DNA of 64,000 nucleotides from Prorocentrum cordatum (Eukaryota; Sar; Dinophyceae; Prorocentrales; Prorocentraceae), in contig CAUYUJ010021696.1 in the NCBI GenBank assembly GCA_963575745.1, forward strand, positions 71,061-135,060, in the 5' to 3' direction. The stretch's first letter is position 1. Each line of letters opens with the position of its first letter. The position numbers and the translations under genes are program-made. The notes under the pieces are model-generated. The model worked only from the letters and a program-made list of their open reading frames with translations. It did no database searches and was not told where the DNA came from. Shown here in pieces: positions 1-64,000 of this stretch.

Positions 1-99
1 TTGGCGAGGGCGCCGGCGGCGCCTGCAGGCAGAAGCGCGATCGGCCTGCCTCGCCGATATCCCCCCTCGCTCCCTCTGGGGGCGGCTGCCGCCCACGGG

Positions 100-292
100 C
101 GTGGGGCAGGCGCACGGCGGGAGGCGCGCGGCGGCGACGTCGGCGCCGAGGCATCCGACGCCCCGGCCTTCGAGGGCACAGCGGAGCCCCTTTTTGATGC
201 CCCGCGAGCTCACGAGGGCGGCGCGCGGCCTCTGAGCCCAGTGGATGTGGGAGGGCTCGACAGCTCTTCTCCAGTGCCTGGCTGGAGCCCAG
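100..292 (+). CDS. Exon candidate, unknown protein
   Basis: Frame 1 is open from the window edge and between about 100 and 292 nearly every codon ends in G or C, with a mixed acidic/alanine composition (for example GGDVGAEASDAPAFEG) that looks like protein rather than simple repeat. It ends at a possible GT donor (GTGGCC at 293) directly before a TCC array, the position an intron would take. No domain is recognised. The phase does not match the next candidate exon at 703 without an intermediate exon, so joining the two is unproven. Confidence 0.28.
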
Positions 293-297
293 GTGGC

Positions 298-690
298 CTC
301 CTCCTCCTCCTCCTCCTTCTCCTCCTCGTCCTTCTCCTCCTTCCCCTGCTCCTCCTCCTCCTCCTCCTCCTCCTCCTCCTCCTCTTCCTCCTCGTCCTTC
401 TCCTCCTCGTCCTTCTCCTCCTTCTCCTGCTCCTCCTCCTCGTCCTCCTCCCCCTCCTCCTCCTCCTGCTCCTCCTCCTCCTCCTCCTCCTCCTCCCCTC
501 TTCCCCTCCCTCACTCCTCCACCTCCTCCTCCTCCTCTCCTCCTTCTCCTCCTCCTCCTCCACCTCTCCTCTTCTTCTCCTCCACCTCCTCTCCTTCTCC
601 TCCTCCTGCCCTCCTCCTCATCCTCCTCCTCCTCCGCCTCCTCCTCCTCCTCCTCCTCCTCATCCTCCTCCTCCTCCTCACGTCCACCAC
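298..690. repeat. (TCC)n-type microsatellite, interrupted
   Basis: About 390 bp of CTC/TCC triplets broken by short CTT, CCC and GTC variants. It lies between two exon candidates and is probably intronic. All long frames here read as poly-Ser, poly-Leu or poly-Pro (plus) and poly-Glu, poly-Gly or poly-Arg (minus) and are not genes. Confidence 0.95.
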
Positions 691-702
691 CCGCACTTGC
701 AG

Positions 703-844
703 ACACGGAGAGGCGGGCTCTGTCATCGGCGAGTTGGCGAGCACGCCCGAGGCCTTCGCGGAGGAGACCGCCCGCGCAGCCGAGGGAGAAGCTTGCGCCA
801 GCGGGGCCGCCGACGGCAGCGAGACCCTCGGCCTCTGGCAGTAT
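703..844 (+). CDS. Exon candidate, unknown acidic protein
   Basis: An AG acceptor (CGCACTTGCAG) ends at 702. The frame starting at 704 then reads an acidic, alanine-rich sequence (GELASTPEAFAEETARAAEG, ending GLWQY) with almost exclusively G/C third positions. A GT donor (GTGGCG) follows at 845, which would close the exon in phase 0. The balanced composition contrasts with the adjacent TCC array. No family is recognised. This is a prediction from frame, codon bias and splice signals only. Confidence 0.42.
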
Positions 845-953
845 GTGGCGGTGCTGGGGTGGTGTGCTGCGGCGTGTCCGCGCGGGGCCTCGGGCACGCC
901 ACAGTTGTGAGGAGCCGTGCGGGCTGAGCGCGCGCGGGAGCAGAGCTTCGCAG

Positions 954-1146
954 GCGCGGCGGTGCCACGCAGCAGGTCGTGGACGAGCTGGCGGCCCGCG
1001 GCCTGCGCCCCGAGGCGGCGAAGCCTCCGGCCCCCGGGCCGGCTCCTGCGACGTCGAGGGCGCCGGAGGCGCGCTGCCGCGGCGCGGCGGCCCGTGCTCG
1101 GACGCCGTCGGGGAGTGCAGGCGGCCGCGGCAGAGCGCTGCGCTCG
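954..1146 (+). CDS. Exon candidate following 703-844
   Basis: A possible acceptor (GAGCTTCGCAG) ends at 953. Reading on in phase 0, which is what a splice from 844 needs, gives an open frame with G/C third positions (key stretch GSCDVEGAGGALPRRGG, then PCSDAVGE). Another frame beginning near 976 (VVDELAARGLRPEAAK) is also open and equally biased, so the frame is uncertain in this roughly 75-80% GC stretch. Function unknown. Confidence 0.28.
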
Positions 1147-1474
1147 GGTGGCGAGCCGCAGGAGAGAGGCGGAAGCAGAGGCGGGCGGTCGTTGAATGCG
1201 CGGCGTGAGGGTCGGTGGGCGACGTGCGCCGCGGGAGGCGGCCGTGGCCGCCGGCGAAGGGGAAGGCCGACCCTGCGCCTCCAGCGCGGCAGACTCGGGG
1301 TGCACCCCCTGTCGGTGGTGAACACGACGCAGGGCTCCCCAGCTCAGCACGGCTGCACAGCACCGGGCCGAGTGCAGCAGTTCTGGCACAGGCGCAGTCC
1401 AGAAGCATGTGGCTTGATCAACGCTCCTCCACCGAGCTGTATCGCATCCCTGTCCGAGCCCAGCGTCCGCCTAT

Positions 1475-2142
1475 TTGCCAAAGGCTGCGCATGATTGCCA
1501 AGCGTGCTCGCGCATCACCCGTTCCCATGACGACATGGGGCGGCCTCGTGACATTATTCAGTGCAGGACGGGCGGGCCAAGGCTACTGGTAACAGAGATT
1601 GCATTACGGGATGTTGTCGCTACCATGCCTGTCCCAAAGAGGAACCCACTTGTTTGCAGAGAGCGTGGTTGCTCATACTGTGATGTCTTGTCTGCTGCCG
1701 CGCGCCTTAGTGCCACGCGTGGGATACCCTAAAATGCGTAGTATGCCAGACATCGTGAAGAGGCTGAGGCTGAAACGCGTCAAGTTGACCCTCTTTCTGT
1801 TTCCAAAGACACAGGGCCTCGTGACTGTGCAAGCACTGTCTTCTCTGATTGTCCTCCTCCTCTCCTCCTCTTCCTCCTCCTCCTCGTCCTCCTCCTCCTC
1901 GTCCTGCTCCTCGTCCTCGTCCTCCTTCTCCTCCTGTAGGATGGGGGGCCTTCACGTGCAGGAGGCCTCCAATATACATAGACTGTTTTGGGTCCCCGGT
2001 GGATGTGAGCACTGGCACCGCATGCCGAGCTTGCAAATATACTGCGGCCACAAACTTCGTCATGCCGCGTCCCTACCCCACGTTCCTCGCAACGCCCTTG
2101 AGCATCTGTTCCCTCATCCTCGTCTCCCTCCCCTCCCCCCAC
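1475..2142 (+). other. Open reading region, undecided
   Basis: Three plus-strand frames stay open in succession here (about 1475-1732, 1599-2198 and 1849-2145) around a TCC tract at 1843-1938. Stretches such as PDIVKRLRLKRVKLTLFLF and DVSTGTACRACKYTAATNF do not look like repeat translation. Third-position bias is only moderate and no splice pair can be chosen. It may hold one or two exons of an unknown gene, or nothing. Confidence 0.2.
1843..1938. repeat. (TCC)n microsatellite
   Basis: CTC/TCC triplets with CGTCC interruptions, about 95 bp, in plus-strand pyrimidine orientation. Confidence 0.9.
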
Positions 2143-2298
2143 TCCCCCCTCTTTGCCACCCCCCCCCTCCCCCTCCTCCTCCCCCCGGCCTCCTCTGAGG
2201 AGGACGGGGAGTGGGGGCGAGGAGGGGGGCAGAGAGGATCAGCACGAGGAGGCTCCTCATCGTGACCCCGACAGCCCCGTCCCTTTCTCTTCCTCCAG

Positions 2299-2420
2299 GC
2301 GTGCGCGAATCTGCGCGCAGCCTGCACCGCGGTGGCCGCCCGCGTGCGCGCCGGCGGCGGGGGCCTGCCCGAAGCCACCCGGCGCCGTCGGAAACGCGGG
2401 CGTGCCGCGCGGCGGGGGCG
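2299..2420 (+). CDS. Exon candidate with pyrimidine-rich acceptor
   Basis: A long pyrimidine tract ends in CCTCCAG at 2298, a good splice acceptor. The frame starting immediately after it (ANLRAACTAVAARVRAGGGG, then LPEATRRRRK) has G/C third positions and runs into a GGA array at about 2425. A second frame is also open, so the assignment is tentative. No domain recognised. Confidence 0.3.
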
Positions 2421-2424
2421 ACGA

Positions 2425-2745
2425 GGAGGAAGAGGCAGAGGAGAAGGGAGAGGAGGGGGAGGGGGAGGAGGAGGGGGAGGAGGGGGAGGAGGAGGAGGAG
2501 GAGGAGGAGGAGGAGGAGGAGGAGGAGGAGGAGGAGGAGAGAGGAGAAGGGAGGAGGAAGGAGGAGGAGGAGGAGGAGAGGAGGAGAGAGGAAGGATGGC
2601 GGGGGGGAGGAGGAGGAGGAGGAGGAGTAGGAGGAGGAGGAGGAGGAGGAGGAGGAGGCGGAGGAGGAGAAGGGGGAAGATGGAAAGAAGGCAGAGGAAG
2701 GCGAGGAGGAGGGGGCGGAGGCAAACAGGGCGGCCCACGTCGGAT
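2425..2745. repeat. (GGA)n microsatellite
   Basis: Roughly 320 bp of GGA/GAG triplets, the purine-strand counterpart of the TCC arrays. Just downstream (2746-2857) a frame ending in a stop at 2855 reads VEIGALHDSAGQGRDDGEEH and could be a short terminal exon, but this is not supported by splice sites. Confidence 0.95.
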
Positions 2746-3405
2746 CAATCGGAGTAGGGAGAGGGAGGTGGAGATCGGTGCGCTGCACGACAGCGCCGGC
2801 CAGGGAAGGGACGATGGGGAGGAACACTGCGTGTCGACAATCATGTGTTTTGTTTAGCGGCCAGGGGTGCATCCCAGGGATGTAAAGTCCTCGCCGGGCC
2901 TTTGTTCAAGCAGAGTGCCCCGAGGGTGGAGATCTCTACCTCGCGTGGTGAGGAAGGAAGACGAGCACGAGGACAAGGTTCAGGAGGAATAAGAAGATAA
3001 AAGGGAGGAGGCGCCGGATGAGGAGTTCATGCTGTGCAGGACGGCGTTGTGTTGTCCATGAGTGCATAGTAGACCTCGCGCTCCTTTCTCGCGAGGGGGC
3101 TGGTTGGGCGATGCCATCAGCAGTCTGAGTTCACTCGCCCGCAAGTCTCGCGCGACCATGGAGGAGGACGGAGGAAGAGGAGGAGGTAGGGGAACCCTTG
3201 AGGGTCCTCTTCGTGCTCTCGAGACCTCTCTTTTATTATACAGGCTCTCTTTTGATCCCACCCCCCTCCCCCGAGACGACCGCCCCTGGGGGGTGGGCTG
3301 GCAGCATCCCGTGGGGCTCAGGCGCCAGCAGCGTCGGCGCCAGATAGGGGACGACAGCGGGCAGGAATGCTGGTGAATGTTCCTCGCCTCCCCGAAGGGG
3401 GGCCG

Positions 3406-3590
3406 AGACGATGTGGCCAGCGGATCGCCCCGCATCACCGACGCATCGACGATGCGGCTCGCTGCGGAGCCCGAGTTCCTCCACGCTGGCGTCGCAGAGG
3501 CACCGCCGCTGCATCGTATCGGGGCGGGGCGGTCCTCCGACCTCGGGTTGTGTCCCCGATGTGATTGTGGCCGTGTGCTGCCCCTGAAAT
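3406..3590 (+). CDS. Exon-like open frame, unknown
   Basis: Between unique GC-rich DNA and a TCC array the frame of 3377-3895 shows mainly G/C third positions and an ordinary composition (DDVASGSPRITDASTMRLAA, later GLCPRCDCGR). It runs straight into the microsatellite at 3590, where an intron could begin. No domain is recognised and no definite donor was found. Low confidence. Confidence 0.25.
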
Positions 3591-3785
3591 CTTCTTCCTC
3601 CTCCTCCTCCTCCTCCTCCTCCTCCTCCTCCTCCTCCTCACTTCCCACCTATCCTCCTCCTCCTCCTCCTCCTCCTCCTCCTCCTCCCCCTCCACCTCCT
3701 CCGCCTCCTCCTCCTCCTCCTCCTCTTCCTCCTCCTCCTCCTCCTCCTCCTCCTCTTCCTCCTCCTCCTCCTCCTCCTCCTCATA
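3590..3785. repeat. (TCC)n microsatellite
   Basis: About 195 bp of TCC/CTC triplets with a short break at 3640-3652. Confidence 0.95.
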
Positions 3786-4225
3786 ATCTTGAGAAGTCAT
3801 TTGCACAACACGCACGACACCAAACGTTGATGGCAAGGACAGGGATGTCCGAGAGCTGCCAATCTGCCACGAGGGGACGCCGCGGAGCTCGCTGAAGACA
3901 GGCGGCCCTCACGGTTGATTCCATACTCGCGTTGTTTGGCAGGGACATGTGTCCGGTTTGTTTCCAGTGGTTTCTTGTTGTGCCCACCCGTTTCGGCATG
4001 TCTGTGCATTGTGTTCATCCGGTGTTATGGTTTTGTCCATGCGTTTCCACCTGCTTTGGCCGTTCGTGGTCCACGCGGCGGTGTCATTTTAGTGCGCCCT
4101 CCCGCAGCACTTAGCAACTGCCTCTTGTTTGCGCTGCATGGCGACCATCGTGGCCCTGCTTCGCGCTCGAGCGCTGGGTGTTCTTCCCGCAAGCAGCCAC
4201 TGCGTGCCCGTGGGACCCTGCCACG

Positions 4226-4325
4226 NNNNNNNNNNNNNNNNNNNNNNNNNNNNNNNNNNNNNNNNNNNNNNNNNNNNNNNNNNNNNNNNNNNNNNNNNNN
4301 NNNNNNNNNNNNNNNNNNNNNNNNN
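4226..4325. other. Assembly gap, 100 N
   Basis: Exactly 100 consecutive N. A round 100 usually marks a gap of unknown size, so distances and frames across it should not be trusted. A GC-rich segment follows on the right. Confidence 0.99.
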
Positions 4326-4659
4326 AGGAGGAGGCTCTGAGTCCCCCAGCGCGCCTCGAGGCCCCGAGCATCCGTCCGCGGTTCTCGGCTGGCCCCGCTC
4401 CTCGCCCGCCCCTCCAAGCCGTGCGCTATCTCCCCCACCGCCCGCCAGGCTGCCTCCGCACCGTTGCGCGGCCCCTTTTGCTCGTTTTCCGCCCCCCCCC
4501 CCCGCCCGCCAGGAAAGCGGTGGATACGGCGCCATGCCTGGCAAGGAGGGGCGGGCGGTTCTTTCTTTCCGCCATCCTCCCCGCCCCTCCCTCCTGTGTC
4601 TTTCCCCTTGCAGACGCCGTCTTTGGGCTCAAAGCCTCAGTGGTCATGCCCAGGTGTCC

Positions 4660-4892
4660 TTCCCCTCTCCTCCTCCTCCTCCTCCTCCTCCTCCGCTCTC
4701 CTCCTCCTCCTCCTCCTCCTCTCCTCCTCCTCCTCCTCCTCCTCCTCCTACCTCCTCCTCCTCCCTCTCCTCCTCCTCCTCCTCCTCCTCCTCCTCCTCC
4801 TCCTCCTCCTCCTCCTCCTCCTCCTCCTCCCGCCTTCTTCCTTCTCCTCCTCCCTCCTCCTCCTCCTCCTCCTCCTCCTCCTCCTCCTCCTT
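4660..4892. repeat. (TCC)n microsatellite
   Basis: Continuous TCC triplets with few substitutions, about 230 bp. Confidence 0.95.
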
Positions 4893-4939
4893 CCCAAGGG
4901 TGCGGCTCCATGTGCCTCCAGTGGGCTTGCGTCCCCGCT

Positions 4940-5584
4940 GAGGCTGACGCGTGAAGCTGCTCGTAATGTTGTGTCCCCCGTCCGTCCGGCAGCTCGGTGA
5001 GGCCTCCTCGGGGCCCACAGGTCCTCGAGCGAGCTCGCCCCGTGTGGGCCGCAACGTGTCGATCGAGACCTGCTGCTGCTGTCGGGGCGTTCGCGGGCAG
5101 GGCTGCGGGCGGTGCTAGCGCCAGCAAGAGCAGGACCGCCGCATGCGAGGGTGTCCGCGCGAAAAAATCGAGACCTTGTGTTGGGTTCCGCCGCCGCGCC
5201 TTCCCCGTCCGTATGTCCCTGATGCTCACGCGCCGCCTGGGTTCGGGCAGTGCCGCGTCGGTCGTGGGATTTGCGCGGCCAGCTTCGTTGCGCTCGTTCG
5301 GGGGCTCGGTAAAGAAATAGCTCGAAAGCGACGGGAAGGGTGGCAACGCGCTTTCCCGATGTCGAACTGAAGTATTCGGGATGATACATGTTGCCGGGTA
5401 CGCCGCGCTCAAGCTGGAGTTCCAAGCCCAGGCCGGTGCAGAGTGCAAGGTCTCCGGGCGACGTGCGGAAGGCGTCGCCCCCACCCGCCTGGCACGGCGT
5501 TCCGCCAAAGGGCAGGTGAGGAGACAGGTGGCGCTTGAGCCCGCGGTCTGTATCCAGCGGGCGTCTGCTTCGTCCCAGTCCCAA
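4940..5584. other. Coding-like segment, strand undecided
   Basis: Both strands are open with G/C-biased third positions. On plus, 5381-5516 reads a plausible exon (AALKLEFQAQAGAECKVSG) closed by a GTGAGG donor at 5517. On minus, a 278-codon frame (5584-4748) contains non-repetitive stretches such as GLELQLERGVPGNMYHPEYF and a hydrophobic run near 5130. One is presumably the shadow of the other. The minus frame is longer but runs into the GGA/TCC array. Function unknown. Confidence 0.28.
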
Positions 5585-5839
5585 CGGCCAAAACCATCAA
5601 CGACGTTGCCCCTGCAGGTGTCAGAGGCGCCTCGGCACAATTGGTGGCGGCGTGGACGCCGCTCGTGCGCCACAGGGGGAACCATTGACGACGCGCCGAC
5701 CAATCCGCTCAGCTGGTACACGGCCTGGCTAGCCAGGCACACCGGGAACCGCCAGGCATTCGCTGGGCATTGGCAACTTTGCGTTTCGCAAGGAATTGGC
5801 AGCGCATTTACAGGACATGCACAACACCACGCGACGGGC

Positions 5840-6046
5840 TCATCTCCTTTCGGGCAGGGGCCGGCTTCCCATCTTCGACCACCGCACCATACCCAAATCA
5901 TCGCACAGCTGTAGCCCAGAATTGAATTTCTCAGCCTGGGTTCGGTCACGTGTTTTCAGCCGCCCAGTTTTCGGGCTGAGGTCCAGAAGGGTCGTCAAAG
6001 AGCTCGTCTCCAGCCGGCCGCACCCCTGACTGATTCCATCAAACAA
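5840..6046 (-). other. Short open frame, unknown
   Basis: A 68-codon minus-strand frame of ordinary composition (RLETSSLTTLLDLSPKTGR). No domain, and no splice evidence strong enough to call it an exon. It overlaps a plus-strand frame that looks less natural. Confidence 0.15.
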
Positions 6047-6084
6047 TTACGTGGCTGCCCACCATCAGCAGTTCCATTTTCAGC

Positions 6085-6272
6085 AACGAGCGGATGCAAA
6101 TTCTGGGGCGGGCACACACGCACGCGCACAAGCACGAGCACTTTTAATTTCGCGGCCGAGCGCACGGCGCGTGCCATGGGTGGACATTGACCAGCGCGCT
6201 CGCAATATGCCCGGATGGTGCGCGCACGCATACACATATACACACGCACACACGCACGCGCGCACGTAGTCA
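6085..6272. repeat. Alternating CA/CG-rich tracts
   Basis: Two runs of purine-pyrimidine alternation (about 6108-6140 and 6218-6270, ACACGCACACACGCACGCGC-like). Such tracts are classic Z-DNA-prone sequence. No gene seen. Confidence 0.6.
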
Positions 6273-6544
6273 CACGCGCTGGTGGACACGCCACTGCGAA
6301 TGAATATACAGTGAGCGGCGTTAGCCGACATACAGAGACCGAGAGCGAATGAACATACAGAGAGCACGTTGTGGGGGGGTATGTTGTATGAGCTGTGGGC
6401 CACAGGGTGCCAGCTGTGCCGTGGCAGCGACATTGTGCGACCAGTGGGGGGCAAGCTCACCTGTGCAGGCTACGCGGTGCAAGCGATGCTGCGTGAGCTG
6501 TGTCACGTGAGCGATGCTGCCCACCCAGGGCACGGACTGCCCGC

Positions 6545-6965
6545 GAGTGCCCACGAGGCGCCCGCCCACAGCCGGCACGCTGCGCCAACGAGGCGACCTT
6601 CCGGCGGACCCACCCAGGGCATAGGGGCGCCCATGAGCGCTCCCGCGAGGCGCCCGCGCGCGGGCACGGCGCGCCCGCGAGGCGAACACCCCGCGGACCC
6701 ACCCAGCGGCACGGCGCGCCCGCGAGGCGCCCTCGGGCGGGCACGTGGCGCCAGCGAGGCGAACCCTCGGCGGACCCGCCTGGGGCACAAGACGCCCACG
6801 AGGCGCCCACGGGCGGGCGCGGGGCGCCAACGAGGCGAAGCCTCGGCGAAGCCGTCCAAGGCACGGAGCGTCCGCGCGGCGCCTGCGGGCGGGCGCGGGG
6901 AGCCAACGACGCGAAGCCTCGGCGGATCCACTCGGGCCACGGGGCGCCAACGTGGGAAATCCTCG
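6545..6965. repeat. GC-rich degenerate minisatellite
   Basis: Recurrent GGCGCCCGCGAGGCG- and CGGCGGACCCGCC-like words give a degenerate tandem repeat, with all six frames translating into repeated Ala/Arg/Gly blocks. Third-position bias has no preferred frame, so the overlapping open frames (up to 228 codons) are by-products of the repeat. Confidence 0.75.
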
Positions 6966-7059
6966 GCGGACCTGTCCGGATACCTATACGACCACCCTTC
7001 GTGTGATAGGAGGTTGGGGATAAGGGAAAGAAGCAACTGCTGGCAGCTGCGATGAGTGT

Positions 7060-7480
7060 GAAGATTCCCAAAATCGATCTCACGATCGATCTCACTCAGC
7101 GGGTCTCGCGATCGATCTCACAGTCGATCTCACAATCGATGCCACTACCGATCTGACCATCGATCCTACGAACGACATCACTCGACCTATCCCACGATCG
7201 ATTTCACATTCGATCTCTGAAGTTTTTTTCAATCGAGCTCACAATCGGTCCTACTATCGATCTCACTGTCGAGCTCGCAATCGATCGTATTATCGACTTC
7301 GATATCGGTTGTAATATTGATCAACTACAATATCACTATCGTTCTCACTGCCGCTCGCACGATCTATGCAACTACCGATCTCACGATCGACCTCACTATC
7401 GATCCAACTACCGATATCATTACCGATCTCACCACATCTCGGTCGTTATCGATCTCACGGTTAATCCCACTATCGATCGG
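7060..7480. repeat. CGATCTCAC-type short tandem array
   Basis: About 400 bp of degenerate 11-13 bp units built on CGATCTCAC(T/A), giving a very high density of GATC and ATCGAT sites. The one long frame (from 7317) reads as repeated DLTIDPTTD-like blocks and is judged non-coding. Confidence 0.85.
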
Positions 7481-7489
7481 GACATCGTC

Positions 7490-7665
7490 GGGACACCACG
7501 GCGGGTCACCGCGGGACACCGCGGGACACCATTGGACACCGCGGGACACCGCGGGGCACCACTGGACACCGCGGGACACCACGGGACACCGCTGGGACAC
7601 CACGAAACACCATCAGGACACGACGGCGGGACACCGCGGGACATCCGGACAGCGAGGGGCACCAC
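7490..7665. repeat. GGGACACCGC tandem array
   Basis: About 15 units of a 10-12 bp repeat (GGGACACCGC and variants GGACACCAC, GGGCACCAC), directly adjoining the CGATC array. Confidence 0.85.
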
Positions 7666-7906
7666 GGCCAGAAACCCCCAGCCACCGCGTGCCCACCGGA
7701 GGGCCGGACTTTTGCATACGTATCGCCCGAGCGACGGCAGGAGGTATTCCTCTCGCGCGTTCTCGCAGCTTCGCCTCGCACGCACGCGCGCCACGAGCAC
7801 GAAGCCGAAGCCGATTCATCGATAGGGGGGGCTCTCCGTCCCACCGCGATCTCACCCACCAACCTCCGACTTCAGCAACTCAAGCAATCATCCCGAAGCG
7901 CAAGCA

Positions 7907-7969
7907 ATGTCTGGGAATGGGACAGTCAGGGATGAGAAGTTCCTCCGCGTGAAGGTCCCTAGAGGGCAG
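7907..7969 (+). CDS. Membrane-protein gene, exon 1 (start)
   Basis: ATG at 7907 opens MSGNGTVRDEKFLRVKVPRG and ends with a Gln codon directly before GTGGGG (7970), a usable GT donor, in phase 0. The next proposed exon at 8265 begins in phase 0 after an AG. I take this as the first coding exon because no earlier in-frame ATG with coding bias is seen. The frame continues open after the donor to a stop at about 8054, so a 49-residue unspliced ORF is the alternative. Product unknown. Confidence 0.42.
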
Positions 7970-8264
7970 GTGGGGGCGGGATCCCACGACGGCATCAATA
8001 ACAAGAAGGGGGGGACAAGAGTTGGCACCAGGTTGCAGGGTTCAGCAATTGTTTAGGTTGTCGGGGAAGGCCCAGCTGTTCTCGAGACCCGAGCGCGCGT
8101 GGTGCTGAACTGGATGATTAGAGAGAAGGGAGTGAGAAAGGTGAGGAAACGACAAAGCGGCTTGAGGAGATGCATGTCCCTCTCATTGTGGTCCCCCCCC
8201 CATCCTCCGTATACTGTTGCTCATCATCTCGTTGGTGTGTGACTCAAGCCTGGTGGAACAGCAG

Positions 8265-8375
8265 AAATGGAGAGCTCACTTGGCCAAGCTACACATCATG
8301 GACATCATGGTCAGCTGGCTTACAGCTTGTGTTCCACTGTCCTCCTATGTACTTCTCTTGCTGGCCCTCTCCCCT
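8265..8375 (+). CDS. Membrane-protein gene, exon 2 (TM segment)
   Basis: The acceptor GGAACAGCAG ends at 8264 and the donor GTAGAT starts at 8376, enclosing exactly 37 codons in phase 0. The translation starts KWRAHLAKLHIMDIMVSW and finishes with a hydrophobic stretch (VPLSSYVLLLLALSP) long enough for a membrane helix. It joins exon 1 in frame. The basic start followed by a helix is typical of a polytopic membrane protein. I do not recognise the family. Confidence 0.48.
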
Positions 8376-8581
8376 GTAGATTTTCCTCGTCCTGCTCGTC
8401 GTCGTCCTCCTCTTTGTCCATGTTCTGGTCGTCGTCCTTCTCTCCTTAGTTTCACCTTGCTTGCCCTCCTGATCGGTGCATCATCCTGTTTCCCCTCCAC
8501 CCCTGAACTTCCTCCTGACGCTGCTCCCCGTTTTCCTGGATCATTATGGGCAGTGTTGTGCCGAAGGGGGTGCAAGGGCAG

Positions 8582-8614
8582 GCCAACCAGAGCGCGTATG
8601 ACATTGAGCAGCAG
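8582..8614 (+). CDS. Membrane-protein gene, exon 3 (short)
   Basis: An 11-codon phase-0 segment (ANQSAYDIEQQ) lies between an AG (GGGCAG, ending 8581) and a GC donor (GCCACA at 8615). GC donors are common in dinoflagellates. The frame is open further left, and an acceptor at CCGAAG would add five codons. Being so short, it rests mainly on in-frame continuity with exons 2 and 4. Confidence 0.32.
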
Positions 8615-9035
8615 GCCACAGGTGCCCTGCCGTTGTCGAATTCCCCCCTTTGCCCTGATCCTGCGCTTCCTCCAGGGGTTCGTTCCCTTCCCGCACTCGC
8701 ATCGTCCTACCGCATCCTCCCTCGGCTGGCCATGCTCCTCCGAGTCACTCTCCCCCTTCGTCTGCTGTCATCTCATCGTGCGTCTCCCTCGTCCGCCTCA
8801 TCCTCCTCTCCTCCCTCCTCGCCGTCATTGCCATCCTCATCCTCACCGTCATTGTCATCATCATCCGTCTCGGTCCCCTCATCCTTTTCCTTGTCCTCGT
8901 CCTCCTCCCTCTCTCTTCGCCCTCCTATTACTCGTCCTCTTCCGTGGCTGCTGAGTCCATGCGTATTTGCCGCTCCATCTGGTCAATGCACGATGCTGCG
9001 GCCCATGTGCCCTGTATTGCCTGCCCGGATTGCAG

Positions 9036-9252
9036 AACGGGATGGCGGAGCTGGAGCGCCCCATCATTCAGTTCAATTGGGCCATCGGCAAGCGGCAGTC
9101 TGACGTTTCGCGGGGCAGCGTGTTGTTTTTGAGTAATGGGGCACCGTACGTTCTAACATATTTCTCATGCGCCATGGGCATACTTTTGGCCTGGCCGTCG
9201 ATGTGGCTGGTCACGCAACTGGCCAGCCGCAACATTCGCGGCTTCACATACG
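9036..9252 (+). CDS. Membrane-protein gene, exon 4
   Basis: The acceptor CCGGATTGCAG ends at 9035. The frame reads NGMAELERPIIQFNWAIGKR, then a polar stretch, then a strong hydrophobic segment (YVLTYFSCAMGILLAW with PSMWLVTQL) and a basic turn (SRNIRGFTY). It ends with one extra base before GTATGG (9253). That phase is met by the exon at 12106, which starts with two bases completing a Glu codon. Composition, codon bias and phase agreement make this one of the better exons of the model. Function unknown. Confidence 0.58.
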
Positions 9253-9364
9253 GTATGGGAAGCCGCGAGTCTTATTACTTCGTTGCTTCAGTCTCTTGCT
9301 ACTCCTGAACCTCCCAAGTCACAAATGATGGCTGCCCGCTGGCCGTTACCACGCAGAGTTTCCC

Positions 9365-9955
9365 TTGACACTAGCTCAGGGGACGACGCTGCGCAACCAC
9401 CACTCACAAACTCCCGAGGGTGATGATAGACAGGCGGTTCTGGGCTGGTTGATTCCCAACCCTTCTCATGCTTTCTCCGCCAGCTGCGATGGCGTCGAGG
9501 TCACAGGCAGTTTGCCGCCACCGACACGTATGAAGCAGCTAGGCGCCCGGCTCGCTGCCCAAACTGCCACTCTTCCCGCGCGCACGCTGCGAGACTGGGG
9601 CGAGGCAGTGGGTTCCGAGCGGTGGCGGGGGGAGACGTGGCGCCCGAGCCCCGCCCTGCTGCGCAGAATTGAGATGAGGATGTTCGCGGGGGAACCAGAA
9701 GGCACCGAAACCGCTACTCCCCGGACCGCTCCTGGGGTGCATTCTGAGCAGAACCTCGAGGCGAATCCAGCAGTGGCGACGAGGGCCTCCGCGGAGGCCG
9801 CGAAAGGGGAGAGCGGTCGAGGGGGTAGGGGTATCGGTCCCTGTTCCTTCTCTGAGTTCGGCCCTCGGGCCTGCTCGTGCAACTTTCGGGAGTTGTTCTT
9901 CTTGCCCTCTCCTGGACGTCGTTGCTGTGCCGGTGCTCGCGAGGGCCAACTGTAA
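9365..9955 (+). other. Long open frame inside proposed intron
   Basis: A 196-codon frame with moderate G/C third-position bias and ordinary composition (LPARTLRDWGEAVGSERW). It falls between exons 4 and 5 of the proposed membrane gene, whose phases fit without it. The opposite strand is open over the same interval (213 codons). It could be an alternative exon, a nested gene or chance openness in GC-rich DNA. Confidence 0.22.
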
Positions 9956-9959
9956 CGGG

Positions 9960-10104
9960 TGCCGCCGGCCCTGCCTGGGTCGGCCTGCGCGCGCGGGAGC
10001 TCACTGACAGCATTATTGGTCCGCGTCCGCTTTGGGCCCCCCTCTCCTTGTGCGAGCAATTCGCACGCCTGTGCGGCCCGATATCGGCCACGCGACCGGG
10101 ATAG
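9960..10104 (+). other. Exon-like open stretch ending in TAG
   Basis: Frame reading WVGLRARELTDSIIGPRPLW, then LCEQFARLCG, with G/C third positions and a stop at 10102. It resembles a terminal exon but has no clear acceptor. Confidence 0.22.
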
Positions 10105-10358
10105 CAAACGACACAGTGGGGCTTCTGCCCTCTCACCTCATCCCCCCAGCGCGCGTCCCGCCCCTCTCCTTCTCCTTCTCCTCCTCCTCCTCCTCCTCCT
10201 CCTACTCTGTTCTCGTCTTGGGCCAAAGCTTGGGCCACGCTCGCAGGACGCCAATCTCTCGTGTGTCTTTTCCGGTCGCACGGCCAATGCGTCCAATGTC
10301 ATGTGTTCGCATCTGCCCCGCTGTGTTTTGACGAACAGCATCGGCAGAGGACAATGGT

Positions 10359-10602
10359 TGATGGGCCGATTTTCCACCACCACTACCATGGGTAGGAGAA
10401 GGGGGAGGAGGAGGAGGAGGAGAAGGAGGAGGAGGAGGAGGAGGAGGAGGAGGAGGAGGGGGGAGGAGGAGGAGAAGGAGATGGAGGAGGAGGAAGAGGA
10501 GGAGGAGGAGGGGGAGAAGGAGGATGGGAAAGAGGTCCTCCCCCTCCTCCTTTCTCCCCCGTCCTACCTACGGTAGTGATGGTGGGATATTGGCCCATCA
10601 AT
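10359..10602. mobile_element. Foldback element enclosing GGA repeat
   Basis: The left arm 10359-10396 (TGATGGGCCGATTTTCC, then a CCACCACTACC block) is matched inverted by the right arm 10563-10602. Between the arms lie about 120 bp of GGA triplets and a short CTCC tract. Arms of about 38 bp around a microsatellite suggest a small foldback or MITE-like element whose centre expanded. No target duplication was identified. Confidence 0.55.
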
Positions 10603-10779
10603 GATGTGCGTGAGGCGTGCGGCACTGGCCGTTCGTCTGGGCAGCGCCTTGCCCCCGGGGGCCACGCTCGCCGGGCCCATTGTCCTTACCGATAGGCTGC
10701 CGCGCAGAGCCTGCTGCTGGTGCAGAGAAAATGTCTGCGAGCGGGCTTGTGCCATCGAGAGCAAAAGGAACTCCTAGCC

Positions 10780-10948
10780 CTAGCAACAAGATGAAGACGT
10801 GGCCTCACCGAGGTCCCCATCTTCGCACTAGGGACGATAAGTGTGCGCGGTTTGGTCTGATACGCTTGCAAAAAAAAAACCCTACCCCTAATGCTTGTGG
10901 CCCTGCTGGCTTAGGTCCCCTCCCAAAGGGTCAGGGGTACTTGTGTTG
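10780..10948. repeat. Dispersed repeat, copy 1 (pair with 45780)
   Basis: About 165 bp recurs at 45780-45950. Shared blocks are GATGAAGACGTGGCCTCAC, a middle GTGCGGTTTGGTCTG-like block, then CTTAGGT and AAAGGGTCAGGGG. The first 32 bp can fold into a near-perfect hairpin (GAAGACG...CGTCTTC outer, CCTC...GAGG inner). Confidence 0.65.
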
Positions 10949-11487
10949 CTTCTCATTGTGGCCAAGGCCAGTATGGCGCGGGCTCGGCTCCTCGCTGTGC
11001 CCAGCAGCTCCTCTTCACACCGAACGGGGCGATGCGAGTTTCTTCGATCCCGAGATGAGCCCATCCAGAGTGCCCCTTCAGGCAGGAGAGGGAGCGGATG
11101 CGTAAAGTCTGCCCTGCCGTCTGGAGGCCGCTTTCTGTTTGTTCCGTTGCAGGCCACGGGGCTGCGATGTCTGAAGTGTCAGGCGCAGCGCGCGCTCCTC
11201 TGCTTGCGAACCTCGCCGGGAGGCCCTGGCGGGCTCAGGGCAAGAGCATCCGTCACGCTCCACCTAGCAGCGCCGCCTGACTGTCGGTGTGACGTGTCGC
11301 TCGCGTGCGGCGTGCCCCCTCGCAGGATGGCTCCTCGCCGGCGGCACCGCGCGCGGCGCGGCGTCGAGGCTCGCCTCGCGCGGCGGGCGGCCGGCACGGG
11401 CCCGCGAGGCTCCGCCGCCCACTGCTTCTGTGTGGGGGGGCCTCCCTGCTCCGTGTGCTGGTGGCGTGCGCGTGCTCCCCAGTGGAT

Positions 11488-11566
11488 TACCTCCTCCTCC
11501 TCCTCCTCCTCCTCCTCCTCCTCCTCCTCCTCCTCCTCCTCCTCCTCCTCCTCCTCCTCCTCCTCT
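11488..11566. repeat. (TCC)n microsatellite, nearly pure
   Basis: Uninterrupted CTC triplets for about 78 bp between two GC-rich segments. The frames to the left (from an acceptor-like TTCCGTTGCAG ending near 11152) are open with biased codons but the strand and frame cannot be chosen. Confidence 0.95.
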
Positions 11567-12105
11567 GCGGCGGACGACCGGGGGGCGGAAACTCGCCGCG
11601 CCTCGGGCCTCCCTCGACGTGCCTCGGGCCCCGGAGGACGCGGCCCGACGACGGCAGGCCCAGCGGCGTCCACCCGCCAGACAGCCAGGGCGCGACACGA
11701 GCGCAGCGCTCGTCGTGCGGGGGGGGGGGCCTGGGCTCCCCTTCGACGTTCGGCTTGATTCCATCCAGCCTCGTGGACTCGCGGACCGCCTCCCATGCTC
11801 GGCGTACCAGTGTGCTGCAGGCTCTGGAGCAGACCGGTGGCTTGGCTGCGAGGCTGCGCTGGAGACGTGCAGTCGATCCTTCGTGAGCAGCGGGGGGCGT
11901 TGTGGGACAGTCCCCGAGGATCTGCTGCGGCCACTTTGCCCGTGGCCAGTCGGGGGCATTGGCGTGGGCAGCTCCAGACGGACAGTGAGCACGCACAGGG
12001 ATCTGGCCTGGCCGCGTCCCTGCCAGGCCTGATTGGATGCTGGCAGGTGCGCCTGAAGGGGCGATCTGCGGCGGGCTGGCTGAGTTCGAAATATCCCACG
12101 TCCAG

Positions 12106-12394
12106 AGCGGTATGCAATGTTCACGGCGCGGGATGGGACCGATACGCTCACAGAGGCCATTGACGACAGCGCAGGTTCAGCACGAGCTAGAGAGCGCTGG
12201 GAGAAAAGTCAGCAGGCCAAGGCTAGGCATGCGAGCCAGAGTGTGGCGTTGGAGGCATGGCATTTGCTTGGAAAAGCGGCCCCTTCCTTCCAGTGGATTG
12301 CCGCCATGATAGCCTACATCACTTTGATAATGCACAGTCTGGCCACTCACCAAGCTATGCGCCCATTGTCAAGAGGGATGGCCAGACTTGGAGG
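12106..12394 (+). CDS. Membrane-protein gene, exon 5
   Basis: The acceptor CCACGTCCAG ends at 12105. The exon begins with two bases (AG) that complete a Glu codon with the single base left by exon 4, so the phases agree. The 96-residue frame reads RYAMFTARDGTDTLTEAIDD, a charged helical stretch (ARARERWEKSQQAKARH), then a membrane-helix-like segment (FQWIAAMIAYITLIMHSL). It closes at a GTGAGG donor at 12395. The implied intron 9253-12105 is about 2.85 kb and contains a foldback, a dispersed repeat and a TCC array. Function unknown. Confidence 0.58.
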
Positions 12395-12465
12395 GTGAGG
12401 TCGCTTAGATGCACCTTTGGTTGAGACGAGACAGTAGGCTGAATTACACAGCCGTGTTCTGATCT

Positions 12466-12510
12466 GCCAGTCTTGCGGGATTGCACGGTCCGACACGGTG
12501 GGCCAAGGCC
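12466..12510 (+). CDS. Membrane-protein gene, exon 6 (tentative)
   Basis: Exon 5 leaves two bases, so the next exon must start with one. After the AG at 12465 the frame with that phase reads LAGLHGPTRWAK before a GC dinucleotide and meets a stop shortly after. A competing frame in this interval is open longer (RTRATESIIMSSFSSIQSLS). Only the existence of an acceptor and phase fit support this call. Confidence 0.22.
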
Positions 12511-12865
12511 GCAACAGAAAATTGATCGTACGAGGGCGACGGAATCTATTATCATGTCCAGCTTTTCTAGCATTCAATCCCTCTCGGGACAAGGCCAATG
12601 GCCAACCCGCCTCTGCTGGAAGCAAGCTCTGACGGCTGAAATTGCACATAAGTATGAGTGTAACCTTACCTCGGACAGTGCGCTTTTGTGATCTGGTTTA
12701 GCCTGAAGCGCTCGTTCGATCGGTCGCTTCACATGGACCTTGAGCATCCTTCTCGTCATCCTTCTCTTCTTCTCGCTCCTCATTACCCGTCTCATTGTCA
12801 TCCACCCCTCCTCACTATCCCCCTCCACCTCTCGGATAGGGATTGTGGAGGTCCAGTTGGACCAG

Positions 12866-13083
12866 GCTGGAAAAATCCTTCACCGGCTGTGTTTATGGAC
12901 GTTCCTCGCTGCAGCATCCTGTTTGCCTGTCGATGTGTTGTGCCCAACAGGCCCAGAATGCCCAAGCAAATTGGCGCACTCAGCCGCGGCAGGTTACAAG
13001 CAGCCGGCGAAGTTCAAGACGGGGATGTGTTCATTCGGCAGCTCCGCGGTCACCAACCTGCTCATGTTCGTCCTGCTGCCATG
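12866..13083 (+). CDS. Membrane-protein gene, later exon
   Basis: After an AG at 12865 the frame reads AGKILHRLCLWTFLAAASCL, a cysteine-containing polar stretch, then FGSSAVTNLLMFVLLPW, giving two hydrophobic segments with biased codons. It is the best frame here, although an overlapping frame (RGRLQAAGEVQDGDVFIRQL) is also open. The 3' boundary is uncertain because several GC dinucleotides could serve as donors before the stop in the following G/A-rich repeat. It is placed with the upstream exons because of its membrane character and orientation. Confidence 0.4.
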
Positions 13084-13380
13084 GGCTACCCGCCCACAAT
13101 CCCATGCAGGAGGAGGGGCAGGGCGGAGGAGGAAGAGGGAGACGAGGAGAAGGGAGCGCGAGGAGGAGGATTGAGGAGGACCATCCTTGGTGACTTGTCC
13201 GTTGTTAACTGAGCTCGAGCTCAAGTGGCATGCTCGCCGTCTCTGCGCGAGTGCGCAAGAGGGAAGAGAGAGGGACCCAGGCCGGGAACGCGAAGGATAC
13301 CGCCGAGGGGCGGCGCTGGATGCTGGCCAGGCGGGTCACGGAGCCACCTCGCACAGCTATGTTTAGTGTTCGGGCTCGCC

Positions 13381-13556
13381 GGGGAGCGAGGGAGGATGTG
13401 AGAAGGAAAAGGCCCTCTCAGAAGGCGGGACTTCTCAGAAGCCCCCGGGCCTTCTGACAAGTGCTCTCTTTCCTTTGGGGAAGGCTCAGAACACTTCTCG
13501 GGAGGCCGGGGGACTTCCGAGCCTTCTGAGAAGGCCCTCTTCCTCTCACGTCCCCC
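13381..13556. mobile_element. Foldback/MITE-like element with 10-bp direct flanks
   Basis: The left arm (GATGTGAGAAGGAAAAGG, CCCTCTCAGAAGGC, then ACTTCTCAGAAGCCCCC) is matched inverted by the right arm ending at 13556. Immediately outside both ends stands the same 10-mer CGGGCTCGCC (13371-13380 and 13557-13566), as a target-site duplication would. There is no coding capacity. The combination of inverted arms and flanking direct repeat is good evidence for a non-autonomous transposed element. Confidence 0.6.
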
Positions 13557-13591
13557 CGGGCTCGCCGCCGATGGGCTCTGGGGAGGAGGAT

Positions 13592-13694
13592 CGGGGGCAA
13601 CGATAAAGGGGGAGATAGGTCCGCCCCTCCCATGAATGTGCGGATTTGCTGTCGGGCCCCCCATCTGCCAGTTTCCCCCTATCGTTGCCCCCCA
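13592..13694. repeat. Long hairpin, 23-bp arms
   Basis: GGGGGCAACGATAAAGGGGG at about 13592 pairs with TTCCCCCTATCGTTGCCCCC ending near 13694, with one mismatch around the centre of the arm and a loop of about 55 bp. It adjoins the foldback element on the left. Confidence 0.6.
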
Positions 13695-13768
13695 GGTGAA
13701 GAGAAGGTGCAGTCAGACAACCCAGCAGTCAGTTCACGGCCGGCCGAGTTGCGACCTCGCACCGCCAG

Positions 13769-13823
13769 GCGATGTTCACCATCGTGATGTGGCCCTTCGC
13801 GCTAGGCTACCACCGATTTGCAG
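13769..13823 (+). CDS. Membrane-protein gene, short TM exon (tentative)
   Basis: The acceptor CTCGCACCGCCAG ends at 13768. The frame reads AMFTIVMWPFALGYHRFA, a hydrophobic segment with biased codons, and reaches a GC donor at 13824. Assignment to the upstream gene is by orientation and character only. Confidence 0.33.
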
Positions 13824-13900
13824 GCCTGCGACCAGCGCCTCCCAAGAGGGCGAGGATGAAGACCTGGCCCACTTGCTCCATCCCTCATTCCATCAGGCAG

Positions 13901-13989
13901 CTGGATGCACATGAGGCGGCTGGCCTTGGTGAGAGCTGGATACTCATGTGGCCAGATGTCTTTCCAGTGCTCGACCCCTCTACGGCCAG
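13901..13989 (+). CDS. Membrane-protein gene, 3' exon candidate
   Basis: After CATCAGGCAG (ending 13900) the frame reads LDAHEAAGLGESWILMWPDV, then FPVLDPSTA, and reaches a GC donor at 13990. Codon bias is moderate. An overlapping frame is also open. No stop codon of the gene is identified. Confidence 0.27.
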
Positions 13990-14136
13990 GCACACCAGGC
14001 TTCCGCATGGGTATCCAGCGCGTGTTTCCAGCTTCCTGGCGTCCATCCATCCTCATGTCCATTCCTCTCCTGGTCCTTCTCTGTATCGCTCCTCCCCATA
14101 TTTCCACCCTCTTCGGCCCACTTGCTGGCCCTCCTA

Positions 14137-14305
14137 CAGAGGCGGCCTATGCCAAGAAACACCCTGGTCGCCTGCAGGGTGCCCTGGGTTTCTTGGGTTT
14201 TCATGGCTTTGCTGTGGAAGGCGTGACGTTCCCACACCAAAATCCATGGACGCCCTGGGGCCTCAGGGTTGGGTTTCTTGTGGAAGGCTTCCTGTGGATT
14301 GGCCT
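14137..14305. repeat. Dispersed ~160-bp repeat, copy 1
   Basis: Shares CAG-AGGC, GCCAAGAAACACCCTG, GGAAGGCGTGACGT, CACACCA, CATGGACGCCCTGGGG and CTCAGGGT...GGTTTCTTGTGGAAGG with copies at 14595 and 45056. The start (CCAAGAAACACCCTG) and the end (CAGGGTTGGGTTTCTTG) are inverted relative to each other, so the element can fold back. Confidence 0.75.
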
Positions 14306-14594
14306 CCACTGTGTTCTATCATGTTCCGCTGTAGCCGTGATCGGCTCAGCCGATGCACCAGCAGGCTCCAGCCATCCTTGGCGGCCTCCGCCCCCTCACC
14401 GCGGGGCCAGGAGAGCAGAGGCGCCAGCGCCGCTGCAGGGGGGCGCACGTCGGCCCTCCGCTGGGGACCTGGCGGTGGTTGCTGTACTGCTGCCGCCTGG
14501 CCGGGCGGGAGGCTGCCGTGGCTTGGCGCGCTTCGCCGCGGGGTGCGCGGCATTGAGGCTGAGGCTCTCTCGCCCTGTGCTTTGTTTGCCGCAC

Positions 14595-14765
14595 AGAGGA
14601 GACCCGTGCCAAGAAACACCCTGCTCGCCTCCGGGGCGCCCCGGGTTTCTTCGGTCTTCGTGGTTTTGTTGTGGAAGGCGTGACGTCCCCACACCAGGAA
14701 TCCATGGACGCCCTGGGGTCTCAGGGTCAGGCTTCTTGTGGAAGGTTTCTTTTGGTCGGGCCACT
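14595..14765. repeat. Dispersed ~160-bp repeat, copy 2
   Basis: Second copy, about 300 bp downstream of copy 1 in the same orientation. The GC-rich DNA between the two copies (14310-14590) is unrelated and open in several frames. Confidence 0.75.
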
Positions 14766-15268
14766 ACTGTACCCCCGTAGCCCAGTCCGCGACCGGATGT
14801 GGTCTCGGTGCTCCTCTTGCAGCACCGATTTGCGTGTTGTGTGGTGTGGTGTGGCCCGTGTGTTCAGGCGTGGCAGATCGTCGATGTCCATGCTCGCTTG
14901 TGGCTTGATATAACGACGTTGAGATTATACCCAGCGCAGCACCATGACCAGATTCACGGCTGACGGTATCCGGATAGCCCCAACAGTCTTTGTTGATATG
15001 CACGACGTTGCCGCGCGGTGCCGTACATGCCACGGTTTGGTTCAGCATGTGCATTGGCCAGTTGTTCGGCGAGTGTTTGGGAGGCTCTGATCTCCGAGAA
15101 GGGCAGATATCAAAGGGTTGGTAAGACCTGCATGTTTCCAAGTATTGCCAGTTCGTGTGTCCCCACCAGCCCGCACACACAAACGATAGGCAGGCGAACT
15201 GCCCTCATCGAGGAAATGTGGAGAACGCAGTGAGACGGAACACGTTTCTATTCATTTTAACAGGAGTC

Positions 15269-15422
15269 CGATGTGGGAGGAGGAGGAGGAGGACAACAAG
15301 GACATGAAGAGAAGGAAGAGGGGGATGATGAGGTCGGGGATGTGGAGGAGGAGGAGGAGGAGGACGACGACGAGGATGCAGGAGCAAGAAGACGACGACG
15401 ACGACACGAGAACCATATAAAG
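15269..15422. repeat. GGA/GAC triplet microsatellite
   Basis: GGA triplets drifting into GAC/GACGAC, interrupted by short unique pieces. It is followed by the first GGCC/CTTGG-type repeat. Confidence 0.8.
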
Positions 15423-15464
15423 ACCTTCGTGGACGTCCCTTTCCAGTGCATGCTTATTGGAACC

Positions 15465-15790
15465 ATCTTGGGGCCCGCTTGCGGCCATTTGGGGAGCTTT
15501 GGGAGCTCTGTGGAGGGTCCCTTGGGTCCTTGGCGACCCTGTTGGGCCATCGTGGATGGCATCGATCAAAACAAGGGGGCGGGCCCCCGCTTATCCCCGC
15601 CCCGCCGGAGATCGACAAGTGGCCTTGTGGAGCCCTGGCGTGGCGTTCCTGGGCGTTCCTGGGGCCGCCCGGGAGCTTCCTTGGAGCTTTTCTGGGGCGA
15701 TGTCGGAGCCGCCCCGAGATCTCCGAGGCCCATCGGAAAGGGAAAGGCGCCGCCGCTGTGGCTCACAAAGGGCCCTTGAGTCATCTGGCG
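15465..15790. repeat. GGCCTCTTGGG-type degenerate repeat
   Basis: Recurrent CTTGGGGCC, TTGGGAGC and GGGCCATC words, the same family as the large arrays at 36-37 kb and 47.7-52.7 kb. All frames translate to Trp/Gly/Leu/Pro-rich blocks without coding bias. Confidence 0.65.
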
Positions 15791-16139
15791 CGCAGGCGAC
15801 GGGCGCGCCCTGGCCCCCGCAAAAGGGAAGAGAACGTGTTTTCTTATAGCACGGGTCCCCCTACTTGTATTCCGTGCCATTCTGTATTATGTACAGCTAC
15901 TCCGGTACATTACAAGGCGAGAAAGCCACCATGGTTGATTTGTTCAGAAATGTTTGAGTGGTGCAGGTCTCTCGGGAGTCTTCTTGGAAGGCTCCGTGGC
16001 CATGTGAGGCCGTCTTGGGGTGGCCACGTGGCCTTTCAGAGTCATGCTGAGAGTCATGTTGAGCCAGACAGGGCCATGTTGAGCAATCCTGGGAAGCATC
16101 TTGGGATATCCGAGGCCCTCTGAGTGCCGTCCTTGGGCG

Positions 16140-17400
16140 AAAAAGCAGAAAGGGAACGATGTGAGTACCCCTGGGTCTTGTTTTCAGGACGATGCTGTCA
16201 TAATCGTCCCCGTTCTTCTCAGTGTCTATTGCACATGTGCCAGTATATTTTCCACGTATGCCCTTCCGAACTGCTTACATGTTTGAAACAAGCCGACCAC
16301 GTCTAGTACATCTCTAGTGATGCATGCAACTGCCTGCACTTATGGTTGCAGCCTGTGTGGACGGTCGATAATTTCAATATGATCCGAAACAGCGTTGCCT
16401 ACAGCTTATTCCGGTCAAAGCGAAGCCGACATATCATTATCCTAGAGTTTCTAGCTGGGACACCGCTCAGCTTTCGTAGAATTTGACCGCAGCCCCGACA
16501 ATTTCAGAGTTCGACAATCGCCATTTACATGTCTAATAGAAGTTCACCGGGGGCCTATATTGCTTGCGTTGGCACCTAATTTGGCGAGTCTCACTTCCGA
16601 TGAGAGCCTCCTGCCAAGAGCTTGAAACTGTTTCTACCATACATGCCGATATACATCATTGGAACCCCCTGGTGCCATCTACAGTCCTGACTAGCAACTG
16701 CTACATATACTTGGCAGCGCCACTGCAATAGTACCGGTGCGCAGACATGCCTACATCTCTAATGGAACGCACTAGCGCCCACAACAGTTTTGATTGTCAT
16801 CGCGGAATCGTTACGGGATTGCCCATGGACCCGACAGAACATGACCAGCGTTGCCTTAAACTCTTAGTGTACGTCCACTGAAGTTGCCTACAGTTCTGAA
16901 CCACGTACATCCGTTTGGTACAACGGTGATATCTTGATGGTCACCTGTTGGAAGTCCGTGCGGCACTCGTGTGAACTTTGTGTGGTTCCGGGAAGCCCCG
17001 TATAATATCATGACATACGCTAGGCTGGCTATGAGCCTCCTACCGTAGGCGCCGACGCTCGTGATGCGACTGCATCAGAGCCGCATGGGGCGCTGATAGA
17101 ATATTGCCCAGGATGCCCTGCACTATCATTGTGGTTGCGTGTGCAGCTCAATAGGAACTAGCCAGAGCTGCATACAGCCTTCTAGAATTCTACCAGAGCC
17201 AGTAGCAGACTGGATGGAGCCCCAGTGGGCCCCGTACAGTTTTTTGTGTTGCCTACAACCATGGTGGAATCCAATTGGGGCCCCTCGGAGTCTGGTCTGA
17301 CGTCTTCACGCCTTGGGGTCCACCAGCGTTCCTTATGACGGCACGGGTGGCCTTGCCTTCCCAACTCCGGGCCCACAGAGAGACACGCGAAAGGGGTGGC
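16140..17400. other. Unique DNA, nothing recognised
   Basis: About 1.25 kb of about 50% GC sequence without microsatellites. Only two just-60-codon frames occur at its left edge, and the 600+ bases that follow contain none. No gene, repeat or RNA could be supported. Confidence 0.6.
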
Positions 17401-17421
17401 AATTTCTTCCATCGGCACGAA

Positions 17422-17614
17422 CGAAATGGGTACGGAAAGAATGGGTACAATGCCCAACAGCAGTTCCTGTTCATTTTGAACAGGATTCGCTGTCCACGCC
17501 GCCGCGGCCTGTGTCCATTCGAGACAGAAGGCCGCCTGCCAAACAACGGCCGCGGTTGGTTTGGGACAACATTTGTTGCTGGGCATTGTACCCATGTTTT
17601 CCGTACCCATTTCG
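17422..17614. mobile_element. MITE-like element, ~39-bp terminal inverted repeats
   Basis: The left terminus (CGAAATGGGTACGGAAAGAA, then TGGGTACAATGCCCAACAG) and the reverse complement of the right terminus (17575-17614) differ at only a few bases. The 193-bp element has no coding capacity and an internal palindrome (CTGTTCATTTTGAACAG, about 17468). No target duplication was seen. Confidence 0.7.
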
Positions 17615-17999
17615 GGCGTCCAAGTTCCAAAGCCAAGGTGCCGAACACATTTGAGCCATTATGTATACAGGTTGTATATTTATTTGGCTGCGTGCGCACA
17701 AGAGTATCATACCGCACCTCTAACCACAGCGCCCATACAGCTCGAATGCAGTCATGCCAAAGCTGCTCTTACACATCTAAAGCAATCCTAGGCACATAGG
17801 TACATCAAGTATTGCATTCAGTATATACGCGCAGGACAGCTCTGACACAAACTGTCATGAGACAGCTGTGATAACTCTCATAGAGGCGTACCAGAGCGAC
17901 GCACAGCTCTGATTCACTTGTACAAGCATTGTTGACGTCCCCGATACATGTATACCGAAGTTGGTTGCATTTGTTGATGGAGCCCGACCGAGTTATCCA

Positions 18000-18300
18000 A
18001 TTCCAGTCGCCATCATCTCGACACGAACGACACGCAGCCCGAAGAACGATTGGCATTTCATGTTTGCACGGGGCTGCATCCAATTACAATCAGACGCAGC
18101 GGTTGCGTGCAGTGGATGTCGGAGTTCCCATGTTGACGCCCGTTTCCGTTGTTTTGTAACGGGGCCGCGCACGCCTGCCAATCCCTTTTGTCGCTGCATC
18201 CACCGTGGTCGGGCGCGCGCATGGACCCAGTGGTCGCAGTGACTCTTTTGTCGCCCAGCCTGCGCCATGATCACCCGACCATCGGTCTGCCGCTGCGCGC
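18000..18300. repeat. Dispersed ~300-bp repeat, copy without TCC
   Basis: Aligns with 27610-28085: shared blocks include CAGCGGTTGCGTGC, CATGTTGACGCCC, GTGCCAATCC-like, TGGTCGGG and GCGCCRTGATC...CCCGACC. At the position where the second copy carries about 80 bp of TCC triplets, this copy has ordinary sequence. Confidence 0.6.
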
Positions 18301-19669
18301 AAGTCAAGCATTCAAACACCAGAAGAATTTCAGATTAGTTGTCTCGTTTGTCCGTTACCGAAATGCTATATTCTCCAAAGTGCGCCCCGAGAGGGGCCCA
18401 TGAGGGCTGAAAGACAACCACATTTTTTGGATGGGTGTGGCAGGGATGCGCGGGGGCGTCAAGAATTGAAGCCGGCTTTGGGCCGCGAGCGCTCCCAGTT
18501 GCTTTTGTGACCATCCGTCTGCGGGCCAGCACCAAGAGCTTGAGATCTGGTCCTCAGTCTTCCGCCGAGCGTCGGCGCACCCGGCCGTCAATCGGAGTCG
18601 CCGCGAGTACCGCGCCGCGAGGCCCCACCGGTGTGTTTGAGCGGGCGGGGCTTTTGCAGCGGGGGTTCGGGCGACGCCGAGGTGTCCCATCAGCGCAGGC
18701 GCCGGGGTCCACGACGCCCGCAAGCCCCGATTCAAAGTCAAGGTACGAGTGCATTTGGTTTTTGCTGCGGGGGGGGGGAGGGGGCGGGAGATAATGTGGA
18801 AGGGGGAGGTTGGAGGAGGGCGAGCGGGGATGATAACGATAAAGTCTAATCACTGAGTGATTGGATCGCCTCACGCATGGGATGGGGAACGCCGCGCAGG
18901 CCCATCACGGACCACGGGAGGAGGGCGGGGAGGGGGAGTGCTGCAGGTGGCAGACTGGCGGCGTGGGGGACTGCAGCTCGCGAGTTGCGTTCGTTCACCG
19001 CTGACCGTCCCAAGTTTTGAACGGAGGCCCGTCAAGCAAATAGAATCAAGGCCATCGTTGGTTCTTCAGAAGTTCGAGATTCTCATGTTGTCGCGAGTGC
19101 GAACCCTCGAAATTTGGCTAGCGTCACCGCCCAGGGCCATCCCAGCGCCCCCCCCCAAGAGAGCGTCCAAGGTTTCTGGCGTCTGCCCATGACGCATGTC
19201 CGAGCGCGTATGTTTAGCGTCGAGGCCCGCGTTGTTACATTTTAAAGAGGCGTCGGAGAAGAACAAAGCAGGAACAGGAAGCACTCCCAAGCAGTACGTG
19301 TATTGTATTGCGAAGCCGAGGCGTCAGCGCAATGACATTGGTAACTAATGGGTGGTTGCTGCACGGCTCAGCTTGCAAACTTGTCATCTCACGACCGCTG
19401 TTTGTGTATCATGTTTGTTGTGTCCATTTGATGTGACAAGCCCATCAAACCAATACAGCCAGATGCACTGCGTCAGGTCTAACGTTTTCATTAGCCCCAC
19501 GTATTGGTGATCAATTGTTTACTCGGGAGGCTTACGCCATTCCACCAACCCCCGAAGCATAAATTTGCGGCTTCCGCATTCGCATGCATTGTTTGCGTGC
19601 TCCTGTCTTGTTGTTTGCGTTTAGTCGTTGTTGATTCGTCCTCTTTTCCGCGCTTGTTGCGGGGCCCAT

Positions 19670-20185
19670 TCGGAGCCTCCAGGAGGCCTCGGTTGTAGCC
19701 TGTTGGGAGCCTTTTCAGTGCTCATGGTAGCTTCGGGGGCGGCCCTCTGAAGGCTTCTTGGAGGCATCTTGGGAGCATGCTGGGGGTCTTGCGGCCCATC
19801 TTGTGCGAGAGGGCGTCTGCGGCCCCAACGATTCCCCCGCTAGGACCTCTCTTGGGTATCTTTTGGGGCCCTTTTGAGGGTTTTTGTTGGCGGTCTGCGG
19901 GGCCTCTGGGGCAGTCTTGGAGTTCTTTGGGCCTGTCTGCGGGCCCTCTTGGGCCAATCTCTGGGACCTCTCGGGCTTCCTTTGGCTTTGAGACGGCCGA
20001 AAAGGCGAGGATTCGAAAAGCATTCAAACCATTTTTGGAGCATCATCGGTTTTTGTTCCATTTCAGGCCCTCTTGGGGTTCTCCTGATGCCCCCCTGGAG
20101 CGTCTCCGGGGCTTCTTTGACCGTCTTGAGGCCATCTTGGATATCCTTGAGGCCTCTACGGGGTGTTGGAGCCTCTTAAGCCATC
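19670..20185. repeat. GGCCTCTTGGG-type array with spacer
   Basis: About 500 bp of the CTTGGGGCCC/TTTTGGGGCC-type repeat with one AT-richer spacer (about 19985-20055: ACGGCCGAAAAGGCGAGGAT onwards) of the kind seen throughout 48-52 kb. Confidence 0.7.
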
Positions 20186-20379
20186 TTACTAGGCCACAGT
20201 GAAGGTACACCTTGGGCGATGCTGAAGAAAACTTAAGTTTTCGGCCAGAGTCTCGATTATTCTTAATGTTTCACTGTAAATCCTAAGATTTTAATGCAAA
20301 TGTTGGGTTTTTATTCAAGTTCTGAGACTATGAATTTCTTAACCCATGATTTCTTAAGCACTTCGCGGGGTGTACAGCA

Positions 20380-20470
20380 CCAGCCAGGGCGTGGCGCCAG
20401 TGGCCACCGGCCAGACTGGCCACCGCGCCACCGCTCGTGGCGCCGGTGGCCACCAGCCAGCCAGGTCGCA
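20380..20470. repeat. GGCGCCRGTGGCCAC short repeat
   Basis: Four to five degenerate 15-18 bp units containing GTGGCCACC, on the left flank of the mosaic inverted-repeat element. Confidence 0.55.
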
Positions 20471-20585
20471 ACCGAACGGGACGACATTGACGCCGCTGCT
20501 TTCGCCCAAGGGGCATCATACCAACGCTGCCGGGGTTCGTGATGATGATGCAGCCGCTGGTGTGGCCGCCGCTGCCGCTGCCGCT

Positions 20586-21537
20586 GTTGAGTTCTCACGA
20601 TTGAAGAGTAACTATGGTTGGTTCCCCCCCCCTCCTGGGCGCGTTGTGTGTTTTTCGGTTGAAGTGCCGTTTCCGTGGCTCACACCCTGTTTTTTTTTCT
20701 GGGAAAGAAGGTCTTGTGCCTCAGAATTGTATATTTGGCCCCCAGCTTACAGCAACAACAACAACAACAACAACAACAGCAACCACAACAACAACAACAA
20801 CAATCATTTCGATGTTTTTCGCTCTTATGTGCTCGCGGGCCATTCAAAACGTATACCTCAAACCCTCGATACCCGCCCTCTGTGTCGTCGATCGTACCCC
20901 TTTGGGGGTCTCAATTTTTCTTACCTGCCACGCGCATTCAATGCAGCCCCTAAGGCAGGGGAATACAGGACGGATGGAAGGAAAAGGGACAAGGGCGAGG
21001 GAGGAGAATGGAGCACGAGAGAAAGTATCAGGAGGGAGGGGGGCTAGGAGCAGAAAGCACAGGGCAAAACCAGACGGGCAGATCGGGCAGACCCTAACAG
21101 GCGGGTCGGGAAGGCGGGCTCAAGCGGCCAGGTCGAGCAGGCGGGTTGCTGAAGCGTGAGCATAAATCGCAAATAAAACTCGAGAGACTGCGCGATGCCC
21201 AAGTAAATCGTTAGGAGATCCACAGAGAGAGCGTGAGTTCTGAGTGTCGAGGGCGCGGCGTCTGAATAAATTGCGAGGAAGGGGAAGCCCCCACGAGAAA
21301 GCGATTTTGGAATACATCGTGAGGCAGTATCAGGCGGGAGCCGTTGTTGTTGTTGTTGTTGTTGTTGTAACTCGGGGGCCAGGGGCGCAGTTTGACTTTC
21401 AAGACTTTCCCTAACAGAAAACCGGGTGCTAGCCCCGGGAAGGGCATTTCAATTGAACAAATATAATGTGCATTGGGCGGGGGGGATCAACAGTAATAAT
21501 TGTCCAGAAGTGAGAGTTCAACGACAAAAAACAAAGT

Positions 21538-21572
<35 letters not shown>

Positions 21573-22290
21573 CCACAACCACAACCACAACCACAACAAC
21601 AACACCACCACCAACAATAACAACAACAATAACAACCGCTCCCGCCTGATGCTTCCTCACAATGGATTCCCAAATCGCTCGCTCGCGTGGGACTTCTTTC
21701 CAATGTATACAGAAATCGCGCTCTCTCGTGGGACTTCCTCGCAATGTATTCAGACACCGCGCTCTCGACACTCAGGAATCACATTCTCACTTCGGCTTAT
21801 CTCACGAGTACTTGGGAATCGCGCTTTCGCTCGAGAATTCTTCGCGACTCATGCAGGACGCACGCTTCAGCAACCCGCCTACTCGACCTGGGCCCGCCTT
21901 CCCGACCCGCCTGTTAGGGTCTACCCGCCCAGTCTGCCAGTCTGGTACTGCCACGCGCTTTCTGCTCCTAGCCCCCTCTCCTGCTACTCTCTCCCGTGCT
22001 CCATTCCCCTCCCTCCCCCTTGTCCCTTTCTTCCATGTGTCCTCTCTTCCTCTGCCGTAGGGGCTGCATGAAATACACGTTGCAGGTAAGAAAGATGATA
22101 GACCCCCAGGAGGGCACGATCGAAAACGAAGAAGGCGGGCATCGAGGGTTTAGGATATACATGTTGAATGGCACGCGAGCGTATATGAGCGAACAGTCTT
22201 AAAATGCTTGTTGTTGTTGATGTTGCTGTTGGTGATGATGATGTTGATGTTGTTGGTGTTGTTGGTGTTGTTGGTGTTGTTGGTGATTGA
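20586..22290. mobile_element. Mosaic inverted-repeat element
   Basis: A head segment (20586-20750) is followed by (CAA)n, a ~530-bp body (20813-21345), (GTT)n, then the head again in inverted orientation (21368-21535), (CAA)n, the body inverted (21640-22205) and a GTT/GAT-rich tract. The two bodies match over nearly their whole length, including AGACCCTAACAGGCGGGTCG and GGAGCGGTTGTT-like ends. No transposase frame is present. A partial copy with the same head sits at 25395-25895. Confidence 0.72.
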
Positions 22291-22329
22291 CACGTGACCT
22301 AGTCGCCCGGCCTCCCAGCAACCAGCAAC

Positions 22330-23455
22330 CAGCAACCGAAGTTTCATTTCGGCGCACCCCTCTCAAGGACCGTGGCCCTCGCGCCACAGGGAGCTCCACC
22401 GAAGGTTCATTTCAGAACACCTCTCTCGGGGATCGTGGCCTTGGCCCCACAAGGAGCTCCACCGAAGCTTCATTTCGGCACACCCTTGTCCAAGATCGCG
22501 GCCCTGGCCCCCAAGGGAGCTCCACCGAAGTTTCATGTCTGCACGCCCTTCTCAAGGATCGTGGCCCTGGCCCCGCAGGGAGCTCCAGACTCCTCTCGAG
22601 GATCTTGGCCCTGGCCCCCAAGGGAGCTCCACCGAAGGTTCATCTCAGCACACCCCTCTCGAGGATCGTGGCCTTGGCCTCACAGGGAGCTTCACCGAAG
22701 GTTCATTTCAGCACACCCCTCTCGGTAATCGTGGCCCTGGCCTCACAGGGAGCTCCACCGAAGCTTCATTTCGGTGCACCCATCTCGGGGACCGTGGCCC
22801 TGGCCCCACAAGGAGCTCCACCGAAGCTTCATTTCGGTACACCCCTCTCGAGGATCGTGGCCGTGGCCCGACAGGGAGCTCCACCGAGGGTTCATTTCGG
22901 CACACCCTTCTCGAGGATCGTGGCCCTGGCCCTACAGGGAGTTCCACCGAAGGTTCATTTCAGCACACCCCTCTCGAGGATCGTGGCCTTGGCCCCCAAG
23001 GGAGCTCTACCGAAGGTTCTTTTCGGCACACCCCTCTCGAGGATCGTGGCCCTGGCCTCACAGAGGACTCCTCCTAAGTTTTTGTTCGGCACAACCCTCA
23101 AGGAGGATCGTGGCCCTGGCCCTACAGGGGGCTCCACCGAATCGTCATTTCGGCATACCCCTCTCGAGGATCGTGGCCTTGGCCCGACAGGGAGCTCCAC
23201 CGAAGGTTCATTTCGGCACACCCCTCTCGAGGATAGCGGCACTGGCCGCACAGGGAGCTCCACCGAAGGTCCATTTCGACACACCCCTCCTGAGGACCGG
23301 GGCCCTGGCCGCGCAGGGAGCTCCACACCCCTCACGGGGATCGTGGCCCTGGCCCCACAGGGGGCTCCACCGAATCGTCATTTCAGCAGACCCCTCTCGA
23401 GGATTGTGGCCTTGGCCTCACGGGGAGCTCCACCGAAGGTTCATTTCGGCTACAC
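22330..23455. repeat. 63-bp tandem repeat, about 17 copies
   Basis: Unit GGAGCTCCACCGAAGGTTCA, then TTTCGGCACACCCCTCTCGA, then GGATCGTGGCCCTGGCCCCACAG. Successive units begin at 22390, 22453, 22516 and so on, exactly 63 bp apart, with two truncated units. Because 63 is divisible by three, frames stay open through the array (a 442-codon frame from 22287, 283 codons in another frame). Openness in several frames and no single-frame bias argue for a satellite rather than a protein. Confidence 0.9.
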
Positions 23456-25195
23456 GATTCCTATACAATCCCTGTACGAGTACCATGGGATATTATGGGA
23501 TCGCATGGGCCTCCTATACAATCCCCATACGATTCACGTGGGATCCTATAGGGCCGTATGGGATTCCTTTACAATCCCAATGCGGCTCCTATTGGATTGT
23601 ATACGATTCACATAGGACCCTGTAGGATCGCATGGGGTTCTTTTACGATCCCCATGGATTCGTACAGGATGCTGTAGAATCGCATGGGTTTCCTTTACAA
23701 TCCCTATACGATGTCGGTAGGCCTCTATAGGACCGCCTGGGATCCCCATAGGATCCCTACACGATTCCTATAGGATCTTACAGGGTCGCATGGGATCCCG
23801 GGACTATCCACAGACGGTTCCTATAGGACCCTAAAGGATCGCATTGGATTATTATGCACTCCCTTGAAGTACCCCTATAGGACCCTATAGGATCGCATGG
23901 GATTCCTACACAATCCCTATCGGATCCCTATAGGACCCGATCGGATCGCATCGGATTCTTATACAATACCTATAGGAGCCCTGTAGGAACCCATCGGATC
24001 GCATTGGATTCCTATACAATCCGTATACGATTCCGATAGGATCCTACAGGGCCGCATGGGTTTCTTTTACATTCCCTATACGATTTCTATAGGACCCTCT
24101 TGGATGGCATGGGATCTTCATAGAATCCCCACAGGATCCTATAGGATCTTGCAGGGTCGCATGGGATTCCTTTAGAATCCCTATACGATTTCTATAGGAT
24201 CCTACAGGATTGCATGGGATCCCTGTAGAATTCCCACAGCTTCCTGTAGGATCCCTATAGGACCCTATGGGATCCCTATAGGATCCCCGCAGGATCCTCC
24301 TAGGATCCCTATCGGATCACATGGGATTCCCATACAATCCCAATACGATTCCATTGGATCCTACAGGATCGCATGGGATGCGTATAGAATCCCCGGAGGA
24401 TCCGATACTGTCCTTTTGGATCTTATCGTATCGCATGGGATCCCGATCGGGTCTTTATAGAATCCTATAGAATCGCATGGGGTTCTACACAATTGTTACA
24501 GGATTCCTATTGGATCCTACAGGATCGCACGGGATTCTCAATACAGTCCCCATACGATTCTTATAGGATCCTACGGGATCGTATTGGATCTTGACAGAAT
24601 CCCAACATGATCCGATAGGATCACATAGGACCCTATAGGATCGCATAGGGGCCCCATAGGACCCCCATGGGATCATATAGGAACGCATGGGGTTCCCATA
24701 CAAGTCCTATCGGATCTTTATAGGACCCGATAGAATCGCATGGGATTCCTTTACAATCCTTATACGAGTCCTACATGATCCTGCAGGGTCGCATGGGATC
24801 CCCGAACAATCACCATATGATTCCTATAAGATCCTACAGGATTGCATGGGATCCTCATAGAATTCCCACAGGATCCTGTAGGATCCCTATAGGGTCTCAT
24901 GGGGTTCCTACACAATCCCTATAGGCTCCTGTAGGATCGTATAGGATTCCTATGCAATCCCTTTAGGATTCCTATAGGATCCTACAGGGTCGCATGGCAT
25001 TCCTATACAATCCCCATGGGATCCCCATAGGATCCTACAGGATCGCATGGGATCCCTATAGAATCCCCGCAGCATCCCCATATGATCCCTATAGGACCCT
25101 AAAAGACCGCATCGGATCCCTATATGATCCCCATAGGGCCCTATAGGACCCCGATTGGATTCATTATATAGGATCATGTAGGAGCCGATAGATTC
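23455..25195. repeat. GGATCC/CCTATAGG palindrome-rich array
   Basis: About 1.74 kb of degenerate units, typically 45-60 bp, alternating GGATCGCATGGGATTCC with CTATAGGATCC and TACAATCCC blocks. GGATCC, CCTATAGG and GATC sites are extremely dense, so the DNA is full of short palindromes. No coding frame. It abuts the 63-bp array directly. Confidence 0.85.
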
Positions 25196-25261
25196 CGGAG
25201 CTTCGCTGGTGCAGACATGGATGGAAACATTGCATGAAGGAGGAGCTCACACCCTTAAGCA

Positions 25262-25360
25262 AGCGAAGTTACAGTGGAGCGAGGAATCGAACCCAAGGTT
25301 GTTGGTTGCTGGATGCCGGGGGAGGGGGGTGCTTACCCCGGGGGGCAAGGTCGCGGGTTG
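25262..25360 (-). other. tRNA-like/SINE-like segment
   Basis: On the minus strand the segment contains GGTTCGATTCC, a perfect match to the Pol III B-box consensus, about 50 bp after a CCCCGGGGTAAGCACCCC stretch that partly resembles a D-arm/A-box region. The T-stem is poorly paired and no acceptor stem can be drawn, so it is not a tRNA gene. A tRNA-derived SINE fragment is possible. Confidence 0.27.
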
Positions 25361-25394
25361 TCCTTAAGGACAAGCATTGACCAAGTTTCCTGGT

Positions 25395-25895
25395 GAACGG
25401 GCGACTAGGTCACGTGTCAACCTTGTTGTTGGTGTGCGGGTTGTTGCTGGTGTTGTTAATGTGAATGGTAAGTTTGTTGTTGCTGTTACTGATGTTGCTG
25501 TTGTTTTGCCGTTGCTGCTGTTGTTGTGTTGTTGAATTATATTGAAACGAACTGTTGTTGATCCCCCCTCCCCGGTGACCATTATTGCAGATTTCAAGTA
25601 ACGTGTTTCCCCCAGGGCACGCACCTTTTTTTTACCAGGGAAGCCGTTGTGTCACCAAGCTGTGTTGTTGGCCTCCGGTTTACAACAACAGCGGCTCCCG
25701 CCTGATACTTCCGCACAGTGCATTCCCAAATTGCGTCTTGCGTTCTCGCGCAGGACTTCCTCACAATTGATGCGGGAATCGCGATCTCTCGTGGGACTTC
25801 CTCGCAATTGAGTCAGACGCCGCGCTCTCGACACTCAGAAATCACGCTGTCGCTCTGGTCCTCCTCGTGATTTTCTTGGGAACCGTGCTATCGCT
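25395..25895. mobile_element. Partial copy of the mosaic element
   Basis: CGGGCGACTAGGTCACGTGT is the reverse complement of the sequence just right of the 20.6-22.3 kb element. It is followed by a GTT-rich tract, a head copy (about 25530-25680) and a body fragment (25683-25895) matching 21640-21850, including CGCTCTCGACACTCAG. The order of modules differs from the first copy. Confidence 0.62.
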
Positions 25896-25929
25896 CGAGC
25901 TCCCCGCGTGCCGAGGCGCCCGCGTCGGG

Positions 25930-26740
25930 CCCTCACAAGGGCCAGCGGCGGCGACGGAGGCTGCGAAAGCAGGAGGCGGGGCCAGGGGCCGCCCCGGTTG
26001 GCCGTGGCATCCCCGCAGTGGGCAGGGGCGCAGGGGCGCCCCGCCACCCCCCCTTCGGCCGTCGCGGCCCTTGCCCCGCCGGGCCAGCGGTCCCGGGCAA
26101 GCGGGGCGACGAGGAAATGCCAGGCCAGGTTGGGCCAGCACAGCGACCTATAGGGCCGGAAGGCGTGCGGCGGGCAGCGGCAGGTGACGGAGGAGCTCGC
26201 GCAGCCCGGAGGGGCGAGGGCGGGCGCGGACGGGGCGCACAGCAGCGAGAGCGCCCGCTGGAGGCGACAGCGGTGCACCGCCAGGAAGCGGCGAGCGCCG
26301 CGCGGCGGAGCACCTGGCGGAGGCGGAGCCCAGGAGCTCAGCCTGGCCCGAGCCCTGGGCGGAGTCGCGGCCAGCGTGGCCGCGGCGGCAGCGGCCGCCT
26401 CGCGGGCGGCCGCGGGCTCCGGTGCACCGCGAGAGGAGCAGGAGGGCGAGCCCTGCGTTGTGGCGCAGGGCGGCGCAGAGGCGGGCGGCGAGGCGCGGCC
26501 AGGCCCTGGGGTGCGGCTGCACGTGGTGGAGGAACGCCACCAGGTGCGCGGCGTGCGTGGTGCGCGGCGTGCGTGGTGCGCGGCGCCTGCGGCACGAGGC
26601 GCGCACCAAAAGGGCTGGCCAGAGCGTCCCTGGGAGAGCGGAGAGGCGCACGGCGGCCGAGGAGGACGAGCGTACACGACGGCCGCGCTCAGCGGGAGAG
26701 GGCTGCAGCCGACGACCGAGAGGCCGCTGACATGAGGTAA
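25930..26740. other. Very GC-rich open region, strand undecided
   Basis: Both strands are open for hundreds of codons. On minus, one stretch has the leucine/alanine pattern of an ARM/HEAT-type helical repeat (AHLVAFLHHVQPHPRAWPRL, then AARLCAALRHN), but it loses the pattern and would need a frameshift near 26440. On plus, 26184-26735 reads RALGGVAASVAAAAAA. At over 75% GC openness means little. A degenerate helical-repeat exon on minus is the more specific reading. Confidence 0.25.
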
Positions 26741-27084
26741 GCCTTGTCGGAGCGCGAGGTGGCGGCCGCACGTCTGTGCCGTAGGGCCACGTGTGCGCTG
26801 CAGCCTGGGAAGCTGCAGTCGGGCGCCACGGCGCCAGGCAAGGGGGCTGGGCTGGTGCGGCCCCCCGCTTGCTGCAACCGTGGCACTAACAGTGCATGCG
26901 CGTGGCCTCGTTTTGCCGTGGGCGTGCCCGGCGGTAAGAGAGGCTGCCAGGGCGAATGTCGTTATATTGAGAGCGTTCCGTGGGGCGCTAGGGGTTGTTG
27001 CGGCAGCCTTCGCCGTTCGCTCGCTGGCAGTGACAGAGCGCGTGGGAAGGTCGCAAACGAAGCACTCAGACCACACGCAGTCGA

Positions 27085-27190
27085 ATCCATTGGCACTCAG
27101 ACTCGCCATCGCTCAGACTCACCTGCACTCAGACCTGCTTGCACTCAGACCCGCTCGCGCTCAGACCCACCACACTCAGACCCCTCACGT
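27085..27190. repeat. CTCAGACC short tandem repeat
   Basis: About seven units of 14-16 bp containing CTCAGACYC, ending just before a unique segment. Confidence 0.7.
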
Positions 27191-27609
27191 TAAGATACGC
27201 GCGATGCGTATGTCGCACGTGGCACTGGAGCGTCCCAAGGGGGGGCGCGCCAGGGGTGTTGCACTGCCCCGTTCGCAGCCAGAGCGCGGGGGCGTCTCAA
27301 GCGTAACGTTGGTTTGGGCACCCCCGACCCTTCTCCTCCCAAAGCCCCACAATCCCCACGATGTAGCAGGCAGGTCACTCGGGGTCCCCAGAGGGGGAGC
27401 CGCGAGGAAGCGCTCGGTCGCCACAGGCTAGGACGCCCCCGTTGAGACACCCACGGCGGGACGTACCAGGAAATGAGGTACACATGTGGGGAGCTCCGCT
27501 TCGAATGGCTTCCATTCTCCTCCCTCTCTGTTTCGCTCCTCCTCGACGTCTTGGCGCCAACTTGTCGGTCGCGCTGCGTGGTTCCAGCTGCGACCGCTCA
27601 GGTTGCCAC

Positions 27610-28085
27610 TGCTATGCCCGTCGCGATGCGGCGTGTCTGGTCTCCGATTGGCGGGGCACGTGCTCTGTTGGGCTCGCTTGTCCGTGAATCGCGCGATTGG
27701 GATAGCAACCTTGATGAAACAGCAGCATTCTACCTCATCGATGCACGGGCCGCACCCAAATACAGACCGATGCAGCAGCGGTTGCGTGCGGCGGCGTTCA
27801 GAGTTCGCTTGCCGCGCCACTCATGCTGGAGGGGGGAGCAGCCGCCCTCGGCGGCCCGTCTGCATGTTGACGCCCTCCTCCGCTGTGTCCGAAGACCGCA
27901 CACGCGTGCCAATCCGCGCCGGGTCCTCCTCCTCCTCCTCCTCCTCCTCCTCGTCCTCCTCCTCCTCCTCCTCCTCCTCCTCCTCCTCCTCCTCCTCCTC
28001 CTGGTCGGGGCCCAGAGGTCGCAGCGGCAGCGTTGTCTCCCCGCTTGCGCCGTGATCTCCCGACCGCCAGTCTGCCTCTCGGCCG
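27610..28085. repeat. Dispersed ~300-bp repeat, copy carrying (TCC)n
   Basis: Partner of 18000-18300. The homology is interrupted at 27925-28003 by TCC triplets absent from the other copy and resumes with CTGGTCGGG. It extends to the proposed splice acceptor at 28070, so this repeat probably forms the end of an intron. Confidence 0.58.
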
Positions 28086-28228
28086 TCCCCTTCCGAGGCG
28101 GGGACGTACCCACAACTTCGGCAAGCGGCCGACAAGGCTCTGCTCGGCCCCCCGGGGGGCCAAGACATGCCCCTACCCGCCGCCCGCTGGGATGCCAGGC
28201 GTCGCGTCCCCAGGCAGCGGATCTGCAT
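28071..28228 (+). CDS. Second membrane-protein gene, exon A
   Basis: The acceptor CCCGACCGCCAG ends at 28070. The frame reads a polar, coding-biased stretch (SPSEAGTYPQLRQAADKALL, then GPPGGQDMPLPAARWDARRR, then QRICM) and meets a GT donor (GTGCTC at 28229), or a GC donor four bases earlier whose phase would fit exon B. A TCC array begins immediately downstream. Overlapping frames are open but less protein-like. Function unknown. Confidence 0.4.
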
Positions 28229-28245
28229 GTGCTCCCGCGTCGCAC

Positions 28246-28375
28246 CTCCTCCTCCTCCTCCTCCTCCTCCTCCTCCTCCTCCTCCTCCTCCTCCTCCTCC
28301 TCCTCCTCCCCCCCTCCTCCTCCTCCTCCTCCTCCTCCTCCTCCTCCTCCTCCTTCTCCTCCTCCTCCTCCTCCC
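28246..28375. repeat. (TCC)n microsatellite, nearly pure
   Basis: About 130 bp of CTC triplets between two proposed exons, presumably intronic. Confidence 0.95.
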
Positions 28376-28515
28376 TTTCCCGCCCCACTTGTCCGGCGCG
28401 CCCGTCGCCCCTCGCCGCATCGACCGGGAGCCCGGAGGACCGGCGGAGGGCACCCGCCGGGGCTCGGGATGAGGACGGGGGGGCGGGTCTTGCCGGCGGC
28501 CGGGCGCGCCGCAAG

Positions 28516-28594
28516 TCTTCGCCTGGATGCTCTTCGGGTGCCTCGCGGCAGCGTCCGCCGGGCTGGTGTACGGCAGCTTCACGTCGGGGCCTCA
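28516..28594 (+). CDS. Second membrane-protein gene, exon B (TM segment)
   Basis: After GCGCCGCAAG the frame reads FAWMLFGCLAAASAGLVYGS, then FTSGPQ, an unmistakable membrane-helix composition with nearly all codons ending in G or C. It is lost in the G-rich repeat that follows. The right edge (GC donor at about 28595 or earlier) is uncertain. No family recognised. Confidence 0.47.
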
Positions 28595-28599
28595 GCTGG

Positions 28600-29000
28600 G
28601 GGGAGGGGGGTGGGCCACGGGAGGAGGGGGGAGGGGAGGCTGATGTGGGGGGGGGGGGAGCGACAAGGAGGGCTGGGGGGGTGGGTGCCGGGGAAAAGGC
28701 GGGTGTCGGGAGGAGGGGTGGGGGGGGAGAGAGAGGCGGGGAGGAGATGAGGGGGGGGAGGGGATCGAAGGGGAAGCATGGGAGGGTGGGGGAGGAAAAA
28801 GAACATGAGGGGGAAGGAGAAGGCGTACGTGGGAGGAGGAGGAGGAGGAGGAGGAGGAGGAGGAGGAGGCGGAGGAGGAGGAGGAGGAGAGGAGAGGAGG
28901 AGGAGGATCAATGTTGATTAGGGAAGAAGGAGGAATGGGGGCAAGGGGAGCAGGCCGAGGAAAGGAGAAGGGAAGAGGGAGGGGGAAGGGGAGGGGTAAG
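28600..29000. repeat. G-rich and GGA repeat tract
   Basis: About 400 bp of G-runs and GGA triplets (pure GGA at 28835-28905), between exons B and C of the second membrane gene. Confidence 0.85.
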
Positions 29001-29031
29001 AGGAGGGCACGAGCTTGACGCCTGCGCCCAG

Positions 29032-29129
29032 CAACGGCCCTCCTCTGCACGAAAACGCCTCTCAGTTCAGTGTGGGTTTCAAGGGGTATTTGCTGGCATG
29101 CTGATGTTACTGCAGATGTTCATGTACAT
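29032..29129 (+). CDS. Second membrane-protein gene, exon C (TM segment)
   Basis: The acceptor CCTGCGCCCAG ends at 29031. The frame reads QRPSSARKRLSVQCGFQGVF, then AGMLMLLQMFMYM, a basic stretch followed by a membrane helix. It stops two bases before a canonical GTAAGC donor at 29130. If unspliced the same frame would end at the TAA in that donor, so a terminal exon is the alternative. Together with exons A and B this suggests a polytopic membrane protein. Confidence 0.47.
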
Positions 29130-29794
29130 GTAAGCGTGTCCTGTATTGCGACAACCTCACAGCCGGTGCCGCCGACCCTAAAGGCGTGACCTCCTCCGGG
29201 ACGACCCCCTCCCCGGGACCCGCCAGGACCGCAGGGGGGGCGGTACTCTGACCTGGGACCCTCCCCCAATGAGCCAGGGAACACCCCCCCGCACTGACCC
29301 GGGACCCCTTCCCCCCCTCCTGGCAGGAAAGAGATCGTGGGAAAGGACTCGACTTGATTACCATGTTCCTTCTTTCTGTTCCTCAATTTTTTGGGCACCA
29401 CGACGACGACGACGACGACTCAAACTGAAAAGCGTCTGACACACGCCGAGTGGTCGGATATAAACGTGTTTTGAATGTATGTGTTCATTGTTATTGTTCC
29501 TTGTGTTTCCCTCCTCCATCCCCCCATCAGCGGTCTTCAAAGTGGAAGGCCATCTGAAGGGGTCCACTCACCTGCAGGCGGGGGGGCAGGGAGTCAACTG
29601 TCACGTCCCCAGAGGAAACAAACGGTCCAAGCGGAGTGGCTACGTTGTTTGTCTCCCAACTGACACGCACCGCCCTCGTGGATGCCGCTTATTTCCTTAA
29701 TATTCCTTGTGATTGGGCCGTCGTCTTGAATGCAGCACTGATTTGTCATCACTTCAGTTCCTCGTCCTGCATCATACGTTTGCCTTTTGTTTTC

Positions 29795-30235
29795 TGGGGC
29801 GTCCAGCGGCGTGACGCTTTTCACACAAGTATCCAAACGATGCGAAAAGCGTCACACCTCCCCTCCCCTGGGTGCTGCCAAACGAACCAATTGTCTTCAC
29901 TTCCCTGCGCTTCTTGGGCGGGGGGAGGGGGTCGCCTCACTCGTGGATCCGCATCGGAGCTCGCTGTCCTGGGTGCTGACAAGCGCGCAGCGGTCTCCGC
30001 TTTCCTGCGCCCCTGGCGAGGTCAAGCGGGGTGACGCCGTGCGCCGATCCCACCGGGAACTTGCCCTCTTGGGTGGCGCCAGACGCGCAAGCGTCACCAC
30101 TTGCCCACTCCCTTGTGCGGTCCAGCGGGCTTGCATCGTAAGATGTCTTGAGCATACCCTCGTGGTTGCTACCTCGCGCGCCGGTGCCCCCACCATCCTG
30201 CGCTCCTGGGAAGTCCAGCGCAGCGATGGCGTACG
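29795..30235. repeat. ~97-bp degenerate tandem repeat
   Basis: About five units with blocks GTCCAGCGGNGTGACGC, CTTGGGTGGCGCCA and CACTTCCCTGCGCC, spaced about 92-120 bp. A frame from 29636 (132 codons) enters it. The portion before 29795 (SQLTRTALVDAAYFLNIPCD) could be exonic, but the minus strand is equally open. Confidence 0.6.
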
Positions 30236-31439
30236 CAGGCCGCTTCCTTTCCCATCATTCCCTCCACCCCTCTCCCTGCCCCCAGTCTCCTTTTTTCTTA
30301 CCCTCCGTATCAAGCGTATTACGTTGGGGGTACACGCGGTTGCGTCCCAAGGATAAGCATAAACGTCAGTGCGAATATCATAAGCGACGTTCGGTTAAGG
30401 TTCGGCGTTTCATTTCCGCCTCTCCTACTCTCACGTTCTCCTCATCTTGGCCGAATATCCTCGCGAATAGAGTGTTCGCAAGCGGTCGTGGTGGCAGGTG
30501 CGCAAGTCCGTCATCGGTGCGTTACCATGTTGCTTACTTATCGGAATCCCGCCAACGTTTTAGAAACATATGGAGGATATGTTGCACATCCACCGTCGCA
30601 CCCTCCTATGGACTTGGCTTGCTTCTGGAGCAGGAAGCATGAATCGCACATTGCCCTTGCGAGCCCTAAGGTCATGGCCAACTCATGACCAAGTAACATC
30701 ACTGTCGGTGCGCCCATGCCTGGTTTGCATTGTACGCGAGCCAACAAGCCGTATCTATAGAGATCATGTACCGGCTGCTTCGTGCACCTGCCACCATTAC
30801 CACAACCACATCCGCACCTGAATTTCCCTTGTGGCAGCGCTTGCGCGCATAAGCGAAAACGTATCTGACATTGTCCGTGTGTGTGCTGCAGATTTGGGCA
30901 ACCACGCTGCTGCCCACTCTTCGCGCTCCAGCTCCTGCTGTTCTGGCACGGACCCTCACTAGAAGTAGTACAGTTGAGTGTTTCAATTGTGACTACTAGC
31001 GCGTGGGCTGCCGATTGGCCATCTGCGCTGCAAAGGCATAGCCCCCTCAAGCTTGACACCGTCACACGAACACATACTACCAGTACGGATGTAAGTGCCA
31101 TGCAGGGCAAACTGCGAAAACGTACATCTATCGTTCTCTCTCTCTCTCTCTATCTCTTCCTCTGCCCCTGCCAGTGCAGCCGCTTGCATCTACACACGCC
31201 TGCATGAATACTCACAATCCTGCTGCTGCAGTAGTCCTTGCATTCGCATGTTCACCCACAACGCCCTATCTCCTTCTCCTGCGCTCGACCCGGGCCCAAG
31301 CAGCAGCGCAGGAGCAGGACGAGCATCGGCGCCGGCAGCAGAGGCAGAAGCGGGAGGACGGGGGGGCAAGGCCTTGGCACCAGCACCAGCACCAGCACCG
31401 GCAGCAGCCGCAGCAGCCGAGGCAGCAGCAGCAGCAGGA

Positions 31440-33062
31440 CCTCCCGACTCCTCCTCCTCCTCCTCCTCCTCCTCCTCCTCCTCCTCCTCCTCCTCCTCCT
31501 CCTCCTCCTCCTCCTCCTCCTCCTCCCCCTCCTCCTCCTCCTCCTCCTCCCTCCCTCCTCCTCCTCCTCCTCCCTCCTCCTCCTCCTCCTCCGCAGGAGC
31601 AGGCAGCAGGCGCGCGTCCGCTGCCACTCGGGGTCGAGGCGCAGCCCCGGGCCCTCGCAACCCGCCCGCGCCCACGTGCAGGCCCGTGGCCCGCCCCCTC
31701 CGACGCCCGGGCCTGCGCGCCGCCGCCGCGGTGTTTGGGAGCTCGCTGCCGTGGGCCCGCGGGTGCCGTCCCGGTTGGGCTCGCCTCCTCCTCCTCCTCC
31801 TCCTCCTCCTCCTCCTCCTCCCCCTCCTCCTCCTCCTCCTCCTCCTCCCCTCCTTCGCCCTCTCCTCCTCCTCCTCCTCCTCCTCCTCCTCCTCCTCCTC
31901 CTCCTCCTCCTCCTCCTCCTCCTCCTCCTCCTCCTCCTCCTCCTCCTCCTCCTCCTCCTCCTCCCTCCTCCTCCTCCTCCTCCTCCTCCTCCTCCTCCTC
32001 CTCCTCCTCCTCCCTCCTCCTCCTCCTCCTCCTCCTCCTCCTCCTCCTCCTCCTCCTCCTCCCTCCTCCTCCCCCTCCTCCTCCTCCTCCCTCCTCCGCC
32101 CTCCAGCAGGCGCGCGTCCGCTGCCACTCGGGGTCGAGGCGCAGCCCCGGGCCCTCGCAACCCGCCCGCGCCCACGTGCAGGCCCGTGGCCCGCCCCCTC
32201 CGACGCCCGGGCCTGCGCGCCGCCGCCGCGGTGTTTGGGAGCTCGCTGCCGTGGGCCCGCGGGTGCCGTCCCGGTTGGGCTCGCCTCCTCCTCCTCCTCC
32301 TCCTCCTCCTCCTCCTCCTCATCCCCTCTCCTCCTCCTCCCCTCCCCTCCTCCTCCTCCTCCTCCTCCTCCTCCTCCTCCTCCTCCTCCTCCTCCTCCTC
32401 CTCCTCCTCCTCCTCCTCCTCCTCCTCCTCCTCCTCCTCCTCCTCCTCCTCCCTCCTCCTCCTCCTCCTCCCCTCCTCCTCCTCCTCCTCCTCCTCCTCC
32501 TCCTCCTCCTCCTCCTCCTCCTCCTCCTCCTCCTCCTCCTCCTCCTCCTCCTCCCTCCTCCTCCTCCTCCGCCCTCCTCCCTCCTCCGCCCTCCTCCTCC
32601 TCCTCCACAGGCGCGCTCCCGCTGCCACTCGGGGTCGAGGCGCAGCCCCGGGCCCCGCAAACCCGCCCGCGCCCGCGCGCAGGCCCCGGCCCCGCCCCCC
32701 TCCGCGCGGGTCGCGCGAACGACGCCCGGGCCTGCGCGCCGCCGCCAAGGGGTTTGGGAGCTCGCTGCCGTGGGCCCGCGGGTGCCGTCCCGGTTGGGCT
32801 CGCCTCCTCCTCTTCCTCGTCCTCCTCCTCCTCCTCCTCTCCTCCTCCTCCTCCTCCTCCTCCTCCTCCTCCGTCCTCCCCCCCCCCCCTCCGCCTCCTC
32901 CTCCTCCTCCTCCTCCGCCTCCTCCTCTTCCTCCTCCTCCTCCTCCCCTCGCCTCCTTCGCCTCCTCCTCGCTCCTCCTCCTCCTCCTCCTCCTCCTCCT
33001 CCTCCTCCTCCTCCTCCTCCTCCTCCTCCTCCTCCTCCTCCTCCTCCTCCGCCCTCCTCCTC
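31440..33062. repeat. (TCC)n mega-array with three embedded modules
   Basis: About 1.6 kb of CTC triplets interrupted by three GC-rich modules at 31603-31785, 32103-32285 and 32608-32805. The first two modules are essentially identical over about 180 bp (GCGCGTCCGCTGCCACTCGG onward to TCCCGGTTGGGCTCGCC). The third is diverged and has an insertion (CGCGCGGGTCGCGCGAACG). Frames of over 600 codons on both strands are by-products of the triplet repeat. Confidence 0.93.
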
Positions 33063-33099
33063 TGGCCACGAGGCAAAGGCCAGGAGGCGAAGACGAGAA

Positions 33100-33235
33100 A
33101 GCGGCATAAACACAAACGTTCGGCGCTCCGCGCGGGTTTCTTGGATCCGCGCTGGGCCCCCCCGGCGGCACCTCTGGCGCCGCCCCTGCAGGTCCAAGAA
33201 ATCTCTTCGGAGCGCCAATAGTTTATGTTTATGGC
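33100..33235. mobile_element. Foldback element, copy 1
   Basis: GCGGCATAAACACAAACGTT...TTTCTTGGATCCGCGCTGGG is repeated inverted as CCTGCAGGTCCAAGAAATCT...GTTTATGTTTATGG. The same element, longer in the middle, is at 59053-59224, and a left end alone at 60200-60232. All three are preceded by GAAGA-rich sequence. Confidence 0.68.
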
Positions 33236-33562
33236 GTTTCTTCCTCTTCTAATGAGGCAAATGGGTGCTGAGGTGCTTCGCCGTCTTGGGGCCTCCTTGG
33301 GTCCTCCTCCACGGGCCCCCTGGACTGGCTGCGGGAATGACTCAGGGTAAAAGGCTGGTCCAGGAGAAGGGCCCCAGGGTCCGGGACCCATTTCCCGCAG
33401 TACCCGCTTATTTCATGCCATTTGTTGGTCCATGCGCGCGCGCTGAGTCAGACCCGTGGTGTTGGCCACCTTGGGAGCTCGGGATGGCCACGACGGGGAC
33501 GTTGGACACGTGAGGGCTTTCTCTTAGAGGACAGGGCCCTGGGACAGCCCTTGTTTTCGCTT

Positions 33563-34060
33563 CTAGCGGCGCCAGATCCAGGGCCTGGACGGAACCCAGA
33601 CCTCATGGAGACCCCCTACAAAGTGTAGAGAATCCCATTCTAGCGACACTCTGAACTCTTTGTTACCGAAGTGGTGAGATATCAGGAAGATCATGAGGAA
33701 GACTCGCTCCCAAATCGGCAGCAGCAAAGAGAGACCGTCTGGCATGCTTGCGCCAAGGTTATCCTTCCCCCTCTTGATCCTTCTCTTCCCCCTTCCTTGG
33801 CTGCCTTCCAAACAGAGGGAAGTCGCAAACCGCCAGATACATTGCAGTTCCTCTGCTGTCCTCGGCGGCCTCCGCATGAGTTCCTCTGCCAAGATGTCGG
33901 CATGGCTAAGCACAGGAAGGGACAGAAGGACCAGGTGAACAAGGAGAAGGAGAAAGAAGGACGATGGAGAGGAGAAGGAGGATCGGGGGAAGATGGAGAG
34001 GACGATGAGATGACCAGCTAGAGCTGTGCTCTCCCAGAGCGGCGCACAGTTGCCGAACAC
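33563..34060 (-). other. 165-codon open frame with hydrophobic start
   Basis: The minus frame begins with a Ser/Leu-rich hydrophobic run (SSFFLLLLVHLVLLSLPVLS) like a signal or anchor segment, then a polar part (AEELMRRPPRTAEELQCIWR). The hydrophobic run partly reflects a pyrimidine-rich strand, and a plus-strand frame is open over the same bases. Low confidence. Confidence 0.22.
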
Positions 34061-34264
34061 TGCTCGGCTCTGCCGCGGGCGACGCCCTGCTTCTCAAGCT
34101 CCTCGGGAGGCGGGCCGAACAGCCAGCACCCGGGCATCGACGCAAGGCCACGCCCCGCTTCCGAGCGGAGCTTCACCGAGGGGCTGCCCAACGGTCAGCT
34201 GCTCAACGGAGAGAATGCTCCCCCGAGCCTCGAACCATTACGGCGCAGTGCTTGCTTCGTGTAG
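34038..34264 (+). CDS. Terminal exon candidate, unknown protein
   Basis: After CTCTCCCAG (ending 34037) a frame with almost exclusively G/C third positions runs 75 codons to TAG at 34262. The polar C-terminus (SERSFTEGLPNGQLLNGENA, then PPSLEPLRRSACFV) looks like a disordered protein tail. There is no ATG in the frame, which fits an internal acceptor. The plus-strand frames at 33360-33510 (PAYFMPFVGPCARAESDPW) could belong to the same gene. No domain. Confidence 0.45.
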
Positions 34265-34631
34265 CCATCGTGATTCAGGCCGCTTTGATTCAAGCTGCCG
34301 GGTCTGAACCAGCGATGGCCAGAGTGGGGCAACTGAGCTGAGCTGTGGCCATCCTCCTCCTCCTCCTCGCCGATCGGAACTCCGAGTGCGCTCGCTGGCA
34401 GCATCCTTCCCAGGCGCACTCGGCACAGCCAGGTGGCCCTGGCGACACGGGCCTTCCCCCGGCCCGCTCCGCTTCCTGCCTGCCCTTCCCGTCCGCCTCG
34501 TCCCCTCTCTCCCCCTCCCCCTCCCCCCCCGCATCCCCCCGCCCCTGCACACGCCGACCTCTTCCGCCCCCCGCCCCCCCCGCACTCCACTTGCCACCTC
34601 CTGCGCGCGCCCCGCTCGCCTCAGCTGGGCG

Positions 34632-34906
34632 GGAGGAGGAGGAGGGGGAGGAGGAGGAGGAGGAGGAGAGGAGGAGGAGAGGAGGAGGAGAGGAGGCTCT
34701 CTCCGGCCGGCGGCGCCCGTGGGCAGCGCGGCAGCACCTGCACCTCCGCCGCCGTGCGCACCGCCCCCGCCATCCTCCTCCTCTCCTCCTCCTCCTCCTC
34801 CTCCTCCTCCTCCTCCTCCTCCTCCTCCTCCTCCCTCCTCCTCCTCCTCCTCCTCCTCCTCCTCCTCCTCCTCTCCTCCTCCTCTTCCTCCTCCTCCTCC
34901 TCCTCA
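34632..34906. repeat. GGA tract then TCC microsatellite
   Basis: GGA triplets at 34632-34692 and TCC triplets at 34771-34906 flank a short GC-rich segment. A 620-codon frame (34386-36248) passes through both. Its only protein-like parts are short. Confidence 0.9.
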
Positions 34907-34957
34907 GCCTCGCCCCTCGTCCCGGGCTGGCCTCGCGGCGCCGACGAGGTGTGCTGC

Positions 34958-35395
34958 CAGTCGCGCTTCTCGGGTGCACCGCGAGGGGGGGGGAACCCAG
35001 ACCTCCCAGGCATTGACAAAAATCAGGACGGAGGTGTTTCTCGATTTTCGGCCTCTGGCGACCCTCGCCGGGCCCCGGGACCGTCAAAGAACGACTCAGG
35101 ATGAAGAACCGGTCCTGCAGGAATGGGTCGAGACTTCCGGGGACCCCGTATTGAAAAAAACACGACATCGGATCTTTGGGCAGTCGCGTTTCTCGGGTGC
35201 AACGCGAGGGGGGGGGGGAAGGCTCAAAGGGGGACGCATCGCCCCAGACAGCCGGCTGCTCCAATTTTTGGGGTGCAATTGGGCCCTGGAGGTTCGTGCC
35301 ACTTCCCCGGGGCCGGTGTTTCGTCCTATGAGTAACTTTTTGACGCTCCCGAGGAGGCCCGGCGAGGGCCCCCGGAGGCCGAAAATTGTGCAAAT
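34958..35395. repeat. Imperfect foldback with internal duplication
   Basis: GTCGCGCTTCTCGGGTGCAC is repeated directly at 35185. ATTTTCGGCCTCTGGCGACC (about 35042) is matched inverted by GGAGGCCGAAAATTG (about 35375). Related fragments occur near 33300-33400. Confidence 0.5.
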
Positions 35396-35634
35396 TGCCC
35401 GCCGCTCATGGGGCCCGTCCCCTGCGTCGGATCTCAGGGGCACCGTCCCCCGAGCACCCGCTCATCGCGGACAGGGGCCCGGGTTCGCTGCTGGGCGCCC
35501 GGCGCCCGTCGCAGATCTTAGCGGCGATGCATCGCCGCTTCCGGGTCGATGCGTCTCCCTCCCTGAGCCCGTCCCCCCCGACGTTGCCCGTGAGGCTCGC
35601 TCGTCTGGAAGAGGTAATTACCGCTGGCGCGATG

Positions 35635-35775
35635 TATACATATACATATATATATATGTATGTAAACATACATGCATACATACATGCATACATACATACA
35701 TACGTACGTACGTACGTACGTACATACATACAGACACACACACACACACACATGCATCTATACATATATATAATT
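35635..35775. repeat. TA/CA/CG alternating microsatellite
   Basis: ATATACATATATATA, repeated CATACATA, then GTACGTACGTACGTAC and an ACACAC run: about 140 bp of nearly perfect purine-pyrimidine alternation, prone to cruciform or Z-DNA structure. Confidence 0.9.
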
Positions 35776-36034
35776 CATTTGGCGCTTCGCGCCATGTACC
35801 TTGGTCCTTGAGGCCTTGCATATGTTGGTCGTTCGCGCCATCCATAGGGGCCTTGGAAATTTGGTCCTTTCCCTGCGGTGGTTTTCAGAAGTCTTCGAAA
35901 GTTCGGGCAGTCCCTGCCCTTCCCGGGCCTCGGGGGGGCTCCCGAAAGTCGCCGTGTGAAGGGCGGAGGATAGGAGGGAGGGAACTTCGGAGAGCCAGGA
36001 AAGGAAGCGGATGTGGGGGAGGACGAGTGGTGGA

Positions 36035-36180
36035 GCGGCAGAAAGAGGAGGAGGAGGAGGAGGGGGAGGAGGAGGAGGGGAGGAGGAGGAGGAGGAGGGG
36101 GAGGAGGAGGAGGAGGGGGAGGAGGAGGAGGAGCAGGAGGAGGAGGACGAGGAGGAGGAGGAGGAGGGCGCCGTCGGGGG
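36035..36180. repeat. (GGA)n microsatellite
   Basis: About 145 bp of GGA/GAG triplets with occasional GGGGA. Confidence 0.93.
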
Positions 36181-36334
36181 ACGGCGAAGAATGTTGCAGC
36201 GGGTTGCAGCGGGTCGCAACGGGGCACGCGAACGTAAGTAAGTCTTAGGGGATGCACCAAAGCCCGGGTTCGCAACAGATTTCCGGGATTCGTGGTTGAG
36301 ATCCTACGATTGGGCTCAGTTTGGTGGAAAACGC

Positions 36335-37560
36335 CGTGTGAGCCTTGTTGGAGCCTTGCATGGTGGGCCGGCCGGCTTGGGCAGTCTCGAGCCGTCTTGG
36401 GGCCATCTTGGGCCGTGTTGGAGGCTTGGGCCCTCTAGGGACCTTACGAGGGCTACGTAGGCCCTCCTGTTGGCCTCCCATGGCCTTTTGGGGTGCCTCC
36501 CATGGCGTTCTTGGGCTTCTCTTAGGGGCCTTGTGAAGGCCTCTTGGGCCTCTTTTCGGCTCAGGTGGGGCTTCCTTGGGCAGTCCTGGGGCAGTCCAGG
36601 CCGACTAGAGGCTCTCTTGGGGGTCTCTTGGGCCGTCTTGGGGCGATACTGGAGACCTCCCTAGCTGTTGTGGACGCTGCTAAGACCCGGCCAGCGAATG
36701 TGCTGAAAGGGCACGCTTCCCGAAAAGACTGAAGCGATGTTTGCGTTCTGGGAGCCCTGTTGAGGGCGTCTGGGCCGTCTTGGGGGCCTCTGGAGGCCCT
36801 CTGGGTCTTTCTTGGAGCGCTCTTGTGCTGTCTTGGGTTTCTCTTCGGCCTCTCTGATCACCGCTCTGATCGCTTCGGGGCCTTGTGAGGGCCTGTTGGG
36901 CCTCTTTTGGGCTCATGTGTGGAATCCTTGGGCAGTCTTGGGGCCATCCAGGCCGTCTATAGATTCTCTTGGGGGTTTCTTGGACCGTCTTGGGGCGATA
37001 TTGGAGGCCTTTTTGGCTGTCCTGGACGCTGCAAAGACCCGAACAGCGATTGTGCTGAAAATGCACGTTTCCCTACGCGAATGAGGCGATTTCTGCATCA
37101 TGGGCTCTGGAGGCCCTCTGGGTCCTTCTTGGAGCGCTCTTGTGCTGTCTTGGGCCTTTCCTCGGCCTCTCTGAGCACCGCTCTGATCGCTTCGGGGCCT
37201 TGTGAGGGCCTGTTGGGCCTCTTTATGGCTCATGTCCTTGTGCAGTCTTGGCGCCATCCAAGTCGTCTACAGGCTCCCTTGGGGTCTCTTGGACCGTCTT
37301 GGGTCGATACCGGAAGCCTTTTTGGCTGTTCTGAACGTTGCAAAGACCCGAAAAGCGATTGTGCTGAAAATGCATGTTTTCCATACGGGAATCAAGCGAT
37401 GTCTGCATCATGGGAGCCCTGTTGAGGGCCTCCTGGGCCGTCCTGAGGGCCTCTGGAGGCCCTCCGGGTCCTTCTTGGAGCGCTCTTGTGTTGTCTTGTG
37501 TCTCTCTTCGGCATCTCTGATCACCGCTCTGATCGCTTGTGGCCTGCTGGAAGGACCGGC
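36335..37560. repeat. GGCCTCTTGGG-type array, three long units
   Basis: Three ~320-bp units each combine CTTGGGGCC-type short repeats with an AT-richer block (GCTGCAAAGACCCG, AGCGATTGTGCTGAAAATGC, ACGGGAATCAAGCGATG variants at about 36680, 37025 and 37335), followed by GAGCGCTCTTGTGYTGTCTTG and CTCTGATCACCGCTCTGATC. Frames of up to about 170 codons are repeat translations. Confidence 0.82.
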
Positions 37561-37994
37561 GAAGCGCCCTGGGAGGTCCAGGACGAGACGGGGGGCCTTT
37601 GGCAAGGATGTCCATGGTGCCCAGAAACCCGCGATCCTGGGGGTGCTGTTTGGGGGTGGGGTGACAGGGGTTTCCCCCCCCTTGGCTTACAAAAATAATT
37701 ATAAGAACAGTTGTGTGTATATATACATATATCTATATATGCCTGTAATTATGTATATGTTGGGGCGCTCCGAAAAGGGCCTCGCCTTTGAGGGGTCGAA
37801 AGAGTCGGCATCTGTTCCTCGGTGGGAGGCCTGCGGACGCAAAACGGAGGCGGCTCCGCTGGCGGAAGCCGGCGGAAGGCCTGCGGAGGCTTGCGGGGGC
37901 AAGCATGTTGTCGCCACGATGTGCCATTTTTTCCGGGGTCAGACTCGGGGCTTCCAGGACCCGCCATCTGCAAATTTGATGGTGTTTTTTTCAG

Positions 37995-38061
37995 GTGGCG
38001 TTCATTCAGCGGGATTGGCATCATTGCCATCCTCCTGCCAGTCATTCGCATTACCTTGCAG
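37995..38061 (+). CDS. Exon candidate encoding a TM helix
   Basis: A clear pyrimidine-rich acceptor (GTGTTTTTTTCAG) ends at 37994. One base later the frame reads WRSFSGIGIIAILLPVIRIT, then LQ, with strong third-position bias, and meets a GC donor at 38062. The segment is hydrophobic with flanking basic residues, as in a membrane helix. No neighbouring exon could be linked with confidence. Confidence 0.4.
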
Positions 38062-38244
38062 GCCACTCTTCCAGCTAGCGTCTGCTTGCAATGCTGTCCA
38101 ACTGTTTGATCGATATCTGCACGGCATGAGTTGTTACATCAATATATTTGTTTGGGTATGACTATGCTCTTCATCATCTCTGCACTCATTCTCTACCTCT
38201 TCCGTTTCCTCGTTATCTCCGTCCCCGCCCCATTCAAGTCTTCC

Positions 38245-38420
38245 TCGTTGTCCTCGTCTGTCTCCTCAGCTTCCTCCTCCTCCTCTTCCTCCTCCTCCAA
38301 TCAAGCCCGCTGCGCCCAGCGCCGCGCTTCTTCACACTGCTGGCATCGGGTGCCTCGCCACTGCACGGCACGCCCTGCGGCCTTGAGACGCCAAATGAAC
38401 TCCTGGGAGATACGGTCGCT
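38245..38420 (+). other. Exon-like island between TCC arrays
   Basis: TCC triplets (38245-38300) give way to about 120 bp in which two plus frames have strong G/C third positions (PAPRFFTLLASGASPLHGTP in one, AAPSAALLHTAGIGCLATAR in the other). The next TCC array starts at 38421. It could be an exon, but the frame is ambiguous. Confidence 0.28.
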
Positions 38421-38575
38421 CCTCCTCCTCCTCCTCCTCCTCCTCCTCCTCTTCCTCCTCCTCCTCCTCCTCCGCCTCGCCATCGTCGTCGTCCTCCTCC
38501 TCCTCCTCCTCGCCATCGTCGTCGTCCTCCTCCTCCTCCTCCTCCTCCTCCTCCTCCTCCTCCTCCTCCTCACCA
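38421..38575. repeat. (TCC)n microsatellite with CATCGTCGTCG inserts
   Basis: TCC triplets containing twice the insert CTCGCCATCGTCGTCGTCC, which recurs at 40723-40770. It ends one base before the spliced-leader relic. Confidence 0.93.
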
Positions 38576-38597
38576 TCCGTAGCCATTTTGGCTCAAG
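38576..38597 (+). other. Complete dinoflagellate spliced-leader (DinoSL) relic
   Basis: All 22 bases of the conserved leader are present (starts TCCGTAGCC, ends TTTTGGCTCAAG, with T at the variable first position). In an SL RNA gene the leader is followed by a GT donor; here CCGTTCCC follows, so this is not an SL RNA gene. Fusion of SL to downstream coding-like DNA is the established signature of mRNA-derived retroposition in dinoflagellates. It sets plus orientation for the retrocopy. Confidence 0.95.
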
Positions 38598-40269
38598 CCG
38601 TTCCCTGTCGCCCCGTCCCGCGTCCCGCCTAGCGCTCGGGTGCAGGACTGCTTGGGAGATGGCTGCGGTCGGCTGCACGGCCGCCCTCGGGGCAGCGAAG
38701 CAGCCTGCGGCCGCGGCGGGCCCCCGCTCGCTGTGGCCTGTGCGCCGCGCCAGGCAGACAGCTGCCCGCGGGGCGGCGGCTGGGCGCCTGGCGGCTGCCC
38801 TCCAGAGAGTGAGACGAGCTGGAGGCGCAGGTGGAGGCGCTGCTGGCAGCGGGCCAGGCGGCGGCCCAGGCGGCGGCCCAGGCAGCGGCTCGTGTGCTCC
38901 CCGCGGCGCAGGGCGTCGGCGGGCACGAGGCTACTGGTGCTGCGGCTCCCGTGCAGGGCGCGGCGGCCGCCGTCGGTGCGGAGCTGGTGGAGAGGCTCAC
39001 GCTGAGCGTGCCCGTCCTCAGGGCCGACTGCGAGGACGGGGAGGTCAGCGCGCTCGACGTCGGCAAGCGCAACGTGGTGACGCACCACCCTGCGGTGCCT
39101 GCCCCCGCGCTGTGCGCGCCATGTCGCAACGCGCGCTTAACCGCGTGCAGCGGGAGGCGCGCAGGACGGCGCCGTGGCGGAGGCTTGGCAGCAGGCGCGG
39201 CTGTCGCGCGCCCCTGCTGCCGCCGTGCCGCAGGCAGCCTGCCGTGCGGTCGACGGCCGAGGCTGTGCCGCTCGAGTGGGAGGTGAAGCTTCGGCGCGGA
39301 CGCCGCGTGGCTGGCAGTGCACCTCCAGGCTGGCGTCCAGTTCGCCCTCGCCGAGCGGGTGTGGCGTGCCGTCAGCCCACCAGCGAGGGGGCCCTTGGCG
39401 TCCAGAGCTCTCTGGTTCCGCGCCCCGGCCATGGGCAAGCAGTGTCGTGGAGCTGGTGGTCTCCGTGGCGGCGCTGCCGCTGCTGATGAGGATCCTGCTA
39501 CTGGCGGAGACGATATCGGGCGTGCTGGTGTTCAGGCAGCGCAACGCGGTGGCGCTCTGCTGGGGCAGGCTGGAGGTAGTCATTACGGGCAGGCTGCTGG
39601 TGCCCCTGACTTTCGTGGCGACGATGGTGGACAAGATCTTCTGGTCGTTGGAGGTCTTCGTGGGGATGCTCATGGGGATGCTGCCCCTGACCAGCGCGAA
39701 GACGATGGTGGCCTACAAGGGCGTGCAGGCTGTCATGCTCTTCGGGTCGCTGGGGGTCTTCCTGATGCTGAGCTTGGGCATGGATGTCGTCCTGGGCGGG
39801 CCGGCGGTGGACCAGATGGCGGGGACTCTCTTCGGCATGCGGGTGGCGCCCCTGACCCACGAGGTGATGAGGATGGCTTTCTTGATGCAGCTGGAGTTTG
39901 TCCTGAAGTTGATGGCGATGACGATGGTGTTCGTGCCGCTCAACGTCGCTCGCGACCTGCTGGAGTCGCCGAGGCCGTCGGCAAGGTGCGGCTCAAGGTG
40001 CTGCAGCGGCACATGGCGACGACGTCCGACAACACCGACTTCGACCGAGACCTTCGGAGGCCAGGCTGGCGCATGGAGGCGGAGGCGGACAGTCCGACGC
40101 CCGCCACGGCGGCCGAGCGTCGAGCGGGTCGGGCCTGGCTTCGTGGTGGCCGCGAGGCCCGTGTATCCATGAGCGAGGCCTGGATCAGTGGCGATGTCGA
40201 CGATCGTGGCGGCTGGGTCTCAAAAAGGGCCTTGGATCGCTATTGTCGGGCCACGGGTCGCTGCTGACC
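38598..40269 (+). pseudogene. SL-marked retrocopy of an unknown gene
   Basis: Starting right after the SL relic, about 1.67 kb of roughly 70% GC DNA is coding-like but no single frame carries it. An ATG at 38659 opens AAVGCTAALGAAKQPAAAA; near 38810 the bias moves to another frame (DELEAQVEALLAAGQAAAQA, coiled-coil-like); from 39290 a 316-codon frame (39317-40267) is uninterrupted, with AAWLAVHLQAGVQFALAERV early and VGKVRLKVLQRHMATTSDNT late. In its middle (39440-39960) the third-position bias favours a different, hydrophobic frame. Frame switches suggest a decayed retrocopy or indel errors. No poly(A) tail and no domain are recognised. Confidence 0.5.
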
Positions 40270-40722
40270 CTGGCAAGTTTCATGGTTTGCTCGGCTCCGA
40301 GTGCGCAGAGGACGGATGAATGCGTTGGCTTCGACGCGGCGCGCACTTCGAGGTCACGCGCGTCCGTGGGGGTCGCGCCGTAATGAGCCTTGGTGCGCGT
40401 CGAACCCTGCGGGGTTAACCGGCCCATCCCCCATGTCTAGCCAGCGGCAGAGATGCGACGAGGGATTGACTGCGCACTTTGGGGTTCCCTTGGCTTTCAA
40501 TCGAGGGAGCCCCCAGGACAGAGAGCAGGCGACCTGCTCACAGGGGAAGAAGTCGGCGAGCTTTTTTCCTCAGGGGGGCCCTGTCTTGGCCCCTGGCTGG
40601 TCTTCGGCCTTCCAGCCAGGGTGACAGAAAGGTCCTCTCCGACGGGCCCCCCTGGAGGGTTTTTCGCTGGTCCGTCGGACTCTCTCTTTCTTCTCTTTCT
40701 CCCTCAGTGGCGTGCGATCCTC

Positions 40723-40800
40723 CTCGCCATCGTGGTCGTCCTCCTCCTCCTCCTCGCCATCGTCGTCGTCCTCCTCCTCCTCGTCCACATCCTCCACCTC
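40723..40800. repeat. TCC microsatellite with CATCGTCGTCG inserts
   Basis: Same composite motif as at 38421-38575. It follows a pyrimidine-rich TTCTCCCTCAG at about 40708 that resembles a splice acceptor. Confidence 0.85.
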
Positions 40801-40969
40801 CCGCCCCCCCTTCTCCCCCCGCCCCCATCGGCCGAGGCGAGGCCCCTCTGCGGCCCGGGGCGCCCGCCCCCCCCCCCCCCCCCGAAGCGGCCCTCTCGAG
40901 AGTCCCTTCGCAAGCCGCCGCGGGCCGCCTGTGCGGAGGGCCATGGGCTTCCAGCTTCGTTCTTCGATG

Positions 40970-41225
40970 TGGGCGCCCAAGGGCACTGCATCCCTACCGC
41001 GCACCCTCCTGATCCGTAGCATGACGGGCGCAAACTGAGAGGTTGCGCTTTTGTCCGGCGGGGCCCCTGAAAGCTTCTCGGCTTGTAGGTCCAGGGCCAC
41101 CTTGCGACGTTCTTACGCTGCCTCGAGCTTGCGCCCCTGGCGCTCTCTTGCTAAGGCAACCCTCCTCTTCGCATCAGCTGCAGCCTGGAGCTCGCGCGGA
41201 GCGCAGTCTCTACGTCAGGCGTCAG
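40970..41225 (-). pseudogene. Coiled-coil coding remnant with in-frame stop
   Basis: Read on minus from 41225, after a TAG/A boundary, the frame gives a charged, heptad-like helix (ELQAAADAKRRVALARERQG, then RKLEAA), one TAA (41115-41113), then the same style continues in frame (ERRKVALDLQAEKLSG) and a further open stretch to about 40970. The plus-strand frame here has the Ser/Ala/Arg composition typical of the shadow of a coiled coil. A single stop in an otherwise good frame suggests a pseudogene or a sequence error. Confidence 0.42.
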
Positions 41226-41581
41226 GCCCTGGTCGGCGTCCAGGGAGCATGGGTTGGTTTCGAAGGGGGCATCTACTTGATGGCATTCTGCTTCAAGTTT
41301 TCCTGTGAGCGGAGTAAACGGCCAATTCTGCTCCTCGGTCCGCCCCGCTCATTGGACCCCCCGAGACAGCATACGCAAGAGAGGGGAGGGGAGGGGATGG
41401 AGCAGGTCTGGACCTAATCGCTGTTTTGCTGAGCTTCGGCTGTGTGTTGTTGTTCGTTGGGGCAGGGAGGTACAGGAAAGCAGGTGGAGCAGAACGAGAA
41501 ACATAACGAAGCACAAAACGACAAACAGCGTCTAGGTCCAGCCCTGGACTGGAGGAAGAAGGCAGGGCGGAGCCCGAGGGG

Positions 41582-51335: not shown

Positions 51336-52773
51336 GGCCTCTTGGGAGCTTTCTGCGGGCCTTAGGGAGGACTTTGGGGAGCCTCCTTGGGCCTCTTGGG
51401 GGCATCTCAGGGCGTTCCTGGCCCGTCGAATGCTGTCGCAAGCCGTCGTGGGAGCCTCTCTGAACTGACTTGGGGCTCTCTTGGGGCGCTTCAAGGCCAT
51501 CTTGGAGGCCATCTTGGGCGTCTTGGGGGCCTCTTGGGCCATCTTGAGGCCCTCCTTGGGTCGTCTTGGAAGCTTTTTGGGGCGTCACGGGGTCATTTGG
51601 GAGGCTTGTCGGGCCATCTTGAGGCGATCTTGGGGGACTCTTGGGCCATCTTGGGCGGTCGGAAGGCTGAAAAGAAGCGAATGCAACAATCCTTCAAAAA
51701 CCTTAGCACAATCAATGATGTTGGCCTCTTCGTGCCCTCCTGAAGGACCTCTTGGAGGCGTCTTGAGCCGTCTTGGAGGTCTCTTTGGAGCCTCTGAAGC
51801 CTTTTTAGGCGGACTTGGATGCATCGTGAAACCTCTTGGGCCGTTTGGGAGGCCATCGGATCCTCTTGGACCGTGTTGGAGGCCGTCTTGGAGGCCATCT
51901 TGGGCGAACCTGGAGGCCCTCTTGGAGCCGATTTGGAGGCTCTTTGAGCGGTCATGGGATCATCTTGGAGGCCTTTGATTGCCTTTGCGGCCATCTTGGG
52001 GCAATCTTGGGGGCCTCTTGCGCCGTCTTAGGCTGTCGGACGGCCGAAAAGAACAAATGCTAACATCCTCCCAAAACAATTTAACAATTCATGACTTTGG
52101 CTCTTTGGGCCTCCCTGGAGCCCCTCTTGGAGGCCTCTTGGGCCGTCTTGGAGCCCTCTCGTGGGCCATTTCGGACCGTCTTGGAAGCTGATTGGGCGGA
52201 CTTGAAGGCATCTTGGAACATCTTGGGCCGTCTTGGAGGCCATCTTGGACCGTCTTAGACGAACTTGGAGGTCTTCTTGGGCCATCTTAGCCATCTTGGG
52301 GACATCTTGGAGGATGAGACCGATCGAGTACACTTGTTCGGCGGCTTTTTGGGTGGCCGGCGCGCTGGGTCGAAGCCCCAGGGGGAGCTCCCATGGAAAA
52401 TAACTAAAATTAAGCCGTACAGGGTTCAGCACGCCAGGCACATCTGTGGCAAGCCAAGCCAACAGGGAGCGGCAAATCTACTCGCTTTCAGTCCAACCCG
52501 CCACCGTGCCTAGATTGTGGACCAGAGGCGTACTGGATGTATCTTGGAGTCTCTCTGGGGGCCTTTTGGGAGCATTTTGGCGGCCTGTTGGTGGCTTCTT
52601 GGGGGGTTATGGGAGCTTCTTGGGGTATTCCTGGACGTCTCGGAGACAGTATTGGGGTGAATGGCTCGAAATGTCAGGACGTGTTCCCCCTCTTCAGAGG
52701 GCTCCTCAGGGGCTTGGGATATGTCTTCGGGTGATCTTGAGGGCCTCTTGGGCAGTCATGTGGGGTCTCAAGA

Positions 52774-53074
52774 TCAAAGGCGCGAGAAGACTGAATCATT
52801 GAAACAGGATTTGGGATTCGACGAAGTTGTTTTATTATTGCGCGTCGCAGATCCTCCAAGACGTTCCAATAGTCGCTCAAGAGGGATCCAAGAAAGTTGG
52901 GGTGTTATTGAAGTATTGGCAAGAGTCAATGCGCAGAACTCCAAGGTACTTGTTGACACTCCACTCAGTGCATGCCGCCCAGAGGCGGATAAGCCGACGA
53001 TGCCCAAGTCCAGAAGTTCCTTGAATCTCTCAAGATTAACCTTTCGAGGCAAACATCCAAACATCAAAGTCTTA
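52774..53074 (-). CDS. Exon candidate on minus strand, unknown
   Basis: Read from 53074, after TTTCAGATCAG, the frame gives KTLMFGCLPRKVNLERFKEL, then LDLGIVGLSASGRHALSGVS, a middle part, then SWIPLERLLERLGG, and ends at a stop (TGA) at 52774. Composition is ordinary, repeats are absent and the acceptor-like sequence fits. Codon use is not strongly G/C-ended. I do not recognise the family. A minus frame at 53754-53521 (VLEQPDLVDLTSIGKLALCM) could be an upstream exon. Confidence 0.33.
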
Positions 53075-53249
53075 GTCTGATCTGAAATCTGACGCGCACG
53101 CTATCTCTGAGTAAAACTGACTGGCGATGCCTCCCATGTGCATGGATATTCCTCTAGCTCGCAATGTCGCAAAAACTCCAACCTGAGCCTTGCCGCGACG
53201 TCGATCGCGAAACACGAACGTAAGTTCGAACACGAACTCGAAACAGCCC

Positions 53250-53505
53250 ATCACATTGCGCATCCCACAGTGCATAGCCCGGATCGCCTAGCCCAGATCG
53301 CATAGCCCAGGATTGGTCGGCAACCGACGCAAGTGACAGTTGGTAACGGGTGTTTTGGTAAAACAGTACCCGATGGGGCTGGTCGGCAGTTGGTACCCCT
53401 TCCCCCCAGGTCAGGGCATGGTTCAGTCGGCAGCTGGCAGTCGGCAACTAGAACCTGGCCAGTCGGCAACCGACGGGCTACACGGCAACCAGTAACCAGC
53501 ATTCC
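53250..53505. repeat. CAGTCGGCAACCGAC-type degenerate repeat
   Basis: GTCGGCAACCGAC, GTCGGCAGTTGG, CAGTCGGCAGCTGG and CAGTCGGCAACTAG recur, with CCCAGATCGC/CATAGCCC units at the left. Confidence 0.6.
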
Positions 53506-53990
53506 CTCGGTTCAGGGCGATTACACTTGGGAGAGTCGGAACCGGCCAGCAGGTATACAGTCGGCAATGTGGCTAGCAATACCCGAAATTTGAGAAGGGC
53601 CAGCAATGAATAGATGCCAGATGACAATTCCTCCAGTGAAGCAAGCTTTTGGGGAGCTGGCATTCATGCAGAGCGCCAGTTTGCCTATGCTCGTGAGATC
53701 CACTAGGTCGGGCTGCTCAAGCACACGATTCGGATAATGTCGACTGAGTCGCAATGCGAACGATCATCCACAACAGTTCGTTATGATCGGCTTGACGGTT
53801 TGGCCTTGTTCCCGACGGAATCTCTCGACAGCCGGTCAGCTCCTGGAGATCTTGACTTGCCCGTTTTCAAAGTGGTGCCCTTCGCCACCTCGCCTGATTG
53901 CAGCGACGGCGGCGACGAGACCGGCGGCGACCAGGGGGGTGCAGCCTCCCTGCCGGTGCCGCCGAGGCCGAGAGAGAAGGGGGCGCCTAG

Positions 53991-54037
53991 GGGGCGCCCG
54001 CGCGGAGGCGGTGATCAAGAACGCGGACATGGCCGAG
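53991..54037 (+). CDS. LC8: Dynein light chain LC8-type, 5' exon
   Basis: The segment encodes GARAEAVIKNADMAE. AVIKNADM is the invariant N-terminal block of LC8 (DYNLL) light chains, homodimeric ~90-residue hub proteins of cytoplasmic and axonemal dynein that bind short linear motifs. The exon is taken to start after CGCCTAG (53990) and to stop before GCTCGC (54038), a GC donor, in phase 0. The expected next residues are found at 63762. The initiator Met must lie in an earlier exon, since no ATG precedes the block with usual LC8 spacing. Another frame with strong codon bias covers 53850-53990 (DLDLPVFKVVPFATSP) and may be an upstream exon of a different reading frame. Confidence 0.75.
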
Positions 54038-54204
54038 GCTCGCAGGGGCCATTCTGTGCCTCCGCGCCACCCGGCGTCGTCCTCCTTCCCCTCCTCATCT
54101 CGGGCCCGCACTCGTTCGTGCTGCCAGGCCGAAGGTTCCCATGCCCTCAAAGAGCAGTTCGCGTGTGCGTTGTCCTTGCCTTCCTCCGCTCTCGTCCTCC
54201 GCTT

Positions 54205-54240
54205 TTTTTTTTCTCTCTCTCTCTCTCTCTCTCTTTCTCC
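54205..54240. repeat. (CT)n microsatellite
   Basis: T-run followed by about 14 CT dinucleotides. Confidence 0.9.
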
Positions 54241-54531
54241 CCCCTCCGCTCCTTCGGGTTGCCCAGGAGTTGGCTCGCATCCCGAGTTTCTGGCGTTCGT
54301 TCAGTTTTCGTTGCATTGGGATTTCGATGGCCCTTGCGCATGGGTGGCGCGCGGCCAAGAAGCATGTGTTGGGGGTACCAGTGCTGGCTCTGTTTTGCGC
54401 AATAGTCAATCAACGAGCAGCGCTCGCTTTTCTCATATTTCCAGTTTGGTGATTGCGCCTGCGCCCAGCCCTGCCGGCTTCATAATGTCGCGAGCGCAAA
54501 GGCCTCTCGCGACTTTGCGCTGGAGCCGCGC

Positions 54532-54843
54532 GTGGAGGGGTCGACTGATTTCCGAGGGTGGCGCGCCAGCGTAAGTGGCGGTGATGGCGAGACACTCAGC
54601 ACTCCTCCTTGGCATGCGACAACCGTGGTTTATGTTTCTTCCGCACACTTCAGGGCACCGACACAAGGACACTCGATTGGATATGCATCATACAGTGAAG
54701 ATGTTGAGATTAGGACCGCCTTGGGTTCAGGACGGGCTCGGGTTTTCGGCCGTTCCTTAGATCTGAGTCGGGGCACCTATTCGTCACCGAAGCTCGCCGT
54801 GACCAGAAAGGCCCCTTCGTTCCTTATTCAGCGTCCGTTGTAA
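54532..54843 (+). other. 103-codon open frame, unknown
   Basis: Reads ATTVVYVSSAHFRAPTQGHS, later VFGRSLDLSRGTYSSPKLAV, and ends in TAA at 54841. A consensus donor GTAAGT occurs inside it at 54570, after a different frame (RAQRPLATLRWSRAWRGRLI) that is open on the left. Two readings are possible: a small ORF, or an exon ending at 54569. Confidence 0.25.
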
Positions 54844-57180
54844 TAGCACGATGACTGTATCCCGAAGTGCGGCGGCTCATGTTTCCACAAGTTCGTCGAT
54901 GACAACAGTGCAATATTCGGACGCGCGGTGATTTGCTTGATCTTGGCACGCCGCCTCCTTGCCCAGACTGCTGGACACGTGTGGATACTCTTTGTGCGGA
55001 TGTCTGAATTGGACATCGGACGCCTCATCTCAATGGCCCCTCACACAGTTGTGACACGACGCGCAGTGGTTGCGAAACTACATTGTTCAGGTCGCCATGT
55101 AAATACGCGCATCATGTGTTTATCCCCCAGGCGACTCGCCTAATCACATGATCGATGTGATGGAAGGCGGCGCAATCTTGAAATTCATCCGTCTTGATTT
55201 CAGCGAAACGTCCATGTGACCCGACAGTGGTTTCAATAGTTTCAAGAAATTCCCGAAGACGTAGAACAATGAGGTCGCCGGATCCATTTGCAACCTTTCA
55301 ATCGCGATACCCGTGTTCAGCATCCCATGAGAGTCTTGCGTAATGTTGGACACACTTGGTACGGAAATGCATTGCCGTGTAACGATTCCACGCATCTTGT
55401 TGTTCTTTGTTTTCTGAATGTGTGTTGAGAGTGGCAGACCCGCACCCCATCACCGAGCAAAGCAGATGATGGCCGGGGCAGACTCCATGTAAGCAGGTCC
55501 GTTGGGCAAATCTAAGCTATGGGGAGTTCCGGTGTTCATCGCGCGCACCTTACCAGCACCATGATCAGCGTAAATTTGTATGGTTGAAGCCAGCGGAATC
55601 ATCCTAACAAAGCTTGCGTCGTGTGATCATCAATGTGCTCGCATCACAAGTCTGTAAAGTCGTCTGGTTGTTTGTTGTTTTTTGTTTGTGTCGTCAAGGT
55701 CGGGTCTGTGTGCACGTGTGGTTTTCCGTGGCTCGTGAAGTATTGGAACTGCGGCCGCTTGATTGAAAATATTGCAGGCTTTCTTGTAGCTATACTAGGC
55801 CGTCTTGGGGTTGTTTTGTGGTGCAACACTGACACATCCTGGTGCTTTTTGACGGCTCCGTTGGGATATCAGATCACCCGTTGGGTGCTGAGGAGGGCGG
55901 GGAGGGATGGGTGCAGGTTTCGGTTGCGATTTGTTTACCGGTTTCGCGTCGGGCTGGCAATCGATACATGTTCTTGCAGCTTGTCTCGCTGTTTGAACCT
56001 TTCTAATTGTTGTAGTCCGATGGTCATACATACCCAATCCACATTTCAGGGTCAATGTTTGATCCGAGCGGGCCAATTCGATTTCGATTTCGGAACCCCA
56101 GATCTGGTGTGATTCCGATGTTCCGACGATCCGGTGCGTCCCGATGCTTGCGGGGTGCTGCTGTGCATTTTTGCGCGGCCACTCCGGTTCGATTTCGACT
56201 CCGTGCCGACGCAGCCCGTCCCGACGTACATTCCAATCCTACCCGATTTACAGACTCGATGTTGACCCATCCTGTCTCTTGTGGGTTTTTCATCTTGGAA
56301 ATAACAATATCAATGGAAATGTTCCAACTCTGTCCAAGTACGATTGGCTCGCACTTGCAACTGTGTTCGCGCTCTTTTCGGATTGTTGTTCTTCCTTCTC
56401 CTATCCCACCAAGCCTTTCGAGCTCTCCTCGATATGATTGCCCGCCTGACTGCGCCAACAGAGCAACTCGTCTCATAACCATTTTCGGAAGTTCCCACTC
56501 TCATGGCACGCACTGTCAAGTCTCTTATTTCCGCAAACTAACATTCGGCCACGGCGTTGCTTCAAAATGTCCTGGATGAGATATATTGACGCTGGTGATC
56601 TTTAGTTTGGCGATGGCGCCTCTGGTGAACCACGGAGTGTCTGCGGTGCGTTATCGAGATTTGATAATGCGTTGGCAGATATTTTGCTCGCCAGCGAACA
56701 CCAACTTCTGGCATTGTTTAATTTGGCGGTGGCGTCGTGAACAACTGCGCCACATTGCAGTTTTAGCGACACAAAGAAGGTAGGAATATAACTTTTCGGG
56801 ATCTTCTCATTCTGTGTATTCGCGCACCCCCTCGCCAGCAATGTGACTACAACATCGTTCCTTAGCCCACCTCCCGACTACAGCAATCCTCTTATTGCAA
56901 TCACTTTCTCTGGCTACAAGAGCTACAGGGCGTGTTTCTCCAGATGTGTGCAGTATCGTTATCGCGACCATCTGCTGAATGCACGTCTAACGTGCGACGC
57001 ACGTGTACCAATTGTGCGCACGCAGTGATACCTAACAACAGACCGTGCCCATACTCTATTGTGCTACGGTCGGCGACCTCTTCAACGCATGATACATGTA
57101 TGTACGTAGTCGTCTGTCCAGCTCTTACGACATCTCAACATCTATACAGTTGCCTGCGGCCCCCACCCCCCCGCCGCGTC
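54844..57180. other. Unique, lower-GC DNA without a supported gene
   Basis: About 2.3 kb without microsatellites. The longest frames (55633-56112 plus, 159 codons; 56482-56024 minus, 152 codons) overlap one another, lack codon bias and resemble no family. Nothing further is claimed. Confidence 0.5.
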
Positions 57181-57293
57181 CGTGAAACAGCACAGCAGGG
57201 AGGACATTGAGTGTCGGAGCAGCGCAATTCCGACGACCAGTCTGAACTGGGAAGTCGGTGGCTTCGACCTCGTTTTCGCCCTCGCGGCAGGGG

Positions 57294-57450
57294 GGAAGAA
57301 GAGGAGGAGGAGGAGAAGGAGAAGGAGGAGAAGAAGGAGAAGGAGGAGAAGAAGGAGAAGGAGGAGAAGGAGAAGGAGGAGAAGGAGGAGAAGGAGGAGA
57401 AGAAGGAAGAAGAGGAGGAGGAGAAGGAGGAGGAGGAGGAGGAGGATATG
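57294..57450. repeat. GGAGAA/GGA microsatellite
   Basis: Purine tract of GGAGAAGGA and GAAGGAG units, about 155 bp. A short frame to its left (PTTSLNWEVGGFDLVFALAA) is open into the tract and could be a small exon, but no donor separates them. Confidence 0.9.
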
Positions 57451-57489
57451 GAACATACGAGAACGATGCGGAAAAGGACTCATGGGCCC

Positions 57490-58200
57490 TTTTCTGGGGG
57501 GCTCCTGGATGTTTCCTGTGAGCCTCTTGGGGGCCTTTTGGGGGTCTCCTTGGTGCCTCTCGGGGGCTTCTTAGGGACCTCCTGAGCCATCTTAGCTCCT
57601 CTCGGGAGCCTCGCGGGCCGTCTCGGAGCTATTGTGGCGTCCTGTTTGGCCGTCTTGGGCGGTCGGAGGTCCAAACAGGCGAGAGCCTCAAGATCCTGCA
57701 CATACCCCATGCACATCTATGATGTTGCCTCCTCGGGCTCTCCTGGAGGGCCTTTCAAAGCACTCCTGGATGCGTCTCGGGGCTTCTCGGGCCATCTCTA
57801 GTGACTCTTAGGGAACTCTCGGAACGATTTGGAGCCTCCTTGGGGCCCATGTGGGAGCCTCTTGGGCGATGTTGCGGTCGCCTTGAGCCGATTTGCGGCA
57901 TTCTTGGGAGTTTCGTGGGCCGTCTTGGAGCTATCTTGGAGTCATTTGGGGCCGTCTTGGGCGATCGTAAACTGACACAGGCGATAAATTCGAAATCCTG
58001 CAAATACCCCATGCACATCTGTGATTTGCACCTCCTCATGCTCTCCTAAACAGCTTCTTGAAACCAATGAAAACATCTTGTTTAAACCATCTTAAATCCA
58101 ACAGACCTATGAAACCATCTTGGGCCATCTTGAGCTTTTTTAGTGTCGTCTTGGTTGTCTTGGAAGCCGTCTTGGAGGCCATCTTGGCCGCCTGGAGGCC
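57490..58200. repeat. GGCCTCTTGGG-type array with two spacers
   Basis: Same family as 47.7-52.7 kb. Spacers at about 57665 and 57965 share AAATCCTGCAAATACCCCAT and GCACATCTRTGAT, a sub-type distinct from the GAGTTTGGC spacers of the large field. Confidence 0.8.
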
Positions 58201-58424
58201 GAAACGAGCGCCGGGGAGCGATTTTTGGGGGAGCGATATACGCGTGCGCGTGCGAACAGGGGGGGGGCGGCCCTAGACAAAATCAAAAAACCACTCGCAG
58301 AAGGACCGCAGGAGCATTCGATTCGTAAACTCCCACTCTGTGCAGGCACGGTGGCGGATTCGCTTTTGGAGGAGTGGGATCGATGTGAAACGGAGTCCGT
58401 TGTCCCGATTGCTCCAGCGGAGGT

Positions 58425-58570
58425 CTTGGCGATTGTCCCGCAGCGGGTTGTTTTGGCGGTTGTCCCTCGGTTGTCTTGTGATTGTTTTGCGGTTGTCCAG
58501 CGGTATTTCGGTGGGTGTCGCGTGGTTGTCGCTTTGTTGTTGTGTGGTTGTTGCGCGGTTATCACGTGAA
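58425..58570. repeat. GCGGTTGTCC short tandem repeat
   Basis: About ten units of GGTTGT(C/T)-containing 12-16 bp repeats. Left and right flanks are unique. Confidence 0.65.
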
Positions 58571-58914
58571 TGAACCGTGGTTGTTTGCGGTTGTCCGTGC
58601 TTCTTCTTGCCAGACCCAGAGGAGTCAAGATGAATGAAAGAATGAAGTTGTAGTGAGATCGAGAGAGAAAGCGCCGCCGATAGCGAGTTATATCGGCAGA
58701 TATGTAGTGGGATCGATCGGTATGCTGATAGTGGTATCCGGCAAACGAGTAGCGCGACCAGAACACAGTTTCGATCATCACATCGATCGTTGTATGGTTC
58801 GGCCGGTTTCTGGTGGGATCGATCGGTATAGAGATGGTGAGGCCGACAAATGCGCAGATCGATAGATCGATTGTGGCCGAGGTGACGTGGACGATCCTCA
58901 GCCCTCGCCCTCGC

Positions 58915-58985
58915 GCCCCGCGGCCCCTAGGAGGCCCCTAGGAGGCCCCTAGGAGGCCACAGGAGGCCCCAGGAGGCCCCGCGCA
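58915..58985. repeat. CCCCTAGGAGG 14-bp tandem repeat
   Basis: Four to six units of GGCCCCTAGGAGGC decaying into CCACAGGAGG. Confidence 0.8.
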
Positions 58986-59052
58986 GCCTCTCCCTTGCAG
59001 AGCTTCGCCCAGCACGCACGCTCGAAGAAGAAGGATAACAAGAATAATACGT

Positions 59053-59224
59053 AGCGGCATAAGCATAAACTGTCGACGTTTCGCGCGGATTTCGTGGATC
59101 TGCGCTGGGCCCCCCTGGCGGCGCCTCAGGCGCCGCCCCTGGCGCGCTCCGCGCGCCAGAGAGGGGGTGTCCAGCGCAGATCCAAGAAATTTGCGCGGAC
59201 CTCCAAAAGTTTATGTTTATGACG
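59053..59224. mobile_element. Foldback element, copy 2
   Basis: GCGGCATAAGCATAAACTGT...GGATCTGCGCTGGG and the inverted CCAGCGCAGATCCAAGAAAT...AAGTTTATGTTTATG. The arms are about 58 bp. The centre also contains an inverted GGCGCC/GCGCGC-rich piece. Same family as 33100-33235. Confidence 0.72.
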
Positions 59225-59239
59225 TGTTTTCTTTTTCTA

Positions 59240-59310
59240 TGTTGGGGAGCGTGTTGGGGTCTCCACGCAAAAGCATGTGAAGAACAACGTGCGCTGTAAA
59301 GGTTGTAGTT
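59240..59310. repeat. Duplicated post-foldback segment
   Basis: GGGGAGCGTGTTGGGGTCTC and CACGCAAAAGCATGTG recur at 60063-60140, there placed before a GAA tract and a foldback left end rather than after a foldback. Confidence 0.6.
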
Positions 59311-59329
59311 CTGACAGGCTATCGAGTGG

Positions 59330-59860
59330 CTTTCGGACCATCTGTTCGCTGGGATGTCTCGGAGGCCTCTCGGGGGCCTCCTGGGGGCTGGTTTGAAACC
59401 TCTTGGGGGCCGTTGGGGGGCCTGTTGGGTCGTCTTGGGGGCGACTTGGGGACCTTTTGGGGACTCCTGCGGGCTTTCTGGGGCGGAGATCTCTGATTTT
59501 CTGTTTGTGTTCTCCCTCTTGGGCCCTTCTTGGAGCTGTTTCTTGGGCTCGCTTGGGCCGTCTTGGGCGCCTCTAGGGCCGTCTTGGAGCCCTTTTGGCG
59601 TCTTGGTGCCCTTTTGGGGGCGCTTGGGCCGTCTTGGGGCGGTTGTCGGTGCCTCTTGGGCGGTCTTGGAGCGTCGGAAGCTCGAAAAATCGAGGACCCG
59701 AAAAACATGTCAGAAACAAATGTGAGGCTCAATGAGTTTGGCATCTCGGGGCCCTCTTGGGAAAGCTCTTGGTCTCGAAGGCAACCTGGGCCGTCTTGGG
59801 GCCATCCTGGGCGCCTTGGATCGATCGTGCGGCGCTTCGGGGCCCTCCTGGACCGTCTTT
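59330..59860. repeat. GGCCTCTTGGG-type array
   Basis: Same family, with one spacer (about 59670-59740, TCGGAAGCTCGAAAAATCGA and CTCAATGAGTTTGGCATCTC) close to those at 50.2-50.6 kb. Confidence 0.8.
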
Positions 59861-60020
59861 CAGGAGGGAAAAAAGCACACAGACACAATCCATCGTCGAT
59901 TCCCCAGAACATATGGGAAGTGGGGGGAGAAGACAGAAGCCCACAAAATATGGCAACATGTGGGGGATCCTGTTATCTGTATCTATTTACTTGTGTGTCC
60001 CAGGGCCCCTCCACAAACAT
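59860..60020. repeat. Dispersed repeat, pair with 47880
   Basis: Shares the block order of 47880-48045 and, like it, sits at the 3' edge of a GGCC/CTTGG array, so array plus this tail may be one larger element. Confidence 0.68.
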
Positions 60021-60149
60021 CCGATGTTAGGTCCGTGGTCGTGCCGTGTTGCTCCATCTAGGAGCGTTTTGGGGAGCGTGCTGGGGCCTCCACGCAAAAA
60101 CACGTGCAGACCCACGTGCGCGTACAGGCTGTACTTCCAAGAGGCGGTC

Positions 60150-60232
60150 TAATTCGAAGAAGAAGAAGAAGAAGAAGGAGAAGAAGAATAAGAAGAAGAA
60201 GTGGCATCAACGTAAACTTCCGACGCTCCGCG
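60150..60232. repeat. GAA microsatellite with foldback left end
   Basis: About 50 bp of AAG triplets run into GTGGCATCAACGTAAACTTC, the left end of the 33100/59053 foldback family. The right end is missing. Confidence 0.7.
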
Positions 60233-60719
60233 TTTTGGGGCAGTCTTCTTCGCTTGCCTTTCTTTTCCTGCTGCCTAGTCGCGGCCCGACTAGTGTTCGG
60301 ACGGCTTTCGACCCGCCTCGCGAGCCTGTTGACCAAAAAAGTTTGGGGCAGTCTTGCGGCACTCTTCGCCCGCTTTGGGGCCCGGTTGAACGGGGCCGCC
60401 GCCCCAGAGGCCTTAGAGGTCCGTGCGCGGCACATCCTGGCAGCGTTCTGAGAGCGCTCGGGTCAAATTTGGGGGCCCGGGCCTTCGTCAGAGCCCCCTT
60501 GCAGGCCCTCTGCCCCCCAGAGTTGCATGGAGCCTTGGGGGGCACTCCACTAATTTTGAGTCAGGCCTGTCCCTCCACAGGGGGAACATTCAAAAATAGT
60601 CAAATTATCCCGACAAAGCAACCTAACAGCGATGTGTAGGAGCATATTTGGAAGCATTCCCCTTAAGATTCAGATGAGAATCCTGTTGTAGAATTCTGCT
60701 GTTCTCGCAGTCGTAGTCG

Positions 60720-62110
60720 CATTCGCGATGGCAGTCGCAGTGGCAACGGCAGTCGCAGTCACAGCCTCAGCCTCAGCCTGCCTCAGCCTCAGCCTCAGCC
60801 TGCCTCAGTCTCAGCCTGCCTCAGCCTCAGCCTCAGCCTGCTTCAGCCTCAGCCTCAGTCTGCCTTCAGCCTCGGCCTCAGCCTCAGCCTGCCTCAGCCT
60901 CAGCCTGCATCAGCCTCAGCCTCAGCCTCAGCCTGCCTCAGCATCAGCCTGCCTCAGCCTCAGCCTCAGCCTGCCTCAGCCTCAGCCTCAGCCTGCTTCA
61001 GCCTCAGCCTCAGTCTGCCTTCAGCCTCGGCCTCAGCCTCAGCCTGCCTCAGCCTCAGCCTGCATCAGCCTCAGCCTCAGCCTCAGCCTGCCTCAGCATC
61101 AGCCTGCCTCAGCCTCAGCCTCAGCCTGCCTCAGCCTCAGCCTCAGCCTGCTTCAGCCTCAGCCTCAGTCTGCCTTCAGCCTCGGCCTCAGCCTCAGCCT
61201 GCCTCAGCCTCAGCCTGCATCAGCCTCAGCCTCAGCCTCAGCCTGCCTCAGCCAGCCTGCCTCAGCCTCAGCCTCAGCCTGCCTCAGCCTCAGCCTGCTT
61301 CAGCCTCAGCCTCAGTCTGCCTTCAGCCTCGGCCTCAGCCTCAGCCTGCCTCAGCCTCAGCCTGCATCAGCCTCAGCCTCAGCCTCAGCCTGCCTCAGCA
61401 TCAGTCTGCCTCAGCCTCAGCCTCAGCCTGCCTCAGCCTCAGCCTCAGCCTCAGCCTCAGCCTCAGCCTTTCAGCCTCAGCCTCAGTCTGCCTTCAGCCT
61501 CGGCCTCAGCCTCAGCCTGCCTCAGCCTCAGCCTGCATCAGCCTCAGCCTCAGCCTCAGCCTGCCTCAGCATCAGCCTGCCTCAGCCTCAGCCTCAGCCT
61601 GCCTCAGCCTCAGCCTCAGCCTGCTTCAGCCTCAGCCTCAGTCTGCCTTCAGCCTCGGCCTCAGCCTCAGCCTGCCTCAGCCTCAGCCTGCATCAGCCTC
61701 AGCCTCAGCCTCAGCCTGCCTCAGCCTCAGCCTGCCTCAGCCTCAGCCTCAGCCTCTGCTTCAGCCTCAGCCTCAGTCTGCCTTCAGCCTCGGCCTCAGC
61801 CTCAGCCTGCCTCAGCCTCAGCCTGCATCAGCCTCAGCCTCAGCCTCAGCCTGCCTCAGCATCAGCCTGCCTCAGCCTCAGCCTCAGCCTGCCTCAGCCT
61901 CAGCCTCAGCCTCCCTCAGCCTCTGCCTTCAGCCTCGGCCTCAGCCTCAGCCTGCCTCAGCCTCAGCCTGCATCAGCCTCAGCCTCAGCCTCAGCCTGCC
62001 TCAGCAGCCTCAGCCTTCAGCCTCAGCCTCAGGCCAGCCTCAAATGGAGTCAGCCTGCCTCAGCGCCTGCCTCAGCCTTGAAGAAGTCACTCAGCCTCAG
62101 CCTGCCTCAG
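60720..62110. repeat. CAGCCT hexamer array with ~155-bp higher-order period
   Basis: Hexamers CAGCCT with GCCTCAG/GCATCAG variants. The marker TCTGCCTTCAGCCTCGG recurs at 60859, 61014, 61169, 61316, 61487, 61642, 61777 and 61922, giving spacings of 135-171 bp, mostly 155. Because the base unit is six bases, a frame stays open for 600 codons (60728-62530), reading SLSLSLPQPQPQPASAS-type repeats. No non-repeat coding segment supports a protein. Confidence 0.93.
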
Positions 62111-62120
62111 CCTCAGCATT

Positions 62121-62460
62121 GGAGTTCTGGGAACTTGAAGAACACGAAGTGGCCTACAGTTGGCTCCGGGCATTCAAAATCATGCCCAGGAATGGAGTTC
62201 TGGGAACTCGAAGAGCACGAAGTGGCCTACAGTTGGCTATGGGCATTCAAAATGTGGCCCGGGAATGGAGTTCTGGGAACTCGAAGAGCACGAAGTGGCT
62301 TACAGTTGGCTCCGGGCATTCAAAATGTGGCCCGGGAGTGGAGTTCTGGGAGCTCCAAGACCACGAAGTGGCCTACAGTTGGCTCCGGGCATTCAGAATG
62401 TGGCCCGGGAGTGGAGTTCTGGGACCTCGAAGACCACGAAGTGTGTAACTGTTGGCTAAA
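62121..62460. repeat. Exact 73-bp tandem repeat, five units
   Basis: Units start at 62121, 62194, 62267, 62340 and 62413, each with GGAGTTCTGGGAACTCGAAG, CACGAAGTGGCCTACAGTTG and GCTCCGGGCATTCAAAATG. Since 73 is not a multiple of three, successive units are read in different frames although the 600-codon frame passes through them. Confidence 0.95.
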
Positions 62461-62895
62461 ACAAGGTCCCCGGCACCCTCCCCCGGATCGCGCCCAGACC
62501 CCCTTGGGGCGTCATGATGCTTTCTTTTGACCCTACTAGAAACCTATCAGTCTTCGCTGTTAGGTAAAAAATAATCTGGGGACGATGTTTGAACTATGTT
62601 TGGTGATTTTTGATTTTTTTTTGGCGTGTTTTTTATTGTTCGTCCAAAATCCGCCTGTAGGGGGACATGCCCGACATAACACGAATCACGTGCTGAAGGA
62701 CTGGTGGCGGATCTTGGTTGCTTCGTGGGAACTCTTGAAGCCGCTCTGCAGCTGCCCTGGGGCTTCATAGCGCCCCCGTGGGACCACGGTTGGGTCCCTT
62801 CGGCAGCAGAGCGTCGCTCATATTCTTACGTGTTTGGAGCGCCTCCAGTGCGCCAGACACGTCATGGCTTGAAGGCTGTGGGTTGAAAACTATGC

Positions 62896-63130
62896 AGAGG
62901 AGGAGGTGGAGGAGAAGGCGGAGCAGGGGTGGAAGATGGCCAGGGAGGGGGCGGAGGAGGAGGAGGAGGAGGAGGAGGAGGACGATACCCGTCAGTGGGC
63001 GGCCGGCAGCGCTATGCACCCCGCAGATGGGGCGCGGGAGCATGACGTCTCCAGCCGTCTCTGGACAGGCGTCGTCGTCCTCTTCCTCCTCCTCCTCATC
63101 TTCATCATCATCCTGCTCCTCCTCCGTACA
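62896..63130. repeat. GGA then TCC/CATCATC microsatellites
   Basis: GGA triplets at 62896-62985 and TCC/TCATC triplets at 63072-63125 around a short unique segment. Confidence 0.85.
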
Positions 63131-63239
63131 CTTCTAACCTCTAGTAAGAAACACCCCCCCGCCAAGCTGGGTCTCAACGTTTTTTATTTCAAGACAGAGT
63201 TCCAAAAAGCGGATGCAATTTTGTAACCTTTGGATATTG

Positions 63240-63595
63240 CCCCGATCTTCTACCAGATCTTCGTCCAAAGCGTCCTCCAGATCTCCACGTAGATATCCCC
63301 TCAGATCTTCGCCCAGATGATTCTCCAGATGTTCTTCCAAATCTCCCCCAGATCGTCCACAACATGTTCCTCGACATCATCGCCCAGATCCCCTACCAGA
63401 TCTTCCTCCAGGTCTCTGCCAGATCTTCATCCAGGTGTTCCTCAAGATCTCCCACAGATTTGTCTCAGATATCTTGCCAGATCTTCCTCCAGATCTTCAG
63501 CTAGATCTCCCGCCAGATCGTCGCCCAGATCTTCCTCCAGATCTTCCTCCTGATTTCCTTCGGATATTCCTCCAGATCTTCCACCTGAGGCTGCG
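63240..63595. repeat. CCAGATCTTCCTC tandem array
   Basis: About 15-20 degenerate units of 15-24 bp containing CAGATCTTC, making AGATCT sites extremely frequent. It ends about 165 bp before the LC8 exon. Confidence 0.85.
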
Positions 63596-63761
63596 TTAAG
63601 ACAACTCGTTTCCAAAGCTGCCTCTCGCAAGAGTTTAAGAAATTCAGCGAAGCTGGGTCTCGATTTCTCTATCCTGTGGCTGAGACTTTCCAGGGCAATG
63701 TTGGCCGCTTTTGGTGGCCTCCCTCGTCGCCCAAGTGGAATCATCTGGGGTCCCTCCAGAG

Positions 63762-63848
63762 GACATGCAGCAGGACGCCATCGATTGCGCGACACAGGCG
63801 CTCGAGAAGTACAACATCGAGAAGGACATCGCTGCCTTCATCAAGAAG
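63762..63848 (+). CDS. LC8: Dynein light chain LC8-type, second recognised exon
   Basis: Twenty-nine codons reading [20 protein letters not shown], then KDIAAFIKK, the second and third blocks of the LC8 fold (helix alpha1 and start of alpha2). It follows the 5' exon's ADMAE in phase 0. The acceptor is CTCCAGAG at 63761. The next conserved block (FDKKYNP, then WHC) does not follow; instead GACCGG begins, so a GA-type donor at 63849 is likely and the remaining exons (the beta-strand half of the protein) lie beyond 64000. Codon use is G/C-ended and no substitution breaks a core position. The minus-strand frame here is its shadow. Confidence 0.9.
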
Positions 63849-63934
63849 GACCGGCCACAGCGTGGTGCCCTGTCCAGGTCTCAGCCGTTTCCACCCTCAC
63901 TACTGCTGTCTCATCCTCGTGTTCACCATCGTGA

Positions 63935-64000
63935 TTCTCCTCCTCCTCCTCCTCCTCCTCCTCCTCCTCCTCCTCCTCCTCCTCCTCCTCCTCATCCTCC
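63935..64000. repeat. (TCC)n microsatellite running off the edge
   Basis: CTC triplets to the end of the window, presumably inside the next LC8 intron. Confidence 0.93.

Follow-up and report, generated by a model that had tools for sequence, protein, structure and literature searches.

A spliced-leader-led insert in a TCC microsatellite of the dinoflagellate Prorocentrum cordatum: a probable non-autonomous retroelement moved by LINE machinery

Retrogenes tagged with the dinoflagellate spliced leader (DinoSL, hereafter SL) have reportedly been described by Slamovits and Keeling and by Song et al. HAL1-like elements and tailed SINEs are non-autonomous, are mobilised by LINEs, and retain either an ORF or a 3′ tail of LINE type. 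The family described below resembles these in that it lacks RT, is multi-copy, and carries a structured, conserved 3′ tail with a fixed 3′ terminus. It differs from them in that its 5′ end is supplied by trans-splicing and its autonomous partner is only a candidate.

Genomic DinoSL serves as a retrogene tag in the accessible portions of two papers (PMC6050394, PMC12014239). In the first of these, where DinoSL-tagged retrogenes are reviewed, a genomic SL marks reverse-transcribed, trans-spliced RNA, as it does here; repeated cycles add truncated SL relics, according to the available text of two others (PMC3229502, PMC7245778). Unlike the retrogenes in the portion of the review consulted (PMC6050394), some of the SL-led copies considered here are LINEs or belong to a tailed repeat family, and they lie at microsatellites. 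Togen, a (TG)n-specific microsatellite non-LTR retrotransposon, likewise inserts into simple repeats, but the elements in the accessible part of that report (PMC4640811) encode a restriction-like endonuclease, whereas the LINEs here match Exo_endo_phos and have the trans-spliced leader as their 5′ end. SymbioLINE of Symbiodinium is a dinoflagellate LINE with two ORFs, as here, but a methyltransferase is reported in its ORF1 (PMC5890265), and “leader”, “DinoSL” and “microsatellite” are absent as whole words from the available text of that paper. SL-tagged retrogenes, dinoflagellate LINEs and microsatellite-specific LINEs are thus already known, each apart, in the portions of the literature consulted; the accessible text of the openly licensed literature yielded no account of either SL-led LINEs or tailed elements residing at dinoflagellate microsatellites.

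The window analysed here is a 64,000-nucleotide stretch of the P. cordatum genome. It contains an insert that begins with an SL at 38576, continues as a broken ORF, and ends at 40717 with a 3′ tail of about 330 nt that holds a covarying hairpin. An initial annotation, which read the locus as a retroposed mRNA, had placed the end at 40269, short of the tail. The features are as follows.

38419..38571, plus strand: upstream (TCC)n microsatellite (target array, left half); composite unit GCCATCGTCGTCGTCCTCC present twice, at 38479-38497 and 38512-38530
38564..38576, plus strand: probable left target-site duplication TCCTCCTCACCAT, whose last T doubles as the first SL base
38576..38597, plus strand: DinoSL, complete 22 nt (0 mismatches; genome-wide count)
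38659..39445, plus strand: remains of the N-terminal ORF, from ATG 38659 (MAAVGCTAALGAA..., SLWPVRRAR), the frame switching near 38810, 39110 and 39290
39405..39964, plus strand: middle segment (~560 bp); no DNA counterpart in the compared relatives, and no second genomic copy within the sensitivity of the search
39965..40267, plus strand: C-terminal coding part (KVRLKVLQRHM...DFDRDLRRPGWRMEAEAD...), stop TGA 40265-40267
40387..40717, plus strand: shared 3′ tail module with hairpin and pyrimidine tract, terminus CCCTCAGTGGCGTGCGA
40718..40730, plus strand: probable right target-site duplication TCCTCCTCGCCAT, differing from the left copy by 1 mismatch
40718..40801, plus strand: TCC array continued to the right of the insert, with composite units at 40726-40744 (1 mismatch) and 40756-40774

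At its 5′ end the insert carries an SL that is exact over 22/22 bases (TCCGTAGCCATTTTGGCTCAAG). No other copy occurs in the window at up to 3 mismatches, compared to an expectation of 0.01 in shuffled sequence, which rules out a chance match. On its upstream side the SL adjoins the (TCC)n array directly, and on its downstream side the next bases are CCGTTC, so that there is no GT donor. An SL placed directly 5′ of coding DNA without a donor is the arrangement of a DinoSL-tagged retrocopy. The exact SL would also suit an SL RNA gene or a tandem SL array, but with a single copy and no donor in the window, and no Rfam family at gathering score anywhere in it, such a reading is exceedingly improbable and an SL RNA gene was ruled out at this locus. 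The initial annotation was right about this end of the insert: all 22 bases are present, no splice donor follows, the DNA joined to the SL is coding-like (it is matched by tblastn with the protein of a related locus, L051), and the tandem SL array with GT donors that it had set against its own reading is not there. No SL relic lies behind the SL of the window copy, which indicates that there was no second cycle.

Complete SLs are common in this genome. Across 4.13 Gb there are 14,218 exact matches to the SL 21-mer (7,201 + 7,017; 0 for a reversed-pattern control), and a complete relic is therefore neither rare nor a sign of youth. The suggestion that the full-length relic is notable and the insertion young does not survive this count, and the matched segments of the compared relatives are at most 92% identical. 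An exact SL followed by an exact 15-nt relic is found in 1,202 of the 14,218 cases (8.5%) and at 5 of 49 sampled places.

These SLs are associated with simple repeats in a polar manner. A simple repeat, called at a 75% threshold of the analyst’s choice, lies within 40 nt upstream of 35 of the 49 sampled SLs, which are the first 49 listed in the genome count and not a random draw (36/50 including the window). Within 40 nt downstream there is none at any of the 50 places, and the background among 40-mers is 387/6,382 in the window and 589/19,784 in the loci (3–6%). Genome-wide, a perfect (CTC)4 lies 0–8 nt upstream of 1,694 of the 7,017 reverse-strand SLs and (GGA)4 of 651, compared to a (CTC)4 background of 0.7–1.9% in sampled sequence; (CTC)4 downstream of the SL occurs in 0 of 14,218. 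Reverse-strand counts alone were used, since forward-strand counts are inflated by overlapping starts, and each reverse-strand SL appears once among the matches listed (about 100 per count). By this strict 12-nt test, about one third of reverse-strand SLs lie at TCC or GGA arrays. The ratio of TCC to GGA is 2.6 to 1 genome-wide and 23 to 11 in the sample of 49 (p 0.058), so the strong TCC bias is drawn from the genome-wide counts and not from the sample.

Allowing up to 2 mismatches, the composite unit GCCATCGTCGTCGTCCTCC has just four occurrences in the window, at 38479, 38512, 40726 and 40756. Because the same unit flanks the insert on both sides, the element has split one pre-existing array. 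TCC repeats also flank both sides of L052, a second copy with two ends, and of a LINE at L009. A 13-nt target-site duplication at the window insert is likely (38564-38576 and 40718-40730, 1 mismatch), although it lies inside the repeat and is hence ambiguous; in the flank comparison, the best-scoring match falls one repeat unit further down.

It could be supposed that there was no microsatellite targeting and that the TCC repeats grew after insertion, for example by slippage at element ends. Retrotransposons can generate microsatellites, as stated in the available part of PMC2887409, and the tails of this family end directly in TCC. However, the same composite unit flanks the window insert on both sides, TA, CAT, ACACAG and GGA repeats precede SLs as well, and a trans-spliced RNA has nothing encoded 5′ of its SL. 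Growth after insertion is very unlikely on these grounds.

The broken ORF of the insert is related to an orphan protein of about 530 aa. With the 536-aa L051 protein as query, tblastn matches the window at 38659-39321 in one frame and at 38708-40261 in another, such that the window copy retains N-terminal and C-terminal ORF blocks in shifting frames. Reading frames and homology together support frame switches near 38810, 39110 and 39290. Two of the switches proposed initially, at about 38810 and 39290, are among them; those put at 39440 and 39960 are better seen as the edges of the middle segment of about 560 bp, and that near 39110 had been missed. The frame breaks can be accounted for without assembly indels, which the initial annotation had considered. 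Long open frames in this window say little about genes, since GC-rich simple repeats leave many frames open.

From the SL to 39398, the window is 73% identical in DNA to L050. Between 39405 and 39964 there is no DNA match elsewhere in the genome, nor in the relatives compared. Stretches that begin in the C-terminal part are 78–92% identical to L051–L055, and around 39965-39976 the identity to these loci, about 0.3 over the preceding 100 bases, rises to 0.92–0.96 over the next 100. This jump means that the window copy is a mosaic, or else that its middle is very diverged. L052 likewise starts with an SL, is about as long, ends at the same 3′ terminus and is flanked by TCC repeats on either side, and its DNA matches that of the window towards both ends only, the middle being without a match. 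The ORF is continuous in L051 (536 codons) and L052 (524 codons). Their dN/dS of 0.83 is near-neutral and gives no support for strong recent selection on either copy.

Pfam gave no family at its cut-off for six reading-frame pieces of the insert and no match at all for the L051 protein, so a known protein domain in the insert was rejected. The insert encodes neither endonuclease nor RT, as a microsatellite-targeting non-LTR retrotransposon would, and no relation could be detected between the ORF family and the ORFs at the sampled SL loci. A large protein database yielded 7 matches at E ≤ 0.001 (8,000 candidates scored): 3 labelled P. cordatum, 2 MMETSP transcripts and 2 nameless.

The insert could instead be a plain retrocopy, one in which LINE activity happened to copy the mRNA of an ordinary host gene, perhaps from a host gene family that is often retroposed. 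Ordinary mRNA retrocopies are present in this genome as well. L030 and L044 are non-repeat insertions with A-rich ends and duplications of 17 and 21 bp, and L030 (SL at 1001, minus strand), a copy of a WD40-repeat protein mRNA with its 17-bp duplication, is a clear case of the ordinary kind and a precedent for an SL-tagged host-gene copy. Across the sample, non-simple duplications of at least 10 nt occur at 4 of 50 SL places, 2 of them re-used SL junctions, compared to 3/983 at 11 nt or more among mismatched pairs. The relatives of the insert are annotated as uncharacterised P. cordatum proteins, two are among MMETSP transcripts, and two SL-bearing members of the ORF family resemble retrocopies: L051 and L055 lack the tail of the window type, have (AAAC)n-like 3′ ends, and lie at non-repeat targets with duplications of 12 bp (L051) and 17 bp (L055). 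L055 also carries a decayed relic in addition to its SL. Against this reading, the window copy has no A-rich 3′ end, and no intron-bearing parental paralogue, which had been proposed as a check, was seen in the 56 match rows of an own-genome search with 38598-40716 (40/457 candidates scored), rows that mark the insert as a member of a repeat family; the uninterrupted ORFs of L051 and L052 likewise give no sign of such a parent.

The 3′ tail also stands against a plain retrocopy. It was found in 9 of the 12 members compared, and is missing from L050, L051 and L055 within the stretch examined. The window insert ends GTGGCGTGCGA and then passes into the TCC repeat. All 9 tailed members end GTGGCGTGCGATCC or a variant of it, followed in every one of these cases by a TCC-rich repeat, and 4 further tail loci carry the same terminus. 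A tail-only genome search gave 40 rows (40/439 candidates scored), in which the last ~160 nt are the most conserved. Moreover, the tail is joined to different upstream sequence at other loci: L056 and L058 have a common 570-nt stretch, and L062 and L064 share 322 nt that start before the tail and include it. Where the tail follows different sequence, 5′ truncation next to host DNA could be part of the reason, as a plain retrocopy would allow. Given the fixed terminus at TCC, the tail with its different upstream partners and the search for a parent, a plain host-gene retrocopy is rather unlikely. The initial reading of a retroposed mRNA thus holds in part: the SL-bearing relatives with their 12- and 17-bp duplications point to a trans-spliced RNA that was reverse-transcribed, but a repeat family with a structured common 3′ tail whose fixed terminus abuts TCC repeat does not support a plain gene retrocopy. 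The protein, with neither a Pfam match nor relatives among the ORFs of the sampled SL loci, does not help to tell an element from a much-copied host gene family; it is copy number and tail that favour an element.

The hairpin of the tail lies at about 40570-40655, with outer arms at ~40570-40581 and ~40644-40655 and inner arms at ~40590-40600 and ~40612-40621. In the alignment from which this structure was also predicted, 94.9% of cells are paired compared to 90.0% in shuffles, cells with double (compensatory) changes number 12 compared to 4.7, and the covariation score is 0.249 compared to 0.166; none of the three values is reached in 500 shuffles. Two other measures are not exceptional, namely 5 pairs with double changes (47/500 shuffles) and 14 pair types (393/500). 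Folding of the tail as a single sequence is weak (z −1.62), so the case for the hairpin comes from the alignment. The family is multi-copy, with a common 3′ tail and a conserved RNA structure, as is characteristic of non-autonomous elements mobilised by LINEs.

Candidate machinery for such mobilisation is found among the SL loci. In an ORF scan of one ORF per locus at 38 of 48 loci (E limits 0.001 and 0.01), 12/38 had an endonuclease (PF03372) and/or RT (PF00078), 5 of them above the curated cut-off, and 26/38 had neither. The Exo_endo_phos domain of the SL-led LINEs is one that we take to be APE-like. L009, continued in L066, is a 6.0-kb SL-led LINE with an SL and a 15-nt relic, followed by ORF1 and by an ORF2 with endonuclease and RT. 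It ends CACGTGCGC and then (TCC)n, and TCC lies upstream of it as well. At L028 joined with L067, a frame is open for 2,580 codons downstream of the SL; its first 1,298 codons contain an endonuclease match and an RT match below the curated cut-off.

The last bases before TCC are CGTGCGA in the family tail, CGTGCGC in the L009 LINE and CGTGCAC in an SL-led insertion at L023. In the sequences examined, GTGCNNTCCTCCT is present in 8 of 13 tail copies, at the 3′ ends of two SL elements (L023, L066) and at one other place (L013). The terminal CGTGC[GA][AC] before TCC hints that 3′ ends might follow a common rule. The 330-nt tail itself was not found in an autonomous LINE, the best match having an E of 0.12 in four LINE-containing stretches, of which one (L009) has a located 3′ end; with one located end of four, the terminal heptamer is thin evidence for the partner.

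We consider it probable that the insert is a non-autonomous, trans-spliced retroelement that is moved by LINE machinery and lands in microsatellites. The stretch 38576-40717 would be a decayed copy of a multi-copy element that encodes an orphan protein of ~500 aa. The RNA of the element would be transcribed and would receive the cell’s spliced leader on its 5′ end by trans-splicing, as its SL suggests. LINE-encoded machinery probably recognises the structured 3′ tail, and the RNA would then be reverse-transcribed at a nick in a TCC microsatellite, up to the SL. The outcome would be what the structure of the locus displays, a full-length SL-led copy within a split array. Frame breaks would have accumulated later, and the middle would have been replaced or would have diverged beyond recognition.

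A further step can be put forward only tentatively: SL-led LINEs and their passengers may renew their own 5′ ends, the microsatellite providing a place to land as well as a signal for splicing; many relics would then mark this cycle and not host retrogenes. Landing 3′ of a sense-strand (TCC)n would put a polypyrimidine tract before the AG of the relic (CCGTAG followed by CCATTTTGG). The (TCC)n and the relic AG would form a ready-made trans-splice acceptor, at which read-through transcripts could regain a capped SL in each cycle, and a re-spliced RNA would begin with the SL and CCATTTTGGCTCAAG. Relics were explained earlier by re-splicing at the AG of an old SL, as given in the accessible part of PMC3229502. 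The TCC bias would fit such renewal, yet it would fit a pairing rule for 3′ ends too, and many SLs are preceded by GGA arrays, which are not pyrimidine-rich.

Retrogene counts based on the SL alone may be inflated by mobile elements, because LINEs and tailed repeats are among the SL-led copies and about one third of reverse-strand SLs lie at TCC or GGA arrays. The LINEs described here provide concrete candidate machinery, where the literature, in the portions consulted, credits retrotransposons in general terms. The anatomy of these insertions, namely target, 3′ tail and 5′ end, is now testable.

Some minor observations concern other loci and other parts of the window. L039 (1001-2560) and L023 (1001 to ~4890) contain two serial SL-led insertions that re-use one repeat/SL junction, as though new insertions favoured the boundary of an older one. 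The predicted P. cordatum protein P0002 begins with PFWLK, the in-frame translation of the SL, and gene models may extend across SL relics. Long tandem arrays occupy the window at 22335-25160 and 60762-62443 (units of 63 bp, 53 bp (TATAGGATCC-like) and 73 bp, and (CAGCCT)n), and diverged repeated segments with a spacing of ~310–350 bp lie at 36518-37581.
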